From: Niastella vici
GTDB taxonomy: Bacteria; Bacteroidota; Bacteroidia; Chitinophagales; Chitinophagaceae
DNA length: 64,000 nt
Direction: 5' to 3'
Assembly: GCF_002077945.1 (NCBI RefSeq)
Contig: NZ_LVYD01000049.1
Location: forward strand, 1 to 64,000
The position numbers and the translations under genes were made by a program. Numbering within the stretch: the stretch's first letter is position 1; each line of letters begins with the position of its first letter. Below the pieces are notes generated by a model. The model did no database searches. It saw only the letters and a program-made list of their open reading frames with translations, and had not been told where the DNA came from. Positions 1-64,000 of this stretch are shown one piece after another.

Positions 1-186
1 TACCGGTTACCGGGTACCAGTTGCCGGGGGCTCAAACCAGTTACCGGTTACCGGGTACCAGTTGCCGGGGCAGAACCAGTTACCGGTTACCGGGTACCAG
101 TTGCCGGGGCTCAATTTTGGGGAGGTTGATTATTGACAGGCATTCCGCATTAAAGGCCCGGAAACCGGGAACTGGCAACCGGTAAC
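1..186. repeat. Heptamer-word repeat element, locus 1 (ACCGGTT type)
   Basis: Three copies of a 35-base block made of five 7-base words (ACCAGTT, ACCGGTT, ACCGGGT, ACCAGTT, GCCGGGG) lie at 2-29 (first word cut off by the window edge), 36-70 and 76-110, separated by 5-6 bases that resemble CTCAA. A right arm at 157-186 reads, on the other strand, as GTTACCG-GTTGCCA-GTTCCCG-GTTTCCG, so the two sides are roughly inverted and could pair. The element occupies most of the leader of sdhA. It has the same 7-base periodicity as the elements at 3346, 22522, 28863, 49730, 57251 and 58378 but a different word. Its left end is outside the window. Confidence 0.8.
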
Positions 187-216
187 AAACGTATTCACAT
201 TCACGAAATTCAAATC

Positions 217-2028
217 ATGTCTACTTACGACACATATGATTATGATGTACTCGTCATCGGCGCCGGAGGCGCCGGCCTTCGTGCGGCCATTGAAGCGGCG
301 GCCCATGGGGTGTCGGTAGGGCTCATCTGCAAATCGCTGCTGGGCAAGGCGCACACCGTAATGGCCGAAGGCGGTATTGCCGCGGCCTTAAGCAACGTGG
401 ATGAACGCGATAACTGGCGCGTACATTTTGCCGATACCCTCCGCGGCGGACAATACCTCAACAACTGGCGCATGGCCGAACTGCATGCCAAAGAAGCGCC
501 CGACCGCGTACGCGAACTGGAAGCCTGGGGCGCCCTGTTCGACCGCACAAAAGACGGCCGCATTCTCCAACGCAATTTCGGCGGCCATAAATACCCGCGC
601 CTGGCGCATGTGGGCGACCGTACGGGCCTCGAAATGATCCGCACCCTGCAGGACCATGGCATTCACCAGGGCATTGATGTGCACATGGAATGCACTATTA
701 TTTCCTTGCTGAAAGGGGGCGAGCGCATCGCCGGCGCGTTTGGCTATGAACGCGAGAAAGGACAGTTCAAATTATTTCGCGCCAAAGCCATTGTTATAGC
801 TACGGGTGGCATTGGCCGCGCGTATAAAATTACCAGCAACAGCTGGGAATATACCGGTGATGGCCATGCCCTGGCTTATAATGCCGGGGCCGAACTCATG
901 GATATGGAGTTCGTGCAATTTCACCCCACCGGTATGGTATGGCCGCCCAGCGTACGTGGCATCCTGGTAACCGAAGGCGTGCGCGGTGAAGGCGGTATCC
1001 TGCTCAATAACGCGCACCAACGCTTTATGTTTGAGGCCATCCCCGAATTGTATAAACAACAAACAGCTGATAACGAAGAAGAAGGCTGGCGCTATACACA
1101 AGGCGATAAACAGGCAAAACGGCCACCCGAATTACTTACCCGCGATCATGTGGCCCGTTGCATCGTTCGCGAGATCAAAGAGGGCAGGGGCAGTCCGCAC
1201 AACGGCGTCTTTCTCGACATCTCCTGGATAAAATCAAAAATTCCCCATGCGGCAGATTACATAAAGAAAAAACTGCCCAGCATGTACCACCAGTTTAAAA
1301 AACTGGCCGATATCGATATCACCAACGAACCCATGGAAGTGGGGCCCACCACGCATTACATGATGGGCGGCATTCGCGTTGATGCCGATACGCAAATGAG
1401 TACCGTACCGGGTTTGTTTGCCGCCGGTGAAGCCGCTGCCGGCTTGCACGGCGCCAACCGCCTCGGTGGTAATTCATTGAGCGACCTGCTGGTGTTTGGT
1501 AAACGCGCGGGCGAGCATGCGGCGCGATTTGCTGCAGCCAACTGGCCCGCCACTATCGATGAACGGGAAGTAAACAGCATAGCCCGGCAGGTGCTGGAAC
1601 CGTTTGAACGCACCACCGGTGAAAATCCCTTTCAGCTGCAATACGACCTGCAGGAGGTGATGCAGGATCTTGTTGGCATCGTTCGTAAAGAAGATGAATT
1701 ATTACAAGCAATGGACGAATTGCAAAAACTGCAGGCGCGATACGGCCAGGTAAAAGTAGTAGGGAACCGCGAATACAACAACGGCTGGCATACGGCCCTT
1801 GACCTGCAAAATTTACTGACCGTTTCGGAAGCCATTACCCGCGCGGCCATTGAACGGAAAGAAAGCCGCGGCGCCCATTTCAGGGAAGACTACCCGAAAA
1901 AAGATGAGCAAACGGGCAACTGTAATTTGATCATTGTAAAAGGCAAGGGCGGGGAGATGCTGGTAAAAAGGGAAACTCTTACCGCTATGCGACCTGACCT
2001 TATTCAAATCATTGATGAGATGAAATAA
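217..2028 (+). CDS. sdhA: Succinate dehydrogenase/fumarate reductase flavoprotein subunit
   Basis: Catalytic subunit that interconverts succinate and fumarate with FAD. The N-terminus has the dinucleotide-binding GAGGAG motif (residues 15-20) and a His at about 46 in the segment KAHTVMAEGG, the usual site of covalent FAD attachment. The substrate-side motifs QFHPTGM, the Arg-rich TEGVRGEGG, TTHYMMGG and HGANRLGGNSL are all present. The length of 603 residues is normal. The sequence resembles the Mycobacterium Sdh1-type flavoprotein more than the roughly 640-residue SdhA usual in Bacteroidota; this is from memory. sdhB starts 5 nt downstream, so the two are surely one transcript. No membrane anchor gene (sdhC) is visible; it could lie upstream of the window. 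The ATG at 217 puts the FAD motif at the expected distance. Confidence 0.95.
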   Translation: MSTYDTYDYDVLVIGAGGAGLRAAIEAAAHGVSVGLICKSLLGKAHTVMAEGGIAAALSNVDERDNWRVHFADTLRGGQYLNNWRMAELHAKEAPDRVRELEAWGALFDRTKDGRILQRNFGGHKYPRLAHVGDRTGLEMIRTLQDHGIHQGIDVHMECTIISLLKGGERIAGAFGYEREKGQFKLFRAKAIVIATGGIGRAYKITSNSWEYTGDGHALAYNAGAELMDMEFVQFHPTGMVWPPSVRGILVTEGVRGEGGILLNNAHQRFMFEAIPELYKQQTADNEEEGWRYTQGDKQAKRPPELLTRDHVARCIVREIKEGRGSPHNGVFLDISWIKSKIPHAADYIKKKLPSMYHQFKKLADIDITNEPMEVGPTTHYMMGGIRVDADTQMSTVPGLFAAGEAAAGLHGANRLGGNSLSDLLVFGKRAGEHAARFAAANWPATIDEREVNSIARQVLEPFERTTGENPFQLQYDLQEVMQDLVGIVRKEDELLQAMDELQKLQARYGQVKVVGNREYNNGWHTALDLQNLLTVSEAITRAAIERKESRGAHFREDYPKKDEQTGNCNLIIVKGKGGEMLVKRETLTAMRPDLIQIIDEMK

Positions 2029-2033
2029 AAATT

Positions 2034-2789
2034 ATGAAAGCCGATTTTCACATATGGCGTGGCGATGCATCGGGTGGAAAATTTGAAATGTATTCCACCG
2101 AAGTGGCCGAAGGCATGGTGGTGCTGGATGCCGTACACCAGATCCAGGCCGAACAGGCCAATGACCTGGCCGTACGCTGGAATTGCAAGGCCGGCAAATG
2201 CGGCTCCTGTTCGGCAGAAGTCAATGGACTGCCCAAACTCATGTGCATGACGCGACTCAGTGAGCTCCCGCTCGATAAACCGGTGTTGTTACAACCCCTG
2301 AAAGCCTTTCCGCTGATCAAAGACCTGGTAACCGATGTGTCGTGGAATTATAGCGTAAAGAAAAAAATAAAAAAATTCAAACCCCGCGCGCCCGATGCCA
2401 AAGACGGCACCTGGCGCATGTACCAGCAGGATATTGACCGCGTACAGGAATTCCGCAAATGCATTGAATGTTTTTTGTGCCAGGATGTTTGTCATGTGCT
2501 GCGCGAACACCAGCTCTATGACCGGTTTATTGGCCCGCGGTTCCTGGTGTATACCGCTGCGTTGGAAATGCATCCGCTCGATATAGAAGACCGTATGGAT
2601 GATCTAAAGAAAGCAAACGGCATCGGCTATTGCAATATTACCAAATGCTGTACTTCGGTTTGCCCTGAAGATATTACCATTACCGACAACGCCATCATTC
2701 CGCTGAAGGAAAGGGTGGCCGACCGGTTTTATGATCCGGTAAAAAGATTGTTTCGACTCTTTCGCTCAAAGAAAACAATTAAATCGTAA
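2034..2789 (+). CDS. sdhB: Succinate dehydrogenase/fumarate reductase iron-sulfur subunit
   Basis: Electron-transfer subunit that passes electrons between the flavoprotein and the quinone. The 2Fe-2S ligands are Cys51, Cys56, Cys59 and Cys71 (CKAGKCGSC...LMC). The two ferredoxin-type clusters are bound by CIECFLCQDVC (Cys143, 146, 149, 153) and by CNITKCCTSVCP near residue 205. The RWNCKAGKCGSCSAE and EFRKCIECFLCQ blocks match what I recall of mycobacterial Sdh1 iron-sulfur subunits, supporting an Sdh1-type pair with the flavoprotein gene. At 251 residues it is full length. The gene lies between sdhA and a small unknown gene that starts 3 nt after its stop. Confidence 0.95.
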   Translation: MKADFHIWRGDASGGKFEMYSTEVAEGMVVLDAVHQIQAEQANDLAVRWNCKAGKCGSCSAEVNGLPKLMCMTRLSELPLDKPVLLQPLKAFPLIKDLVTDVSWNYSVKKKIKKFKPRAPDAKDGTWRMYQQDIDRVQEFRKCIECFLCQDVCHVLREHQLYDRFIGPRFLVYTAALEMHPLDIEDRMDDLKKANGIGYCNITKCCTSVCPEDITITDNAIIPLKERVADRFYDPVKRLFRLFRSKKTIKS

Positions 2790-2792
2790 ACC

Positions 2793-3290
2793 ATGTTTCA
2801 AATAAAACATATCGCCCGGGAATGTATTCCCGCAGCGCTTGAAAAAGCAGAACGCTACCGACTGTTGAACGAACCCGCATTGGCCGAAAGCATCTGCCTC
2901 GACATCCTGGATGCAGATCCGCAACATGCAAAAGCCATTATTACTTTACTATTGGCCATTACCGATCAGTTCGGCACGGCCGATCCGGCCGATATAAGCC
3001 GGGCGCGTCAACTACTGTTGCGGCTGCCAAATGAGTATGAACAAAAATATTATGCAGGCATCATTTGTGAACGGGAAGGCCTCTCCATTTTCACCCGGGG
3101 CATGCGCGGCAGTCATTTTGCCGCGTACGAATGGCTGCGCGAAGCCATGGAATTATTTGAAGAAGCGGAAGCCATACGCCCGCCCGGTAACGATGACGCC
3201 CTGTTGCGGTGGAATACCTGCGCCCGCCTCATTATGCGGCATCAGCTGGAACCGGCTGAGGAACAGTATGTGGAGCCTCCACTAGAGTAA
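2793..3290 (+). CDS. Small helical-repeat (TPR-like) protein linked to sdhAB
   Basis: A 165-residue soluble protein without signal peptide or membrane segment. Residues 11-60 (AALEKAERYRLLNEPALAESICLDILDADPQHAKAIITL) look like a tetratricopeptide helix pair, and a second helical pair follows around residues 105-150. It starts 3 nt after sdhB, so it is the third gene of the sdh transcript. Its function is unknown; the position suggests an assembly or accessory role for the enzyme, which is inference. The calculated product ends in PPLE just ahead of the repeat element at 3346. Confidence 0.8.
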   Translation: MFQIKHIARECIPAALEKAERYRLLNEPALAESICLDILDADPQHAKAIITLLLAITDQFGTADPADISRARQLLLRLPNEYEQKYYAGIICEREGLSIFTRGMRGSHFAAYEWLREAMELFEEAEAIRPPGNDDALLRWNTCARLIMRHQLEPAEEQYVEPPLE

Positions 3291-3345
3291 GTTTTTTTGA
3301 AAAGAATAATTTTGTTTAATTGTAACGTAAGGAATGAATAGGGTA

Positions 3346-3469
3346 ATGAAGTATGAAGTAAGAGGTAAGAAGAGTCTCAATGCCGGGCCTCGCTATTTAG
3401 TTTGAGTCTCGAATTTCGGGTTCTTCCTACTTCCTACTTCCTGCTTCATACCTCCTACCTCTTACTTCG
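3346..3469. repeat. Heptamer-word inverted repeat, locus 2 (GAAGTAG type)
   Basis: The left arm (3346-3372) reads ATGAAGT-ATGAAGT-AAGAGGT-AAGAAG. The right arm (3424-3469) is the opposite strand of the same words, CTTCCTA-CTTCCTA-CTTCCTG-CTTCATA-CCTCCTA-CCTCTTA. They flank a core of about 50 bases that contains GCCGGGCCTCGCTATTT. The arms can pair, giving a long hairpin. It sits between the converging ends of the sdh transcript and the 1,477-residue gene, where it might also stop transcription from both sides, but there is no clear U tract. The core is nearly identical to that at 22546-22594. Confidence 0.9.
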
Positions 3470-3476
3470 GCTTATA

Positions 3477-6400
3477 TTAAAAACTGATCTGCAATTGTTT
3501 CGTAGAAGTTACTTTATGTATACCAGGAAGCATATACTGCACCTTCACCGGATAATTGCCCGGCAACAGATCGGTAAACTGTTGCGCGCTCAGCAGGCGG
3601 CGCGTGGCTTCGGGCACATTTCCATTTAACTGTATGTACTGGAATGCCGCTGCATTGCGCAGGTCAATGAAATCCTGGAACGCATACCAACTCAGGTAAT
3701 ATTCCAGTTGTAACTGGCCGCCCTTCGCATTGGCATAACTGTTCTGCAGGTCGTCGGTGGTGAGCGAGTAATCGCCCGGTGCACCCAGGTTCCGCCAGTT
3801 AACCGCTTTTAACGGACCAACGCCTTTCTCTTTTTCATCGCGCCAGCTCACATGCAGGCCACTGCTTCCATACAGCTCATACATCAACGGGTTTTGCACA
3901 TTGCTGTACCAGGCCGCTGAAGGCAGCGCCACAGTTTGCACCAGCGCCGGTGTTAGCGTGTCTTTGCCGTACAGTTCCAAATGATCAAAGGTTTCGGGGG
4001 CGGAACCGCGTTTGGCCAGCACGTACAGATTACCGGTGGCAATATCGAACAGGTCCTGCCAGCTGTTGAGCCCATCCCATTTGTCGCTGAACGCGGCATA
4101 ATTACTGGTACGGAAATAATTGTTATACAGGTTGTGCTCGAGGTTTTGGGTAATAGTACCGGTCAGGTTGTTGCTGGTAACGGTGACCGCATTGTCGGCA
4201 TCGCCGGTTGTTTGGGCATTCTGCGTTACGTTGCGGTCAGCAGCGCCGCTCTTCGCGGGCTTTTTTACAAAGTCAAGGTTGTAAATAGTGCCCAGTGCCA
4301 TGTTGGGTGGTATGGTATAGCTGATGGTGCGGCTGGCGTCATTGTACGTAAATGACGTTTCCACCGGGCTGGCCCCGTTCAATGGGCTTAACCGCGCTAC
4401 ATACGTATAACTGCCGCCCGTATCGCTTGCCTGGAACAAATAGGGCTGCCCTCTCTTCAGCTGCATATAGCCCTGGCCGTATTCTTTGGGGTGGAAATTA
4501 TATTGTTCCTTCACCGGGTAGCTGTAGGCCACGTTGTTTTCCGGAATGGTGGTGGGCGCCTCGCCGGTGGTAAAGGAAATAGTTTTGCTTTCTTTGGCCG
4601 GCGTACCATCATCGTTCATCAGCGGCTGCCAGGCGCCGTTCACTTTCTTTTCCCAATGCAGGTTCACCGCAAAACGCAACGCCTGCTGCGGCGGCAACAC
4701 ATCGGGCGTACCGATGGCCACTACATCATTGCTGCTGTTCCATTGCAGGCTGCCACTCACCGGCGTGTTGCCGTTGTACAGGCTGGCCTCATCCAGTTTA
4801 ATGCGATAGCTTTCCATTTTGTCGTCCATATTCATCATCTTCATTTCCTGTTCAACAGGTACATTAAAGCTCACCTGCGGATAGGTGAATACATCAACGC
4901 CGGTCAGCTTATCATCGGGTTTCAGGTCCTGGATCACTTTGATGTCGCCGATCTCGCTGCCGCCGGTTACCATTTCACATTGGTCGCCGATGGTGAACTT
5001 GATCTTGAAACTTCCTTTTACGGCGCCACACAGCACGCTGTACCGGCCGCCAAACTCGCCTTTGAACCAGGAGGGGTTGGGCAATTTGGCCTGTAACAAC
5101 GCGGCCAGCCCTGCATTAAAGATGGTAAACGATTTGCGGCCAACTTTAATACCCGCTTTGGCCTGCAGGTAAGCATAGGCCTGACCGGTAGCGTACCAGC
5201 CATTCCAGCCTATTTCACTGCTGCTGCCTTTACAGGTAACGCCGGTATACTGGCGGATCATGATATCGGCGCCGGCGCCGGCTTTTATAGAGGCGAAGAA
5301 AGGCGTAAGGCTAACATCGATGCCCACCTTTATGCGGGCGCCAAAGGCGATGCCGCGGCCGGTGGCATACGCATCGAGGGCGCCGCCAATATCGAGATCG
5401 GTTTCACCCAAAATATCTTTTACTTCCTGCGGGGGTGGGGGAATGCTTTCAATTTTGGTGCCCATCATAAAATAGCTCTGCGACTGGGCCAGCCCCGCAA
5501 TATCAACACCCATGGGTTTGCTGGGGCGCCCCACATAAATGTACCAGTCGTGCGGATCAAAATGGATCACCGCTTCGCCCACCATGCCGTTATCGATGCC
5601 CTTGATGATATTGGCGATATTGAGGTAGGTGAGCAGGTTGGCATGGAAGCTGTGGTTGTCGTTATCGTACAGTACTTTCAGTTTGGCCCAGAAGGCTGCC
5701 TGCGGGTTGGACCCACTGGAAGCAATAGGCGCGGACTTTTGGAATTCAGGTAACGAGATATCAAATGGCTGAACCGGGCTCAGGAAATACGCCACACCGG
5801 TGAACTGAATGAACTTTAACCCACCGCCGGTGCGAAACGCCATTTCCAGGATGGCATTGCCATTGAATGATTTCTCGCTTTGCGAAGCCATGGTAACGCC
5901 GCTCACTAAATGAAGAGCAGTCGTAGAATCGGGCAGGTAACCGATTTGCGTCGATGTCAGGCTTTTCTGCATCATGGGATCTGCCGCATCGGAACCGCCT
6001 TTGGCCGCCGCATTGAATACGGCCAGATCGGGTTTATCGGCGATATTATCGGGTTTCGACATATGGTAACTCACGCCACCCATGATACCGGTGAGGTACA
6101 ACGATGGGGGATAGATGGGTACCTTGCCCAGCGGGGCATAAATATCGAAATGGAAATAACGGAAAGTTTGTTTGCTGCCGAAAATGGCATTGATGGTAAC
6201 CGGATCTTTCAGGATGGGAATGGTGAGCGATAAATTACCGCTGAACGCATTGCCATACACCGGGTCATCTTTCATGATATCTATATAACCATTTACCGCA
6301 AACGCGCTGATGCTGATATCGACCTTGATCTTGCTGACGTCGATACCGGCAAATTCAAACTTATGCGAGGTAAAGGTGACGCCTTTGTCGTTGGTCTCTT

Positions 6401-7910
6401 TCTTTTCTACCACGGCGGCTTTCGCAAAGAACTTCACGCCCACCGAATTGGTGTTGTCGCTGGCGTTCATAATATTCAGGTTGGCCATACAGCTTAACCC
6501 GAATTTACCACCGCCGGCCTGCAGTCCGATCTCGGTGAACGAAATAGGGAAATTGCCCAGCGTGGCCTGGTTACAGGCAAAGTCGAATTTACCCGCCACC
6601 ACATAGGGCGATTCGGTGATCAGTTCCAGTCCTTCAAAGCGAACGCCTTCCACATTCAGTATGGGTTGATTGATGGCGCAGGACCCATTTAACAAGGCGC
6701 GGCCATAGGTTTTGCCATTGATGCGGCCGAATTCAACCAACGAATTCTTGTTCAATGACAGGGTGCCGCCCAGTGGCATATTAAATTTGCGGTCACTGGG
6801 CAGTTCAACCGAAAAGCGGTAATCCCAGCCATGCGCTTCGTTTTCGGCAATGATGGCGGTATATTTCATGGAATCGGAACCGAGGAAGGGGATGTTGAGA
6901 TTGCCACCCAATCCACCACCGATGAGCTTGCTCTGCAATAATGTTATATAGAGGTCCTTTACCGACAACGGCCAGCTGGAAGCGCTTTCGCCCATGTTGA
7001 GCACATTCTTGGCGGCAATGGTGCCGCTCACGCCCTGGTCGTCGACCAGGAAATCATACGCCTCTACGGTCTTGCGGCCGGTTTTGCCGGCGAGGAAAGC
7101 GGGCAGCCCCACCGAGACCTTTTTCACATAAAAGCCACGCCACAGATTGATATCGCCGGCGAATTCCTGTTGATAGGCCGACGGGAATTGCGCATTTGGC
7201 GGACTGGCCACATCGCTGAAATCGGCCGTGAGATCGTATACGGCGAAGGAGAGGTCCTTTGCCGTAGGTAAAGTAAACGGTGATATACTTGTAGTGACCA
7301 GGAAATTTTTGGGGTCGGTAATATCCACTTCAAATTTGGCGGTTACTTCCGACACGCCATCATCGATGAGGGAGTCGGGGATGATGAGGGAGCGGTCGAA
7401 GGTGAATGTTCCCTTCAGGTGTACTTTTTTGAAGCCGTTACAATCCCATTCCACATAGTTGCCGCCATCGGGCAGCAGGTGCAGGGTAACGTTATTGAAC
7501 ACGGGGAACGATACTTCGGAGATGAGCATCAGGCGGGCCTGGCTACTGCCGCCAATACCGCCGGGATTGAAGGCGATGTCTTTGGCGGCGAAGGCCAGCT
7601 TTTTGGTGGTTTGCGGAAAGTCGATGGCCGCATAGGCGTTGAAGAGCGCGCCCCTTGGCGTGAGTTTGGCCGAATCAACACAGATGACTACGCGGGAGCC
7701 GCCCACCTCGGCGGGTATGCCAACGGGTAGCTGGCTTTTGGCAGCGCCCTGCAGGTCACTGACAAGTCGGTTGTCGTTCACCAACTTACTACTGAGGTTG
7801 ATAGCATAGTTCACCCGGGCGGTATCGCCGGTTTTGCTTTGCGCAAATGTGCCGGCCCCTGCCAACAGGAGCATACACAACAGGTGTAGGGTTGTACGGA
7901 TAGTTTTCAT
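3477..7910 (-). CDS. Large exported protein of the TANFOR/SprB surface cluster (unknown function)
   Basis: A 1,477-residue protein with a clear signal peptide (MKTIRTTLHLLCMLLLAGAGTFAQ). The rest reads as long stretches of beta-strand with Gly-rich turns, for example around residues 330-600, suggesting a beta-solenoid or barrel-like surface structure. A second part (about residues 1030-1250) resembles immunoglobulin-like or FN3-like modules. No T9SS C-terminal sorting domain is visible; the end is KLQISF-like. It is the last gene of the cluster transcribed from 22.1 kb and follows the two small A+T-rich genes. I do not recognise the family. Its return to normal base composition after the A+T-rich stretch suggests it belongs to the stable backbone of the cluster. 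Confidence 0.85.
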   Translation of the reverse strand: MKTIRTTLHLLCMLLLAGAGTFAQSKTGDTARVNYAINLSSKLVNDNRLVSDLQGAAKSQLPVGIPAEVGGSRVVICVDSAKLTPRGALFNAYAAIDFPQTTKKLAFAAKDIAFNPGGIGGSSQARLMLISEVSFPVFNNVTLHLLPDGGNYVEWDCNGFKKVHLKGTFTFDRSLIIPDSLIDDGVSEVTAKFEVDITDPKNFLVTTSISPFTLPTAKDLSFAVYDLTADFSDVASPPNAQFPSAYQQEFAGDINLWRGFYVKKVSVGLPAFLAGKTGRKTVEAYDFLVDDQGVSGTIAAKNVLNMGESASSWPLSVKDLYITLLQSKLIGGGLGGNLNIPFLGSDSMKYTAIIAENEAHGWDYRFSVELPSDRKFNMPLGGTLSLNKNSLVEFGRINGKTYGRALLNGSCAINQPILNVEGVRFEGLELITESPYVVAGKFDFACNQATLGNFPISFTEIGLQAGGGKFGLSCMANLNIMNASDNTNSVGVKFFAKAAVVEKKETNDKGVTFTSHKFEFAGIDVSKIKVDISISAFAVNGYIDIMKDDPVYGNAFSGNLSLTIPILKDPVTINAIFGSKQTFRYFHFDIYAPLGKVPIYPPSLYLTGIMGGVSYHMSKPDNIADKPDLAVFNAAAKGGSDAADPMMQKSLTSTQIGYLPDSTTALHLVSGVTMASQSEKSFNGNAILEMAFRTGGGLKFIQFTGVAYFLSPVQPFDISLPEFQKSAPIASSGSNPQAAFWAKLKVLYDNDNHSFHANLLTYLNIANIIKGIDNGMVGEAVIHFDPHDWYIYVGRPSKPMGVDIAGLAQSQSYFMMGTKIESIPPPPQEVKDILGETDLDIGGALDAYATGRGIAFGARIKVGIDVSLTPFFASIKAGAGADIMIRQYTGVTCKGSSSEIGWNGWYATGQAYAYLQAKAGIKVGRKSFTIFNAGLAALLQAKLPNPSWFKGEFGGRYSVLCGAVKGSFKIKFTIGDQCEMVTGGSEIGDIKVIQDLKPDDKLTGVDVFTYPQVSFNVPVEQEMKMMNMDDKMESYRIKLDEASLYNGNTPVSGSLQWNSSNDVVAIGTPDVLPPQQALRFAVNLHWEKKVNGAWQPLMNDDGTPAKESKTISFTTGEAPTTIPENNVAYSYPVKEQYNFHPKEYGQGYMQLKRGQPYLFQASDTGGSYTYVARLSPLNGASPVETSFTYNDASRTISYTIPPNMALGTIYNLDFVKKPAKSGAADRNVTQNAQTTGDADNAVTVTSNNLTGTITQNLEHNLYNNYFRTSNYAAFSDKWDGLNSWQDLFDIATGNLYVLAKRGSAPETFDHLELYGKDTLTPALVQTVALPSAAWYSNVQNPLMYELYGSSGLHVSWRDEKEKGVGPLKAVNWRNLGAPGDYSLTTDDLQNSYANAKGGQLQLEYYLSWYAFQDFIDLRNAAAFQYIQLNGNVPEATRRLLSAQQFTDLLPGNYPVKVQYMLPGIHKVTSTKQLQISF

Positions 7911-7960
7911 AGAAGTATGTTCTGTAGGGCGAAATGGGTCAGTCGAAATCAGTTATTATT

Positions 7961-8302
7961 TTACGTTGCTTTTATCCGTTTTTCATATTCCTTCCAGTCA
8001 AAATAAAATCCTAACAACGGCACAACTTTTTCAAATAGCGAATCAAAATCCGGCTCCTTTTCCTTCACATGCTGGTACCATGCAGCAGAAAACTCGCTGT
8101 ACTCATCTGCAGTAGCTTCTCCCTGCGTGCGCATGCCACGATGAATACTGGCAAGCCAGTATTTAATTTTTTCATCGATGGTAAAATGAGGGTATTCTTC
8201 CAGCCAAAAAGATTCCGCTTTTTTCTTACCGGCTTCTACCAGGTCTTTTTGTTTCTGAAGGATACTTTTTTCTTCATCGCTTAGTTCGAAATTGTTACTC
8301 AT
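7961..8302 (-). CDS. Small acidic protein, candidate immunity or accessory gene
   Basis: About 113 residues from the ATG at 8302 (MSNNFELSDEEKS). The frame is open to an ATG at 8359, which would overlap the previous gene by 11 bases; I prefer 8302 because the extra residues are basic and hydrophobic with no match to the rest. It is a cytosolic-looking, charged, helical protein rich in Glu, Lys, Trp and Tyr, with no signal peptide. It is the second of two small genes directly after the ADP-ribosyltransferase gene. That position, cytosolic location and low G+C fit an immunity protein, but no family was recognised. Confidence 0.7.
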   Translation of the reverse strand: MSNNFELSDEEKSILQKQKDLVEAGKKKAESFWLEEYPHFTIDEKIKYWLASIHRGMRTQGEATADEYSEFSAAWYQHVKEKEPDFDSLFEKVVPLLGFYFDWKEYEKRIKAT

Positions 8303-8348
8303 AGTATAGATTGTTCTATAGGTCAGGGTTCGATTAAATTTCCAAACT

Positions 8349-8837
8349 TTATATTTCATACGGTATTTGCAACAACATCATATACGCATTCACTAATTCC
8401 TTAGCTGCTTCTTCGTCAGATTTAATCTGCTCAAATAAAGCTTTAATACATATATTATCATGAATATTTATGTAATCATTGCTGTCCAAAACAATTAATA
8501 AAGTCCTGAAAAGGGGCTGATATAAAGAGCTGATATTTATCAAAATCTTTACCTTTTGGACCAGAAGAATATACTGCTTTTTATATAAATATTTATTTTT
8601 AACATCTTCCGGATATTTTTGGAAAAACTTTTCAGTTGAAAATAAGTCTTGATCCCTTTTTTTTCCCTTTTCCGTATCACTTAGCTCATTCCACTCAATT
8701 TGAGCTATCTTTTTTCCCAGAAACAGCCTTTTGTTCAATAATGCAATGGTCTCATAGGTAGAAGGGCTTATTTGCAATTCTGATATTTTAGCCTCGACAT
8801 CTGAAAGTTGTTTTTTAAAATCTTGAACTGTATTCAT
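8349..8837 (-). CDS. Small cytosolic A+T-rich gene, candidate immunity protein
   Basis: A 162-residue protein without signal peptide. It is predicted helical throughout, with a coiled-coil-like N-terminus (residues 1-55) and a Lys-rich centre. It starts 3 nt after the stop of the ADP-ribosyltransferase gene, so the two are translated together. Hand counts of two 60-base rows inside it (at 8341 and 8461) each give 19 G+C, about 32%, against about 50-57% in rows of the same operon at 9601 and 10561. The position directly behind a toxin-like tip, the cytosolic nature and the foreign base composition are typical of polymorphic-toxin immunity genes. No known immunity family was recognised, so the role is inferred. 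Confidence 0.75.
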   Translation of the reverse strand: MNTVQDFKKQLSDVEAKISELQISPSTYETIALLNKRLFLGKKIAQIEWNELSDTEKGKKRDQDLFSTEKFFQKYPEDVKNKYLYKKQYILLVQKVKILINISSLYQPLFRTLLIVLDSNDYINIHDNICIKALFEQIKSDEEAAKELVNAYMMLLQIPYEI

Positions 8838-8840
8838 AAG

Positions 8841-11591
8841 TTATAATTCTTTTAAAACTATTGTCCAAATCATAGGATAACCGTTAGCATCTTCAAACCT
8901 GACATCAGGATGTAATTGCATATCTGATTTTATTACTTCAAAATTTGTTTTGCTTTTAATTAAAACCTCGGCTTCCTCAGGCAAAGTTGACGCTTCCTGG
9001 ATTAATTTACCACTTTTCCCTTCAATTTTAATTATTATATTAAAGTCTCTCATCCTGCTTGATTTAATAAAGTCGTTTACGTTGTTCGCACAGGATACAA
9101 ATCCGTTTTCTGTTACAACCGTACCTACTTTATACAGATCCTTTACTCTATCTAAATCTATCTCTTTAAGCCCCCTCCATAAAACAGCCTGTTGCGGATA
9201 AGCAGGCAATTTGCTAAGAGCCTGGTTTAATGCCTTTTCATATTTGATAAAGAAATCTGTCATTGTAATTTCACCTCTCAGCGCCTTATTAAATTCTTTA
9301 TACCCCGCATTTGTAGTATAATATTTTATAACTGCTTCTTCCTCGAGCATAATGTATTGGCCAAGCTTCCTTAAAGAAGGGTCAGAAAGCAATGCTTGTT
9401 TGTACGACGCCAGATCGCTGTTTTGAAATAATACGGCCCATTCGGATTCTTCCAATACACTTTGGATCAACTTCATCCCCGCCTTATCCATTGCAACTGC
9501 GGCATCATCAATGGCATCGGCCTGCCGGGCGAATCTTCTTGCCAGCTCTATATCTTTTCTCATTTGTCCGATCGCTGCAATAACAGCACGCCGCTCAATT
9601 TTATCGGCGAGGTATTTAAGCGCGCCTCTTCCCAAATAGGCGCCACCATACCAGGAGCCCAGTGTGTTGATTGTTCCAAGCACATCCAGGCCATCATCGC
9701 CCCATCTTTCTTTAACATATGATCTGAATTCAGTATTTGTGCATACCAATGAGGCTGATGTAGCAAGCACATCACCTGCTGCCCAGATCCTGGCGCCTAT
9801 GCTGGTAGCGGTAGCGAAGGTGCCAACGCCATTTAACAGGGAGACCACCATTAAAGTGGTGTGTGCCTTTTTTATCGAACTCATTTTAAAATCAGTACTT
9901 ACCAACCATTGCAGGTATAAAGCCGGCACGGTCACTATTTCGCCCGGTACCGGGTAGGTTCCATTCGGCTTTTGTACAACAAACTCCAGTTTATCACTGT
10001 AAACAAACTGCACCGGAGTGAACGGCTTACAATCAAAATTGTCCTCGGAAGAGGATATTTTCTGATACGAACCATCACTAAAAGAATATTGTCCACAGGA
10101 GATCTTGAAATGCAGGCCCTTACTATAATCAATAGATTGATCAAAATCTGTTTCCTGAACAATAAAGGTTGCGACATCCTTTTTGGTATTGTGAAAATCG
10201 AACAGGGCATCGCTGATGTCGTTTTTATTTTCATCCCAATACCCTACACTTGCCGCCATGCTGGCAAGCGCATAAATTACCCCGGTATAATTATCCTCGC
10301 CCCCCGCATCATGCAGCCGGTCGACTAACTTCTTAAAGTAGATGGGATCATTAAAATATTCCAGTAATTGCGTTTTATCCGATTCCCTGACGCCGCCAAT
10401 GGCATCAATGACCATGTTTTCGCAGGCATTATTCATAAACATCCCCTTGGCATCGTTGCAATCGGTCTTGTTCAACAGATAGCTCAGGATACATTTCCGG
10501 GTTTCCCAGTTTATATTTGAAAAAAGGATCGGGTTGCGGAAGGGCGCGGTCTCCCAGTCGCCGGTAGGGGCATTTTTATAAGTGGCCGCCAGTTTGCCCA
10601 GGATAGTTTCTTTTTCCGCATCGGGGCGGGTGCAAAAATCATCGGGTATTAAGGAATTCTCCTTCTGATAAAAATAAACAAACGCATTGGTAACGTCCTT
10701 CATCAGCTTGTTACGCTGCTCGGTCATATTCGCCACGCTTATAAGGTCGCTGTTATCTCCATCCAACGCAAGGAATTGCTGAAGCGAGGTTATTTCATTT
10801 AATACGGCTGAGCTTTTCTTATACAAACAACCATCTTCCATGAACATGACCGGCCGGGCAGCTGATGTTGCAGTATTCAGCATGTTATTGGCATCGGTCG
10901 TGTTGCCTTTCAGATAGCTTTCCAGCGTTCCATCTTTAAAGTCAATGTCGAACAGGAACCATTTGTAAATGATTATTGTTTTATCGGTCTTTGAGATGGT
11001 AATATTTTTCTTGCCCTGTACCGTCTCGAAAATGGCCTTTGTTACCCGCTTGTCATAATCCTGGAGCACCGCTTCATCATTTGTGCCTGTAGCATAGGGT
11101 GCATTGGTTGCCGTGGCGGGCATATTGTCAAACGAAATAGAGCGCACCTTTTTCCAGTCAAGGTCCATATCCACATCTGTTTTTGAAACATCAGGCGTAT
11201 AAAACATGCCTGCTACCATAAAGTAGATCTGGAAGTCCTTGTATTTTTCAGGAAGGTATTGCTCCCGTAACTTGTTTATATAGTCGTTGATGTGCTCTTC
11301 GTATTTTGTGTCGAGCGCCAGATAATTGTCGAGTAACAACTTGCTGGCATTTTCACTGGAGAACCAGGCATTAAAGAACGGGATATCTCCGGCGTCTTTT
11401 ATGTAATACTTTTTGTTCTTATGAGTTTTGTTATAGGTCACCGTGGCCACGAATTGCTTCGACAGCCGGTCTATCACTCTTTCATTGAATTGCTGTTTGC
11501 CGGTTTTAACGCCGGGATTATTGGCAAACGAGTTGTTAAAAGCCGCACCGGCAAAGGTCAATACCAATAAAAGCGCAACTATGTTTCTCAT
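8841..11591 (-). CDS. Exported protein with C-terminal R-S-E ADP-ribosyltransferase domain (toxin-like)
   Basis: A 916-residue protein with a signal peptide (residues 1-24, MRNIVALLLVLTFAGAAFNNSFA). Residues 25-570 are an unknown region. A hydrophobic, Ala/Gly-rich stretch follows at about 588-640 and a helical linker at about 680-745. The C-terminal part carries the R-S-E signature of NAD:protein ADP-ribosyltransferases: Arg806 in LWRGL, Ser833 in GFVSCA, and Glu873-x-Glu875 in PEEAEVLI, followed by beta strands to the end. This is the layout of ART-family and exotoxin-type enzymes that modify arginine. Base composition falls from about 55% to about 30% G+C near 9,350-9,420, close to where the ART region begins. 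The target and export route are unknown; no T9SS sorting domain is visible. Confidence 0.85.
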   Translation of the reverse strand: MRNIVALLLVLTFAGAAFNNSFANNPGVKTGKQQFNERVIDRLSKQFVATVTYNKTHKNKKYYIKDAGDIPFFNAWFSSENASKLLLDNYLALDTKYEEHINDYINKLREQYLPEKYKDFQIYFMVAGMFYTPDVSKTDVDMDLDWKKVRSISFDNMPATATNAPYATGTNDEAVLQDYDKRVTKAIFETVQGKKNITISKTDKTIIIYKWFLFDIDFKDGTLESYLKGNTTDANNMLNTATSAARPVMFMEDGCLYKKSSAVLNEITSLQQFLALDGDNSDLISVANMTEQRNKLMKDVTNAFVYFYQKENSLIPDDFCTRPDAEKETILGKLAATYKNAPTGDWETAPFRNPILFSNINWETRKCILSYLLNKTDCNDAKGMFMNNACENMVIDAIGGVRESDKTQLLEYFNDPIYFKKLVDRLHDAGGEDNYTGVIYALASMAASVGYWDENKNDISDALFDFHNTKKDVATFIVQETDFDQSIDYSKGLHFKISCGQYSFSDGSYQKISSSEDNFDCKPFTPVQFVYSDKLEFVVQKPNGTYPVPGEIVTVPALYLQWLVSTDFKMSSIKKAHTTLMVVSLLNGVGTFATATSIGARIWAAGDVLATSASLVCTNTEFRSYVKERWGDDGLDVLGTINTLGSWYGGAYLGRGALKYLADKIERRAVIAAIGQMRKDIELARRFARQADAIDDAAVAMDKAGMKLIQSVLEESEWAVLFQNSDLASYKQALLSDPSLRKLGQYIMLEEEAVIKYYTTNAGYKEFNKALRGEITMTDFFIKYEKALNQALSKLPAYPQQAVLWRGLKEIDLDRVKDLYKVGTVVTENGFVSCANNVNDFIKSSRMRDFNIIIKIEGKSGKLIQEASTLPEEAEVLIKSKTNFEVIKSDMQLHPDVRFEDANGYPMIWTIVLKEL

Positions 11592-11612
11592 ACAAATCTT
11601 TTTATTATCTGC

Positions 11613-13862
11613 TTATAGTTGTTTTGAAATGGTGATCAGCATGGTTTGTAATTTGTCGTGGAGCTTTTGCACCAGTTCCTGCTCCGGTACTTTCTGCTGA
11701 TACAGGTCAATAGCATATTTCACCAGCTCTTTTCCTTTGATGGCATTGTCGTCTTCAAATGAAGGCTTGTCGTTTTCGCCATAATAACTGAACAGGCTGT
11801 TAACCAGGATAAAATATTTGGAGGCGATGGTCTTCAATCTCGCTTTCGACAGGTCTTCCAGGTTATCGATACCGCTGTTTCCGGTAATAGTGGTTTTCCG
11901 TAAGATTACCACTGCTACATCATCAGCCGCCTCATTGTTGGTAGTGGCTGATTTTGGCGTACTCGCATTATCTTTCTGTAACGCATCCACTTCCGCTTTC
12001 AGCTGTTTGATTGCCTTCAGCATGTATTTGGTAACGTTATTGGCCATTTCCGCCTTCTGCTGCTCCAGCGTGTCAATGGTTTTCTTGGAATCGTTGAACT
12101 GCTTCTCCGCCGCGTCCATTTTGTCTTGCGCAGCCTGTTTGGCTTCGGGCGTGGTGGCATTGCTATAGGCCTGTTTGGCCTCGGCATAAGCGGTTCTTGC
12201 GTTATCCATTTGCTGCAGGGCGCTGTTCAGGCTGTCGTTCAACACCTGCGGCAGTTCCTGTTTCGCCAGCTCTTTTACCTGTTCTTCCAATTTTATCCAG
12301 GCCTTATCATCGCCATTCACGGTACTGTTTAACAATTGCTTGATACCATCACTAAGGTTTTTGATAACGGTATTCACCGTTTGCGTGCTCGCCAGCCATT
12401 TATCAACCCCCTCACTGTCGAAGATCACTTCACCGGCTGTTACCTGCATGGCATCATCTATCTGAATATTGTTGAAGGTGACGCTGAACGTCATACCCAG
12501 CATGAACGGGATGGTAACCGTACCGGTACCGCTGTAATAACCCGGTTGCCCCTGTTGAATGTTATCGAGCGTTAACTCAAATGTGCCATAATGCACAATG
12601 TCATTATGCATACCCCGGGTATAGGGCTTGCCGTTATAGGCGGCCAGTATACCGGCGCTCTCTTTACAATCAACCACCTTCTTTTGCGGCGTGGTAAAGT
12701 GAACAATATCGCTGTACATACCTGAACTGGCGCCCTTAATGCCCTGCACCCGCGTTTCGTACGTGGTATTCGCTTCCAGGTTGCTTACAAAAAATACCGT
12801 ATCGGTAAGCGTATTGTTGAACCAGTTGTTGTCGTTACCCTGCTTACGGTAATACACCGTGTATTTATCGTAGGAGATATCCTTATCGGGTTGCCAGCCT
12901 ATTTTGGCGTTCTTTTCCGTCATGGCCAGGGCGTAGATCTTTAGCGGCTGCGCATTGTTCCAGTTCACACTGCTGTCGGTACTGTACGTAAAATAACAGG
13001 GCTGGCTGAACCCGTTATTCTTAAACGCCTGCTGCCCCTTTTCATCCACGGCCTGCACCCGCCACACATAATTGAATCCCGTTTGCAGAATGGGCTCGCC
13101 CGGGCCATACACCACCGTAGTAGCCGAAGTACGGGTGGTATAAATGGGCGCCACGTTCTGCACAATATCATTAGGATTGCGGTTGTCGCGGTTCTCATAC
13201 ACACTCAACTCATATACCGTGCTTTGGGCCGCGGCATTGCCCATGTTCATGGGCACCCAGCTAAAGATCACCTGCTGGGGCATTAACGCCCGCACCTGCA
13301 TGCCACAAGCCGGATAGTTTAACATCGGCGGCTCGGGCAGGGCCAGAAAATAATTACCGCAATTGTTCTGGCTTACCGCCACATCGGGCCGGCTATAGTC
13401 ATACGCAGTAAAGCAAATAGATGTATAGCCCTCCGGCAAATTGGGATTGGCCACATACCGGTCGCGATTGAAATTCACGAAGTCGAGGTGATTGGCATCG
13501 AAATACGCTTGCAGGTCGGCTCCATCGAGGATAACCGGCGTGCCGGGCGCCACGGTAATGGGCGTTGGCTGCCAGTTACGGCTGGTGCGGAACAGCACCT
13601 GTCCATTCACGCTCACCTCCATACGTAAAAAGAAACGGTACGAGGCTTGCGTAAGGTCGCGCTGCAGCGCAATGATGCGCAGCTTTTCGTTGCCGGGCGA
13701 CACATAATCTACAATACGGCTGGTATACGGGGGCACCAGCTGCACGGTAATATCTACCGGCGCCACCTGTGCCCACGCTGCCTGCACCAGGCAAAACGCA
13801 CTCATCATAAACAGCACGCATCTTTTTAACCGGGCTGAGAAATACGGGCTCCTCATAGTCAT
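11613..13862 (-). CDS. TANFOR-domain protein with FN3-like modules and coiled coil
   Basis: About 749 residues from the ATG at 13862 (MTMRSPYF); the open frame continues 12 bases further to a TTG, and an ATG at 13856 is also possible. A signal peptide ends at WAQ. The first mature segment (VDITVQLVPPYTSRIVDYV, LRIIALQRDLTQ, later LPEGYTSICFTAYDY) matches the TANFOR domain known from Tannerella and other Bacteroidota, recognised from memory. Fibronectin III-like modules follow at roughly residues 180-295 and 305-395, then a beta-rich region, then a long coiled coil (about 530-640, Ala/Lys/Gln-rich). TANFOR proteins occur in surface gene clusters with large adhesins and FN3 proteins, as here. 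The function is unknown. Confidence 0.85.
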   Translation of the reverse strand: MTMRSPYFSARLKRCVLFMMSAFCLVQAAWAQVAPVDITVQLVPPYTSRIVDYVSPGNEKLRIIALQRDLTQASYRFFLRMEVSVNGQVLFRTSRNWQPTPITVAPGTPVILDGADLQAYFDANHLDFVNFNRDRYVANPNLPEGYTSICFTAYDYSRPDVAVSQNNCGNYFLALPEPPMLNYPACGMQVRALMPQQVIFSWVPMNMGNAAAQSTVYELSVYENRDNRNPNDIVQNVAPIYTTRTSATTVVYGPGEPILQTGFNYVWRVQAVDEKGQQAFKNNGFSQPCYFTYSTDSSVNWNNAQPLKIYALAMTEKNAKIGWQPDKDISYDKYTVYYRKQGNDNNWFNNTLTDTVFFVSNLEANTTYETRVQGIKGASSGMYSDIVHFTTPQKKVVDCKESAGILAAYNGKPYTRGMHNDIVHYGTFELTLDNIQQGQPGYYSGTGTVTIPFMLGMTFSVTFNNIQIDDAMQVTAGEVIFDSEGVDKWLASTQTVNTVIKNLSDGIKQLLNSTVNGDDKAWIKLEEQVKELAKQELPQVLNDSLNSALQQMDNARTAYAEAKQAYSNATTPEAKQAAQDKMDAAEKQFNDSKKTIDTLEQQKAEMANNVTKYMLKAIKQLKAEVDALQKDNASTPKSATTNNEAADDVAVVILRKTTITGNSGIDNLEDLSKARLKTIASKYFILVNSLFSYYGENDKPSFEDDNAIKGKELVKYAIDLYQQKVPEQELVQKLHDKLQTMLITISKQL

Positions 13863-13901
13863 TGGTTCGTTCAATGTTTTTTAATAGGGTACGTGTTCTG
13901 T

Positions 13902-16900
13902 TTATTTGGCGATCATTATGGGTACATCACGCGCATCATCATCAGTGAGTACTTTTATAAATACCAGTCCATTGCCCACATTCGATGGCAGCGACACGGC
14001 CTCCGACACCTCGCTGGTATAATCCCATTGCTTGTTCCACAATAGCATGCCCGCCACGGAATAGATCTTCACCAACAACCGCTGTTTTTTAAACAGTTTT
14101 ACTTTCAGCGTAAAATTGCCGGTATTGGGATTGGGCGCCGCCACCACCGTATCGATACCATAGTGGTTGTTGTAATTGTTCACCACATTGGGATCGTATG
14201 GATTAATAGTGATCACCTTGCTGGTGGTGAAATCGCAACCGCCAAACCAGGCCTTCATGATCACGGGGTAACTGCCTTCCTTAGGGTATTTAATGAGCGG
14301 ACTGAACATATTGTGATCGATGATCTGCGCGCTGGCATCGAATGTCCATTGAATGGAATCGGGCTTTGGCGTACATACCTCCAACACCTGCAGCGTATCG
14401 AGCGCATTTTGATTGGTGCTCACCAAAAAATTCAGGGTGGGGTTGGTGCCGTTCACCGCAATGGTGGCATTACCTGCCCAGGTACAACCATTGGCATCTT
14501 TTACGGTAACGGGGTAACTGCCTGCAGCGATATTGTTGAACTGCATAGTGCTGCTGTAGGCTGTACCGCCATTGATGGAATATACATACGGCGCGGTACC
14601 GCCCTGTGCATAAAATATAATATTGCCAAATGGATTGTTGACGCAAACCGGCCGGGCAACCGTAGTGGCCGACAACGGTTGCAACGGCTGTGCTACGGTA
14701 TAGCTGGCAGTGTAATTACAACCCTTGCTATCGGTAATGGTCACTGCGTAGCTGCCAACTGGCAGGTTGCTCAACACATTACCAGTAACCGTACTGTTCT
14801 TCCAGGCATAATTATAGGGCGCCACACCACCGCCGGGCGTAAGGCTGATCTGTCCGTCGTTGCCATTGTAGCATAACACATTGCTGATGGCCGCCACGCT
14901 GGTGATGGGGGCATTGAGGTCAACAATGGTTACGGGTACCGTATTGGTACAACCATTTACATCACGCGACAACACCTGGTAGCTGCCTGAAACCAGGGCG
15001 CTGAATACAGGTGATGGCTGGAACGTGGTGCCATCGATGCTAAAGCTATATTGCGGGGTACCGCCGGATGTTGCAACAGTTACTTCACCTGCTTTGCCGC
15101 CCGCACAATCATTGTTGCGCTGACTGCTGATGGTTACCTGCATTTGCGCGGCCGGTTGTGTTAAGGTAGCGAAGGTGTTGACCACGCAGCCGCGGGCATC
15201 CTGCACCGAAAAAGTATGCGTGCCGGCGCCGGTGGTAACGGGTGTGGTAGCGCTGTACGCTCCATTGTCGACCGCAAAAGTATATCCGGTGTAGGTGCTG
15301 CCATTGCCACCGGTTGCCTGTAACTGCACCACACCATTGGTGCTGCCGTAACAGGGCACATTGAACCCATTATAATTGGTAAGGGTATAGTTTATGGCCA
15401 ATGGATTGGCAGGCGTAGTGATATCCACCGTTTGATTATACAGGGTCCTGCAGCCTTTGGCATCGCTTACTTTCAGCTGGTAGCTGGCAGCCGGCAGGGC
15501 CGTTGCCGCGGTAAAGGCATTCCAGCTGGTTCCATTATCGGTTGACATTTCATATACGTAACTGCCATTTCCACCGCTCGCGGTCATTTGAATGGAACCG
15601 GTTCCGCCATAACAAACTATATCGGTACGGTTCACCGCGGTGATCGTAAGGGTGCCGGGTTCAGCAATGGTAACAGTATTGGAATAACCGGTACAATTGT
15701 TTTGATCGGTTGTCAGCAACCGGTAGCTGCCTTCGGGCAGATTATTTTCCGACAAACCGGTGCGGCCCGCAGGCAGCCAGTTGGCAGCCTGGGCATCCCA
15801 TAACTGCCATTGCAAATTGTACCCGGGCGTACCGCCGCCGACACTGGCCTGCAGGGTGCCATCGCCTTTGCCGTTACAGGTAATATCGGTAGCGCTGGCC
15901 ACTATATTCAACGCCGGTGGCGCCCAGATGTCGATGGTTGATGCGTAAATAGTTGAATCGAGACAGGAAAGGTCTGCATTGCGCACCCAGGCGGTGTAGG
16001 GGGCTGCCGGTAAATTGCTGAAATTACCGGTAGTGGATTGCAGGGTAACATTCGTGAGATTATTTCTTATAAAGAAGATATATCCGTTCTGCTGTCCGCC
16101 GCTTGCTTCAAGCGCCAGCGTGCCGAGGGCATCGTAGGAGCAGGTATTGTTGGTTTTACCTTTAAACGTGAGCACCAGGGCCGGTGGGCCATCGATGGTG
16201 ATTGGTTTTTCGGTAGCTGCACAGCTCGCCGCGGCGGTGTTCTTAACCGACACCGTATAATTGCCTGCGCCAAGGGCGGGAATTTGCCAGGTGGTGGCGG
16301 TGCTGGCCAGTTGTTGGGCGACGGTATTGCCGCTATTGTCGTACAGGTAATAATCGAAGGTGTTTGAACCGCCCGCTGCAGTGACCTCAAGAGCGCCATT
16401 GGCGGGGTTATTACAATCGGTGGCCGATGCGGTGGTGGTGATGGTCACGGGCAAAGGTTCACTAAGGGCAATGGTGCGTTGCACCAGGTGACCGCAACCA
16501 TCGCTGGTGCTCATGGTATAGGTGCCGGCAAGCAGGGTCTTAAACTCGCCGGTGGCATTGGTGATGGTATTGCTGCCCGCGGTCAAGGTAAAGGTATAGG
16601 GGGCCAGACCACCGGTATCGGTTACCTGTATAAGCCCGTTGTTGCCACCGGGGCAACTGATATGTTGGATGGTGATGGGCAGCGTATCCATCACCGATAA
16701 TTTGGTAACGGAAACAGGGTAGGTGCGTGCACAGGCGCCCGTGGTATTGCCGGCGTTGGCGATCCACAGCGTATACTCGCCTTCGCCTATGCCCGTGATG
16801 GTATAGGCGCCGCCCGAAAAACGGCCCCAGGCGCTTACATCAAAGCAGGTGCCCTGTTCGGGATCGCAAGCCGTAGTATTGCCGGCCCCGTTGCGTAAGA

Positions 16901-18152
16901 TATACCGGTAATTGCCATCGCCACCGCTAACACCAGAAATGGTAACAGTGCCATTGGGCGCACCCGGGCAACTGGGCGTAACTGATACATTGCCTACTAT
17001 AGGTGCGGCGGGCAGTATGGTAATAGTGAACGGGAACTGCACTTCGCCGCGGTGCGAACCAAAGGTGCCATCGTAAGCCCCGTTATCGTAGGTTTTACTG
17101 GCGTAGATGGTATGCACGCCGGGCGACAGATCGGCCGGATTCAGGGTGGTGATGTATTTGGTAACAATACTATACATGCCATACGACCGCTGATAGTCCT
17201 GGGTATAGTTGGGAAAATCAGGGTAGTTGTAGGTATAGATAGGATTGTCAAGATCATCTGTGTAGTATCCGCCACCGGGATAGCTCCAGTCGGTTACCCA
17301 GATCTGTGGGTAACTAACGGTGTACATACCGTGATCGTACTGGTATTGCTCGGTGAGGTCGGGGAAGTCGGGGAATTGCCAGGCGGTATCCAGTTGGTTG
17401 TCGACATTAAAATTTACCCCGGAAACGGAAAAGTAATTGGGCAGGTAGTAGGTGGTACCTGCGTCCTGGCAAACACTTAGAAAGTCAGCAGCATTAGCAT
17501 TCCACTTTGGCAATTCAACTGTATAATTAAAAGAACGCATCAGGTTGTAATGTTCGCCGCAGAATGTTTTTGCATTTTCATGCCCGTACAAAACCTCGTT
17601 GATGGTGGTGGTTTTGCCACCGTCGTTAACCGATGGCGTGATCCACAGGTCCTGCGGGGTGCAGGGGTCGTTCCAGGTGGTGCCGGTGGTAAAAATTATG
17701 CCCAACCGGGAAAACACTTTGTCAATAGGCGTCGTTTGGGAAATTTTGCTGATAGGATAGGCGGGGATCCTCCAGGAACGGGTAAATGAATGTTCCGGAT
17801 CATAATAGAACAATTTATCATTATAATAGGGACACCAGGTAACGGCGTCTGAAACAAAGTCGTAACCGGCCAGCAGTATACCATCGTTATTGGGAATAAT
17901 ACCCCCGTTCTCGGTAAACTCCGGATCGTTGCGCCGGTACGGGTTCACCCCCCAGGGATTATACCCCCAGTTGGCATCACTATGGGTAGTGGCTGCATAC
18001 CAGATCGTATGGGCGCTTACGCTCACATCACAACCGGGGCATTGCGCACGCAGCCCCATGGCCAGCACGAGGCCCACCAGGGTAAGCCATACTCTTTTAC
18101 CGTTTGTACAACGCCGGTATATCAATTCAATAAGGTTTTGTTGGGTCTTCAT
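13902..18152 (-). CDS. SprB-like repeat adhesin with T9SS type A sorting domain
   Basis: A 1,416-residue protein whose signal sequence ends at LRAQ. Residues about 25-380 are an aromatic-rich unique region. From about 385 to 1,290 there are about ten SprB-type repeats, each with a Cys at the start, Gly-Gly-x-x-Pro-Tyr in the middle and a GSYxVxVxDxxGC ending (for example CYNGNDGQISLTPGGGVAPY). The C-terminus (about 1,335-1,416) is a T9SS type A sorting domain: APNPNTGNFTLKV, then YSVAGMLLWNKQ, then GLVFIKV. The product should therefore pass the outer membrane through T9SS and be anchored or released at the surface. SprB proteins act in adhesion and gliding in flavobacteria. Here it sits in the middle of the cluster with TANFOR and barrel proteins. 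Confidence 0.92.
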   Translation of the reverse strand: MKTQQNLIELIYRRCTNGKRVWLTLVGLVLAMGLRAQCPGCDVSVSAHTIWYAATTHSDANWGYNPWGVNPYRRNDPEFTENGGIIPNNDGILLAGYDFVSDAVTWCPYYNDKLFYYDPEHSFTRSWRIPAYPISKISQTTPIDKVFSRLGIIFTTGTTWNDPCTPQDLWITPSVNDGGKTTTINEVLYGHENAKTFCGEHYNLMRSFNYTVELPKWNANAADFLSVCQDAGTTYYLPNYFSVSGVNFNVDNQLDTAWQFPDFPDLTEQYQYDHGMYTVSYPQIWVTDWSYPGGGYYTDDLDNPIYTYNYPDFPNYTQDYQRSYGMYSIVTKYITTLNPADLSPGVHTIYASKTYDNGAYDGTFGSHRGEVQFPFTITILPAAPIVGNVSVTPSCPGAPNGTVTISGVSGGDGNYRYILRNGAGNTTACDPEQGTCFDVSAWGRFSGGAYTITGIGEGEYTLWIANAGNTTGACARTYPVSVTKLSVMDTLPITIQHISCPGGNNGLIQVTDTGGLAPYTFTLTAGSNTITNATGEFKTLLAGTYTMSTSDGCGHLVQRTIALSEPLPVTITTTASATDCNNPANGALEVTAAGGSNTFDYYLYDNSGNTVAQQLASTATTWQIPALGAGNYTVSVKNTAAASCAATEKPITIDGPPALVLTFKGKTNNTCSYDALGTLALEASGGQQNGYIFFIRNNLTNVTLQSTTGNFSNLPAAPYTAWVRNADLSCLDSTIYASTIDIWAPPALNIVASATDITCNGKGDGTLQASVGGGTPGYNLQWQLWDAQAANWLPAGRTGLSENNLPEGSYRLLTTDQNNCTGYSNTVTIAEPGTLTITAVNRTDIVCYGGTGSIQMTASGGNGSYVYEMSTDNGTSWNAFTAATALPAASYQLKVSDAKGCRTLYNQTVDITTPANPLAINYTLTNYNGFNVPCYGSTNGVVQLQATGGNGSTYTGYTFAVDNGAYSATTPVTTGAGTHTFSVQDARGCVVNTFATLTQPAAQMQVTISSQRNNDCAGGKAGEVTVATSGGTPQYSFSIDGTTFQPSPVFSALVSGSYQVLSRDVNGCTNTVPVTIVDLNAPITSVAAISNVLCYNGNDGQISLTPGGGVAPYNYAWKNSTVTGNVLSNLPVGSYAVTITDSKGCNYTASYTVAQPLQPLSATTVARPVCVNNPFGNIIFYAQGGTAPYVYSINGGTAYSSTMQFNNIAAGSYPVTVKDANGCTWAGNATIAVNGTNPTLNFLVSTNQNALDTLQVLEVCTPKPDSIQWTFDASAQIIDHNMFSPLIKYPKEGSYPVIMKAWFGGCDFTTSKVITINPYDPNVVNNYNNHYGIDTVVAAPNPNTGNFTLKVKLFKKQRLLVKIYSVAGMLLWNKQWDYTSEVSEAVSLPSNVGNGLVFIKVLTDDDARDVPIMIAK

Positions 18153-18177
18153 AATCGTACGGTTTTCATCTTCTTTT

Positions 18178-19983
18178 TTAAAAACTTATCACATAGCCGG
18201 TGTTCACGGTCCATTCTTTATAAGCGGCATTAGCGCCATAAGCGCCTTTGCTGGTGAACTGGAGGTTACAGTTGAATGTATGCCGGGGTTTATTCACCAG
18301 TTTTGCATTGGCTGGTTTACCGGGCGTGGTGGGCATGGCTGCCGGCGCCTGTTTGGCCAGCGGCAGGCTGAAACTGGCCCCCAGCCGCGCATTGAGCACA
18401 TTGCCCGCGTTATTGCCATTGATAGTGGTGGCATTATAGGTAACGCCCGCATTTACGGGCAACAGCTTATGGATAAACCCTTTGGTGACCGTAAGGCTGG
18501 GCCCCAGGTAATTGGTTTTTATCTCCTGCACCTTGTTGGTATAATAGTTAAAGGCAGCCGACACGCTGAAGGCATGGGGCACCTGCATATAAGTATACCC
18601 GGTATTGGTGGTGAGGAAAGTGCTGGTGCTGGCCGTACTGGTGGCTGCATTGGTTTCGTCCTGCGCCTGCTGACGGCTTACGGTTAACAGAATGCTTTGC
18701 CGGTTGTTGTTGCCGCCCCACATATACATGGCCATTTGCGTGAGCGTTTGGTTGATCTGGTAAAAGTTCAGACTGTCGAGCCCGTTCACATAAAAGGGAT
18801 CGCTTTGCGGCCTTACCCGCGTGTGCATGGTAAAATTGGAAAAGTTAGTATTGAAGCTCCAGTGCTGGCTGGGGTTGAAGGCCAGGTTGCCGGAGGCTAC
18901 GATGCGTTTATTGGTGGCGTTCTTTGAATGATCGAGGTTATTGCGTTGCACGCCCACATTGGCGCTCAGGTTGATCTTGCCGTGCCACAAGCCAATGGCC
19001 GGCGCTACGGTGATATTCTCGAGGTCGTTGTTGGTATAATAGGCGCCCAACGATGTATAGCCCGGCGCTACGCGGTTGTACTTCAGCTGCAGATTAAAGC
19101 GGCTGAACATAAGCCCGGCTGAAAGGTCCACCGCATCGAAATACGACGTGTTGGTCTTTTTGGGATACAGGGCCGCCAGCAGCGAATACGCGCCACCGGG
19201 TGTGCCGGTGCTTTCTTTATCAACCGTGCCGTCGCGGTTATCGGTGGTGAGGGCCGACAGGGCATAGGTGGCATCGAAACGCAACCAACGGGTGACCTGT
19301 GTTTTTACCTTGAGGGAGGTGGCGAGGTTACTCTGCGGGAACACCGTCGCTGTTGGCGGAATTACCGGAATAGAATTGGGATCGTCCTTTGCCTGCAACG
19401 CACTCAGCTCAACGCCCCATTTTCCCTTGTCGATGCCGGCCAGGAAACCCATGGCATTGCGTTTATACGCCATGGCGGAAGGGTTCTGCGGATCATAGGG
19501 TACGGCCTGTTGCAGGGTACCCTTCATGGCCATGAATTTGAACTGCCTTGGCGTAAGCTCAATACCATAACCGGTGAACACATGGTTGGCCAGCGTATAG
19601 TCATTGAAGTTCATATAGCCTGAACCCAGGTGCAGTTTGGCCCATTTATATTGCGGAATTATTTTTATGCGGTTGAACGGTTGCGAATAACTCAGCTGTG
19701 CGTTGGTGTAACTGAATGATAAGGGCGCCGAAATGCCAAACAAATTAAGGTTGATGGAACCGGTGGCAAACCAGTCGAAGGGATTGCGGCGCGCGGGGAT
19801 GCCCGATGCCGCATAGGCCACGGAACTCAGGTTAAAGCTGCCGTTCATGTGGATCCCTTTTTTAAAACCAACCTGGTCCACCGCATCGAGGGTGTACTGT
19901 GCCGAAGCGGTATGCCCCAGCACCAGGGCCGCCACCAGTACAGCCAGGAATTTTTTTTGTAATAAGGTATCTTTTTGTTCCAT
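18178..19983 (-). CDS. Outer-membrane beta-barrel protein of the surface cluster
   Basis: A 601-residue protein with signal peptide (residues 1-28, ending TASAQ) and amphipathic beta strands through most of its length, ending in YVISF with a terminal Phe, as outer-membrane barrels do. Typical girdle motifs are seen, for example GYMNFNDYTLANHVFTGYG near residue 120 and repeated WxFNxNFSNFTMHTR-type strands near 370-390. It is not a TonB receptor: no plug is present. It lies between the FN3-like gene and the SprB-like gene and is transcribed with them. It may be an outer-membrane anchor or export partner for the other surface proteins, which is inference. Confidence 0.8.
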   Translation of the reverse strand: MEQKDTLLQKKFLAVLVAALVLGHTASAQYTLDAVDQVGFKKGIHMNGSFNLSSVAYAASGIPARRNPFDWFATGSINLNLFGISAPLSFSYTNAQLSYSQPFNRIKIIPQYKWAKLHLGSGYMNFNDYTLANHVFTGYGIELTPRQFKFMAMKGTLQQAVPYDPQNPSAMAYKRNAMGFLAGIDKGKWGVELSALQAKDDPNSIPVIPPTATVFPQSNLATSLKVKTQVTRWLRFDATYALSALTTDNRDGTVDKESTGTPGGAYSLLAALYPKKTNTSYFDAVDLSAGLMFSRFNLQLKYNRVAPGYTSLGAYYTNNDLENITVAPAIGLWHGKINLSANVGVQRNNLDHSKNATNKRIVASGNLAFNPSQHWSFNTNFSNFTMHTRVRPQSDPFYVNGLDSLNFYQINQTLTQMAMYMWGGNNNRQSILLTVSRQQAQDETNAATSTASTSTFLTTNTGYTYMQVPHAFSVSAAFNYYTNKVQEIKTNYLGPSLTVTKGFIHKLLPVNAGVTYNATTINGNNAGNVLNARLGASFSLPLAKQAPAAMPTTPGKPANAKLVNKPRHTFNCNLQFTSKGAYGANAAYKEWTVNTGYVISF

Positions 19984-19998
19984 AGGGTTCGGGGGTTA

Positions 19999-22101
19999 CT
20001 AATAGATCACTTCTTTCACCGGGCTTAGCTGGCTGTGTTTACCATCGTCGAATACAGCCTTGATCTTATAGCCATAGGTGTTGTTGATATTTATTTCCTT
20101 ATCGGTATACTGCTTTTCATTGCCCGTCAATGTGCACAGGGTGGTGAAGGCGCCGCCGGCTTTGTTGCGGTAGATAATGTATTTCTGCACGCCGGTAAGC
20201 GGGTATTCCCATTGCAGTTGAATAAGCTGTTTGGTTCTGTCGGCTGATGCCTGGTTAAACTGCACGGCTTTGCGAAAGGCCGGGTCAAACAGCACGAGGC
20301 CCGAGCGGTTTACGCTGCGGTTGTTGCTGCTGTCGATGGTATACAGCAGGTATTGATAAGTGTTGCCTGCCACCACCGCCGTATCGGTGTAAAACAAAGA
20401 GTCCTGTTTTGAAGGTGATAGTTGTGCCAGCAATACGGGTTCTTTTGAAGTGGCTGTATTCAGTCTTTCCAGGCGGTACATCATTACATCAGGACTGTGC
20501 GTGGCCAGCAGGGCCAGTTGTACCGTTTCTCCCTTCATAAATGCATTGGCAATGACGGCCGGCGCCGGTGCTACGGTGTCGGGTCGTTTCAGCATCACCG
20601 TATCTGAATAGTGCGAGGCATTGAAATAGCGGTCAACCGCCAGCAGGGTATAATACACATGCGTGGTGAGCGTATTTAAATTGAGTGCATCCTGCCACAC
20701 CGTATCAGCATAAGGATGGCGGGTGATCTCTGTGAACTCTTCCTTTAACCCATTGGCGCGGAACACGCGGTAACCCAGCAGGTCGGCTTCGGGATTGGCC
20801 TTCCAGCGAAGGGTCACTTTCCCCAATGAGTCAACGACGGCTTTTATGACCACCGGTTTTATGGGGGCAATGGAATCTTCGCCCATATGCAGATAGGGGA
20901 GCGATGTAAATGTCTTGTTGTTTTGTTTATACACTACCGACAACTTATAGTAATTGCTTACAAAATGCACCGAGTCGGTATACCCGTTCTCAACAGGTGA
21001 TAACATATTTTTTGTAACGGGGAAATAAGGGCCTTCCGCTTTATTGGCTACCAGCAAATGCAGGCCTGCTGTTTTGCGGGCAATGCTATCGGGCAGCCGC
21101 CAGCATACGCGCACCTTTGCGCCGGGTACATTGTAAGCGCTGTCGATATGCGGCCGGTACACCGGGATAATGAAATTGCGCTGCGCCGCCCGGGGGGAAA
21201 AGGCGCTTTTGTCGCCAAACGCATTGATGCCCCGTACGCGGTAATAAATGGAATCGGTATTGGTTTGAAACAACGAGTCGGTAAACGTGGCCAGGGTAGG
21301 CGTCTTACCTTTCGACATTTGTACAAATGGTAATTCGGTTGCGGGTGAATAATGTATGCCATCGCCTGACCGTTCAATTTCATAAGCGGTGTAAAAGCCG
21401 GTCAAATGTTCGATGTTCCATTTGAGCGTGGCGTAATTGTCGCTTATTTCCAGATCGGGCATGCCTATGCCGGGCATGCGCCGTGCTTCGCCACCCACAC
21501 AGAACACCGCGCCTTCTATATAAGGCACTTCTTTTTTCAGCGCTTCGGGTATATTGATCGTTATTTTATAAATGTAACGCTCGCCATTTTGAACATGGTT
21601 ATCGGTAAAGGCCAGTCCCGCCGCCTGTGCAGCCCCGTAATCGAGGTCGGCTATCAACAGCGCAAAACCAAACCGTTGGGTCAACTGGGAATTGCGGCCG
21701 GCAATACTGCCGGTGCCACTGGCTGCCACGGGTGTGCTGTCGTAGATGAGTGATGCCATTACGGCGATCATGGAATCTCTTTCGGCAAAGGTTTTTAGTA
21801 AGGCCGCGGGGGCGGGTTTTACCGGTGCAGCGGAGATCAGTTCCTGTTTGGGGGAACCGGCGGGCAGGGTACCGTCTTTGGAGACCGAATACTTTGTTAT
21901 GGTATAACCATACCGGTTACCCAGTTGCCACAAAAATGCCGAGGAAGGCGCCCAACGCAAACGCATGGCGTTGCCTTTTCCATCGGTGGCCACATAAATA
22001 AAATCGCTGGCTTTGGTCTTTTGCGCCCGGCTCAACAGGGGCATAACAAACAGCGTGATACAAAGGACTGGGGTCAGCCTTTTCAGGGTGTTAAACGTCA
22101 T
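19999..22101 (-). CDS. Exported fibronectin type III-like protein, first gene of the surface cluster
   Basis: About 700 residues from the ATG at 22101 (MTFNTLKRLTP); an in-frame ATG at 22116 is an alternative. The signal peptide ends at LLSRAQ. From about residue 215 there are several FN3-like modules, with the repeated pattern YRVRGINAFGDKSAFSP, VTLRWKANPEADLLGYRVFRA, YQYLLYTIDSSNNRSV and IQLQWEYPLTGVQKYIIYR. No sorting domain, catalytic motif or barrel is visible. It is probably a periplasmic or surface-bound structural protein. It starts the run of eight minus-strand genes, with a 512-base non-coding leader between it and the cobalamin genes. Confidence 0.82.
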   Translation of the reverse strand: MTFNTLKRLTPVLCITLFVMPLLSRAQKTKASDFIYVATDGKGNAMRLRWAPSSAFLWQLGNRYGYTITKYSVSKDGTLPAGSPKQELISAAPVKPAPAALLKTFAERDSMIAVMASLIYDSTPVAASGTGSIAGRNSQLTQRFGFALLIADLDYGAAQAAGLAFTDNHVQNGERYIYKITINIPEALKKEVPYIEGAVFCVGGEARRMPGIGMPDLEISDNYATLKWNIEHLTGFYTAYEIERSGDGIHYSPATELPFVQMSKGKTPTLATFTDSLFQTNTDSIYYRVRGINAFGDKSAFSPRAAQRNFIIPVYRPHIDSAYNVPGAKVRVCWRLPDSIARKTAGLHLLVANKAEGPYFPVTKNMLSPVENGYTDSVHFVSNYYKLSVVYKQNNKTFTSLPYLHMGEDSIAPIKPVVIKAVVDSLGKVTLRWKANPEADLLGYRVFRANGLKEEFTEITRHPYADTVWQDALNLNTLTTHVYYTLLAVDRYFNASHYSDTVMLKRPDTVAPAPAVIANAFMKGETVQLALLATHSPDVMMYRLERLNTATSKEPVLLAQLSPSKQDSLFYTDTAVVAGNTYQYLLYTIDSSNNRSVNRSGLVLFDPAFRKAVQFNQASADRTKQLIQLQWEYPLTGVQKYIIYRNKAGGAFTTLCTLTGNEKQYTDKEININNTYGYKIKAVFDDGKHSQLSPVKEVIY

Positions 22102-22145
22102 AGGGATCAGGGTCATTTACACAGATACAGGATTATAGGAATAGT

Positions 22146-22170
22146 ACCCCCGGCCCCCTAAAGGGGGAGA
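22146..22170. repeat. Short G/C palindrome (CCCCCTAAAGGGGG)
   Basis: A short palindrome, preceded by CCCCCGG, lies about 45 bases upstream of the ATG at 22101 in the leader of the FN3-like gene. It can form a 6-bp hairpin. From memory, near-identical palindromes are common between genes in Bacteroidota genomes, so this is probably a dispersed short repeat and not a specific operator. Only this copy was seen in the window. Confidence 0.6.
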
Positions 22171-22521
22171 CCAGAAAAAATACATTTTGTCCGTGAATGC
22201 TTATCGGTTGTTATATGGTTGCAATTGTTACGTGTAAGTTCTCCCATTAAGGAGTAGTATATCGGGCAAGTAAGTACGCGATTGGTGTGTAAACATTCTC
22301 ATGGCGTCTATGGTTTTTAGTAAGGGTATCGGGATCGTGGCGCTAAAATAGATAAATACTTTCCTTTATGCCAGCTTTTGCGCCCCGAGTTTGTAACTGT
22401 GTTGATTTGGCCTTTTTTCGTGCAGATTTTGGGGAAAAGCGCGTTTGTTGGGGGATGGTTAATGGGTATCGGAATGTATGATAGTGGTATAATGGAAAGT
22501 TTGGAGAGAATAGGAAAACGA
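22171..22521. other. Non-coding leader between the B12 genes and the surface cluster
   Basis: There is no convincing gene in this stretch. It holds the presumed promoter region of the minus-strand surface cluster. I found no clear TAnnTTTG element. The sequence is ordinary until the heptamer-word element begins at about 22522. Confidence 0.5.
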
Positions 22522-22627
22522 AATAGGAGGTAGGAAGTAAGAAGAGTTTGAATGCCGGGCCTCGCTATTTGTTTTGAGTCTCGAATATCGGGTTCTTCTT
22601 ACCTCTTACTTCCTACTTCTTACTTCA
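22522..22627. repeat. Heptamer-word inverted repeat, locus 3 (GAAGTAG type)
   Basis: The left arm (about 22522-22545) reads ATAGGAGGTAGGAAGTAAG and the right arm (22595-22627) reads CTTCTTACCTCTTACTTCC and onward, the complement of the same 7-base words. The core between them shares GCCGGGCCTCGCTATTT and TTTGAGTCTCGAAT with the core at 3373-3420, so these two are close copies. The right arm ends at the stop codon of the adenosyltransferase gene. Confidence 0.9.
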
Positions 22628-23227
22628 TTAGCTTTCTTGCTTATTATCTGGTTCTTTATCCTTGAACCGCTTATACAAAAACAACTTCCACTTCTCTTCA
22701 GCCACCCCGGCCTTATCCATTTCGGCCCGGGCCAGCGTGAAGAAAAGATCACTGAGCCTGTTTACATAAGCCGCAATGGCTTCATGCACTTCGTCTTCTT
22801 TCATCAACGTTACCAGCCTGCGTTCGCCGCGGCGGATCTGGGTGCGCACTACGTGACAAAGCGCCGAGACCTCATTACCACCCGGTAATAAAAAATAATC
22901 AGAAGGCGAGGTCATGGCATTTTCCAGTTCATCGATCCAGGCTTCACAAAAAGCCGCGCCGTCAACGGGGATGGGATTGGTGTTTATCTTTTTGGTGTCG
23001 GATGGCCGCGCCAGGTGCGACATCATATCCATGAGGTCTTTCTGGATGCGGTGCAAATTCGATTGCCATTCGTGTTCATTGCCCAGTTTGGCACGTAACA
23101 GTCCGATCGTGGAATTGGCTTCATCGAGCGTACCAAAGCATTCAACGCGGGTATCATCCTTGGATACGCGCTTTCCGCCGAACAAGCCGGTTGTGCCTTT
23201 ATCGCCTTTTTTTGTGTAGATCTTCAT
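22628..23227 (-). CDS. pduO: Cob(I)alamin adenosyltransferase, PduO type
   Basis: Transfers the adenosyl group of ATP to cob(I)alamin or corrinoid precursors. The start at 23227 places MKIYTKKGDKGTTGLFGGKR at the N-terminus, the ATP-binding motif of the PduO family; the frame is open 66 bases further upstream, but those residues have no family match. Downstream motifs are FGTLDEANSTIGLLRA and the helix PGGNEVSALCHVVRTQIRRGERR. The length of 199 residues is typical. It is the last gene of the minus-strand B12 uptake run, 10 nt after the TonB receptor, so imported corrinoid is converted to its coenzyme form. Confidence 0.93.
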   Translation of the reverse strand: MKIYTKKGDKGTTGLFGGKRVSKDDTRVECFGTLDEANSTIGLLRAKLGNEHEWQSNLHRIQKDLMDMMSHLARPSDTKKINTNPIPVDGAAFCEAWIDELENAMTSPSDYFLLPGGNEVSALCHVVRTQIRRGERRLVTLMKEDEVHEAIAAYVNRLSDLFFTLARAEMDKAGVAEEKWKLFLYKRFKDKEPDNKQES

Positions 23228-23237
23228 GGTGATTATT

Positions 23238-25400
23238 TTAGAAAGTGATGGTATAACGAACATTGACATTGCGGCCGGCCAGGTTGAACCCACGCTTTTC
23301 GTAATAGTTTTCGTCGGTGATGTTATTTACAAACACCCCCAGCGTATGCTTTTTGGCAAAAGTATACCCTGCATACCCGTCAACCACCATAAATTCAGGA
23401 TACACGATCTCGGGTGATTTGGCATCATTGAAATCGGTGTCCTTGCGGTGGCCCACATAACGGCCGTTTATGTGCAGGGCAATTCCTTTTTTGTTATTGT
23501 ATTCCACGCCATAGCTGGCAGTGAGGTTGGCAATATTGTAAATGTCTTTGGCGGTTTTGGCGCCGTTGGTGGCAATGGTAATTTCCTGTGCCTCGACTAT
23601 TTTGGTGGCATTGATGAATGCCCGTAAGGCATACCGCTTATTTTGCAGCGCGCCAAAATCATACGAGAGCTCGCCTTCCAGTCCGCGGATCTCGCCTTTG
23701 TTGGCGTTGATATACGTGGTGCGGGAACTGATGGCATACCCGCTGGCCGTGGTATCGGGTGTGGTGGGCACGGTCTTTTGCGTGGTGATGCGGTCTTTTA
23801 CATCGGTATAGAAATAAGTGAGGTCAATAGCTAAGCCTGATGGATGCTGATACCGGAGGCCGCCATCCCAGCTGATACTGTTCTCATTCTTCAGATCGGG
23901 ATTGCCCTGGGTTACCGTGGCTTTGTTACCGGCAATAATTTCTGAATAACCGGCTACATTATACGCATCGGGGGTTACATAGGCGCGGCCCACCGTGGCA
24001 TGGATCGTGAGGTCTTTTAACAACTGGTATTGCGCGGCGAGGCTTGGACTGAAAAATGGATTGCTTTCCTTACCGGGGGCATACGTATCGAGCAAGGGTG
24101 TTTTCTTTACGTCGTACGTAATGATGTCGTACCGTACACCGGGATTGATGATCAGTTTATCGTGCAGAAAGCTCAGTTGTCCCTGTACATAGGCGGCGCT
24201 GAACACCAGGTCGTAATTGGGCGAAAATGGCGCTTTTTCCGTGCGGTTGGCGTTGTACGATTGTGAGGTGGTGGTAGCCCGGTTGTGGTCGATACCAACA
24301 ATGAGGGTATGATGGCCCAGCTTTACTACATCTTTCAATTGAACGCCCGTCCATTCGGCTTTGCTTTGAAAAGAGAGGTAGGGTACAATAAGATTGCCAC
24401 CCGATACCAGCGTGTTGTTAAAATTCTTTTCACTGGCTGCATAGGCTCTTACACTTACTTCCTGTTTGCCGAGCGTGCCGGTAATGCTGAACTCGCCGTT
24501 GTACCGTTCTATGTCTTTGGTACTGGGCTGTGCATTGCCGTAAAAGATATCGCTGGGCGATTCTACATTTTTAGCTACAAAGCGTTCTGCTTTGGCATTC
24601 AACTTCCAGTTGCTGGTTAACTGGTAGCCTACGCGTACACTGCCGGTGTTATAATTGAGGCGGGTGTATTCGCGCCGTAATCCGTCGGAACGTTTGTCGT
24701 CGATCACCACCGGGCTGTCGAGGTAATTGGCAGTATAGGTATCGGCATGCAACAGTTTCCGGAACACATTCCCATTGCCCAACTTCATGTTCTTGTTGCG
24801 GTCGAAGCTGGTAAAGGAAAGATCGAAATCGAGTTTCTCTGTTATGTTGCCACCTGTAGTAACGGTTCCTTTGAAGGTTTGGAAGGAACCGTATTCGGCC
24901 GATACGCTGCTGCGGATAGCGCCTGCCGATTTGCGGGTAATTACATTCACCACGCCACCCATTGCCTGCGAGCCGTATAAGGCAGAAGCTGGTCCTTTCA
25001 GTACTTCGATGCGTTCAATATCAGAAGGGTTGATGGTGGCTAAATTGCCGGTTCCGGCCGGGCGGCTATCGATCAACAACAACACACGCTGGTTCAACCC
25101 GCCTGTTTGCGGGCGGAAACCACGGATACCTGTACCTGCCAGCAAGCCGGGGTATTGTACAATATTTACGGATGCATTTTTTTTGAGCAGATCGGTAAAT
25201 TCCGTGGCGCCGGTGTTTTCGATGTCTTTACGGCTGATAACCGTGATGCTTTGCGGCGTTTTATTGCTGAGTACTTCGGTACGGGTGGCGGTTATCACCA
25301 CCTGTCCCAGGGTTTGTGTTTTAACAGTGTCTGTTTGTACGTGTTGGCACAAAGCAGTAGTGGTGGCCAGCGTGGCGCCGGCCAGTAACAAATGTTTCAT
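23238..25400 (-). CDS. btuB: TonB-dependent receptor for cobalamin (BtuB-like)
   Basis: Outer-membrane active transporter, 720 residues. A signal peptide (residues 1-18) is followed by a TonB-box-like segment LGQVVITATR at about 30, a complete plug (about 40-155, with IENTGATEFTDLLKK, GTGIRGFRPQTGG, VLKGPASALYGSQAMGGVVNVITRK) and a barrel ending in VRYTITF. The substrate is inferred from its place between btuD and the adenosyltransferase, downstream of a cobalamin riboswitch. It lies 31 nt after btuD. Confidence 0.88.
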   Translation of the reverse strand: MKHLLLAGATLATTTALCQHVQTDTVKTQTLGQVVITATRTEVLSNKTPQSITVISRKDIENTGATEFTDLLKKNASVNIVQYPGLLAGTGIRGFRPQTGGLNQRVLLLIDSRPAGTGNLATINPSDIERIEVLKGPASALYGSQAMGGVVNVITRKSAGAIRSSVSAEYGSFQTFKGTVTTGGNITEKLDFDLSFTSFDRNKNMKLGNGNVFRKLLHADTYTANYLDSPVVIDDKRSDGLRREYTRLNYNTGSVRVGYQLTSNWKLNAKAERFVAKNVESPSDIFYGNAQPSTKDIERYNGEFSITGTLGKQEVSVRAYAASEKNFNNTLVSGGNLIVPYLSFQSKAEWTGVQLKDVVKLGHHTLIVGIDHNRATTTSQSYNANRTEKAPFSPNYDLVFSAAYVQGQLSFLHDKLIINPGVRYDIITYDVKKTPLLDTYAPGKESNPFFSPSLAAQYQLLKDLTIHATVGRAYVTPDAYNVAGYSEIIAGNKATVTQGNPDLKNENSISWDGGLRYQHPSGLAIDLTYFYTDVKDRITTQKTVPTTPDTTASGYAISSRTTYINANKGEIRGLEGELSYDFGALQNKRYALRAFINATKIVEAQEITIATNGAKTAKDIYNIANLTASYGVEYNNKKGIALHINGRYVGHRKDTDFNDAKSPEIVYPEFMVVDGYAGYTFAKKHTLGVFVNNITDENYYEKRGFNLAGRNVNVRYTITF

Positions 25401-25431
25401 GTAATTTTAATTTGGTCCTTTAGAGAATTAT

Positions 25432-26442
25432 TTAGTGAATGCCATAGTGGGTACGTAATTGGGCCAGCAATGCTGCAATGGTGTTATGTGTTTCATTGTT
25501 GTATTTCCATTGCAGGGTATTCCCGCTTTCTATGATCTGAATGCCTGCTGCCGCCTCATCGGTGACGGCAAATCCTTCACGCAGCAAGGCTCTTTTTGTC
25601 CAGAAGAAGGCCGCGCCTTCGCCTTCCAATCTTATCGGTTTTCCCACATTGTTATGAATGATAAAGGTGCCGCTGTTTTTGTCGAAGGCAAAACCTTCCT
25701 TGTGAAAAGCGGCTTCAAAGGTCCCGTTCAACACGATGTCTTCGGGCGCGCCAATGGTGAACTGGCCATCGTTGCGCTGCAGCCATACTTCATCGGCCGA
25801 TTGCAGGGCCAGGTCGAGGTCGTGGGTCGATAATAAAATTCCTTTACCGGTTGCTTTTGCCAGCTGGTGCAGCAAACGCATCAGGGAAATGCGGTTGGGC
25901 AGGTCGAGGTGGGCGGTGGGTTCATCGAGAATGATCACCGGCGTATCCTGTACCAGGGCCCGGGCCAGCATTACTTTTTGTGATTCGCCATCGCTTAGCT
26001 CGATCATTTTTCTATCGGCATAGGAAGTGGTATCGGTGGTTTGCATGGCCCATTGTACAATTTTGAGGTCGTCGGGTTGCATAGCGCCTAACCAGTTGGT
26101 ATAGGGGAAGCGGCCCAGGGCAATCACTGAATATGCGTTCAGGTTGCCGGCTTCCACGCGGCCGGTAAGCACCATGCTGAGCCGTTTGGCTCTTTCTTTC
26201 GGATGAAGCCGGTTGATATTTTTACCACCGGTTTCCACCGTGCCCGAGATGGCAGGTTGTAAACCCGCCAGGGTACGAATGAGGGTGCTTTTGCCAGCGC
26301 CGTTAGGCCCCAGTAAACAGATCAATTGCCCGGCATGGATCGCGAGCTCCAGTGGGCCGGCAAGGACTTTTTCTTCTTTCTTACCCTTGTTGTACCCGAT
26401 GTGCAACCGGCTTGCTTTTAATAAAGGGGCGGTGCTATTCAT
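25432..26442 (-). CDS. btuD: ABC transporter ATPase for cobalamin uptake
   Basis: ATP-binding subunit of a BtuCDF-type importer. It has Walker A GPNGAGKST (about residue 45), Walker B VIILDEPTAHLDL and the H-loop STHD. The signature is LSDGE instead of LSGGQ, as often seen in FecE-type ATPases. At 336 residues it carries about 85 extra residues after the usual ATPase core. Its start overlaps the btuC stop by 4 bases, a sign of coupled translation. Confidence 0.92.
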   Translation of the reverse strand: MNSTAPLLKASRLHIGYNKGKKEEKVLAGPLELAIHAGQLICLLGPNGAGKSTLIRTLAGLQPAISGTVETGGKNINRLHPKERAKRLSMVLTGRVEAGNLNAYSVIALGRFPYTNWLGAMQPDDLKIVQWAMQTTDTTSYADRKMIELSDGESQKVMLARALVQDTPVIILDEPTAHLDLPNRISLMRLLHQLAKATGKGILLSTHDLDLALQSADEVWLQRNDGQFTIGAPEDIVLNGTFEAAFHKEGFAFDKNSGTFIIHNNVGKPIRLEGEGAAFFWTKRALLREGFAVTDEAAAGIQIIESGNTLQWKYNNETHNTIAALLAQLRTHYGIH

Positions 26443-27518
26443 CGGAAAGAATTTTTTAAATTATTCCGGCTCATGATGATCCAGATAACTATGGGTGAGC
26501 CTATCAGGGAGGTAATGACGTTGATAGGCAATACGGAGTTACTGCCGGGTAATTGGGAGGCGATATCACAGATGAGCATCAGCGAAGTGCCCATTAAACA
26601 ACAGGCAGGCGTAAGCACCCGGTGGTCGCTTGTATTGAACAGCGAGCGGGCGAGGTGAGGCACCGCTATGCCAATAAAGCTGATGGGGCCGCAAAAAGCG
26701 GTAACGCTGCCGGCGAGCAAACTGGTGCTGCCGATGATGAGCAGGCGGGCATTGTTTATGGTTAAACCCATACTGCGGGCATACTGTTCGCCCAGTAATA
26801 ATGTATCAAGTACTTTGGAAGAAGCAAATGCGATCAATAAACCTACGGCTACTACAGTCGCCAGCAGGTACAGCTGGCTGCCGGTGACGCCACCGAGGGA
26901 GCCGAAGGTCCAGATCAGATAATCTTTCACCTGTTCGGGCGAACTGAAGTATTGCCAGATGCTGATAATGGAAAGGGTGATGTTCCCGATCATAACACCT
27001 ACTACCAGCATAATAACATTATCGCGTATACGTACAGAGATGCCCAATATGAGCAACATGATGGCCGCTGCGCCGAGGGAACCTGCCAGCAACAGCAACC
27101 AGGTGCCCGAGATGCCCAGCTCACTGATGGCATAAATGGTGGTAACGCTGCCGGCCGACAACATCACCAGCGCCACGCCCAAACCCGCGCCGGCGCTGAT
27201 GCCCAGGATGGAAGGGCTGGCCAGGGGATTGCGGAAAAGCGTTTGCATTTGCAAACCGCTTACCGGTAGTGCACAACCGGCGATAACGGCCGTGATGGCT
27301 TTGGGGATCCTGATCTCTTTGATGATGTAGAGCCAGGCCGGGTTTTCGGCTTTGCCTGACAGCATAATATCAAGCACATTACGAAGCGGGATCGATACAG
27401 AGCCGAATGCCACATCCATCAGGAACACGATCAGCAGTAGCAACGCCAATGCCGTCATTTTACCAATGGAGGCCGTCCAGTTATATTTGCCGGTAGCAGT
27501 ATGAATTGCTACGTTCAT
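26439..27518 (-). CDS. btuC: FecCD-type ABC permease for cobalamin
   Basis: Membrane subunit of the importer, 359 residues, with about nine to ten hydrophobic helices. Typical FecCD motifs are present: RIPKAITAVIAGCALPVSGLQMQTLFRNPLASPSILGISAGA near residue 75, and later GPISFIGIAVPHLAR. The gene overlaps btuF by one base and btuD by four, so the three form one transcription unit. Confidence 0.94.
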   Translation of the reverse strand: MNVAIHTATGKYNWTASIGKMTALALLLLIVFLMDVAFGSVSIPLRNVLDIMLSGKAENPAWLYIIKEIRIPKAITAVIAGCALPVSGLQMQTLFRNPLASPSILGISAGAGLGVALVMLSAGSVTTIYAISELGISGTWLLLLAGSLGAAAIMLLILGISVRIRDNVIMLVVGVMIGNITLSIISIWQYFSSPEQVKDYLIWTFGSLGGVTGSQLYLLATVVAVGLLIAFASSKVLDTLLLGEQYARSMGLTINNARLLIIGSTSLLAGSVTAFCGPISFIGIAVPHLARSLFNTSDHRVLTPACCLMGTSLMLICDIASQLPGSNSVLPINVITSLIGSPIVIWIIMSRNNLKNSFR

Positions 27519-28735
27519 TATTGTAATTGTTTATAATAATACAGTTGGTGGCCGGGTAACAGGTCGGGATGAAAAATAGCGATGAGGTCGGCCAGGATGA
27601 GGTGTGGGTTCACGGCGCCCGATTCCCAGTAATCATTGGCGCCAATATCGTTCATTCGTTTGTTGCAATTGTACAGCGTTCCTTTTTTATAGGGGTTGAA
27701 CCGGGTATAGCGTTCATCGGCGGCGGCAATTTCTGCTTTTGTTTGAAAATTGCCCATGTTGAGCCAGAAGTCGGCTTTCAGGGCAATGGGCGCCACCGTT
27801 TCAAAATTCAACGCCAGGCTGCCTTTGCTGATGACATCGGCCCAATGGTAGCTGGCGCCGGCGTCTTTCAGGAATTGCGTGAGGTAACTGTCGCCATCGG
27901 GTACAAACCACTGGCCTTTGAAGGGCAGGCCGATCACTACCTGCGGTTTTTCTTTTACGGCAGTCGCCAACGCTTTCATGCGGTTGTATTCTTTTACCAG
28001 CGTATCGAATTTCTGGTTCACCAGTTCTTCTTTATTTAACAGGGCGGCCATCAACTTCACCCATTCTGAGCGGCCGAGTGGATCGGTCTCGAGCCATTCG
28101 GCATTCATCATTACCGGAATGCCTGCGCCAATGAGCGGCTGGTACCGGTTGAAGGGCGCATCGGGACTGCCCATGGTCATTACCAGGTCGGGTTTCAGGG
28201 AAATGATGAGCTCATTATTCATGTTGCTGCCATTGCCTACTGCCACCACTTTGCCGGCTGCCAGGTTCTTGCGCACGAGGGGCGAGTTGATGTATTTGTC
28301 ATCGGCCACTGCGGCTATTACATTGGCTGCTTCCGCAAAATCGGCCATGCCTACGTGCATGGAGGAGGTGACCACCATTTTTTGTACAGGTATTTGTACC
28401 ACCATAGCGCCGGGATGGTGGGTGGGAACCGGTGTTCCTCTTTGTACCAGGATATAATGAAGTGTGTCGGTTTTGTCGCTGAAGCGGTTGACGATGTTCA
28501 GCAGCTTGTAATGCTCGAAGTACTGGATCGTAAATCCTTTGGAGTATTGTATGTTGGTTTTTGGCGCAACGGGCTTGTCGGATGTTGTGGTGCCGGCCGG
28601 CTTTGCCGTTTGTTTACAGGCTGCCAGTGCTGCCAACAAAATAAAGATGCTGCCAATGCTTAATGATCGAAGTGCCAGGGCATGCTTCCCAAAACCAGGT
28701 TTTCTGCCTGTGAGAATTGATCTGTTGTATTTCAT
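27518..28735 (-). CDS. btuF: Cobalamin-binding lipoprotein of the BtuF family
   Basis: Substrate-binding subunit that hands B12 to BtuCD. I place the start at 28735 (MKYNRSILTG), giving 405 residues with a lipobox LLAALAAC (Cys40) after a long leader. The frame is open to 28882, but that part lies in the riboswitch. The periplasmic-binding fold is seen in DFAEAANVIAAVADDKYIN, ISLKPDLVMTMGSPDAP and the C-terminal ADERYTRFNPYKKGTLYN region. The gene follows the aptamer at 28783-29056 directly. Confidence 0.9.
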   Translation of the reverse strand: MKYNRSILTGRKPGFGKHALALRSLSIGSIFILLAALAACKQTAKPAGTTTSDKPVAPKTNIQYSKGFTIQYFEHYKLLNIVNRFSDKTDTLHYILVQRGTPVPTHHPGAMVVQIPVQKMVVTSSMHVGMADFAEAANVIAAVADDKYINSPLVRKNLAAGKVVAVGNGSNMNNELIISLKPDLVMTMGSPDAPFNRYQPLIGAGIPVMMNAEWLETDPLGRSEWVKLMAALLNKEELVNQKFDTLVKEYNRMKALATAVKEKPQVVIGLPFKGQWFVPDGDSYLTQFLKDAGASYHWADVISKGSLALNFETVAPIALKADFWLNMGNFQTKAEIAAADERYTRFNPYKKGTLYNCNKRMNDIGANDYWESGAVNPHLILADLIAIFHPDLLPGHQLYYYKQLQ

Positions 28736-28782
28736 TTTTGCTCTTTGCCTTTCTTCCGAAAGCGGTGAGTAAATGGTATTGT

Positions 28783-29056
28783 AAGGCAGGTCTTCTGACT
28801 TGTTCCCTGTTGGCGACCTTCCCGTCCCGGATGCCGGGTCAGTGGTATGGAGTTGCAACAGCGGTGAATGGTCAATCGTCAATGGTCAATAGCACCCGGC
28901 TTTGCGGATTTCGAAATTAATAGCGAAACTCAAAAATTGAGCAGCTCTTTCACCATTGACCCTTCACCATTCACCAAAGAACTTACAGCAGCGGAGACTG
29001 TTCCGGACTTACACCGGATTCCCTATTAAAGCAGCGAATGCTGCTACCTTCGGCGG
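28783..29056 (-). promoter_or_regulatory. Cobalamin riboswitch, interrupted by a repeat element
   Basis: On the minus strand the conserved aptamer blocks appear in order: GAAGGTAGC at the 5' end, GGGAATCCGGTGTAAGTCC, CGCTGCTGTAAG, then after an insertion CCACTG, GGGACGGGAAGG, and the B12 box AAGTCAGAAGACCTGCC near 28783-28801. Between the CTGTAAG block and the CCACTG block lies the heptamer-word hairpin (28863-28975), which lengthens what is normally a short variable arm. The 3' end is about 47 bases upstream of the btuF start, as expected for a switch controlling the btuFCDB run. Confidence 0.92.
28863..28975. repeat. Heptamer-word inverted repeat, locus 5 (GGTCAAT type), inside the riboswitch
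   Basis: The left arm reads GGTGAAT-GGTCAAT-CGTCAAT-GGTCAAT at 28863-28890. The right arm (28950-28975) is the complement of GGTGAAT-GGTGAAG-GGTCAAT-GGTG. The core (28891-28949) contains CCCGGC, ATTTCGAAAT and AATAGCGA. The octamer AATAGCGA is also in the core at 58407-58460 and, on the opposite strand, in the cores at 3373 and 22546. Confidence 0.9.
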
Positions 29057-29064
29057 CGAAAGTA
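29057..29064 (-). promoter_or_regulatory. Possible -7 promoter element for the btuF riboswitch transcript
   Basis: On the minus strand the octamer TACTTTCG matches the Bacteroidota TAnnTTTG element at all but one fixed position. It lies just upstream of the first bases of the aptamer, which fits transcription starting at the riboswitch. No clear -33 TTTG was found. Confidence 0.35.
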
Positions 29065-29077
29065 ATAATAATTTTGG

Positions 29078-29635
29078 TTACAGCTGTTTTTTAAATTCCG
29101 GGAGGTTTTCGAGGATGCTTTCCATCCTGTTTTCAACGCTGGCCGGCGGCACTTCTATTAACGTAAAACCCAATGCCCGGTAGGTTTCGCGGATGGAGGT
29201 ATGCAATGCAACTGCTTCTTCCCAGGTTTGCCAACGCTCGGCATCGTTTATATAGATCTGTTTCCAGGGTGGTAAAATAAAGACGGTCGGTTGATAGGGA
29301 TGCTGTTGCAGGGCGGTGTAAAAGCGATCAGGAACAGGCAGGGCGGCGGCCTTCAGATAAGCAATGATATCGGGTATGCCGCGGTCGAAGAAAGTGATGC
29401 GGGCATGGCCGGCCGTTTGATTGTACTGCGTTATCATACGGTCAAGCGTTTTACCGGCAAAACAGGAAAGATCAGCCCAGGGCAGGCATTGTGAACCGTT
29501 GGCCACTTCTTCCCTGATGAGGCGGCGCGACACTTCGGGGGAACAGGGATAACCGGCCTTTTCTAAAGCCAGCAATACACTTGTTTTGCCCGCGCCGGGG
29601 CCGCCCGTGATGATGTATTTTTTGGGTGCAGTCAA
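29078..29635 (-). CDS. P-loop NTPase of the AAA_28-like family
   Basis: A 185-residue protein with Walker A GGPGAGKTS at about residue 10 and FFDRGIPDIIAYLK near 82, resembling a kinase-like lid or Walker B region. The start is TTG at 29635; no ATG lies upstream in frame before the stop, and this start puts the P-loop at the expected place. It has no signal peptide. It is the last gene of the cbiP-cobD-cbiB run, 7 nt after cbiB. Small NTPases of this type are often found with corrinoid genes in Bacteroidota, but I cannot assign its substrate. CobU-like activity is possible, though its motifs were not seen. Confidence 0.8.
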   Translation of the reverse strand: MTAPKKYIITGGPGAGKTSVLLALEKAGYPCSPEVSRRLIREEVANGSQCLPWADLSCFAGKTLDRMITQYNQTAGHARITFFDRGIPDIIAYLKAAALPVPDRFYTALQQHPYQPTVFILPPWKQIYINDAERWQTWEEAVALHTSIRETYRALGFTLIEVPPASVENRMESILENLPEFKKQL

Positions 29636-29642
29636 TGGTAGC

Positions 29643-30584
29643 TTATGTACGGGTTAAATAAATGATGGCGCAAACGAGCAGAATGGTTACCCCGCAAACT
29701 TTGTGATTGATGCGGCTGGCTATTTCGATCTCCTTATGCTGGACGGTTCTGTCGTTTTTGCCGATGTATGGCTTTTCCACCAGTTTACCATGGTATACAT
29801 TGGGGCCGCCAAAACGGGTATCGAGGATGCCGGCCAGGGCCGCTTCGGGATAACCGGAGTTGGGGCTTTTGTGTTTGTTGCCGTAGCGGAAAATAAATTG
29901 AAGGCTGCGCCGGCTCCAGCTTACCAGCGCCATTAACAAGGCGGTGAGGCGGGCCGGAATAAAGTTAGCGACATCATCGAGCCGGGCGGCCATCTTTCCA
30001 AACAGTTCATAGCGGTCGTTGTGGTAACCGATCATGGAATCGAGGGTGTTGATCATTTTATAGGTCATCATGCCGGGCACGCCGGCAATAGCATAATAGA
30101 ACAGCGGCGCCACCACGCCATCACTTAAATTCTCTGACATAGTTTCCAGCACGGCTATGCGTATCTGTTGCGGCGTAAGCGCGCTGGTATCGCGGCCTAC
30201 AATGCGGCTGAGTTGTTTGCGGCCGGCTTCGAGTCCTTTTTCTTCCAGCACCTGAAATACCTGTTGGCCTTCTTCGATCAGCGATCTATTGGCCAGTCCG
30301 TAATAAACGAATACAGTACTGAAGAGCAGGTACGGGACCCAATGCCAGCTTAACAGCCATTGGGCCGAAAGCTGAAAGAAAAAAAATACGGCTGTGCAAA
30401 AGGTGATCGCCAGCAGCGCTCCTTTCCAAAACCGGTTGCTGCCCCTGTTCAACCATTTTTCTCCTTTGTAAATGGCATTGCCAAACAGGCGGATGGGATG
30501 GGGAAGCCATTCGGGATCACCCAGCAACAGGTCGAGGACATAACCTATTAACAGTGGCAGTATCAGGAGTAATGCTGGGTCCAT
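29643..30584 (-). CDS. cbiB: Adenosylcobinamide-phosphate synthase
   Basis: Joins adenosylcobyric acid and aminopropanol phosphate to give adenosylcobinamide phosphate. The 313-residue membrane protein begins with hydrophobic helices and the family motif LLLGDPEWLPHPIRLFGNAI (residues about 19-38), then has SENLSDGVVAPLFYYAIAG, MINTLDSMIGYHNDRYELFGK and RLDDVANFIPARLTALL. It overlaps cobD by 22 bases. Confidence 0.95.
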   Translation of the reverse strand: MDPALLLILPLLIGYVLDLLLGDPEWLPHPIRLFGNAIYKGEKWLNRGSNRFWKGALLAITFCTAVFFFFQLSAQWLLSWHWVPYLLFSTVFVYYGLANRSLIEEGQQVFQVLEEKGLEAGRKQLSRIVGRDTSALTPQQIRIAVLETMSENLSDGVVAPLFYYAIAGVPGMMTYKMINTLDSMIGYHNDRYELFGKMAARLDDVANFIPARLTALLMALVSWSRRSLQFIFRYGNKHKSPNSGYPEAALAGILDTRFGGPNVYHGKLVEKPYIGKNDRTVQHKEIEIASRINHKVCGVTILLVCAIIYLTRT

Positions 30585-31582
30585 TCTGTAAGGGCATGGG
30601 TGAGTAATTCATTGTTGTCTTTTGTAAGTGTGGCCAGGCGGATATGCTGTTCGGTGAGGCCCCTGAAATTGGCGGCATCGCGGATCAGCAAACCGTGCGC
30701 TTCGATGAGGTATGCTTTCAACTGCCGGGCTGTGCCGAAAGGCATTTTGGCCAGAAAGAAATGGGTGTGGCTGTCATCGATCGTAAATGACAATTGCGTC
30801 AATTGTTGTATCAGTTGTTCTTTTTCGCGGAAGAGCTCCGTTAAAGGAAGTGGAGCGTTGGCATAATGATCAAAGATGTAATGGCCCGCTTCTATGGCAA
30901 GGGCGTTCACCGACCAGGGCATTTTGCATGGCAATAAGGTTGAGATCATCTGGGCATTCGCCGCCAAATACCCCAACCGCAAACCGGGGATGGAAAACGC
31001 TTTGGTAAGCGAACGCATAACGATGAGGTTATCGCAGGTATTGATCAGGGTGAGCAACGAGGGAACGTTGCGGGTAAATTCAATAAAGGCCTCGTCGATC
31101 ACAAACAGGGTTTGTGGATTGGTTGTTATCAGTTCACCGAGCTGCGTAAACACATGACCGGTAGGGTTGTTGGGATTGCAGATAAAGAACAGGCCCGGGG
31201 CGGTTTGCAGTCCGGCCTGTACATCGCATTGCTGTACAAAGTGAACCTCGTGATGGTGCAGGCGGCAGGCGTCTTCATATTCAGCAAAGGCGGGGATGGC
31301 AATGGTGGTTTGGCTTTTACCAAAGGCCTGTGCTATCAAATAAATGCTTTCGGTAGTGCCATTGGTGATGAGCAGTTGGGAAGCCTGGAGCCCATGATGC
31401 CGGCTTATTTTGCGGGCGAGGCTTTCGGCCTGTACTTCGGGATATTGATTGATGACGGGCCAGTGCGCAAAAATATGTTCCTGCAAACCGGCGGGCTCGC
31501 GGCCATACCACACGTTCGTGCTGAAGTTGGCCCGCATTTTTTGTTGATACCGGTAAGCATCATCACCATGTCCCTGCAACAT
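30563..31582 (-). CDS. cobD: Threonine-phosphate decarboxylase, CobD-like aminotransferase fold
   Basis: A PLP enzyme that supplies aminopropanol phosphate for the lower-ligand linker. It is a 339-residue class I/II aminotransferase fold with FICNPNNPTGH, VIDEAFIEF and the PLP lysine in SLTKAFSIPGLRLGY. The sequence alone could also be HisC (histidinol-phosphate aminotransferase). The tight fit between cbiP (4 nt) and cbiB (22-base overlap) makes CobD the better call. The start ATG is at 31582. Confidence 0.88.
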   Translation of the reverse strand: MLQGHGDDAYRYQQKMRANFSTNVWYGREPAGLQEHIFAHWPVINQYPEVQAESLARKISRHHGLQASQLLITNGTTESIYLIAQAFGKSQTTIAIPAFAEYEDACRLHHHEVHFVQQCDVQAGLQTAPGLFFICNPNNPTGHVFTQLGELITTNPQTLFVIDEAFIEFTRNVPSLLTLINTCDNLIVMRSLTKAFSIPGLRLGYLAANAQMISTLLPCKMPWSVNALAIEAGHYIFDHYANAPLPLTELFREKEQLIQQLTQLSFTIDDSHTHFFLAKMPFGTARQLKAYLIEAHGLLIRDAANFRGLTEQHIRLATLTKDNNELLTHALTEWTQHYS

Positions 31583-31585
31583 ACG

Positions 31586-33061
31586 CTATGATTTCATGTT
31601 TTGGTATACCTGGTCCATATCAACATGCTCGCGAATGAGCATGGCCAGTTTATCGTATTGTTCTTCTTTGAATTGCCGGTAATTAAAAGTGGTGGCGTCA
31701 TCCGTCGCCAGCAGGTCATTGATCACCGCATCATTATCCAGAATGCCGTGCACATAGGTGCCCCAGCAGGTTTTACTCCCGTAACAACCATCGGTGGTGC
31801 CATCTGAAAAGGTGAGCACCGGTTCAAGACCTGCGCTGGTAACAGCTGTTTGTCCCATGTGGATCTCATAACCTGTACAGGTAGCTGCAGACTGCCGGTA
31901 AGTAAAGTGCCGTTGCAAGGTTGTTTTTTCTTTTCCCAGCACCGTATGCAGGGGGAGCAGGCCAAGACCGGTCACGGTACCGGTTTTACTTTCTACTTCA
32001 AAAGGGTCTTCAATGAGTTCGCCCATCATCTGGTAACCGCCACAAATACCAATGACCGTTTTCCCATTTTTATGCGCTGCAGTTACCGCCCCTGCCACGC
32101 CATTGTTTTTAAGCGCGATCAGGTCTTCGATGGTGTTTTTGCTGCCGGGCAAAATAATGATCTCGCTGTTGGCAATTTCTGCCGGGTCAATGGTGTAGAA
32201 CAGGTTCACCCGGGGATCTTTTTCGAGCCGGTCGAAATCGGTAAAGTTCGACAGCCGGTGGAGTAGAATAACGGCTACATTTATTTTATCTTTTACCGAG
32301 GTACGTTGTTTGTTTTGAAGCTGCACGGAATCTTCTTCTTCAATAAAGATATCCCTGAAATAAGGCAGTACGCCAATAACAGGTACGCCACATAATTCTT
32401 CGATCATTTTGCGGCCATCCTCGAACAGGCGGCTGTCGCCCCGGAATTTATTGATGATAATTCCTTTGATGCAGGCCCGCTCGGGTGGCGTCAATAACGA
32501 CATGGTGCCATACAGGCTGGCAAAGATGCCGCCGCGGTCGATATCGCCAATGAGATAAGTGGTGGCATTGGCGTGTATGGCCATGCGCATATTGGTGATG
32601 TCGCGTTGTTTGAGGTTCAGTTCAGAGATGCTGCCGGCGCCTTCCAGTACAATGGGCGCATAACGTGCGGCTAAGCGGTCGTATGCTTTCGTTACTTCGG
32701 CAAACAATTCCTGGCGGTCATTGGCCATAAAATACTCCCAGGCCGTTTGCGTGCCAACGGGCTTGCCATTCAACACAACCTGGGAGCTTTTATCATTCAC
32801 GGGTTTCAATAGTACCGGGTTCATATCGGTATGACAGGGAACACCCGCCGCCTCCGCCTGTACCGCCTGCGCCCGGCCAATTTCAAAACCTTCGGGCGTG
32901 GCATAACTGTTCAGCGACATGTTTTGTCCTTTGAACGGGGCGGGGTGGTAGCCATCCTGTTTTAATATTCTGCAAAACCCTGCCGTGATGATGCTTTTGC
33001 CAACATCGGAGGCAGTGCCTACAAACATTAAGGAGCGGAGCGCGGTAGTTGTTTCCTTCAT
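31586..33061 (-). CDS. cbiP: Cobyric acid synthase
   Basis: Amidates the corrin ring using glutamine. The N-terminal dethiobiotin-synthetase-like domain has the ATP-binding FVGTASDVGKSII and the family block PFKGQNMSLNSYAT. The C-terminal glutamine amidotransferase domain has the nucleophile Cys in GICGGYQMMG and the His in GTYVHGILDN. I start it at the ATG 33061 (MKETTTAL); a TTG four codons upstream is possible. At 491 residues it is full length. It is 12 nt after the aldo/keto reductase stop. Confidence 0.95.
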   Translation of the reverse strand: MKETTTALRSLMFVGTASDVGKSIITAGFCRILKQDGYHPAPFKGQNMSLNSYATPEGFEIGRAQAVQAEAAGVPCHTDMNPVLLKPVNDKSSQVVLNGKPVGTQTAWEYFMANDRQELFAEVTKAYDRLAARYAPIVLEGAGSISELNLKQRDITNMRMAIHANATTYLIGDIDRGGIFASLYGTMSLLTPPERACIKGIIINKFRGDSRLFEDGRKMIEELCGVPVIGVLPYFRDIFIEEEDSVQLQNKQRTSVKDKINVAVILLHRLSNFTDFDRLEKDPRVNLFYTIDPAEIANSEIIILPGSKNTIEDLIALKNNGVAGAVTAAHKNGKTVIGICGGYQMMGELIEDPFEVESKTGTVTGLGLLPLHTVLGKEKTTLQRHFTYRQSAATCTGYEIHMGQTAVTSAGLEPVLTFSDGTTDGCYGSKTCWGTYVHGILDNDAVINDLLATDDATTFNYRQFKEEQYDKLAMLIREHVDMDQVYQNMKS

Positions 33062-33073
33062 TGGCCAGTACAA

Positions 33074-34108
33074 TTAATTGGGCAAGCTACTTAAGATTTC
33101 CTGTTGTTTGGGATCGATCAGTTGCTGATTGAACCATTGCGGGTATAAATTAGTGGGTTTTGTGATGGCCTCCAACTGTTGCAATTGTGCCGCGCTCAAT
33201 TTGATGGAAACCGATTTCAGGTTATCTTCCAGCTGGTGCATTTTGCTGGCGCCAACGATGATGCTGGCCACCACCGGTTTGCTGAGCAGCCAGGCCAACG
33301 CGATCTGGGCAACAGAAGCGTTGTGTTCAGCGGCTATATTTTTCAACACCTCCACTACTTTAAATCCAAACTCTTTATCAAAAGGCAGGAGGTCGAAACC
33401 GGAGAGGCGGTTGTTGGGGTCTTTCAGGCTTTCGCGGGTATATTTACCACTCAGGAAACCGCTTGCGAGCGGGCTCCAAACGGTCATGCCAATGCCGGCA
33501 TGTTGCATAAAGGGAACAATGTCGTGTTCAACATCGCGGCCAACCAGTGAATAGTTCATCTGGCCATTACAGAAGGTAGCCCAGCCATTGTCTTTTTGCA
33601 TTTGATACGCCAGGGCCGAGCGCCAGGCGCTCCAGTTGGAGTATCCCACGTATCTTACTTTACCTGCTGTTACGAGGCTGTTGAGCGCTTCGAGGGATTC
33701 TTCGAGTGGCGTAAAGGGATCTTCCTTGTGTAAAATGTAAAGATCGATATAGTCTGTGCCAAGCCGTTTCAGGCTTTGTTCGCAGGAGAATAAAATATGC
33801 CGTTTTGATAAACCGGCCTGGGTAACGGGGTTACCGGTTCTGAAACCCACTTTGGTGGAGATGATGACATCGTTCCGGTGCGGGGCCAGCAATTTGCCCA
33901 GCATGGTTTCTGATTGACCGTTTGCATAGCCATCAGCGGTGTCAAAAAAGTTGATACCTGCATCCAGCGAACGGTTCACCATGTCCTGTGCCAGTTGCTG
34001 ATCAACTTTATACACTGCTTTAATGGAGGGATCGTCGCCGAAGGTCATGGCGCCAAAGGCCAGTTTAGATACAATAAGGCCGGTACTGCCGAGTTGGGTG
34101 TATTCCAT
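33074..34108 (-). CDS. Aldo/keto reductase
   Basis: An NADPH-dependent oxidoreductase of 344 residues. The catalytic tetrad is visible: Asp and Tyr in FFDTADGYANG, Lys in ISTKVGF and His in YILHKED. The start at 34108 (MEYTQLGSTGLIVSKLAFG) is the family N-terminus; the open frame runs upstream to 34186 without similarity. Its substrate cannot be told from sequence. It is the first gene of the run that continues into cbiP, so it is probably co-transcribed with cobalamin genes, perhaps by chance. Confidence 0.9.
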   Translation of the reverse strand: MEYTQLGSTGLIVSKLAFGAMTFGDDPSIKAVYKVDQQLAQDMVNRSLDAGINFFDTADGYANGQSETMLGKLLAPHRNDVIISTKVGFRTGNPVTQAGLSKRHILFSCEQSLKRLGTDYIDLYILHKEDPFTPLEESLEALNSLVTAGKVRYVGYSNWSAWRSALAYQMQKDNGWATFCNGQMNYSLVGRDVEHDIVPFMQHAGIGMTVWSPLASGFLSGKYTRESLKDPNNRLSGFDLLPFDKEFGFKVVEVLKNIAAEHNASVAQIALAWLLSKPVVASIIVGASKMHQLEDNLKSVSIKLSAAQLQQLEAITKPTNLYPQWFNQQLIDPKQQEILSSLPN

Positions 34109-34261
34109 GGTTGTCCAGTTTTTTTGTGCTTCAATTAAGAGCGCAAAAATACCGGAATTGGCTGTTCGAAATTGGGAACAATTCAATTTATGGAAAATAA
34201 AAGATCATTCATCTTATTATATTAATGCGATCCAATTTAACCTTTCTTAAAACTGCTGGTC

Positions 34262-36649
34262 ATGTTCAGGCATCAATTACGCATCTTCTATATCAATTTT
34301 AAAAAACATAAGTCCACGGTTTTCATAAACCTGTTCGGACTGTCGACCGGTTTGGCGTGTAGCATCCTGATCTGTTTATGGATCTATGATGAATGCACAA
34401 TTGATAAATTTCATGGGAAACAGTTATATAAAGTAATGGTGAATGAACGGCAGAATGATCGCCTCACTACCGGGGAAGCCGGCAGTGGCATACTGGGCGA
34501 AGCATTAAAGAGCAGCTTCCCTGAAGTGCAATATGTGGTTACCACAACACCGGCTGCCTGGTTCCGCTCATTTAGTTTATCCGGCGCAGAAAAAGACAAT
34601 GTCGTAAAAGGCGCCGGCAATTTTGTAGGTAAAGATTATTTTAATGCTTTTTCTTATAAACTGCTGCAGGGTAATAATGACCAGGTGCTCGCTGATAAAC
34701 GTTCAATTGTTATCTCTGCCGGGTTGGCCCGGAAATTATTCAACAGCACTGACCAGGTTGTGGGTAAGGTTATACAATGGAAATGGTACTCCCTATCGCG
34801 GGAAGCGGTTGTTACCGGTGTGTATGAGGATTTTCCACGCCACTCTTCTACACAGTTCGATTTTTTGCTACCATTTGATGAATGGACGGCTATCCTTAAA
34901 GAAATGAACGGGAATACTGGTGAAGCCACTATAAACGGCGGCCCTTTTAATAAACCTCTTGTTCTTCGTGAAGGCACATCTGTAAATGCGTTCAATAAGA
35001 AAATAGCCGGTTTTATAAAAAGTAAGTTCTCCCAATCAACCGCCACTTTATTCCTGGCAAACTATGGGGATGCCTATCTGTATAACAACTATGAAAATGG
35101 CGTACAAACCGGCGGGCGTATTCAATATGTACAATTGTTTGTGATCATTGCTTTTTGTATCCTGCTCATTGCCTGTATCAATTTCATGAACCTGTCAACG
35201 GCCAAGGCCGCAGAGCGGTTAAAAGAGATCGGTGTAAAAAAGGTATTAGGTGTTGAGCGTGGCATGCTGATCAGGCAGTTCCTGGGCGAATCGGTTTTAT
35301 TAAGTTTTATGGCCCTTATCATTGCCGTGGTGCTTGTTGTTATAGTATTACCTTCCTTTAATGCATTAACCGGTAAACAGCTGGGTGCAGGTTTTGACGG
35401 CTGGCTGATTGCCTCAGTAATCGGGGTGGCCCTTATTACAGGGATTATTGCCGGAATATATCCTGCTATTTATCTTTCCCGGTTAAAACCGGTTCTTACG
35501 CTCAAAGGAAGTTTTAAAGGCTCTGTACGTGACGGATGGGTTCGCAGGGGACTGGTGTTCTTTCAGTTCTCTGTAGCCGTAATTTTTATCGTCACCATTA
35601 TGGTCGTTTATAACCAGGTACAACTAATTCAGTCTAAAAAGCCGGGGTATGATAAAGACAACGTAGTATATTTTGAAATGCAGGGCAAAGCAGCGGAGCA
35701 ACGCGACCGGTTCCTCGCTGCATTAAAAAGTATTCCCGGTGTGGTACAGGCTTCCAGTATTACGAATACGATCGTGATGCCTGCCGGTGAACCACGTGGT
35801 GGTGTTACCTGGGACGACAAAAACGCAGATGATAAGATCCGTTTTGAGCAAAGCGCAGTAAATTATGAACTGTTGGAAACATTGGGTATTGAAATGGCTG
35901 CAGGCCGCACATTCTCCCGAAATTTTGGCGATTCTTCAGCCGTTGTTGTAAATGAAGCGGCCGTGGAAGCCATGGGACTTACAGCGCCCATTGGTAAAAA
36001 GATCAAAGTATGGGGAAAAGAAAAGCAGATCATAGGCGTTGCCCGGAATTTTCATTTTAATTCCATGCACGCTGCCATAAAGCCTTTTATTTTCAAACTG
36101 GAGCCCGAGAATACCTTACTGGTGATGGTTAAACTTCATAAAAATAATAGGAGCGGGACTATTGGCGCCATCAGCAAATTTTATAAACAATTCAACCCGG
36201 GTTCAATACCCGATTATAAATTTCTGGATGAAGAGTATCAGCAGCAATATGCCTTCGAGATGCTGATCGCAAAACTGTCGAAATATTTTACCGCACTGGC
36301 CATTATCATTTCCTGTTTGGGATTGTTTGGGCTGGCTGCTTTTACTGCGGAGAAGCGGATAAAGGAAATAGGCATCCGGAAAATTGTAGGTGCAAGCCGG
36401 TTCAGCATAGTTTACCTGCTATCGGCCGATTTTACAAAGATCGTACTGGCGGCGTTGCTGGTGGGGCTGCCCATTAGTTATTTGCTCGCTGCTTCGTGGT
36501 TAAATGATTTCGCTTACAGGATAGCGCTAACGCCAACCTATTTTATTGCTGCAATGCTGGTAACACTGACTATTGCCTGGTTAACGATCGCCCTTCAAAC
36601 CATAAAAGCTTCGATGGTTAATCCCGTTAAATGCCTGAAAGAGAACTGA
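34262..36649 (+). CDS. MacB/FtsX-type ABC permease
   Basis: A 795-residue membrane protein made of two FtsX-type halves. Each half has a large periplasmic MacB-like domain (about residues 40-270 and 440-660) and transmembrane helices, at about 20-40 and in three-helix sets near 290-420 and 670-785. Typical motifs are MNLSTAKAAERLKEIGVKKVLG and LAAFTAEKRIKEIGIRKIVGAS. Bacteroidota encode many such permeases, thought to act as mechanotransmission ABC proteins or efflux parts. No ATPase gene is next to it. It ends 2 nt before the stop of a converging permease of the same family. Confidence 0.9.
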   Translation: MFRHQLRIFYINFKKHKSTVFINLFGLSTGLACSILICLWIYDECTIDKFHGKQLYKVMVNERQNDRLTTGEAGSGILGEALKSSFPEVQYVVTTTPAAWFRSFSLSGAEKDNVVKGAGNFVGKDYFNAFSYKLLQGNNDQVLADKRSIVISAGLARKLFNSTDQVVGKVIQWKWYSLSREAVVTGVYEDFPRHSSTQFDFLLPFDEWTAILKEMNGNTGEATINGGPFNKPLVLREGTSVNAFNKKIAGFIKSKFSQSTATLFLANYGDAYLYNNYENGVQTGGRIQYVQLFVIIAFCILLIACINFMNLSTAKAAERLKEIGVKKVLGVERGMLIRQFLGESVLLSFMALIIAVVLVVIVLPSFNALTGKQLGAGFDGWLIASVIGVALITGIIAGIYPAIYLSRLKPVLTLKGSFKGSVRDGWVRRGLVFFQFSVAVIFIVTIMVVYNQVQLIQSKKPGYDKDNVVYFEMQGKAAEQRDRFLAALKSIPGVVQASSITNTIVMPAGEPRGGVTWDDKNADDKIRFEQSAVNYELLETLGIEMAAGRTFSRNFGDSSAVVVNEAAVEAMGLTAPIGKKIKVWGKEKQIIGVARNFHFNSMHAAIKPFIFKLEPENTLLVMVKLHKNNRSGTIGAISKFYKQFNPGSIPDYKFLDEEYQQQYAFEMLIAKLSKYFTALAIIISCLGLFGLAAFTAEKRIKEIGIRKIVGASRFSIVYLLSADFTKIVLAALLVGLPISYLLAASWLNDFAYRIALTPTYFIAAMLVTLTIAWLTIALQTIKASMVNPVKCLKEN

Positions 36650-36651
36650 GC

Positions 36652-39057
36652 TTAATCAGTTCTCAAACTCTTTACCGGGTTCCTCACCGCTGTTTTATAG
36701 CACTGGACACTGATAAATACAAAGGTGGCAATAGTAATGACCATGGCAACAGTAATGTAAGGAATAAGGTCCTGTTGTATGCGATAAGCATAATGCTGCA
36801 GCCAGTGATCGGTGGTCATATATGCCAGGGGCCAGGCGATGAAGTTGGCAATAACGATCAGGGGCGCATAATCGCGGAAAAACAAGCCGATTATATTTTT
36901 TACACCGGCGCCTAATACTTTTCGCACCGCGATCTCCCGCGTGCGGCGGGCCAGGGTAAACGCCACTACGCCAAACAAACCCATGAACACGATAAACAGG
37001 TTGAGGGCGGTAGCCAGCCGGGTAGCTTTCTTTAATTGCAGTTCCGCTTCAAACAACGATTGAAAGCGGTCGTCCATGAAGGTGTATTCAAAGGGCGAGT
37101 TGGGCGATAATTCGCGCCACTTCTTTTTCACCGTATTGATGGCGTTTCCAAGATCAGCCGTATTCAGTTTAACGGTGAGGTAGCGGTAACTGCGGGTAAC
37201 CCGGGTGGGCACAAATGCCAGCGGACCGATCGCCTGCTGCAGGGAAGTAACATTGAAATCTTTTACAACACCCACCACTTTACAATTAAATCCATTGGGC
37301 ATCCTTACAATGGAACCTACCGGCGCCGTCAATCGCAAGGCTTTTACGGCGGTCTCATTCAACACCATTTCGCACTGCGTGGGGGTGCCGGGGTTATTTT
37401 GCAGGAAGGCGCCTTCCTTTATGGTTAACCCGTAGGTGGCAGCGTAATATTGATCGGCCGCAATGGTAGGCACAACGATTGGCTTTTTATCACCGCCCTG
37501 GGGAAACAGGTCGGTAGTGACGGGTGGTACCCTGTCGGGTACTTCAAAGGCCATGGAAGCGCTTTTCACCACACCCGATTGTAGCAGTCCATCCCGGATG
37601 GCTTCCATTTTTAGTACACCAGCGGAATCCCATTGTTTGGGAAAGGCGGTTATTACCAGTAATTGTTCCTTATTATAACCAAGGTCTTTATTGAAGAAAT
37701 AGGTAACCTGTTTGGAGACCGTAAGGGCGCTGATAAAAACAAAAACGGCCAGGGTGAATTGAACCACTAAGAGTGTTTTTCGTAAGAGGAGACCACCCCT
37801 CGCCATATCTATCTTTCCTTTAACTGCATGTATGATGTTGGCGGAAGCGAGGACAAGGGCAGGGTACAGGCCGGCCATGAGCCCAAGCCCGGTTACGAAT
37901 AATAACAACCAGCCCGCCTGGGTTTTACTGAATTGCCAAACGGGTTCAATATGCGTGTTCAATAACTGGTTAAAGAAAGGCCGTATGCCTTCATAAATGA
38001 ATAAGGATAGTATGGTGGCAATACAAGTGAGCAGAATGGATTCAACTAGATATTGTATAATAAGTTGCCGGCGGGCGCTGCCGAAGACTTTTCGTAAGCC
38101 AATTTCCTTTAACCGGTAGGTGGAGGTGCCAATACTGATGTTCACAAAATTGATAATGGCCATCAAAATGATGAACCCCGCTACCAGCAACAGGGTGGTG
38201 GTCATTTGTTGCGCGGCGCCGCCATTATGGTCTTTCAGGTAATAGTCGTTCAGGTTCACCAATTCAACCTGTAGCAGGCCCTTCAAATTAGCAGGCAACC
38301 GGGTGTTCAATAACTGGTTTACCGGCGCGGCCATATCGCGCGGTGAAACGCCTGGCTTTAACTCGATCATGCCTACGATGTAGAAGTTATTCCAGTCGTC
38401 AAAATAGTTATTTCCGGCCAAAAACATCCGGTTCCTTTCAAAGGGTACAAACACATCATACCCGTCCTTATCTACAATTTGATTGACGGTATTATACGGC
38501 ATTGTTTCCAGCACGGCCGAAACAATGAAATCCTGTTTGTTAGCGGTTCCTGTAACCGTGATCGTTTTATTAATGGCGTTAGTAGTGCCGAATAATTTCA
38601 GGGCGAAGTTGCGCGAGATGATTGCAGAGCTGTTATTCGTGAATGCATGTTGTGGATCGCCCTGCAGCAATTTAAATCCATACATGGAGACCAGGCTGGT
38701 ATCGCAAATAGATACGTTTGCTTTAAAATGTTTTTCACCGGCCGATGCCACAATGGTAAACGGGTTGAAGCGGTAATAATTTTCAACCAGCGCCGGGTAA
38801 TTTTCTTTCAGGGCTTTGGCCAGGGGAGCGATGGTGGTAATGTCGATACCCATGTTGGCCACTTTCCATTTACTCTTGATGAGGTACTGGTTCTCTGCAT
38901 GCCGCAGGAACAGGTTCACCTTCTTTTCCTGGATCACATAATTGCCAATAAGCATGGTAAAGGCAATGCCCACGCCGAGGCAAAGGATATTGATGGTAGA
39001 AAACAGTTTGTGCCGGGTGAGGTGCCGGACTGCAACAATGAAATAATTTTTTAACAT
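36652..39057 (-). CDS. MacB/FtsX-type ABC permease
   Basis: An 801-residue paralogue of the convergent permease, with the same two-half layout. The first helix is at about 20-40, and periplasmic domains and three-helix sets lie near 280-410 and 675-790. Motifs include INFVNISIGTSTYRLKEIGLRKVFG and VVAFTLARRTREIAVRKVLGAGV. The ATG is at 39057. Its partner ATPase is not in the window. The two genes are only moderately alike and point at each other, so a recent tandem duplication is unlikely. Confidence 0.9.
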   Translation of the reverse strand: MLKNYFIVAVRHLTRHKLFSTINILCLGVGIAFTMLIGNYVIQEKKVNLFLRHAENQYLIKSKWKVANMGIDITTIAPLAKALKENYPALVENYYRFNPFTIVASAGEKHFKANVSICDTSLVSMYGFKLLQGDPQHAFTNNSSAIISRNFALKLFGTTNAINKTITVTGTANKQDFIVSAVLETMPYNTVNQIVDKDGYDVFVPFERNRMFLAGNNYFDDWNNFYIVGMIELKPGVSPRDMAAPVNQLLNTRLPANLKGLLQVELVNLNDYYLKDHNGGAAQQMTTTLLLVAGFIILMAIINFVNISIGTSTYRLKEIGLRKVFGSARRQLIIQYLVESILLTCIATILSLFIYEGIRPFFNQLLNTHIEPVWQFSKTQAGWLLLFVTGLGLMAGLYPALVLASANIIHAVKGKIDMARGGLLLRKTLLVVQFTLAVFVFISALTVSKQVTYFFNKDLGYNKEQLLVITAFPKQWDSAGVLKMEAIRDGLLQSGVVKSASMAFEVPDRVPPVTTDLFPQGGDKKPIVVPTIAADQYYAATYGLTIKEGAFLQNNPGTPTQCEMVLNETAVKALRLTAPVGSIVRMPNGFNCKVVGVVKDFNVTSLQQAIGPLAFVPTRVTRSYRYLTVKLNTADLGNAINTVKKKWRELSPNSPFEYTFMDDRFQSLFEAELQLKKATRLATALNLFIVFMGLFGVVAFTLARRTREIAVRKVLGAGVKNIIGLFFRDYAPLIVIANFIAWPLAYMTTDHWLQHYAYRIQQDLIPYITVAMVITIATFVFISVQCYKTAVRNPVKSLRTD

Positions 39058-39203
39058 ATGCTATAGCTCCCGGCAATTACAGCCAGCAGAATGCCATATT
39101 TATAAGGAATTAGTAATCAACCACAGCGGGTGGGTACCGTTATGGGGGAACTGTTCGGATATGTTACAATAGTGTACGGTTGGGGCGGACACAAACGGGG
39201 CCG

Positions 39204-42092
39204 TCAGTTGCTGGCCAATAACGTTGCGGCAATCTTCTGAATGGTTTTTGTACCCTTCCAGCTGTTTAATTTATCAATGACCGATGGGTCGTTCACCTGG
39301 CTATTGTTCAAGGCAAGCAGCTCCAGGTAGACCTCGAGCAGTTTTTTTACATTGGTAATAGGTTCACCGGGCAATTGTTTCAAAACCTGTTCAATCACCA
39401 GTTGCAATTCCCGGTTGTGCCTGGGAGAGAGGCGGATGAGCCGCTGCATAACCAGGTCGGTGAACCGTTTGATGGGCGCAAACTCCACTTTTTCATGAAT
39501 GCCGAGCGCTTCGCCAATGGCAGCCGAACTGATCGTATTATTGTTAACGCCAGCTATCCAGATCTCGGCTGCGAGGTTGGCAATGGTTTTATCGGCACTA
39601 AGCATACAGGTAGCAACAAATACATGCGCCATATTGCCAAATCCTTCCATGGTGGAATGCAATGCCTGTACGGCGGCCGTCGCCCCCTTTCTATCTTCCT
39701 CCTCCCAAAACTGCGGCCAGGTGAGGCAGGTGTTCAGCGTATCGGCCAGCAGGGGATCGGGGTTGTTGGGCGTAAGCAACAGGATGCGGTGAAAGTCGTT
39801 GTGACTAATGGAGACATATTTTTTAAATCGCAGGTAATCGCCAATGATCAGTGGCTGATTGGTTAAGCTGGCGTTATCTGCCTTTATCGTGTTGGGATGT
39901 TCTATCACCCGCATCGATGTGCGGTACCGGGTAACGGTTCGCACTTCCATCTTTTTGCGATCAAGGTCTTTCTCTTCGAACGCTTCACTTACCGATTCCC
40001 ACTGGTGTTGCCCTGAGTAGTACGAAAAGGGTTGTTTATACCAGGGGAATGATCCAAATGCCTTATAGGTGCGTTTTTGCTTTTTGGTTAGCGAGGCTAT
40101 CATCCAGGCCGATCGCCATTGAAAAGGGGGCTGGGGCTCCGGATGTTTATCAAAAAGGAATAATAACAGATTGCGATACTCGCCGCCCAGCTTTTTCTCA
40201 GCCAGGTCAATTGCCGGCCCGGTATTATGCAAATAACAACGGCTGATGGCTACCTGCAGGTCCATATCGTGCGGCGGGGTATTGCTTTCTTCATACTGCA
40301 CCAACCTTTCGGTTAAGGTAAGGGCGTCTATAAAGCCCGGTTCATGTGTAGGGGTAGAAAGCAGGGGCAATGGATCGGGTTGTTGCAGCTTTTGCAAGGC
40401 ACAATCGAGCAGGTGCTGATAAGGGCCACAGGGGTTCAATACATAATGGGTTTCTATTTGTGCGTGGAAAGAAGAGGGCGTATAAGTCGCTGTTGAGGAC
40501 GGGGCTGCTGGGGGAAATTTTTCAAGCTGTTTGCGCAATGCCTTTGTTTGCTGCGGATACAGGCTCACCCAATGCGCACATGCCTGTATGAAAAAAAGCG
40601 CCAGCAGGTAATCGAGGTCGCCCTGCCTGGCGGTAAAGGTGGCCGGTTTGGTTTTAAGTGCCCGCTGCAGGGCCGGTTCAAATTTTTGCCAGTCGGCCGG
40701 TTGTATTTTTTGTTGCCATTGAACCAGTGCTGCCGGGAAAACGGCTATATGCCAGGGTTGGTTATTTTCAAATGCCTGGCTGGCCAGAAAGATCAGTTCG
40801 TCAATGGAGGCAATAGCTTTAATGGGAACTAATTCTTTATTGGCAGGCGTTTCGTTTTCTGCGTATATGGCGGAGGCTGATTGAGTGGCTGAAGGGGATG
40901 ACTCCATATAACCGGTCAGTAGCTTGCGGGCCGATGTGAGCAGCGTTGTTTTATAAGGTTCCAGCGCTTCGGGCAGGGAGGCGTCGCCCGGCTTTATGAC
41001 CGCTGTGATCAGTTTGGCTGCTTTTTGCTGCAGCCCATCATCGGGGTGAATGAATGCATGGCAGGCAAGCAGGCCAATATTGGTGGCATGTTGCGGCTGT
41101 TGCCGGCTGATACTTTCAAGAATACTTAAAGTGGTTTGAACAATAGCCTTGGTATCGGAAGCCAGCAAGGCAGGCGCTGCATCGAGCAATGGCTGGCTGT
41201 TAAAGGCAGCTTCGGGTTGAATGTTTTTGATGGCGTTCAGTGCCGCGTTTACAGATTTGCTATGCGGGGCGTTGAGCACGCTGATCAATTCTTTTTGCAG
41301 CGCTATTAATTCAACGGTAGTTGGTTTACAATCGGTGAACAACTGGATGAACCAGCCCGACAGTACCTTGTTGAAATTTTTATTGGAAGCCAGCAACGAT
41401 TCTTTCAGCAGGCGTTGCCGGTCGATTGTTCCTTCGGCCGCTAATTGCAGGAACACCGACTGCCATCTTGATCTCCCTTTTTCGGGGATCTCATCAAACC
41501 GGAAAAACCGGTCGCAGTTATGCAGGTTTGATTCATACTGGAACAAATACCAGATATGTTCCAGTAAGGTGATTGGTCTTTTCAACAGGTTTTCCGGTTT
41601 GCAAACATAATGCCGGGCCTTGGTGTCGTATTCAAAGATGATGGCAGGAATACTTTTTGTCACAATTTCCTTTGATGGTTGCAGGATCCCTATTTCAACT
41701 GCATCCATTAACCAGTTGTATTCCCATCTGATGAATTCATGATCTATTGTTCCGTTAACATAATCACTGAGCCAATGAGGAACATACCATTCAATGATCT
41801 CTTTGAAGACAGGTTGTTGCAGGAACCAGCCATGAAAAACTGATCTTTCATAATCGGCGCGGTTAAGGCAAACAAAGGCACATTGCTGCACCATCTCCTG
41901 TTGCAAACGGGTTCTGGCTGTTTCATCTTCCTGTTCGAATCCAGTTCGGTAAGCCCGGTATTCCTGCGACCAGGTCTTTATTAAAGGCGTCAGTTGTTTC
42001 TTTTCATCGGGCGATAAGGCTTTCAGGAATGGCAGTAACTCCGCTTCCAGTTCTTTGGCAATAATTTCTTTGAACCTTTCTATTACGTTCAT
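39204..42092 (-). CDS. Large DUF6493-like cytosolic protein
   Basis: About 962 residues from the ATG at 42092 (MNVIERFKEIIAKELEAE); the frame is open 99 bases upstream into the neighbouring gene, but that extension looks like shadow coding. There is no signal peptide or membrane segment. It is helical and repeat-like, with HEAT-like helices around residues 240-420, and ends with another helical region. From memory this is DUF6493, a Bacteroidota family of unknown function. It starts 11 nt after the SWIM zinc-finger gene, so the two are co-transcribed. Confidence 0.85.
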   Translation of the reverse strand: MNVIERFKEIIAKELEAELLPFLKALSPDEKKQLTPLIKTWSQEYRAYRTGFEQEDETARTRLQQEMVQQCAFVCLNRADYERSVFHGWFLQQPVFKEIIEWYVPHWLSDYVNGTIDHEFIRWEYNWLMDAVEIGILQPSKEIVTKSIPAIIFEYDTKARHYVCKPENLLKRPITLLEHIWYLFQYESNLHNCDRFFRFDEIPEKGRSRWQSVFLQLAAEGTIDRQRLLKESLLASNKNFNKVLSGWFIQLFTDCKPTTVELIALQKELISVLNAPHSKSVNAALNAIKNIQPEAAFNSQPLLDAAPALLASDTKAIVQTTLSILESISRQQPQHATNIGLLACHAFIHPDDGLQQKAAKLITAVIKPGDASLPEALEPYKTTLLTSARKLLTGYMESSPSATQSASAIYAENETPANKELVPIKAIASIDELIFLASQAFENNQPWHIAVFPAALVQWQQKIQPADWQKFEPALQRALKTKPATFTARQGDLDYLLALFFIQACAHWVSLYPQQTKALRKQLEKFPPAAPSSTATYTPSSFHAQIETHYVLNPCGPYQHLLDCALQKLQQPDPLPLLSTPTHEPGFIDALTLTERLVQYEESNTPPHDMDLQVAISRCYLHNTGPAIDLAEKKLGGEYRNLLLFLFDKHPEPQPPFQWRSAWMIASLTKKQKRTYKAFGSFPWYKQPFSYYSGQHQWESVSEAFEEKDLDRKKMEVRTVTRYRTSMRVIEHPNTIKADNASLTNQPLIIGDYLRFKKYVSISHNDFHRILLLTPNNPDPLLADTLNTCLTWPQFWEEEDRKGATAAVQALHSTMEGFGNMAHVFVATCMLSADKTIANLAAEIWIAGVNNNTISSAAIGEALGIHEKVEFAPIKRFTDLVMQRLIRLSPRHNRELQLVIEQVLKQLPGEPITNVKKLLEVYLELLALNNSQVNDPSVIDKLNSWKGTKTIQKIAATLLASN

Positions 42093-42103
42093 TACGGGTT
42101 GTA

Positions 42104-43444
42104 TTAATTGGTCAGTTTCCTTTTTACGGCCAGTACATGTTTGCAGGGACCTCTTTCGCCCTGGTGCCTGCTGAACCAGGTGCAGGTACAACGTTCCTGT
42201 TCCCCGTCGATTATAACAAAATGGTCAACACCGGTGCCGGCTACTTTGGCTTCTGTACGATCACCACTATGCGCAACAATGGTTACCTTATTTTCGGCCA
42301 GCAGTTTTTCGGCCTCTTTCATTCTGGGGTTGAGGCTGAGGATGCGGCTTAATTTAAAAGGCAAACGCCGGTAGAAGAACTGGTTCTCCGCCACATCGTA
42401 CCCCAATAAGCCCATGGCCGATAAACGGCCGGCGATTTGATCGATCTGCTGCAATGCCACCCCTTCGTTCACTGCCAGCAGGGCCGCATTGAATGTTTGG
42501 TTGGCGTAGGCATATTTGTCAACGGCATCGATCCATGCGTCGGGAACGGCTTCGATCAACGATTCCAGGGCTGCCCCTTCACCGGAGAAACCCCGCCAGG
42601 CATCGCGGGAAAGCGAAAAGCTGAATCGCAGTTTTCCAAAATATAACTGCCAGGTGGTGGATTGCTGCTGGTTATGAGGAAATACCTGCAGCCTGTCGAT
42701 ATAAGGGATTAACGGTTCCAACAATTTCAACCGGTGCAGTCCGCCAATGCAAATACCACTGGCAGATTGTACGGGCGAAAAAACGGGTTTATTGCCCCGC
42801 AAGATGAGGTAATAATCGGTTTTTGTTTTTCCGGCTGGTACCGACTGAAAAAGTTGCAACGCTTCGGTGCGGTTGAAAGAAAATGCCTTCTCCGAGGCGG
42901 CCATAAAAAATTGTACGGTTGATAAACCTTTTATCCATTTTGCCGGCAACGGAACTTTTTTTTCAACGATCTTTTCATTGTTATGAGAAAGGCTCAGTTC
43001 CCTGCGGCCAACCGAGAGCACCACGTTTTCGTTACGGCTGATGCGGCTTAAGGCGGTGATCATGGGTTGATTGAAATCTATATTGGTGGTGCCGTTTGCC
43101 GGGAATTCACCATCGTGGCCATCGGGTAACACGTCAACGCGGGCATATACGCCGGCGCAATGCGAAAAGCCTTCGAACCGGATGAGGCCATTGCCGGTGG
43201 TAACAATAGGATCTTTTAACTGGGCCAGTTCTGCGGGTGATAAATTAAAGCTCGACTTCACCACATTGGAAAGGGTGATCAAACACCGGGCTGTTATAAA
43301 CGGGTCGGTGAGCTTTCCCCAGAAATAACAGGGGTTATCATTCTTTTCTATTTCACTGTATTTGGCCAGAAAAAGTTCTTCCTGATCACCGGCCGGGTTC
43401 AATGCCGATGGAAAAGCGTACTGGTAAGTGATGAGATCGGTCAT
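42104..43444 (-). CDS. SWIM zinc-finger protein
   Basis: A 446-residue soluble protein. The C-terminal SWIM finger is CTCTWFSRHQGERGPCKHVL (about residues 422-441), with the pattern CxC...CxH. SWIM fingers bind zinc and are thought to bind DNA or proteins. In other bacteria SWIM proteins are neighbours of MoxR-like ATPase and von Willebrand-A genes; neither is next to this one. The partner here is the DUF6493-like gene 11 nt downstream, which is the likely functional partner. Confidence 0.88.
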   Translation of the reverse strand: MTDLITYQYAFPSALNPAGDQEELFLAKYSEIEKNDNPCYFWGKLTDPFITARCLITLSNVVKSSFNLSPAELAQLKDPIVTTGNGLIRFEGFSHCAGVYARVDVLPDGHDGEFPANGTTNIDFNQPMITALSRISRNENVVLSVGRRELSLSHNNEKIVEKKVPLPAKWIKGLSTVQFFMAASEKAFSFNRTEALQLFQSVPAGKTKTDYYLILRGNKPVFSPVQSASGICIGGLHRLKLLEPLIPYIDRLQVFPHNQQQSTTWQLYFGKLRFSFSLSRDAWRGFSGEGAALESLIEAVPDAWIDAVDKYAYANQTFNAALLAVNEGVALQQIDQIAGRLSAMGLLGYDVAENQFFYRRLPFKLSRILSLNPRMKEAEKLLAENKVTIVAHSGDRTEAKVAGTGVDHFVIIDGEQERCTCTWFSRHQGERGPCKHVLAVKRKLTN

Positions 43445-43458
43445 GGAGATACAATTGG

Positions 43459-45081
43459 TTAATTTTTCAATGCCAGCTGCAGCGAATCTTTCAAACTGTT
43501 TGTTTTGATATAGTTCATGGGCAGGTTTATATTCAGTCCATCGGAGATCTTTATTCTCTCACTGGCATAAAACACAGAATCGTGCTGCCGCGATATGCCG
43601 GTAATCACCGCTTCGCGGCCTATGGGCAGTTTGGTATACATTCCTTCTTTATCGGTGAAGGAATAGTTGCCGCTGCTATCCTGGAAAGCCGAAAGCCGTA
43701 CATTGAGCGAAGGTATGACCAGCGAATAATCAACATTGTTTAATGGTTTGCTTTTTCGGGTAGTTACAGTTATATACGCCTTGCCGGCATTGGGGTCGTC
43801 GTAGAACTTGTCGCAATTGATCCAGCCGAGTTTATTTATGGTGAATAAGGCGGATTCATATTGCTTCATCACTTTGTTGTGTTTGACAATGGAATCTTTA
43901 ATGCTTTGCAGCTTTCTGATCTTATCCTGCCGCCTGAAATGGTAGGTCATGATCTCATTGGCCTCATTTTTATTTACTCCCTTTGCCACCAGCTGGTCAT
44001 AGGCATTGGTTGCTTCCAGGTTTACCCCATGGTCATCAATAAGCTTTAATTCCCTGCGGGGAGCAGGAAACCAGTAAAGCGGCTCCATATAATCTTCTTC
44101 CAGCGATTTTTTTCTGAAATCAAATACATAATCCGTATCCGTATAGTTATCATAATATCTTCGTGCGCGCTTATTAGCCTCATCACAATAGGCCGCTATT
44201 TTTTCTTTATTGGCTTTAAAATAGTCAACATACATTTTTTCGGCGATGGAATCAGATTGTTTGAAAGAGCGGTTTGGGTGTTCAAAATATACTTTCCAGA
44301 TGTCGAGATTGAATTTCTGGTCTTTACAGTCGCTGTCAGGAATGGTATCGCCGGGGTTTTCAAAATAGCTCGTATGGAACATCATAAACATCAGGGCGTA
44401 ATAACGCTTCCTGAACGCCTCCGTTGCTATGACCGTATTTTCGTATTTCTTATTAGTTACCGTTACCACGTTACTATCAAGCACATGATAGCCATCTTTT
44501 ATACAATACCAAAAAAAATTGTTTCCTTCGGGATATAACAGATCGAGCGGCAGCGGCATTTCATAATAGTCTTCCTGCACGGAACTGTCAACCGTCCAGT
44601 TATCGCCATCTCCGGTGAACAGTTGAAACCCGTTGGCACTTTTCATCGTAGGCATAGAAACGGTGAGGGCCGTACCTTCTTTTAACTGCAGGTTCTGTTC
44701 ACCCGATTTTGCATTGATGTATAGCATGCCATTTGAGATCAATAGTTTTCCATCAGAAATGGTAGCTAATCCCGAGGTAACAAATTGGGGCAGTGAAAAT
44801 GCTTCCACTATTTCGAGCTGTACATTCTCTACTTTATCGCCATCGGCAGTAACGAAGCAATCAGCCGGTACAAGCACTTCTGTTCCGTTGGCGGCCTTTA
44901 TGCGGGTTCCTTTACTGTTGTTGATAGTGAACGTTTGAATGGCCGGCCGTATAGCCATATACACTGAATCGAGCGCCGTTTGTTTGAATGCCGGCGTTGT
45001 TTTAATAGCGGTTTTTTTATGATTGGTACAGGAAAAAAGCAATACACAGAGCGTGATTGCGGTGGGGAATAGTTTTCGCAT
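43459..45081 (-). CDS. Lipoprotein of unknown function
   Basis: A 540-residue protein with a lipoprotein leader (MRKLFPTAITLCVLLFSC, lipobox Cys18). Residues 50-180 are beta-rich, with INNSKGTRIKAANGTEVLVPADCF, resembling a carboxypeptidase-regulatory or ZU5-like module. The middle is charged and helical (about 260-390), and the C-terminus (440-540) is beta-rich again. It is probably anchored in the periplasm or on the surface. It lies 14 nt upstream of the SWIM gene, with the same direction, and may share its transcript. Confidence 0.8.
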   Translation of the reverse strand: MRKLFPTAITLCVLLFSCTNHKKTAIKTTPAFKQTALDSVYMAIRPAIQTFTINNSKGTRIKAANGTEVLVPADCFVTADGDKVENVQLEIVEAFSLPQFVTSGLATISDGKLLISNGMLYINAKSGEQNLQLKEGTALTVSMPTMKSANGFQLFTGDGDNWTVDSSVQEDYYEMPLPLDLLYPEGNNFFWYCIKDGYHVLDSNVVTVTNKKYENTVIATEAFRKRYYALMFMMFHTSYFENPGDTIPDSDCKDQKFNLDIWKVYFEHPNRSFKQSDSIAEKMYVDYFKANKEKIAAYCDEANKRARRYYDNYTDTDYVFDFRKKSLEEDYMEPLYWFPAPRRELKLIDDHGVNLEATNAYDQLVAKGVNKNEANEIMTYHFRRQDKIRKLQSIKDSIVKHNKVMKQYESALFTINKLGWINCDKFYDDPNAGKAYITVTTRKSKPLNNVDYSLVIPSLNVRLSAFQDSSGNYSFTDKEGMYTKLPIGREAVITGISRQHDSVFYASERIKISDGLNINLPMNYIKTNSLKDSLQLALKN

Positions 45082-45173
45082 GGCCAGGGGTTTGTTTGAA
45101 TAGGTCGGTAATTATAATCATTTATTACAAAATATAGAAATGAGGCCGAAGGTTTTGCCGCCCCGCCTTTTTA

Positions 45174-45187
45174 CTGCAATTTTGCAG
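45174..45187. promoter_or_regulatory. Short inverted repeat upstream of dusB
   Basis: CTGCAATTTTGCAG (arms CTGCAA and TTGCAG) lies 4 bases before the dusB start codon, in the gap between two divergent genes. It could be a regulator site or part of a translation-control hairpin, or chance. Confidence 0.3.
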
Positions 45188-45191
45188 TCGA

Positions 45192-46229
45192 ATGGTGCAA
45201 ATAGGAAACATACAACTCCCTGATTTTCCGTTGTTACTGGCTCCCATGGAAGATGTGAGCGACCCGCCTTTCCGGGTGGTTTGCAAAGCCAACGGGGCCG
45301 ACCTGGTATTTACGGAATTCATTTCGAGTGAAGGCCTGATCCGCGATGCCATCCGGTGCCGCCGAAAGCTGGATATTTTTGAAGAAGAACGGCCTACCGG
45401 TATTCAACTGTTTGGCGGCGATGAAGCGCGGCTGGCCCTGGCTGCTAAAATTGTAGATGTGACACAGCCCGAGCTGCTCGACATTAATTTCGGTTGCCCG
45501 GTAAAAGGCATTGTGGCGCAAGGCGCCGGTTCTGGCGTATTGCGCGATGTACCCTTAATGGTACGGCTTACCGAAGCCTGCGTAAAGAGCACCAGTTTAC
45601 CGGTGACCGTAAAAACCCGCCTCGGTTGGGATGATGCTTCCAAAAATATTGAAGAGGTGGCCGAACGCCTGCAGGATGTGGGCATAAAAGCTTTGACCAT
45701 TCATGGCCGCACCCGCTGCCAGTTATACAAAGGCGAGGCCGACTGGAGCCTTATTGCCAAAGTAAAGAACAACCCACGGATACATATACCCGTTTTTGGT
45801 AATGGTGATATCAACAGTGCGCAAAAAGCGCTGGAATATAAAAACCGGTATGGCGTCGATGGCATCATGATAGGCCGCGCTGCGATCGGGTATCCCTGGA
45901 TCTTCCGCGAGATCAGGCATTATTTGCAAACCGGTGAAATGGGTGCGCCACCCACGGTGCGCGAACGCATTACGGTGTGTAAAGAACAACTGCGTAAATC
46001 ATTGCAATGGAAAGGCCCCGTCGCCGGCGTGTATAGTATGCGCAAGCAATATTTTCAATACCTCAAAGGCTTACCGGGCATTAAAGATTACCGCTCACGC
46101 TTGGTGACCCTCACCAGCCCCGATGAAATAAACAATGTGCTCGATGAAATATTACTTCGCTATGAGGGCTTCGAAATAGAACGCGCGCCCATTGAGCTGG
46201 TGAATTATCATGAGAATTGTCCGTTGTAG
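45192..46229 (+). CDS. dusB: tRNA-dihydrouridine synthase
   Basis: Reduces uridine to dihydrouridine in the D-loop of tRNA, using FMN and NADPH. The 345-residue protein begins GNIQLPDFPLLLAPMEDVSDPPFR, with the catalytic Cys102 in DINFGCPVKGI. It has HGRTRCQLYKGEADW and the phosphate-binding FGNGDI and GIMIGRAAIGYPWIF. It is complete and of normal length. It faces the lipoprotein gene across a 110-base gap. The next feature downstream is a riboswitch, so it is a stand-alone unit. Confidence 0.95.
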   Translation: MVQIGNIQLPDFPLLLAPMEDVSDPPFRVVCKANGADLVFTEFISSEGLIRDAIRCRRKLDIFEEERPTGIQLFGGDEARLALAAKIVDVTQPELLDINFGCPVKGIVAQGAGSGVLRDVPLMVRLTEACVKSTSLPVTVKTRLGWDDASKNIEEVAERLQDVGIKALTIHGRTRCQLYKGEADWSLIAKVKNNPRIHIPVFGNGDINSAQKALEYKNRYGVDGIMIGRAAIGYPWIFREIRHYLQTGEMGAPPTVRERITVCKEQLRKSLQWKGPVAGVYSMRKQYFQYLKGLPGIKDYRSRLVTLTSPDEINNVLDEILLRYEGFEIERAPIELVNYHENCPL

Positions 46230-46259
46230 CGTTTCGTTCAAATATTACAACTTTTTGTT

Positions 46260-46267
46260 TACCTTGC
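46260..46267 (+). promoter_or_regulatory. Possible -7 promoter element for the second cobalamin riboswitch
   Basis: TACCTTGC matches TAnnTTTG except in the last two positions and lies about 6 bases ahead of the first paired bases of the aptamer (TTGGTCCCC). Its position relative to the aptamer is like that of the element at 29057-29064. No convincing -33 element was found. Confidence 0.35.
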
Positions 46268-46272
46268 GCCCG

Positions 46273-46448
46273 TTATTGGTCCCCGGCATTGCGCCGGGGT
46301 TAAAAGGGAACCCGGTGAAAGTCCGGGGCTGTCCCGCAGCTGTAAAAGGCTTCACGTAAGTGAAACAGCTTATTCTACAATGCCACTGTTCCAATTGTAC
46401 CGGAAACGGGAAGGCAAATAAGCTGGGCCCTGAGCCAGAAGACCTGCC
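46273..46448 (+). promoter_or_regulatory. Cobalamin riboswitch
   Basis: The conserved blocks appear in order: GGTCCCCGG, then AAGGGAACCCGGTGAAAGTCC, CTGTCCCGCAGCTGTAA, TGCCACTG, AAACGGGAAGG, and the B12 box GAGCCAGAAGACCTGCC at 46432-46448. The layout is compact, without the insertion seen in the other copy. It precedes the TonB receptor and beta-propeller lipoprotein genes by about 175 bases. Confidence 0.95.
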
Positions 46449-46487
46449 ATAACAACGAATTCGCGGCTTTCGTGGAAAAAAGCTGGT

Positions 46488-46540
46488 GAGAACAATCGAT
46501 GTTTTGCAGGCGCAAATTCTCCTTTTGTTTTTACTTTTTT
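46488..46540 (+). terminator. Possible intrinsic terminator after the riboswitch
   Basis: GAGAA (46488-46492) can pair with TTCTC (46517-46521), and TTTGC (46503-46507) with GCAAA (46512-46516). The two stems are stacked at the 3' side and followed by a U-rich tract (46523-46540, interrupted by a few other bases). It lies between the aptamer and the start of the TonB receptor gene, where an expression platform would be. It was not folded by computer. Confidence 0.4.
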
Positions 46541-46622
46541 TCCCATTCGTTTTACGGGGTCCTGTTGCTTCAACCTGTATCCTATTGACGTTTTATGTAT
46601 TAACGGGTTGATAAAATAACGA

Positions 46623-48623
46623 ATGAACACCTTACACATACGGCTATGCTGGTGGCTCGTATTGTTGCCTGTATCATTATGCCGGGCGCAGTCGGGCGAC
46701 AGTGTGTCTACTTTAAAAAAAGTGACGGTTTCGGGGCTGAAAAAGAAAAGCACCTTCACCGCGGTGACGCCGTTGCAATCGCTTACCAGCGAAACGCTGC
46801 AGCAATTGAACGCCCCTTCGGTGGGCGATGCAGCGCGCTATTTCAGCGGCGTGCTGGTAAAGGATTATGGTGGGGTGGGTGGCTTGAAAACTGTTTCGGT
46901 TAGAAGTTTGGGCGCAGCGCATACCGGCATTTTATACGATGGTATTCCGGTGTCTGACGTACAGAGCGGACAGGTTGACCTCAGCCGGTATTCCACCACT
47001 TTTGTACAATCGATCGATCTGCAACAGGGCAGCCCGGCCACGCTGTTGCAACCGGCGCGGGCATACAGTTATGCGGCGGTATTGTCGATCAATACGCCTT
47101 CGATGAATGCGCTGCTGTTGCCCGCTCACCAATGGCAGGCCGGTTTAAAAGCAGGATCGTTTGGTTTATGGCAACCCTTCGGCAGCCTGCAATTAAAATT
47201 GCCAAAGCAGGCGATGATCGGCCTTAGCTCCGAGGCTGTGTTCTCAAAAGGCGATTACCCGTTCCATATAAGCAATGGCGCTTATTCAGAAGATACAAAA
47301 CGGCAGAATGCCGATATGAAATCGTTTCAGGGTGAGCTCAACGGCGTAAAACAATTCAACGATAGTTCAATTTTGCAGGTGAAGTTTACCGGTTATCACA
47401 GCAGCCGCGGATTGCCGGGCGCTATTGTTTTCTTCAATGAGCGATCGGTAGAACATCTCTGGAATACAGATACCTATTTTCAAAGCCGTTACCGCAAGTC
47501 GCTTGGTCGCAATACCGGATTGTTGATCTCTGGCAAATACAGCCGCAACTATACCCGCTATACCGATCCTGATTTTTTGAATAACCAGGGCGGGCTCGAT
47601 AACCGGTATACGCAACAGGAATATTATTTTGCTGCGGCCATCGATCATACCATTGGGGAACGGTTAACATTGGCTGCTGCCTCAGACGCAGCGTATTCGC
47701 AGCTTACCGCTAACCTCACCAATTTCGCCACACCAACCCGCCGCTATTTCTGGAACAATGTAGCGGCACATTACAATGGCGGCTTGTGGCAATTGAACGG
47801 TTCCCTGTTATTATCAACAGTGAATGATAAAACCGGGAGTGGAAAAGCCGCTGCCACCATCAACAAACTAACGCCATCCATTGCAGGTAATTTGAAGTTG
47901 GGAGAGAGCAGTCCATTCATGGTGCGGTTGTTTTACAAACACATCTTTCGCATGCCCACTTTCAATGACCTGTATTATAACTGGATCGGAAATCCCGATC
48001 TGCGGCCTGAATATGCGCGCCAGTATAATGCCGGACTGGTATTTTCGAAGTCAATCAATAAAGTGCTGAAGCAATTCACGATCAGTGCAGATGGATATTA
48101 CAACCGGGTAAATGACAAGATCATTGCGGTTCCCAATAAAAATCTCTTTTCCTGGACGATGTTAAACCTGGGAAAAGTAGATATTAAAGGCATCGATGTA
48201 AATGTAGAAGGCGCCGGACAACTAACCGGTGCGGTTACCTGGTTCACCCGCATGGCCTATACCTGGCAGCAGGCCCTTGATGTTACCGATAAAACATCGG
48301 CCACTTATAAGAACGATATTCCTTATACGCCGCGCCATTCCGGCTCGGGGCTGGTTAGCCTGCAATACCGCGAATGGAGTGGGGGGTATAGCCTGGTGTT
48401 TTCCTCAACACGGTATACATTAGGCGAGAACAATCCTTATAACCAACTGGATGGTTGGGGCACACAGGATGCTTTTGTAGCGTGGACAAAACCCATGAAG
48501 ACTTTTTGTGTACAAATACGGGCGGCGGTAGATAATGTGCTGAACAGGCAGTATGATATAGTGCGGTATTTTCCAATGCCGGGCCGTTCGTTTAAACTTG
48601 GTTTACAACTTAACAATTTATAA
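46623..48623 (+). CDS. btuB: TonB-dependent cobalamin receptor (BtuB-like), second copy
   Basis: Outer-membrane receptor of 666 residues. A signal peptide (1-23, ending CRAQ) is followed by a TonB-box-like LKKVTVSGLKKKS, a complete plug (about 45-160, LNAPSVGDAARYFSGVLVKDYGG, LKTVSVRSLGAAHTGILYDGIPVSD) and a barrel with MPTFNDLYYNWIGNPDLRPE near 450. It ends in LQLNNL. The riboswitch upstream marks it as a corrinoid receptor. It is followed 9 nt later by a beta-propeller lipoprotein. It differs clearly from the receptor at 23238. Confidence 0.9.
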   Translation: MNTLHIRLCWWLVLLPVSLCRAQSGDSVSTLKKVTVSGLKKKSTFTAVTPLQSLTSETLQQLNAPSVGDAARYFSGVLVKDYGGVGGLKTVSVRSLGAAHTGILYDGIPVSDVQSGQVDLSRYSTTFVQSIDLQQGSPATLLQPARAYSYAAVLSINTPSMNALLLPAHQWQAGLKAGSFGLWQPFGSLQLKLPKQAMIGLSSEAVFSKGDYPFHISNGAYSEDTKRQNADMKSFQGELNGVKQFNDSSILQVKFTGYHSSRGLPGAIVFFNERSVEHLWNTDTYFQSRYRKSLGRNTGLLISGKYSRNYTRYTDPDFLNNQGGLDNRYTQQEYYFAAAIDHTIGERLTLAAASDAAYSQLTANLTNFATPTRRYFWNNVAAHYNGGLWQLNGSLLLSTVNDKTGSGKAAATINKLTPSIAGNLKLGESSPFMVRLFYKHIFRMPTFNDLYYNWIGNPDLRPEYARQYNAGLVFSKSINKVLKQFTISADGYYNRVNDKIIAVPNKNLFSWTMLNLGKVDIKGIDVNVEGAGQLTGAVTWFTRMAYTWQQALDVTDKTSATYKNDIPYTPRHSGSGLVSLQYREWSGGYSLVFSSTRYTLGENNPYNQLDGWGTQDAFVAWTKPMKTFCVQIRAAVDNVLNRQYDIVRYFPMPGRSFKLGLQLNNL

Positions 48624-48632
48624 TCAACTACA

Positions 48633-49697
48633 ATGAAACAGATCAGGTTCGTTTTACCTCTGGTAGCTTTGGTGGCAGGTATGGTCTCCTGTAAAAAGGA
48701 TGACATTAATACAGACACCCCGCCAGTTGCTACCGGTGTGTATGTGCTCAGTGAAGGAAAATTCAACAACAATAATACAACCCTTACTTATTACAATTTC
48801 AATACGGGTGTTGCTACTACTGACTATTTTGCCAATGTAAACGGAAGCGGTTTGGGTGATACCGGTAATGACCTGCTTATATATGGCAGCAAAGCATATA
48901 TTGTTATGAACGGATCGAGCTATGTGGAGGTGATTGATGTAATGACGGCAACAGCGCTGAAGAATATCCCATTCAAGAACGGTAGTGTTTACCGCTTACC
49001 CCGGTATGCCGTAGCTTATAAAGATAAAGTACTGGTATCTGCTTATGATGGTACGGTGGCAGTGATTGATACTACCAGTCTGGCCATTGAGAAAAATATT
49101 ATGGTGGGCGCCAATCCTGAACAAATGGCCATCAGCGGCGACAAATTATATGTAGCCAATTCAGGAGGATTTAACCCGATATTCGATTCTACCATTTCTG
49201 TAGTGAGCCTCAGTACATTCACTGAGCTGCAAAAAATAGTAGTAGGTGTAAACCCCTTCAGTGTGGTGGCTGATAATGCCGGTAATATTTATGTAGGTTG
49301 CACCGGTGATTATGTTTCCATTAAGCCTAAACTGGTTAAAGTAAGCACTGCTACCAACAGCGTTGTAAAATCTGCAGATACAGCCGTTGGTAATCTTCGT
49401 TATTTTAATGGGCAACTGTATGCTAACGGTGGTTATTTGGGTGTGCCTTATGTACGGGTTTTAAGCACCACTGATTTTTCACAGAAAAGCAGCAACTTCA
49501 TAACCGATGGCACCAGGGTGACCACGCCATATGGATTAAATATCGATGCTAACTCTGGTGATGTTTATATAACAGATGCCAAAGATTATAATTCTTCCGG
49601 CGAAGTTTTTTGTTTTGACAAGAACGGTAAGAAGAAATTTTCGTTTAAGGTAACGCCGGGGATCAGTCCGAATACGGTGGCGTTTATCAGGCAATAG
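48633..49697 (+). CDS. btuG: Beta-propeller lipoprotein, BtuG-like
   Basis: A 354-residue lipoprotein (lipobox MVSC, Cys20) followed by YncE/DUF5074-like propeller blades: GVYVLSEGKFNNNN, VEVIDVMTATALKNIPFKNG, VAVIDTTSLAIEKNIMVGANPEQM, ISVVSLSTFTELQKIVVGVNP, GEVFCFDKNGKKKFSF. In Bacteroides, BtuG is a surface propeller lipoprotein that binds B12 tightly and passes it to BtuB. The match in fold type, lipidation, gene order and riboswitch control is good. The assignment rests on context plus fold, not on an alignment. Confidence 0.8.
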   Translation: MKQIRFVLPLVALVAGMVSCKKDDINTDTPPVATGVYVLSEGKFNNNNTTLTYYNFNTGVATTDYFANVNGSGLGDTGNDLLIYGSKAYIVMNGSSYVEVIDVMTATALKNIPFKNGSVYRLPRYAVAYKDKVLVSAYDGTVAVIDTTSLAIEKNIMVGANPEQMAISGDKLYVANSGGFNPIFDSTISVVSLSTFTELQKIVVGVNPFSVVADNAGNIYVGCTGDYVSIKPKLVKVSTATNSVVKSADTAVGNLRYFNGQLYANGGYLGVPYVRVLSTTDFSQKSSNFITDGTRVTTPYGLNIDANSGDVYITDAKDYNSSGEVFCFDKNGKKKFSFKVTPGISPNTVAFIRQ

Positions 49698-49729
49698 TTT
49701 AGACATTTGATCTTTGAGGTCGTAGTTAT

Positions 49730-49811
49730 ATGAAGTAGGAAGTAGGAAGTAGGAAGTAGGAAGTACGAAGTTCGCGGATTTCTTATCTCTTACTTCCTAC
49801 TTCTTACTTCA
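49730..49811. repeat. Heptamer-word inverted repeat, locus 4 (GAAGTAG type)
   Basis: The left arm has six 7-base words in a row from 49730 to 49771: ATGAAGT, then AGGAAGT four times, then ACGAAGT. The right arm (49778-49811) is the complement of ATGAAGT-AAGAAGT-AGGAAGT-AAGAGAT-AAGAAA. The core is only about 6 bases. It sits between the convergent ends of the btuG-like gene and the GAF-like gene, and is the clearest example of perfect 7-base tandem repetition in this family. The long core of loci 2 and 3 has been lost. Confidence 0.92.
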
Positions 49812-49853
49812 TTTTCCTGATATCTCTATTTTACAACCAACCTGACATGTTGG

Positions 49854-52235
49854 TTATCCCTCCAGGTTAATACTCACCCTTAGCGCCTTCAACCCGCTTA
49901 CGCCCTGTAATTCTTCCAGCTCCAGTGATTCCATACCCGGCAGCAACAGGTTCTTGCTTTGCAGGAATAAAATGTATTCCTGGTATTCCTGCGCTTCCCT
50001 GGGGTTGCTGTACACCATGGCTATCTTTCCCGGTTGTGTAAGCCGTTCATTGGTATCGCGGATATTCACTTTATCGAGCCGCTTCTTCATGATCTCGTAG
50101 CGGATGTTATACGATCCTTCCACATCGAAACGCCGTTCATCTTTGCGGAAACCAATGCTGATGGGCAGGCTATGGATCAGGATCAGCTGGGTGGTTTGCA
50201 GCGGTACCGGTAATGAAGGTATCAATGCATGGGTAATGCGCGCGATCTCGGCCATGGAGTTCAACTGCCATAACCTGATGTTCTTCAGGTACAGCATATT
50301 GAACGGGTTATTGGGCGCTATAGACTGACCAATATAGATGGTATATTCAACGCCATCGGTCTTGTATTTTTCAAAATAATGCGGGTACGACTGCTGCATC
50401 GCTTCTTCCTGCTTTTCGAAACTCTCCAGCACTGCCTCATTGATAGCCGCCATAGATTGTTCGTAATCGTTTCGGTTGCGGTATAAATAACCATCGCTGT
50501 CGTTCACCAGGTTAAAATAATTGGTGATTATTTCCCGGGCCTGCGGATGGCTGCTTTGCAAATGCAGGAGCACCGGTTGCACTTCTTTTTCGAAGAATTC
50601 ATTGATGCGCACTTCATCCTCGGCCGCTAATCCATTGTCAATGGCCTGACTGAATGTAAAATTCTTGAACTTCAATCCTTCCAGTAATGGCAGTTGTAAC
50701 CGGCTTTGCAGCGTATCAAAGGTTTCGTTAACGAGTTGAATATGGGCTTTCAGGTCTTTTTGAATGGCGCGGCTTCTTTCAACAGAAGAATTGCGCACAT
50801 CGATGGCGCCATATAATGGATATACATTATCAAAGACCACATTGCCACTGACGGGGCGTGCTTCTTCTTTATCTTCGTTGTGCAGGTATTCCCAGGCCAC
50901 TTCGGCAAACTTCCATTCAACGGCTGGTTGCAGGGCGGTGAATTTTTCCTTGATGTGCTTTTCAATGCGGTTGCCGAATGTGTCGCGGTTCTTCAGTAAC
51001 GCCAGTGATAACAGGGGCATGGCTGTTTCAACCCGGTTCATTACTTCCTGGTCTATCTTGTTAGGTATATGTGAGGCCAGTTCGAGTAAGCCCAGTAAAC
51101 CATCATTATTCTGAATGGGGTACAGCATATAACTTCTTACCCCGGCTTCTAATAACGGTTTGGTAAAAGGCGCTACCTGCAGTACTTTTTCATCGAAAAC
51201 ACTCAGCGCAACAGGTTCGGGGTGTTCGCTGAAAAAACCAACAACTCCATTGTAAGTGGCCACGCTTTCGGGGTCACTCAAACGCCAGTTCTTACCCACG
51301 ATGCCGTGCTTTACACAATTTTCATCGAGCACGAACCGGCCATTGAGTTGCATAAACGGCGTAATTCCTACTTCCACATCACTAACCCCCACCAGGGCAT
51401 GGATGTGTTTTTTCAGGTTCTGCACCACGCCCAGGTCGCAGTCTTCATGACGCAATAATATTTTTCTGATAGAGTCAAGTGATTCCTGAATGGTGAAGTC
51501 TTCAGCGATCCATACGCCAAAGCCTTCCACTTCAAAGAGATCGAGCGGCATGGTTTGCAGTTGCCGGTCAAGGTCAAGTATGCGCAGCGAGTTCAGGCAA
51601 ACCGCACAGTTGCCTATATTGGGTAAGCTGCCTTTCAGGGAAATATCAATGAAACGCCTATCGTACCGCAACCGGTAAAACCGTTTCATGCCGGTGTCTT
51701 TATCAACTATCGAATATACCAGGTGCGGGTCTTCGTTCAGTTTTATATTGTAGAATTTATCGAGCACGTGTTCATACAACAACGCACATTGTGTTTCTTT
51801 CAGAAAATCGCCTGTCATATTATCGGGCAGCATAAAATGTTCCCCGTTCTCATCAGTGAATAATTTTCTGAATGGCTCTGCATAATTGAAGATGGAGAAC
51901 TCATACGGCACACCCATGGTGAAAATGTTTTTTTCCTCTTCGCTTACAGCGGGAAAAAGTGTGGTGCCGAGTAGTTCGAGCAGGTCGTGGTGTTCCTCCA
52001 GCAAATGCGCATCTGTTACCGGTTCCATCAATGCCGGCACTTCCTCAAATCGTTCAATGAGATAATTGTATATTCTTGCTTTTGTATTGGAGCTGTGGTG
52101 TATTTTATCTTTCAGGTAATTGACAAATGGCCGAAAGGAGATCTTGCTGTCAATAGTTACCTGGTTATCGAACACATTTGTATCAGCGGCTAATATCTTA
52201 ACGCAGTTGCCAACAGGGGCAGTTGTTTCGAGCAT
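49854..52235 (-). CDS. GAF-like soluble protein of unknown function
   Basis: About 793 residues from the ATG at 52235 (MLETTAPVGNCVKI). An open frame continues to 52340 and would add a hydrophobic stretch, but I consider that non-coding. A GAF-like segment lies at roughly residues 300-440 (VGVSDVEVGITPFMQLNGRFV, GVRSYMLYPIQNNDGLLGLLEL). A Cys pair, GNCAVCLNSLRI, precedes it. The rest is charged and helical. No kinase, cyclase or HTH output domain was seen, so it may be a signal-sensing protein without its own output. No partner gene is adjacent. Confidence 0.75.
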   Translation of the reverse strand: MLETTAPVGNCVKILAADTNVFDNQVTIDSKISFRPFVNYLKDKIHHSSNTKARIYNYLIERFEEVPALMEPVTDAHLLEEHHDLLELLGTTLFPAVSEEEKNIFTMGVPYEFSIFNYAEPFRKLFTDENGEHFMLPDNMTGDFLKETQCALLYEHVLDKFYNIKLNEDPHLVYSIVDKDTGMKRFYRLRYDRRFIDISLKGSLPNIGNCAVCLNSLRILDLDRQLQTMPLDLFEVEGFGVWIAEDFTIQESLDSIRKILLRHEDCDLGVVQNLKKHIHALVGVSDVEVGITPFMQLNGRFVLDENCVKHGIVGKNWRLSDPESVATYNGVVGFFSEHPEPVALSVFDEKVLQVAPFTKPLLEAGVRSYMLYPIQNNDGLLGLLELASHIPNKIDQEVMNRVETAMPLLSLALLKNRDTFGNRIEKHIKEKFTALQPAVEWKFAEVAWEYLHNEDKEEARPVSGNVVFDNVYPLYGAIDVRNSSVERSRAIQKDLKAHIQLVNETFDTLQSRLQLPLLEGLKFKNFTFSQAIDNGLAAEDEVRINEFFEKEVQPVLLHLQSSHPQAREIITNYFNLVNDSDGYLYRNRNDYEQSMAAINEAVLESFEKQEEAMQQSYPHYFEKYKTDGVEYTIYIGQSIAPNNPFNMLYLKNIRLWQLNSMAEIARITHALIPSLPVPLQTTQLILIHSLPISIGFRKDERRFDVEGSYNIRYEIMKKRLDKVNIRDTNERLTQPGKIAMVYSNPREAQEYQEYILFLQSKNLLLPGMESLELEELQGVSGLKALRVSINLEG

Positions 52236-52401
52236 GACGCAGTATTTAGCGGTGAGTAAAATGAAAAGAGGCAGTACTATAAAGTTAAAATAAACTAATA
52301 TAATACTGCCAATGTATTTTACTGGTTGCTGGTGAGCCATTGACCATCGTCATGTCTTTTGTAAGGGTGTGCTTCTGCTAATAAGAGGAAGCACCCAACG
52401 A

Positions 52402-54969
52402 TCAAATAACCCGGCCCATAAATGGATCTGTTTTGCCGGGTTGCCCGTTCTCTACGCGGCCGGCATATCTGCGTTCAAAGACGGCATTGCCTTTGATCTT
52501 TACGGTAAAGTCGTACCAGCCAAAGCTTTTGGCGGTATTGATGGTAACGTATTGATACTTGATTGTTTGATTGGTTGAAGGCACGGTGATCTGCTGTGCA
52601 GGCGTTTTATACGCATTGTCAACAAGCTCAAATTCAACCGTTCCCCGGCCATCGGCCGGCTTAAGGATCGTATTGGCCAACCGCAGCACAATATTACCGG
52701 TTGGGTTATGATTGGCAGGATCGAATTCATATTTGCAGGCTACCTCTACGCCTGATGGGTCGTGCTGGTCGCCTTTGAATTCATTGAAGAAGCCATTGGG
52801 CCCATACACCTGCAAATGATAGATGCCATTTTCAAAATCGCCCAGTTGCCATTCATCTGTTACCACATCGCCTGCTGCTACCGCATAAGCCCGGTTATGC
52901 ATAACCTGTTGCTGGTATTTACCGGGTGTATACACCTGGAAGGGCGAGCCGGCAGTTTGCTCACCGAACACTTTATTACCAACCTGCAGGGAGAGGTTCA
53001 GGATGTTGCGGTTAGCATTGCTCAACGCGGCATCGGCATACAATTCATAAGGAATGGCGCAGGCATCGCGAATGCCTTTTTCCTGCTGCGGCATAAAGGG
53101 GGCATGGCGCGGGTCTTTATTGATAGTAGCTATTTCATCGGCGCTCAGCTTTTTATAATTGTTAGGCAATTGTTTGAACTGTGCTTTGTGAATGCCTTCT
53201 ATAAATTCATCTCTTTCCAGGAATTTTGGCAGCGTGATCTTTTCGCCATTCCAGGGTCTGAAGGCAGAGGTGAGATCGCCGCACACGGTGCGCCGCCATT
53301 TGGTGATATTGGGTTCCTCGATCTTCTTTCCGGTCTTGTGCGATAAGAACTTTTCGAGGAATTGCAGGGAAGAAGTATGATCAAACACTTCTGAATTCAC
53401 CCAGCCGCCGCGGCTCCAGGGCGATGCTATTACCATGGGAACGCGGTAGCCCAATCCGATCGAGCTTTCGCGTACCTGGTCTTTTATTGATTGCTGAGCC
53501 GGATTGGTTACATAATCGGCGCCGGTAGTAATGCCTTCTGAAGTTTTGCCGGTTTCCTTTTTGTGCGGGTGCGGTGCAACAAATGGCGGCAGGTGATCAT
53601 AATAACCATCATTTTCATCATAGGTCAGTACGAAGATGGTTTTCTTCCATACTTCAGGATTTTGCGTAAGTATGTCGAGCACTTCGCTGATGTACCATAC
53701 GCCAAACCAGGCAGAAGATGGATGGTCTGAAAAATTCTCCGGCGCCACGATCCACGATACGGTTGGCAGGTTGCCATTCTTTACATCATCACGGAACTGG
53801 TGCAGTACATCGCCTTTGGGCGCCTGCATCTGGCGTTCGGTATCGCCGTCTTTATAAGTGATGGTAGTGAGCTCGTGATAGTGGGGGTCTTTCTTATTGG
53901 TATCGAATGCTTTTGTATGCAGGGCTTTTTCCCGGGCCGAAAGACGTTCGAAATTTTCCCGCGTGTATTTTTTTTGATCGGCTTCCAGCATGGCCAGGTA
54001 TTTCTTACCCTGCTCTATGCGTTTTTGTATTTTCTCTTTATCGGAACCATTTGGTCCCGCCGCAGTTGATTGTAAAAGCGCTTCCTGTTTTTTGATCTCA
54101 GCGGTGGTCTTTTCAATTTCTTTCGGCAGGTGCTCGATATACGCCGGGTGAAATTTCACATTGTATTGCTTGTAGTATTCCAGCGGGTTATCGCCAAAAT
54201 TGGCCAGCCAGCCATCTTCTTCTCCTTCAAACCCCACACCCACGCTCAATTCGTTCTGGTATACTTTCCAGGAAACACCGGCATCTTCCAACCGCTCGGG
54301 AAAAGTAGCCCAGTTCACCATGGTATTATAATCGGCATCTTCATTCCAGACATTGGCCTGGGCGTTCTCTTCCTGTTTGTCCCTGATGGTGCCGCTCCAG
54401 AAATACAGGCGGTTGGGGGTAGTGCCGGTCAGGGATGAACAAAAGTTATGATCGCAAACCGTGAAGGCATCGGCCAGCGCATAATAGAAGGGAATATCTT
54501 CCCGGGTATGGTAACCCATGGTCAGGGGCATGGCGGAATAATCCTTGTTGCCCGAATGTTTGGCATCGAGCCATTTATCGTAGCGGCCTTCATTGCGGGC
54601 ATCAACCTGGTTGGCCCAGGAGTGGGGGAGGGAGCTCATCCAGGTGGCCTTGGTATTGTGGATGTCGAGCCGGAAGGGTGCGTAGGTTTCGCCTTCCTTA
54701 TTGGTTTGTAACCACACCAGGTTTTTATTGGGCAGGCGAATGGCCCGCGGATCATTATAGCCCCGCACGCCCTGCAGCGTTCCATACGCATGATCGAATG
54801 ACCGGTTCTCCTGCATCAGGAATACAATATGTTCCGCATCCTTCCAGGTACTGCCGGCTTCGGGATCAATGGCAAGGGCTTTGGCAATGGAAGGAGGCAA
54901 CAGTTGCATAAGGCCGGCGCCGCCTGTTAACAGCGAGGCTTTTTTAAGGAATTCTCTGCGGGTGTCCAT
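52402..54969 (-). CDS. Phosphocholine-specific phospholipase C, Tat-exported
   Basis: Cleaves the phosphodiester bond of phospholipids such as phosphatidylcholine; the substrate within the family is not certain. The 855-residue protein begins with a twin-arginine leader (MDTRREFLKKASLL, Arg4-Arg5). Active-site motifs of the acid phosphatase/PLC family are present: LMQENRSFDHAYGTLQGVRG (about 50-69), SSLTGTTPNRLYFWSGT, TYDENDGYYDHLPPFVAPHP and WSRGGWVNSEVFDHTSSLQFLE. Two C-terminal PLC-type beta domains (about 660-845) complete the fold. The gene stands alone, with a divergent gene upstream. Confidence 0.92.
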   Translation of the reverse strand: MDTRREFLKKASLLTGGAGLMQLLPPSIAKALAIDPEAGSTWKDAEHIVFLMQENRSFDHAYGTLQGVRGYNDPRAIRLPNKNLVWLQTNKEGETYAPFRLDIHNTKATWMSSLPHSWANQVDARNEGRYDKWLDAKHSGNKDYSAMPLTMGYHTREDIPFYYALADAFTVCDHNFCSSLTGTTPNRLYFWSGTIRDKQEENAQANVWNEDADYNTMVNWATFPERLEDAGVSWKVYQNELSVGVGFEGEEDGWLANFGDNPLEYYKQYNVKFHPAYIEHLPKEIEKTTAEIKKQEALLQSTAAGPNGSDKEKIQKRIEQGKKYLAMLEADQKKYTRENFERLSAREKALHTKAFDTNKKDPHYHELTTITYKDGDTERQMQAPKGDVLHQFRDDVKNGNLPTVSWIVAPENFSDHPSSAWFGVWYISEVLDILTQNPEVWKKTIFVLTYDENDGYYDHLPPFVAPHPHKKETGKTSEGITTGADYVTNPAQQSIKDQVRESSIGLGYRVPMVIASPWSRGGWVNSEVFDHTSSLQFLEKFLSHKTGKKIEEPNITKWRRTVCGDLTSAFRPWNGEKITLPKFLERDEFIEGIHKAQFKQLPNNYKKLSADEIATINKDPRHAPFMPQQEKGIRDACAIPYELYADAALSNANRNILNLSLQVGNKVFGEQTAGSPFQVYTPGKYQQQVMHNRAYAVAAGDVVTDEWQLGDFENGIYHLQVYGPNGFFNEFKGDQHDPSGVEVACKYEFDPANHNPTGNIVLRLANTILKPADGRGTVEFELVDNAYKTPAQQITVPSTNQTIKYQYVTINTAKSFGWYDFTVKIKGNAVFERRYAGRVENGQPGKTDPFMGRVI

Positions 54970-55327
54970 GTTTGGGTAATTGGTTAATCAAATAATCAAA
55001 TGAGTTAAAGAGCAATGATGATGCATTTGCAGTTCGTGAATGATCAAAGGACAAGGGTGAATAATCTCCGAAAATAAATATTACGAATTAAAAGGATGCT
55101 CAAAATTGTGCAATCGATTGACCCCGCCCGAACGACGTTCAGCCGGGCGGGCATTCACCACTCACCACATAAAAATAGGGTTAAATGACATTCCCGGGTT
55201 GAATGCATAAAAAATTAAAATGATGTTAATAAACAAAAAGAGACATAAAGAATAATTGCACAGTATTTGTAAAATGAATTGATACCTACCTCCATTCCCT
55301 GCCGGCAATCCGTTAATTCGTACGCCT
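54970..55327. other. Divergent intergenic region with a G/C-rich palindrome
   Basis: This region lies between two divergent genes, so it must hold both promoters, but I found no clear TAnnTTTG match. At 55124-55151 CCCGCCCGAACG and CGTTCAGCCGGGCGGG can pair in two short stems, with a tight loop. Just after it ATTCACC-ACTCACC (55153-55166) and before it ATTGACC recall the GGTCAAT words of the heptamer elements, but the arms are not inverted. It may be a decayed element. Confidence 0.45.
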
Positions 55328-57250
55328 ATGAAAGGGATCTTTACCTTATTCGTATTTATTGTTTATATACACCATGCCTGCGGTCAAGCCAATACCTGTC
55401 CGGCTAACATTGACTTTGAATCGGGCTCGTTTACCAATTGGCAATGCTACACCGGGTTTACCAGTGTAAGCAATAATAAGAATACCATAACTGTTTCGCC
55501 ATCGCCACCGGTCACAGGCAGGCATACCCTATATGCCAAAGGGGCCGCCACTACCGTTGATCCATATGGTTTATTTCCCATAAATCCGCCCGATGGCAGT
55601 GGCTATGCCGTTCGGCTGGGTAATAATATCAATGGGTCGGAAGCCGAACGCATTACTTATCAGTTTACGGTTCCCACCAATTCAAAAGACGCCTCCCTTA
55701 CTTACCGCTATGCCGTGGTGTTCCAGGACCCCGGTCACGACCAGATCGAGCAGCCCCGGTTTATTGCCCGCATGCTCGATGTGCAAACCAATTCTTACCT
55801 CACCTGTGCTTCCAGCGAATACATTGCCACTGCTTCGCTGCCAGGATTCCAGGTTTCTTCAGTGGATGCTTCTGTTAAATTCAAAACCTGGTCATCGGTT
55901 TTCCTGAACCTCGATGCGTATGCAGGCAAAACCCTGCAACTCGAATTCACTACGGCTGACTGTACCCGTGGGGCGCATTGGGGCTATGCTTATATAGATG
56001 TGGGCGAATGCAATGTGACCGCTTCGGCGCATTATGACTGCAAAGTGAATATTGCCAGCTTTAAAGGGCCGGGTGGTTTTCAGGAATACAAATGGTACGA
56101 TGATAATTTTAAAACATACCTGGGCACGGGTGAGAACCTGGTTCTTGACCCCGCGCCGGAAATTCATACAATAAATGTAGTGGTGATCCCTTACAACGGC
56201 TTTGGTTGCAGCGATACCTTACAGGCTTCCATTAATCCCATTTTGCCACTGGCCAATGCGGGTAACGATACCCTGGTATGTCCCGGTAAACAGATAACCA
56301 TTGGCACACCCGGCGATAACAGGTTCACCTATGCGTGGTCGCCCGCCAGTTTTTTGTCAGATACAACGGTTGCCCAACCGGTTGGTACCATGCCCGGGCC
56401 GGCCACCTATATAGTAACAGTTACCAGTATTGAAAGTGGTTGTGTTGATAAAGACACCATGAACATAACTGTGTTTCAACCTATAGACGTGACGGTATCG
56501 CCCGATCAAACCATTTGCGAGGGGCAAACCGTGAATCTGCAGGCACAGGGCAGTGCCGTGCAATACAGCTGGTCGCCGGGGTACGGCTTAAGCCGGAGTA
56601 ATATTGCTAACCCGGTGGCTGCACCAACTACCACCACTACTTACCGGGTTGTGGGCTTCGACGGGCACCAGTGTTTTACCGATACCGGTTTTGTAAAGGT
56701 GAATGTAAATCCAAAACCCCGGGTTGATGTGGGGCCCGATGTAGTGCAGGCAACCGGCACCACATATACACTGGCGCCAAAAACGCAAAATGGGCCAATT
56801 GTGTCGTGGAAATGGACACCTGCCAATGACCTTAGTTGTGATACCTGTTCAGCACCGGTAGCTTCCGTTAAAAAGAGTATTACGTACCGCGCTACGGTCA
56901 CCAATCAAAATGGTTGTGTGGGCACCGATAGTATGAGCATCAAAACATTTTGCCTGAACACGCAGGTGTTCATTCCGAATGCATTTACGCCTGATGGTGA
57001 TGGACTGAATGATGTGCTGATGGTGCGCGGCAAAGGCATTGCCCTGGTGCGTTCGTTCCGCATCTTCTCACGCTGGGGCGAGCTGGTGTTTGAAAAAACG
57101 AACTTTCCCCCCAATGATCCTGCATTTGGCTGGGATGGAAAAGTAAGAGGAGTGACAGGGCCGGCCGAAGTATATGTATATATGGCCGATGTGGTTTGCG
57201 AGAATGACCTTATCAATACGTATAAAGGAAATGTTACGCTGTTGAAATAA
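55328..57250 (+). CDS. T9SS type B sorted surface protein
   Basis: A 640-residue protein with signal peptide (1-19, ending ACGQ). The N-terminal part (20-230) resembles a lectin-like or carbohydrate-binding beta module (CPANIDFESGSFTNWQCYTGF). PKD-like or Ig-like repeats follow at about 300-520, with the recurring VSPDQTICEGQTVNLQAQG and YSWSPGYGLSRSN pattern. The C-terminus (545-640, VFIPNAFTPDGDGLNDVLMV, FSRWGELVF, GPAEVYVYMADVVC) is the gliding-motility or type B sorting domain. It is followed by a PorP/SprF gene, the usual export partner of type B cargo. Confidence 0.92.
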   Translation: MKGIFTLFVFIVYIHHACGQANTCPANIDFESGSFTNWQCYTGFTSVSNNKNTITVSPSPPVTGRHTLYAKGAATTVDPYGLFPINPPDGSGYAVRLGNNINGSEAERITYQFTVPTNSKDASLTYRYAVVFQDPGHDQIEQPRFIARMLDVQTNSYLTCASSEYIATASLPGFQVSSVDASVKFKTWSSVFLNLDAYAGKTLQLEFTTADCTRGAHWGYAYIDVGECNVTASAHYDCKVNIASFKGPGGFQEYKWYDDNFKTYLGTGENLVLDPAPEIHTINVVVIPYNGFGCSDTLQASINPILPLANAGNDTLVCPGKQITIGTPGDNRFTYAWSPASFLSDTTVAQPVGTMPGPATYIVTVTSIESGCVDKDTMNITVFQPIDVTVSPDQTICEGQTVNLQAQGSAVQYSWSPGYGLSRSNIANPVAAPTTTTTYRVVGFDGHQCFTDTGFVKVNVNPKPRVDVGPDVVQATGTTYTLAPKTQNGPIVSWKWTPANDLSCDTCSAPVASVKKSITYRATVTNQNGCVGTDSMSIKTFCLNTQVFIPNAFTPDGDGLNDVLMVRGKGIALVRSFRIFSRWGELVFEKTNFPPNDPAFGWDGKVRGVTGPAEVYVYMADVVCENDLINTYKGNVTLLK

Positions 57251-57294
57251 GTTCACAGTTCAAAGTTGACAGTTCATAGTTTAAAAGTTCAAAG
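57251..57294. repeat. Heptamer-word tandem, locus 6 (GTTCAAA type)
   Basis: GTTCACA-GTTCAAA-GTTGACA-GTTCATA-GTTTAAAA-GTTCAAA: five 7-base words and one 8-base word fill the whole space between the stop of the T9SS cargo gene and the porP start (57298). There is no second, inverted arm. It occupies the ribosome-binding region of the next gene. Confidence 0.75.
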
Positions 57295-57297
57295 CTC

Positions 57298-58332
57298 ATG
57301 CGCCGATCTTTACCCTGCTATTTTTTTATATTGCTATGCTTTCCTGTGCTGATCATAAGGGCGCAGGATATTCATTTTTCGCAATTCTATGAATTCCCGT
57401 TGTTGCGTAACCCGGCGCTGGCGGGCATCTTCAACGGCAATTTCCGCCTCACCGCTGCGTATCGCAATCAATGGCAAAGCGTTACCGTTCCCTATAGAAC
57501 AATGGCGGCAAGTGCCGAATGTAAAATGTTGCGCGGTTTTGCCACCGGTGATTTTATAACCACCGGCATACAGGTTACCAATGATGTGGCCGGTGATGCC
57601 AAACTGCAACGCACCCAATTATTTCCTGTTGTTAATTACCACAAACTGTTGAATGAAGATAAAACTACTTTTATTTCCCTGGCTTTTATGGGCGGACCGG
57701 TCAATGAACATTTTGATGCCACCAAGTTGCGCTTCGACGATCAGTATGTGAACGGGGCTTACAGTACGAGCACCCCTACGCGGCAACAATTTGGTGCAAC
57801 CAGTTTTACGTATTGGGATGCGTCGGTGGGCGTAAGTTTTAAAACAAGCCTCAACGACAATATAAATATGTATGTGGGCGGTGGCTTGTTCCATATTTCA
57901 GCACCGCAAATTGCTTTTACGCAGGAGTACGATGTACGATTGAACCGTAAATGGGGTGTGAATGGCGGGCTCTCGGCCTGGATAAACAAGATGGATAAAA
58001 TTGTTTTTTATGCCGACTATTTTTTACAGGGTGGGAACCGGATGATACAGGGCGGCGGTTTGTATACGCATTGTTTTGATGAGGATGGAGAGGAAGGCGC
58101 GTTGACAGTTGCAGTGGGCGGCGCCCTGCGTTGGAAAGATGCTTTTATTCCCCTCATAAAAATAGCTACGCATCAATTGGGAATTGGATTAAGCTATGAT
58201 GTAAATATCAGCAAGCTCACCACGGCTTCCCAGTTCCGCGGCGGTTTTGAATTGTCGTTGTCTTATACCGGTTTGTGGAAGCGATTGGCGGAAAGTCTGG
58301 AGAAGGTGGAGTGCCCGATAAAGATCTGGTAG
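57298..58332 (+). CDS. PorP/SprF family T9SS membrane protein
   Basis: A 344-residue outer-membrane protein with signal peptide (1-22, ending IRAQ). The family hallmark IHFSQFYEFPLLRNPALAGIFNG is at the start of the mature part, followed by NFRLTAAYRNQWQSV and a 12-14 strand barrel-like pattern. PorP/SprF proteins help type B cargo reach or stay on the surface. The T9SS type B gene directly upstream, in the same direction and 47 nt away, is the expected partner. Confidence 0.94.
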   Translation: MRRSLPCYFFILLCFPVLIIRAQDIHFSQFYEFPLLRNPALAGIFNGNFRLTAAYRNQWQSVTVPYRTMAASAECKMLRGFATGDFITTGIQVTNDVAGDAKLQRTQLFPVVNYHKLLNEDKTTFISLAFMGGPVNEHFDATKLRFDDQYVNGAYSTSTPTRQQFGATSFTYWDASVGVSFKTSLNDNINMYVGGGLFHISAPQIAFTQEYDVRLNRKWGVNGGLSAWINKMDKIVFYADYFLQGGNRMIQGGGLYTHCFDEDGEEGALTVAVGGALRWKDAFIPLIKIATHQLGIGLSYDVNISKLTTASQFRGGFELSLSYTGLWKRLAESLEKVECPIKIW

Positions 58333-58377
58333 GAGAGCTGATAGAGTTGAGACGTTGACAGGTGCCGGGAACGGGGA

Positions 58378-58489
58378 TGGTCAATGGCGAATGGTCAATG
58401 GTGAATAATACCCGGCATCAGGGCTTTGAAAATAATAGCGAAGCTCAAAATTAAGCGGCCCATTCACCATTCACGATTGACCATTGACC
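58378..58489. repeat. Heptamer-word inverted repeat, locus 7 (GGTCAAT type)
   Basis: The left arm (58378-58406) reads ATGGTCAATGGCGAATGG and onward; the right arm (58461-58489) is the complement of GGTCAAT-GGTCAAT-CGTGAAT-GGTGAAT. The core (58407-58460) has CCCGGC, AATAGCGA and GCTCAAAATT, like the copy inside the riboswitch at 28863-28975. It lies between the PorP/SprF gene and the barrel gene, which read in the same direction. It could separate them as a terminator, but no U tract follows. Confidence 0.9.
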
Positions 58490-58572
58490 TGCGGCACCCA
58501 CCAAGCCAAAATTTTTTTTGTAGTGGTGTGTAATTATCTCCACTCCTGCATCCAGTATTGAAATAACTGTAC

Positions 58573-61110
58573 GTGAAACGACTGCTATTGTTGCTGCTAT
58601 TCCCTGCGTTCGTATCGGCGCAGGAAGTAACCCCCGTTTTGTCAAATGATTATCAGGCATTGATCAATGCCGATACCTTACGGCTAAAAAATTTTTGGCC
58701 CGATACCATCAACAGTATCAGGCTGTCGACATTGATCGCTTACCGCGACTATTATGGTTTCAGGGTGCGCGATATCCAGGTTCAGCACGGTATGCTGGCT
58801 ATTAAACCGGCTTATCAAAAGACCTTGTACCTGGGCGGGCAATTTAATACCCGCCTTGAAATAAAACGTACTAATCAAACGCCCGGTCTGCAAACACAAT
58901 ACGTACAGGGCCGGTTGCAGAACGGTTCACTTGCCTGGCGTGGCGCAGAAACGGGTGAAGGCTTCAGCTACGGCCCCAACGTGCGAACGTTGGAATATGA
59001 TGGCAGCAATTATGCGTACGATACAAATGGAAAACTTGTGCCTGCCGGAACGGGCAATGGACAGCCTGCCAATGTTTATAATAACTCCATTTTCAGAACG
59101 GCGGCTATGGTGTCGCATGCCTTGCGCATTCAGGGCCTGTATATGGTGGGTGGCAAACAGATCCTGAATGGCACCATCAGGATGGGACAATCGCGGGAGA
59201 ATACTTTTATTAAAGAGAACCGCAACACCTCGCATAATCTCTCCGCTTCGCTGGAAGCGGTTTTAAAAAAGATAAACATTGCAGGAACCTATACATTTTT
59301 GCAGGATGAATTTTCGAACCCTAACCGGAATGGTTTCCTCAATCGTGTATACCAGGATGCCTTGCTGACCCCGGTATGTTTTGATAATGCGCAAAACGCC
59401 AATGGCGCTAATAACCAACAGGCATATAGCCATGCTGCGGATAATCCGGTTTATTTGCTCAACAATAATGGTAACCGCTATTTGCAAACACACCGCACCG
59501 GCAGTTTGGTGTTGGAAAGAAAAACAGGCCTGGTAAAATATAAGCTCACCCAATCAATTGAGAACGGGTATCAGCAGAACCGGGAAGGGTATAAAGCCGG
59601 CAGTGCCTGGTTCCCGAATGGCATTGCCATTGGCCGCACAAAGAATGATGTCAATTATTTTGTGGAAGGGAATGCCTCCTACGATGTCAAATTCCGGGAT
59701 GATGATTTTTCAGGTAAGGTGGCCGCTCACTATAATTATACCAGCAACCGGTCGGCCATTGATTACGATGCCGCCAGGAGGTACCGGTATCAGCGTTCGG
59801 CGCATGATGCTTCGTTGATGTACACGCAAAATTTCGAGGACAGGTATAATGATATTGAGGCCGGGCTGCACGTAGCTAATAAGATCTACGTGTCAAACAC
59901 GGCATCGGTCAATAATTATTTTTTGCCCAATATAAATGCCTTTGTAAAAAAGGATGAGTTCCTTGGGGTCACGGATGTTTCTGCCAGATTCAATGCCGCT
60001 TATTACCGTTTTAATAATGAATTACCGGTAGGGCGTTCTTTTTCGCAGACCAGTTTATTACAATACACCACGCAGGATGCATTTCAGTTCTTCCCTCTTA
60101 CAGAAGTGAACGGCTTTGACGGGCTGGAACCCATTCAACACCGCGAGTTTACGGGCCGGTTGGAACTGAGCTATCAAAACCGGGTCACCTTATATGGCGA
60201 ATTGTTCAGTAGAAATACAGCAAACGATGTTTTTCCGGTGCTTGAAAATGGTAACCTGGTGTTAAAGAATGTAGCCAGTCATTGCAATAAAGGTATGGAG
60301 CTGGGGTTAACGGTAATCCATAACAGCAGGGATCTTTATTCAAACAATACGCTTTCCTTTTTCAGGACCAATAATAAAGTGACCGATGTAGCACCCGGCT
60401 ACGATTATATGCCTGTTGCCGGTTTCAGCAATGTACATACCGCCATTGTGAAAGGCGCACCGCTCGGCAGTATAGTGGGTTCAGCCTTTCAACGGGATGG
60501 CGATAATAATGTGCTGATTGGCAATGATGGATTTCCGCTAGTGAGCACAACGCCGCAGGTGATCGGCAATCCGCTGCCCGACTTCATTATGAAAATGAGC
60601 AATTCCTTTGGCTGGAGAAAATGGTACTTCGATGTGCAATGGGAATGGAAGAAAGGCGGGCAGGTATGGAACGGGACGCAGGCGGTGCTGGATTATTACG
60701 GCCGGTCGGCTACAACGGCGGCGCTCAGGAATACCACCGGTTATGTGTTTGCCGGCATGTTGCAGAATAAACAACCCAATAACATCCCCGTATCATTTTA
60801 TGCGGTGAACCAGCCGGTTGAATTCAATCGCTGGACGCGGTATGGCCATAGCGGCGTAGCAGCCGAATATATTCAGAAAGGAGATGTGTTGCGGTTGAAT
60901 ATGGTCAGTATCGGGTTTAAACAAAGAATAAGAAAGTATATCCAGGAACTGGGCTTCACCCTGTATGCCAGTAACCTGGTATTGTATTCGGCGTATAAAG
61001 GCGTTGATCCAAACCAGTTACTATACGATCAGCCCAATGCCACCGGTCTCGATTTCTTCAATCTGCCTTCGCTGAAAACTTTCGGTTGTAACCTTTCCAT
61101 TCAATTTTAA
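58573..61110 (+). CDS. SusC-like TonB barrel without a plug domain
   Basis: An 845-residue protein, GTG start at 58573, signal peptide ending VSAQ. SusC proteins normally have a regulatory domain and a plug before the barrel. Here an unknown segment of about 85 residues (18-100) is followed directly by the barrel start (GRLQNGSLAWRGAETGEGFSYGPN, typical of the first SusC strands). The barrel then runs to the end with the SusC-type C-terminus GDVLRLNMVSIGFKQR...ELGFTLYASNLVLYSAYKGVDPN and a terminal Phe. No GVVVVGYG or IRG-type plug motif was found in this protein. The next gene, 3 nt downstream, contains such a plug. Confidence 0.9.
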   Translation: MKRLLLLLLFPAFVSAQEVTPVLSNDYQALINADTLRLKNFWPDTINSIRLSTLIAYRDYYGFRVRDIQVQHGMLAIKPAYQKTLYLGGQFNTRLEIKRTNQTPGLQTQYVQGRLQNGSLAWRGAETGEGFSYGPNVRTLEYDGSNYAYDTNGKLVPAGTGNGQPANVYNNSIFRTAAMVSHALRIQGLYMVGGKQILNGTIRMGQSRENTFIKENRNTSHNLSASLEAVLKKINIAGTYTFLQDEFSNPNRNGFLNRVYQDALLTPVCFDNAQNANGANNQQAYSHAADNPVYLLNNNGNRYLQTHRTGSLVLERKTGLVKYKLTQSIENGYQQNREGYKAGSAWFPNGIAIGRTKNDVNYFVEGNASYDVKFRDDDFSGKVAAHYNYTSNRSAIDYDAARRYRYQRSAHDASLMYTQNFEDRYNDIEAGLHVANKIYVSNTASVNNYFLPNINAFVKKDEFLGVTDVSARFNAAYYRFNNELPVGRSFSQTSLLQYTTQDAFQFFPLTEVNGFDGLEPIQHREFTGRLELSYQNRVTLYGELFSRNTANDVFPVLENGNLVLKNVASHCNKGMELGLTVIHNSRDLYSNNTLSFFRTNNKVTDVAPGYDYMPVAGFSNVHTAIVKGAPLGSIVGSAFQRDGDNNVLIGNDGFPLVSTTPQVIGNPLPDFIMKMSNSFGWRKWYFDVQWEWKKGGQVWNGTQAVLDYYGRSATTAALRNTTGYVFAGMLQNKQPNNIPVSFYAVNQPVEFNRWTRYGHSGVAAEYIQKGDVLRLNMVSIGFKQRIRKYIQELGFTLYASNLVLYSAYKGVDPNQLLYDQPNATGLDFFNLPSLKTFGCNLSIQF

Positions 61111-61113
61111 GTT

Positions 61114-64000
61114 ATGAGAAATACGATAAAATATTGCCTGCTGGTATTGTTTTGCCTGAGCGCATTATTCGGCATAAGCCAGTCGCTTGAATATGCCAGC
61201 AGTAAAGAAAAGGTGTATGTACAAACCAGCCACGTGTACTTCAAGCCGGGTGAAACCATGTATTTCAAGGTATACGTGGTGAATGCCAATACACAAACCC
61301 CTTCGTTCCTGAGCAATGTGGTGTATGCCGACATCATTGGCCCATCGGGCAATGTGGTACAGAAGCTGAATTATGGCGTGGAGAACGGTTATGCCGAAGG
61401 ATCATTCGATTTTAAGGACGAGGCCCCGGGCGGTGTATACAAACTGCGGGCCTATACCACCTGGATGCAGAATGAGAAGGAAAATACTTTTTTTACCAAA
61501 GAGATCACCCTGCTGAAAGTGATAGCGCCCCGCTTGTTAATGAAACTTGAGTTCCCCGAAAAAGGTTATGGCGCCGGTGACGAAGTAAAGGCCGATTTCT
61601 CCATGCGGAACCTGAATGACCAACCGATACGGAATTACCCGGCCACTTACAAAGTGTTGATCGATGGCGTACAGGTACAACAGAACACGTTCACTACAGA
61701 TAATGAAGGCAAAGCGCAGCTGCGTTTTAATTTGCCCGCCACATTGAATACGGCCGACGGCTTGCTGAACATCACCATAGAATACGATTCGTACCGCGAA
61801 GCCATTTCGCGCAGCATTCCCATTGTGCTGAATAAGATCGATCTGCAGTTTATGCCCGAGGGCGGAACGCTGGTGGAGAAGCTGCATACGTACATCGCTT
61901 TTAAAGCCGTCAATGAATTTGGAAAGCCGGTAGATGTAAAAGGAGAAGTGCTGGATGGTGAGGGTAATGTAGTGCAGTCATTTGAAAGCCTCCGGTTCGG
62001 GATGGGAAAATTTTCATTCTCCCCAAAGAAAGACGAGACCTACCACGCCCGCATCACTATACCCGCGCAGATCAAGCAACAATATGAATTGCCCCATGCA
62101 TCCAAACAGGGTATGGTGATGAATATAAAGAAACGCACCGGAGAACTGATGGTGAGGCTGGCATCAACCAGTAAACAGGAAGTAACATTGGTGGGCCAGG
62201 CGAAAGGCAAAAATTATTTCACCCAAAAAATAACGCTGGAGCGGGGTGAGAATGGATTGATAATCGATGAAAACAAATTCCCCGCAGGCATTGCGCGGTT
62301 TACCCTGTATAGCGCGAATGACCTGCCGGTGGCCGAACGCATCATCTTTTGCAACGAAAACAACAACCTGCAGGTAACTATCAGTACCAACAAACCGAAG
62401 TATTTGCCGCGGGAAAAGGTTAGGCTTACTGTAAAAACGCAGGATGAAAAAGGCAACCCGGTTCCGGCCAATTTATCGCTGTCGGTGCTGGATGATAAAT
62501 TGTGGTCTTTTGCCGATGATAAGCAGGACCATATTTTATCGTGGCTATTGATGAGCTCTGAACTGAAAGGGAAAATTGAAGAACCTGCTTTCTATTTCAA
62601 AAAGGAGGAACCGAAAGCCCTGCCGGCGCTTGACCTGGTGATGCTTACCCATGGGTACCGGTATTTTGATTACACCAAAACGGTAGAGGAGCAGGGCCGG
62701 TTATCATTTATGCCCGATCAGCCGCATGTGGTTAGTGGCACCATCGTCAATGCGCAGCAACAGCCGGTTAAGGCAACTGTTTACCTGGTACATTGTGCAT
62801 ACGGCGGTAAAGCCATTCAATTTCATACCCGCGAGAATGGCGTGTTCTTTTTTTCGCAATTGACGCCAAACAGCAGTTACTATTTATTTGCCCGTGCTGA
62901 AGATAAAAAGGAAAAAGTGACCATACAGGTTTCGCAAAATGGCAGCGGTTATAATCCGGTTGCCTGGCGTGATAAGGAGGGCGAACTGGCTATAAAACTG
63001 GATAGAGAATTACCAGCTGTGGCGCCCGGAGCGGTGCCGTCACCACTGCCACCTGCACCTGTATTGGATGACCGGCGGGTTTTGGGTCCTGATATGATGA
63101 ATGTGAATGAGCTGAACGATGTAGTGGTGGTAGGCTATGGGGTTTCGCAAAGAAAGCTTTTGACCGGCAGTATAGCTACCATGCGCATCAATGAATTAGG
63201 TTACACAAACCCTGTGACTGCCTTGCAGGGCCGGGTGGCTGGTTTGATAGTTCAGGAAAAGGCCAACCCGATGCAGGGCCCAACAATTAAAATACGTGGC
63301 ACCCGGTCGGTAGCCGAAGCTGCAGACCCGTTGGTTGTACTGGATGGCGTGCCCATAGAACAATACCGGATGAATTTCCTGAATGCGGCCGATATAGAAT
63401 CGATCACTATTATGAAAGATGCCGCGGCTACCGCCCTGTATGGCAGCCGGGCCGCATATGGCGTAATTGTCGTGGAGACCAGGAAGTTCAGGGGCGGCAA
63501 ATTGCGGATCAATTTTCCGCAACATTATTATTATGCTTCCCAGCCGGTATATACCCTCAACGGGCCTTCATTTTCGGTTGCCCGGCGGTTTTATGCGCCC
63601 AAATATTATACAACAGAACCGCAGGAACGCACCGATTTCAGGGAAACCATTTACTGGAATCCTGTAATACAAACAGATAAGGACGGTACAGCGCAGGTTG
63701 AGTTCTATAATTCAGATGCCACCACCACCTTCAGGGCAATCGCCGAAGGCATTGGCTATAATGGAAAAGCGGGCCGGGCCGAACATACCTATGTAACACA
63801 GAACCTGATAAGCGCCGATGTAAAAGTGCCGCCTTACCTCACCGTGGGTGATAAAGCGCTCATTCCGCTGGTAATAAAGAACAACAGCGTGCAGGATATG
63901 ACATTCCGGGTGAAAATATTCCTGCCGCCCATGATGGAAACCACCGAAGTAACGTACACGGTGCTGTTGGGGGCCGACAGTTCAAAGCAATTACTGATAC
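61114..64000 (+). CDS. Alpha-2-macroglobulin-like protein with an embedded SusC-type plug (partial)
   Basis: 962 residues are visible; the gene runs off the window end. It has a signal peptide (1-22, ending GISQ). Residues 25-130 are a macroglobulin MG2-like domain (KVYVQTSHVYFKPGETMYFKVY). Further MG-like beta domains run to about 530, and a carboxypeptidase-regulatory-like domain (QPHVVSGTIVNAQQQPVKAT) lies at about 535-610. Residues 670-790 are a SusC-type plug: VVVVGYGVSQRKLLTGSIA, NPVTALQGRVAGLIV, IKIRGTRSV, PLVVLDGVPIEQY, ADIESITIMKDAAATALYGSRAAYGVIVVETRK. After about 810 comes an A2M-like domain (FRETIYWNPVIQTDKDGTAQVEF, TTTFRAIAEGIG). The stop of the barrel gene is 3 nt upstream. Confidence 0.92.
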   Translation, partial: MRNTIKYCLLVLFCLSALFGISQSLEYASSKEKVYVQTSHVYFKPGETMYFKVYVVNANTQTPSFLSNVVYADIIGPSGNVVQKLNYGVENGYAEGSFDFKDEAPGGVYKLRAYTTWMQNEKENTFFTKEITLLKVIAPRLLMKLEFPEKGYGAGDEVKADFSMRNLNDQPIRNYPATYKVLIDGVQVQQNTFTTDNEGKAQLRFNLPATLNTADGLLNITIEYDSYREAISRSIPIVLNKIDLQFMPEGGTLVEKLHTYIAFKAVNEFGKPVDVKGEVLDGEGNVVQSFESLRFGMGKFSFSPKKDETYHARITIPAQIKQQYELPHASKQGMVMNIKKRTGELMVRLASTSKQEVTLVGQAKGKNYFTQKITLERGENGLIIDENKFPAGIARFTLYSANDLPVAERIIFCNENNNLQVTISTNKPKYLPREKVRLTVKTQDEKGNPVPANLSLSVLDDKLWSFADDKQDHILSWLLMSSELKGKIEEPAFYFKKEEPKALPALDLVMLTHGYRYFDYTKTVEEQGRLSFMPDQPHVVSGTIVNAQQQPVKATVYLVHCAYGGKAIQFHTRENGVFFFSQLTPNSSYYLFARAEDKKEKVTIQVSQNGSGYNPVAWRDKEGELAIKLDRELPAVAPGAVPSPLPPAPVLDDRRVLGPDMMNVNELNDVVVVGYGVSQRKLLTGSIATMRINELGYTNPVTALQGRVAGLIVQEKANPMQGPTIKIRGTRSVAEAADPLVVLDGVPIEQYRMNFLNAADIESITIMKDAAATALYGSRAAYGVIVVETRKFRGGKLRINFPQHYYYASQPVYTLNGPSFSVARRFYAPKYYTTEPQERTDFRETIYWNPVIQTDKDGTAQVEFYNSDATTTFRAIAEGIGYNGKAGRAEHTYVTQNLISADVKVPPYLTVGDKALIPLVIKNNSVQDMTFRVKIFLPPMMETTEVTYTVLLGADSSKQLLI

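Follow-up and report, generated by a model that had tools for sequence, protein, structure and literature searches.

A plug-less SusC-type barrel encoded beside a plug-bearing thioester macroglobulin in Niastella vici and its relatives: a probable two-chain TonB-dependent transporter

To our knowledge, TonB-dependent transporters are single chains. Two adjacent genes of Niastella vici, at the end of the 64,000-nucleotide stretch of DNA analysed here (the start of contig NZ_LVYD01000049.1, hereafter the window), raise the question of whether such a transporter may also be divided between two proteins. The first gene encodes a SusC-type barrel and the second an alpha-2-macroglobulin with a plug inside it. 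The database names of both genes are generic (hypothetical protein, TonB-dependent receptor, plug domain-containing protein, macroglobulin). The features of the pair are as follows, with residue numbers in the second protein from the third line on.

58573..61110, forward strand: plug-less SusC-type barrel protein of 845 aa (sequence profiles, AF2, fold searches)
61114..64000, and on to contig position 65637, forward strand: thioester alpha-2-macroglobulin with an internal plug (sequence profiles)
61210..61491, forward strand: MG2 domain, residues 33-126 (domain match)
61603..61752, forward strand: MG4 domain match, residues 164-213
62356..62496, forward strand: tail of the bait-region domain PF07703, residues 415-461 (domain match below cut-off)
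62731..62937, forward strand: CarboxypepD_reg domain, residues 540-608 (domain match below cut-off)
62950..63102, forward strand: disordered, poorly conserved linker and possible bait, residues 613-663 (identity and prediction)
63115..63135, forward strand: TonB box NDVVVVG, residues 668-674 (by comparison with DEVVVTG of BT1763)
63184..63465, forward strand: SusC-type plug, residues 691-784, with R728 and K768 (domain match)
63646..63915, forward strand: A2M/MG7 domain, residues 845-934 (domain match)

The AF2 model of the window barrel (pLDDT 90) is a complete 22-stranded barrel without a plug, and thus has the predicted strand number of the SusC/RagA outer-membrane barrels. Fold searches matched it to SusC structures, which were found in this way only, as the barrel profile (A1) gave no match to PDB sequences. 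Proteins of the SusC/RagA type carry their plug within the barrel chain, whereas the window barrel and 80 homologues all lack one, and a plug of that type is encoded in the neighbouring gene instead. The first-pass annotation had proposed that the barrel gene lacks a plug, and this is borne out. In a wider search, 217 barrel relatives were found at E <= 1e-3 among 7,999 candidates scored, and no Pfam plug was detected among the best 120 of these 217. Some barrel relatives keep an N-terminal regulatory domain (two by Pfam, others by length and by eye).

The second gene starts 3 nt downstream of the barrel gene, and domain matches confirmed that it encodes MG domains, a regulatory domain and a SusC-type plug, as first annotated. 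Its full product is 1507 aa long, with the TED and the GCFEQ motif falling beyond the window end. It shares with the type I macroglobulins, such as E. coli YfhM/ECAM and Salmonella A2M, the MG domains on both sides of the bait region (MG2, MG4 and A2M/MG7) and a CXEQ thioester in the TED (93.5 bits); the motif GCFEQ is found in 80 of 80 macroglobulins, the window's included. Its fold matches ECAM as well as human A2M and C3, and the sequence of its thioester half resembles human A2M (E 1e-20) more than YfhM (E 1.3e-4). Unlike YfhM/ECAM and Salmonella A2M, it has a plug module at the bait position, and neither a lipobox nor a pbpC neighbour in the window. Searches of the window protein with a rough lipobox pattern and, for a type IX tail, with domain profiles gave no match (signal peptides and lipoboxes were listed for the loci before L081). 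The window macroglobulin therefore does not resemble an inner-membrane lipoprotein with a pbpC neighbour, as it has no lipobox match and its neighbours in the window differ. Adjacency to pbpC is described for a number of bacteria, not all (PMC5764988).

The module between the bait-region domain and MG7 corresponds to the N-terminal module of SusC (CarboxypepD_reg, TonB box and plug), and it occupies the bait-region position of the macroglobulin, so that the bait site contains the regulatory domain, a disordered linker and the plug. The DEVVV-type TonB box that precedes the plug in SusC/RagA proteins is likewise found before the plug, on the macroglobulin chain. The linker (residues 613-663) is the least conserved segment of the protein, with a mean pairwise identity of 0.18, and disorder is predicted over residues 616-684. 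The plug itself has a mean identity of 0.41, lower than the N-terminal MG region, MG7, TED and MG10 (0.46-0.56), and modelled alone by AF2 it reached only middling confidence (roughly 60-75). Compared with SusC/RagA proteins such as BT1763, BT2264 and RagA, the pair therefore has the same 22-strand fold and the same SusC-type CarboxypepD_reg domain, TonB box and plug, but here the last three lie on another protein than the barrel.

To place the pair among other genomes, we scanned one genome per species and found 94 loci encoding a relative of the barrel, of which 80, chosen by the barrel alone, were kept. These loci belong to Niastella, Chitinophaga, Paraflavitalea, Chryseobacterium and others. 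In 79 of them a plug-bearing macroglobulin, with plug, MG7 and thioester half, is the next gene on the same strand, and in the remaining one (L046) the contig ends inside the barrel. The adjacency that the first-pass annotation had anticipated in other genomes thus holds in all 79 loci where it is visible, although many of them come from the single genus Chryseobacterium, so that they do not count as 79 independent events. The gap between the two genes, measured mechanically, is 0-5 nt in 54 of the 79 loci, negative in 20 as a result of using the first in-frame start, 29-165 nt in four, and 1,199 nt in L045. The C-terminal half of the macroglobulin has 2,383 relatives, and 118 of the best 120 carry a Pfam plug. 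A single SusC gene that was broken or misassembled, with no true two-chain system behind it, has an example of sorts in two isolated broken copies, the barrel of L043 and the macroglobulin of L081, each lying in two frames. Since all 79 loci, which range from Chitinophagaceae to Chryseobacterium, share one layout, and the key residues are kept, we rejected this explanation and leave it a negligible probability.

The two halves are also inherited together. In the window's family (147 genomes), the same five genomes carry both halves (barrel cut-off E <= 1e-40, thioester half E <= 1e-20): the barrel matches six genomes and the thioester half exactly the five other than G020, whose barrel match is a longer SusC with a partial plug at the locus edge. 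In the genus of G210, both are present in the same six of 199 genomes, at neighbouring coordinates (barrel E <= 1e-80, thioester half E <= 1e-40). At these same cut-offs, a scan of 395 genomes of the class matched the thioester half in 66 and the barrel profile in six, namely as split barrels in G000, G210 and G499 and as four complete SusCs in G229, G414, G467 and G499. The cut-offs differed between the barrel and macroglobulin queries in these samples, and absences are limited because only the best few candidates per genome were scored (two or three in the class, up to six in the family and four in the genus).

From the class scan we took 59 macroglobulin loci besides the window's own, with G193, G233, G377, G413, G502 and G506 left out of the sample. 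A SusC-type plug occurs in two of them (L144 and L186), each with a plug-less barrel immediately upstream. In the remaining 57, neither a SusC-type plug nor a barrel match was seen in the locus DNA, 53 of them with at least 2.9 kb of upstream DNA to inspect. These plug-less Bacteroidia macroglobulins of about 1450 aa share with the window protein the order MG, MG7, TED, MG10, but differ in having mostly a low-complexity linker at the site (by eye) and no split barrel beside them.

The segment between MG6 and MG7 in the 59 relatives helps to define the site where the plug sits. According to Pfam, it contains CarboxypepD_reg in 49, TonB_C in four and a plug in four, and in most of the others inspected by eye (16 of the 59 segments) it holds a bait-like low-complexity linker. 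These contents indicate that the plug occupies the place of the bait in other macroglobulins, and that this site has taken up parts of the TonB system more than once. TonB_C is found there in L152, L192 and L197 (and in L199 by eye); L197 combines a plug and a TonB_C domain in one bait site. Besides the SusC-type plugs of L144 and L186, plugs of another type, Oar-like by eye, occupy the site in L167 (24.2 bits) and L197 (42.3 bits). No barrel was seen in the 5.7 kb upstream of L167, or in the 1 kb upstream of L197 before the contig ends, and these two loci break any rule by which a plug requires an adjacent barrel. In the window's own genome, three MG2 proteins of about 800 aa (L008, L009 and L010) were also seen, with a weak Pfam plug match in one and none in two.

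We also looked for residues that could hold plug and barrel together. In FhuA, the plug residues R93 and R133 are predicted to pair with the barrel residues E522 and E571, and replacement of these glutamates by arginine inactivated the transporter (PMC11658791). We located the four residues in the E. coli gene and transferred them to the pair by motif for the plug and by alignment for the barrel. R93 (IIRG) corresponds to R728 of the macroglobulin, which is R in 79 of 79 plugs, and R133 (EIMRG) to K768, which is K in 75, R in three and L in one of 79 (these counts leave out L081). The two barrel positions are:

60145..60147, forward strand: barrel E525, aligned two columns from FhuA E522 and hence facing the same way on the strand, with the register uncertain between such remote relatives; E in 71, D in 4, S in 4 and N in 1 of 80
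60298..60300, forward strand: barrel E576, aligned with FhuA E571 (RGVE); E in 68 and D in 12 of 80

An acidic residue is thus kept at position 525 in 75 of 80 barrels and at position 576 in all 80, and in 73 of 79 pairs all four residues are of the canonical type. As the residues are kept on two chains, the halves of the lock reside in different proteins. We also compared the trees of the protein segments in 77 rows thinned to 58, with L043, L048 and L081 left out. The correlation between plug and barrel (r = 0.76) is the highest that the plug shows, while its partial value falls to 0.10 in 30 Chitinophaga-type loci; the distances of the N-terminal MG region follow those of the barrel more closely than the plug's do (0.96, partial 0.65).

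These data bear on a rival explanation, in which the macroglobulin plug serves as a soluble module for interaction or TonB binding, while closure of the barrel falls to its own loops or to a different plug protein; the two genes would then lie side by side for co-regulation only. The low partial correlation and the closer tracking by the N-terminal MG region would fit it, as would the barrel-less plug-like domains of L167 and L197 and a second, membrane-anchored plug protein encoded just upstream of the barrel in Chryseobacterium. Against this, the plug-bearing macroglobulin and the plug-less barrel occur together in every one of the 79 loci, a SusC-type plug without a barrel was seen in none of the loci examined, and the barrel has kept the acidic residues of the FhuA lock. 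We consider this explanation unlikely, and very probably the plug of the macroglobulin docks in the barrel in trans.

The neighbours of the pair were analysed in 30 loci. Among the 112 neighbours, SusD families do not appear in the 25 families listed of 164, and no SusD gene was seen next to the window pair. Upstream of the pair, the window encodes a T9SS type B cargo-like protein (CHU_C) and a PorP/SprF protein (55328-58332), and the downstream gene is phosphatase-like by eye. A type IX secretion context was considered for the pair and rejected: PorP/SprF and CHU_C proteins were seen again in L025 and L043 only, and were therefore left out of the system. Elsewhere in the window lie a complete TonB-dependent receptor with a DUF5074 protein after it (46623-49697) and a second complete receptor (23238-25400) near ABC-transporter and cobalamin-type genes (by eye).

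In Chryseobacterium loci (positions 7847-9502 of L050, and others), an ECF sigma factor and then a plug protein with a TM-like stretch are encoded just upstream of the barrel. These membrane-anchored plug proteins are 360-880 aa long and some have vWA or YfbK domains. A further observation comes from G499, which has a split pair (L186) and also a one-chain relative, L187. The latter is a 1623-aa SusC (L187, 5408-10279) composed of a regulatory domain, VIT, vWA, TonB box, plug and barrel, and its body ahead of the TonB box resembles inter-alpha-trypsin-inhibitor. Of the four complete SusCs scored (L110, L111, L112 and L187), it comes nearest to the split barrel, with 437 bits for the barrel and 152 for the plug; 11 other scored loci hold cut proteins. 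The plug scores do not set L187 apart, since six SusC plugs of the window's own genome, all from among these cut proteins, score 131-146 bits against its 152. L187 has, like the pair, a large body before the TonB box, but it differs in that plug and barrel share one chain and VIT/vWA replace the macroglobulin. Its architecture indicates that a large body before the plug is compatible with this type of barrel.

Both observations would also suit a signalling or envelope-stress device, in which the macroglobulin uses its plug to sense the state of the barrel and reports it, transport and trapping being secondary: Chryseobacterium has the sigma factor and the anchored plug protein beside the pair, and L187 has VIT and vWA before its plug. 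We regard such a device as very unlikely, given that neither the Chitinophagaceae loci nor the window show a recurrent sigma or anti-sigma gene next to the pair, and that all 80 macroglobulins retain the thioester motif.

The split barrel and plug-macroglobulin pair is thus a confirmed observation, and the two genes probably encode a two-chain TonB-dependent transporter whose barrel is closed by the macroglobulin-borne plug. A transporter plug has its two ends facing the periplasm, so that a plug can be an insert within a periplasmic protein. For the same reason, together with the TonB box in the linker before the plug and the lack of a lipobox or type IX tail in the window protein, the macroglobulin body should be periplasmic. 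A display of the macroglobulin at the cell surface as an inhibitor, one of the roles initially proposed, is disfavoured on these grounds. The original proposal that the plug sits in the neighbouring barrel is supported in part: the absence of a plug from the barrel, the adjacency, the lock residues and an FpvA precedent stand for it, while surface display is disfavoured. In that precedent, a soluble FpvA plug partly rescued a plugless FpvA barrel in trans (PMC10994204), which indicates that a two-chain assembly is feasible; the engineered two-piece FpvA differs in that it was man-made from one gene and has no macroglobulin. A search of the full-text literature, with most subscription papers and all bioRxiv preprints outside its coverage, found no description of such a split pair.

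In the mechanism that we propose, the first chain would form an open SusC-type barrel in the outer membrane, and the second a periplasmic thioester macroglobulin whose plug would enter the barrel from below and close the pore. The inserted plug would dock the macroglobulin beneath the pore, and TonB, by engaging its box in the disordered linker, would move the plug. We lean towards TonB acting on the macroglobulin plug in this way. For comparison, the TonB box of BT1763 is DEVVVTG (residues 82-88), mutants in it grow poorly on levan, and the BT1763 plug leaves the barrel in vitro in the closed-lid state (PMC7782687). The rest of the mechanism is a guess that we hold tentatively, namely that the macroglobulin serves as a protease guard, a trap under an import pore. 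An incoming protease would cut the linker, the thioester trap would spring, and the protease would be held at the gate. In human A2M, the trap is sprung when the bait, once cleaved, retracts from a channel; bait tension was ruled out as the trigger (PMC9352918). By analogy, a cut in the linker could spring the trap here, and the human result would speak against a trap sprung by pulling. A more far-reaching suggestion, which we regard as doubtful, is that the pair is an envelope machine of a new class: the stopper of a pore powered by TonB would have taken the place of the bait in a thioester trap, and opening of the pore would be mechanically linked to springing of the trap.

On that last suggestion, the macroglobulins with TonB_C or another plug at the bait position may represent parallel wirings of macroglobulins to the TonB system, and the membrane-anchored plug protein encoded beside the ECF sigma factor in Chryseobacterium could compete for the barrel and report its vacancy. 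A natural two-chain transporter would demonstrate the portability of the plug, and a separable plug would offer a system for studying plug movement. Such a transporter would moreover assign a complement-like thioester protein to one particular gate in the outer membrane and to a source of energy, so that the unsettled role of bacterial macroglobulins would become testable. An open barrel with its stopper on a protease-trap protein would be an uncommon design for the construction and protection of a membrane gate.
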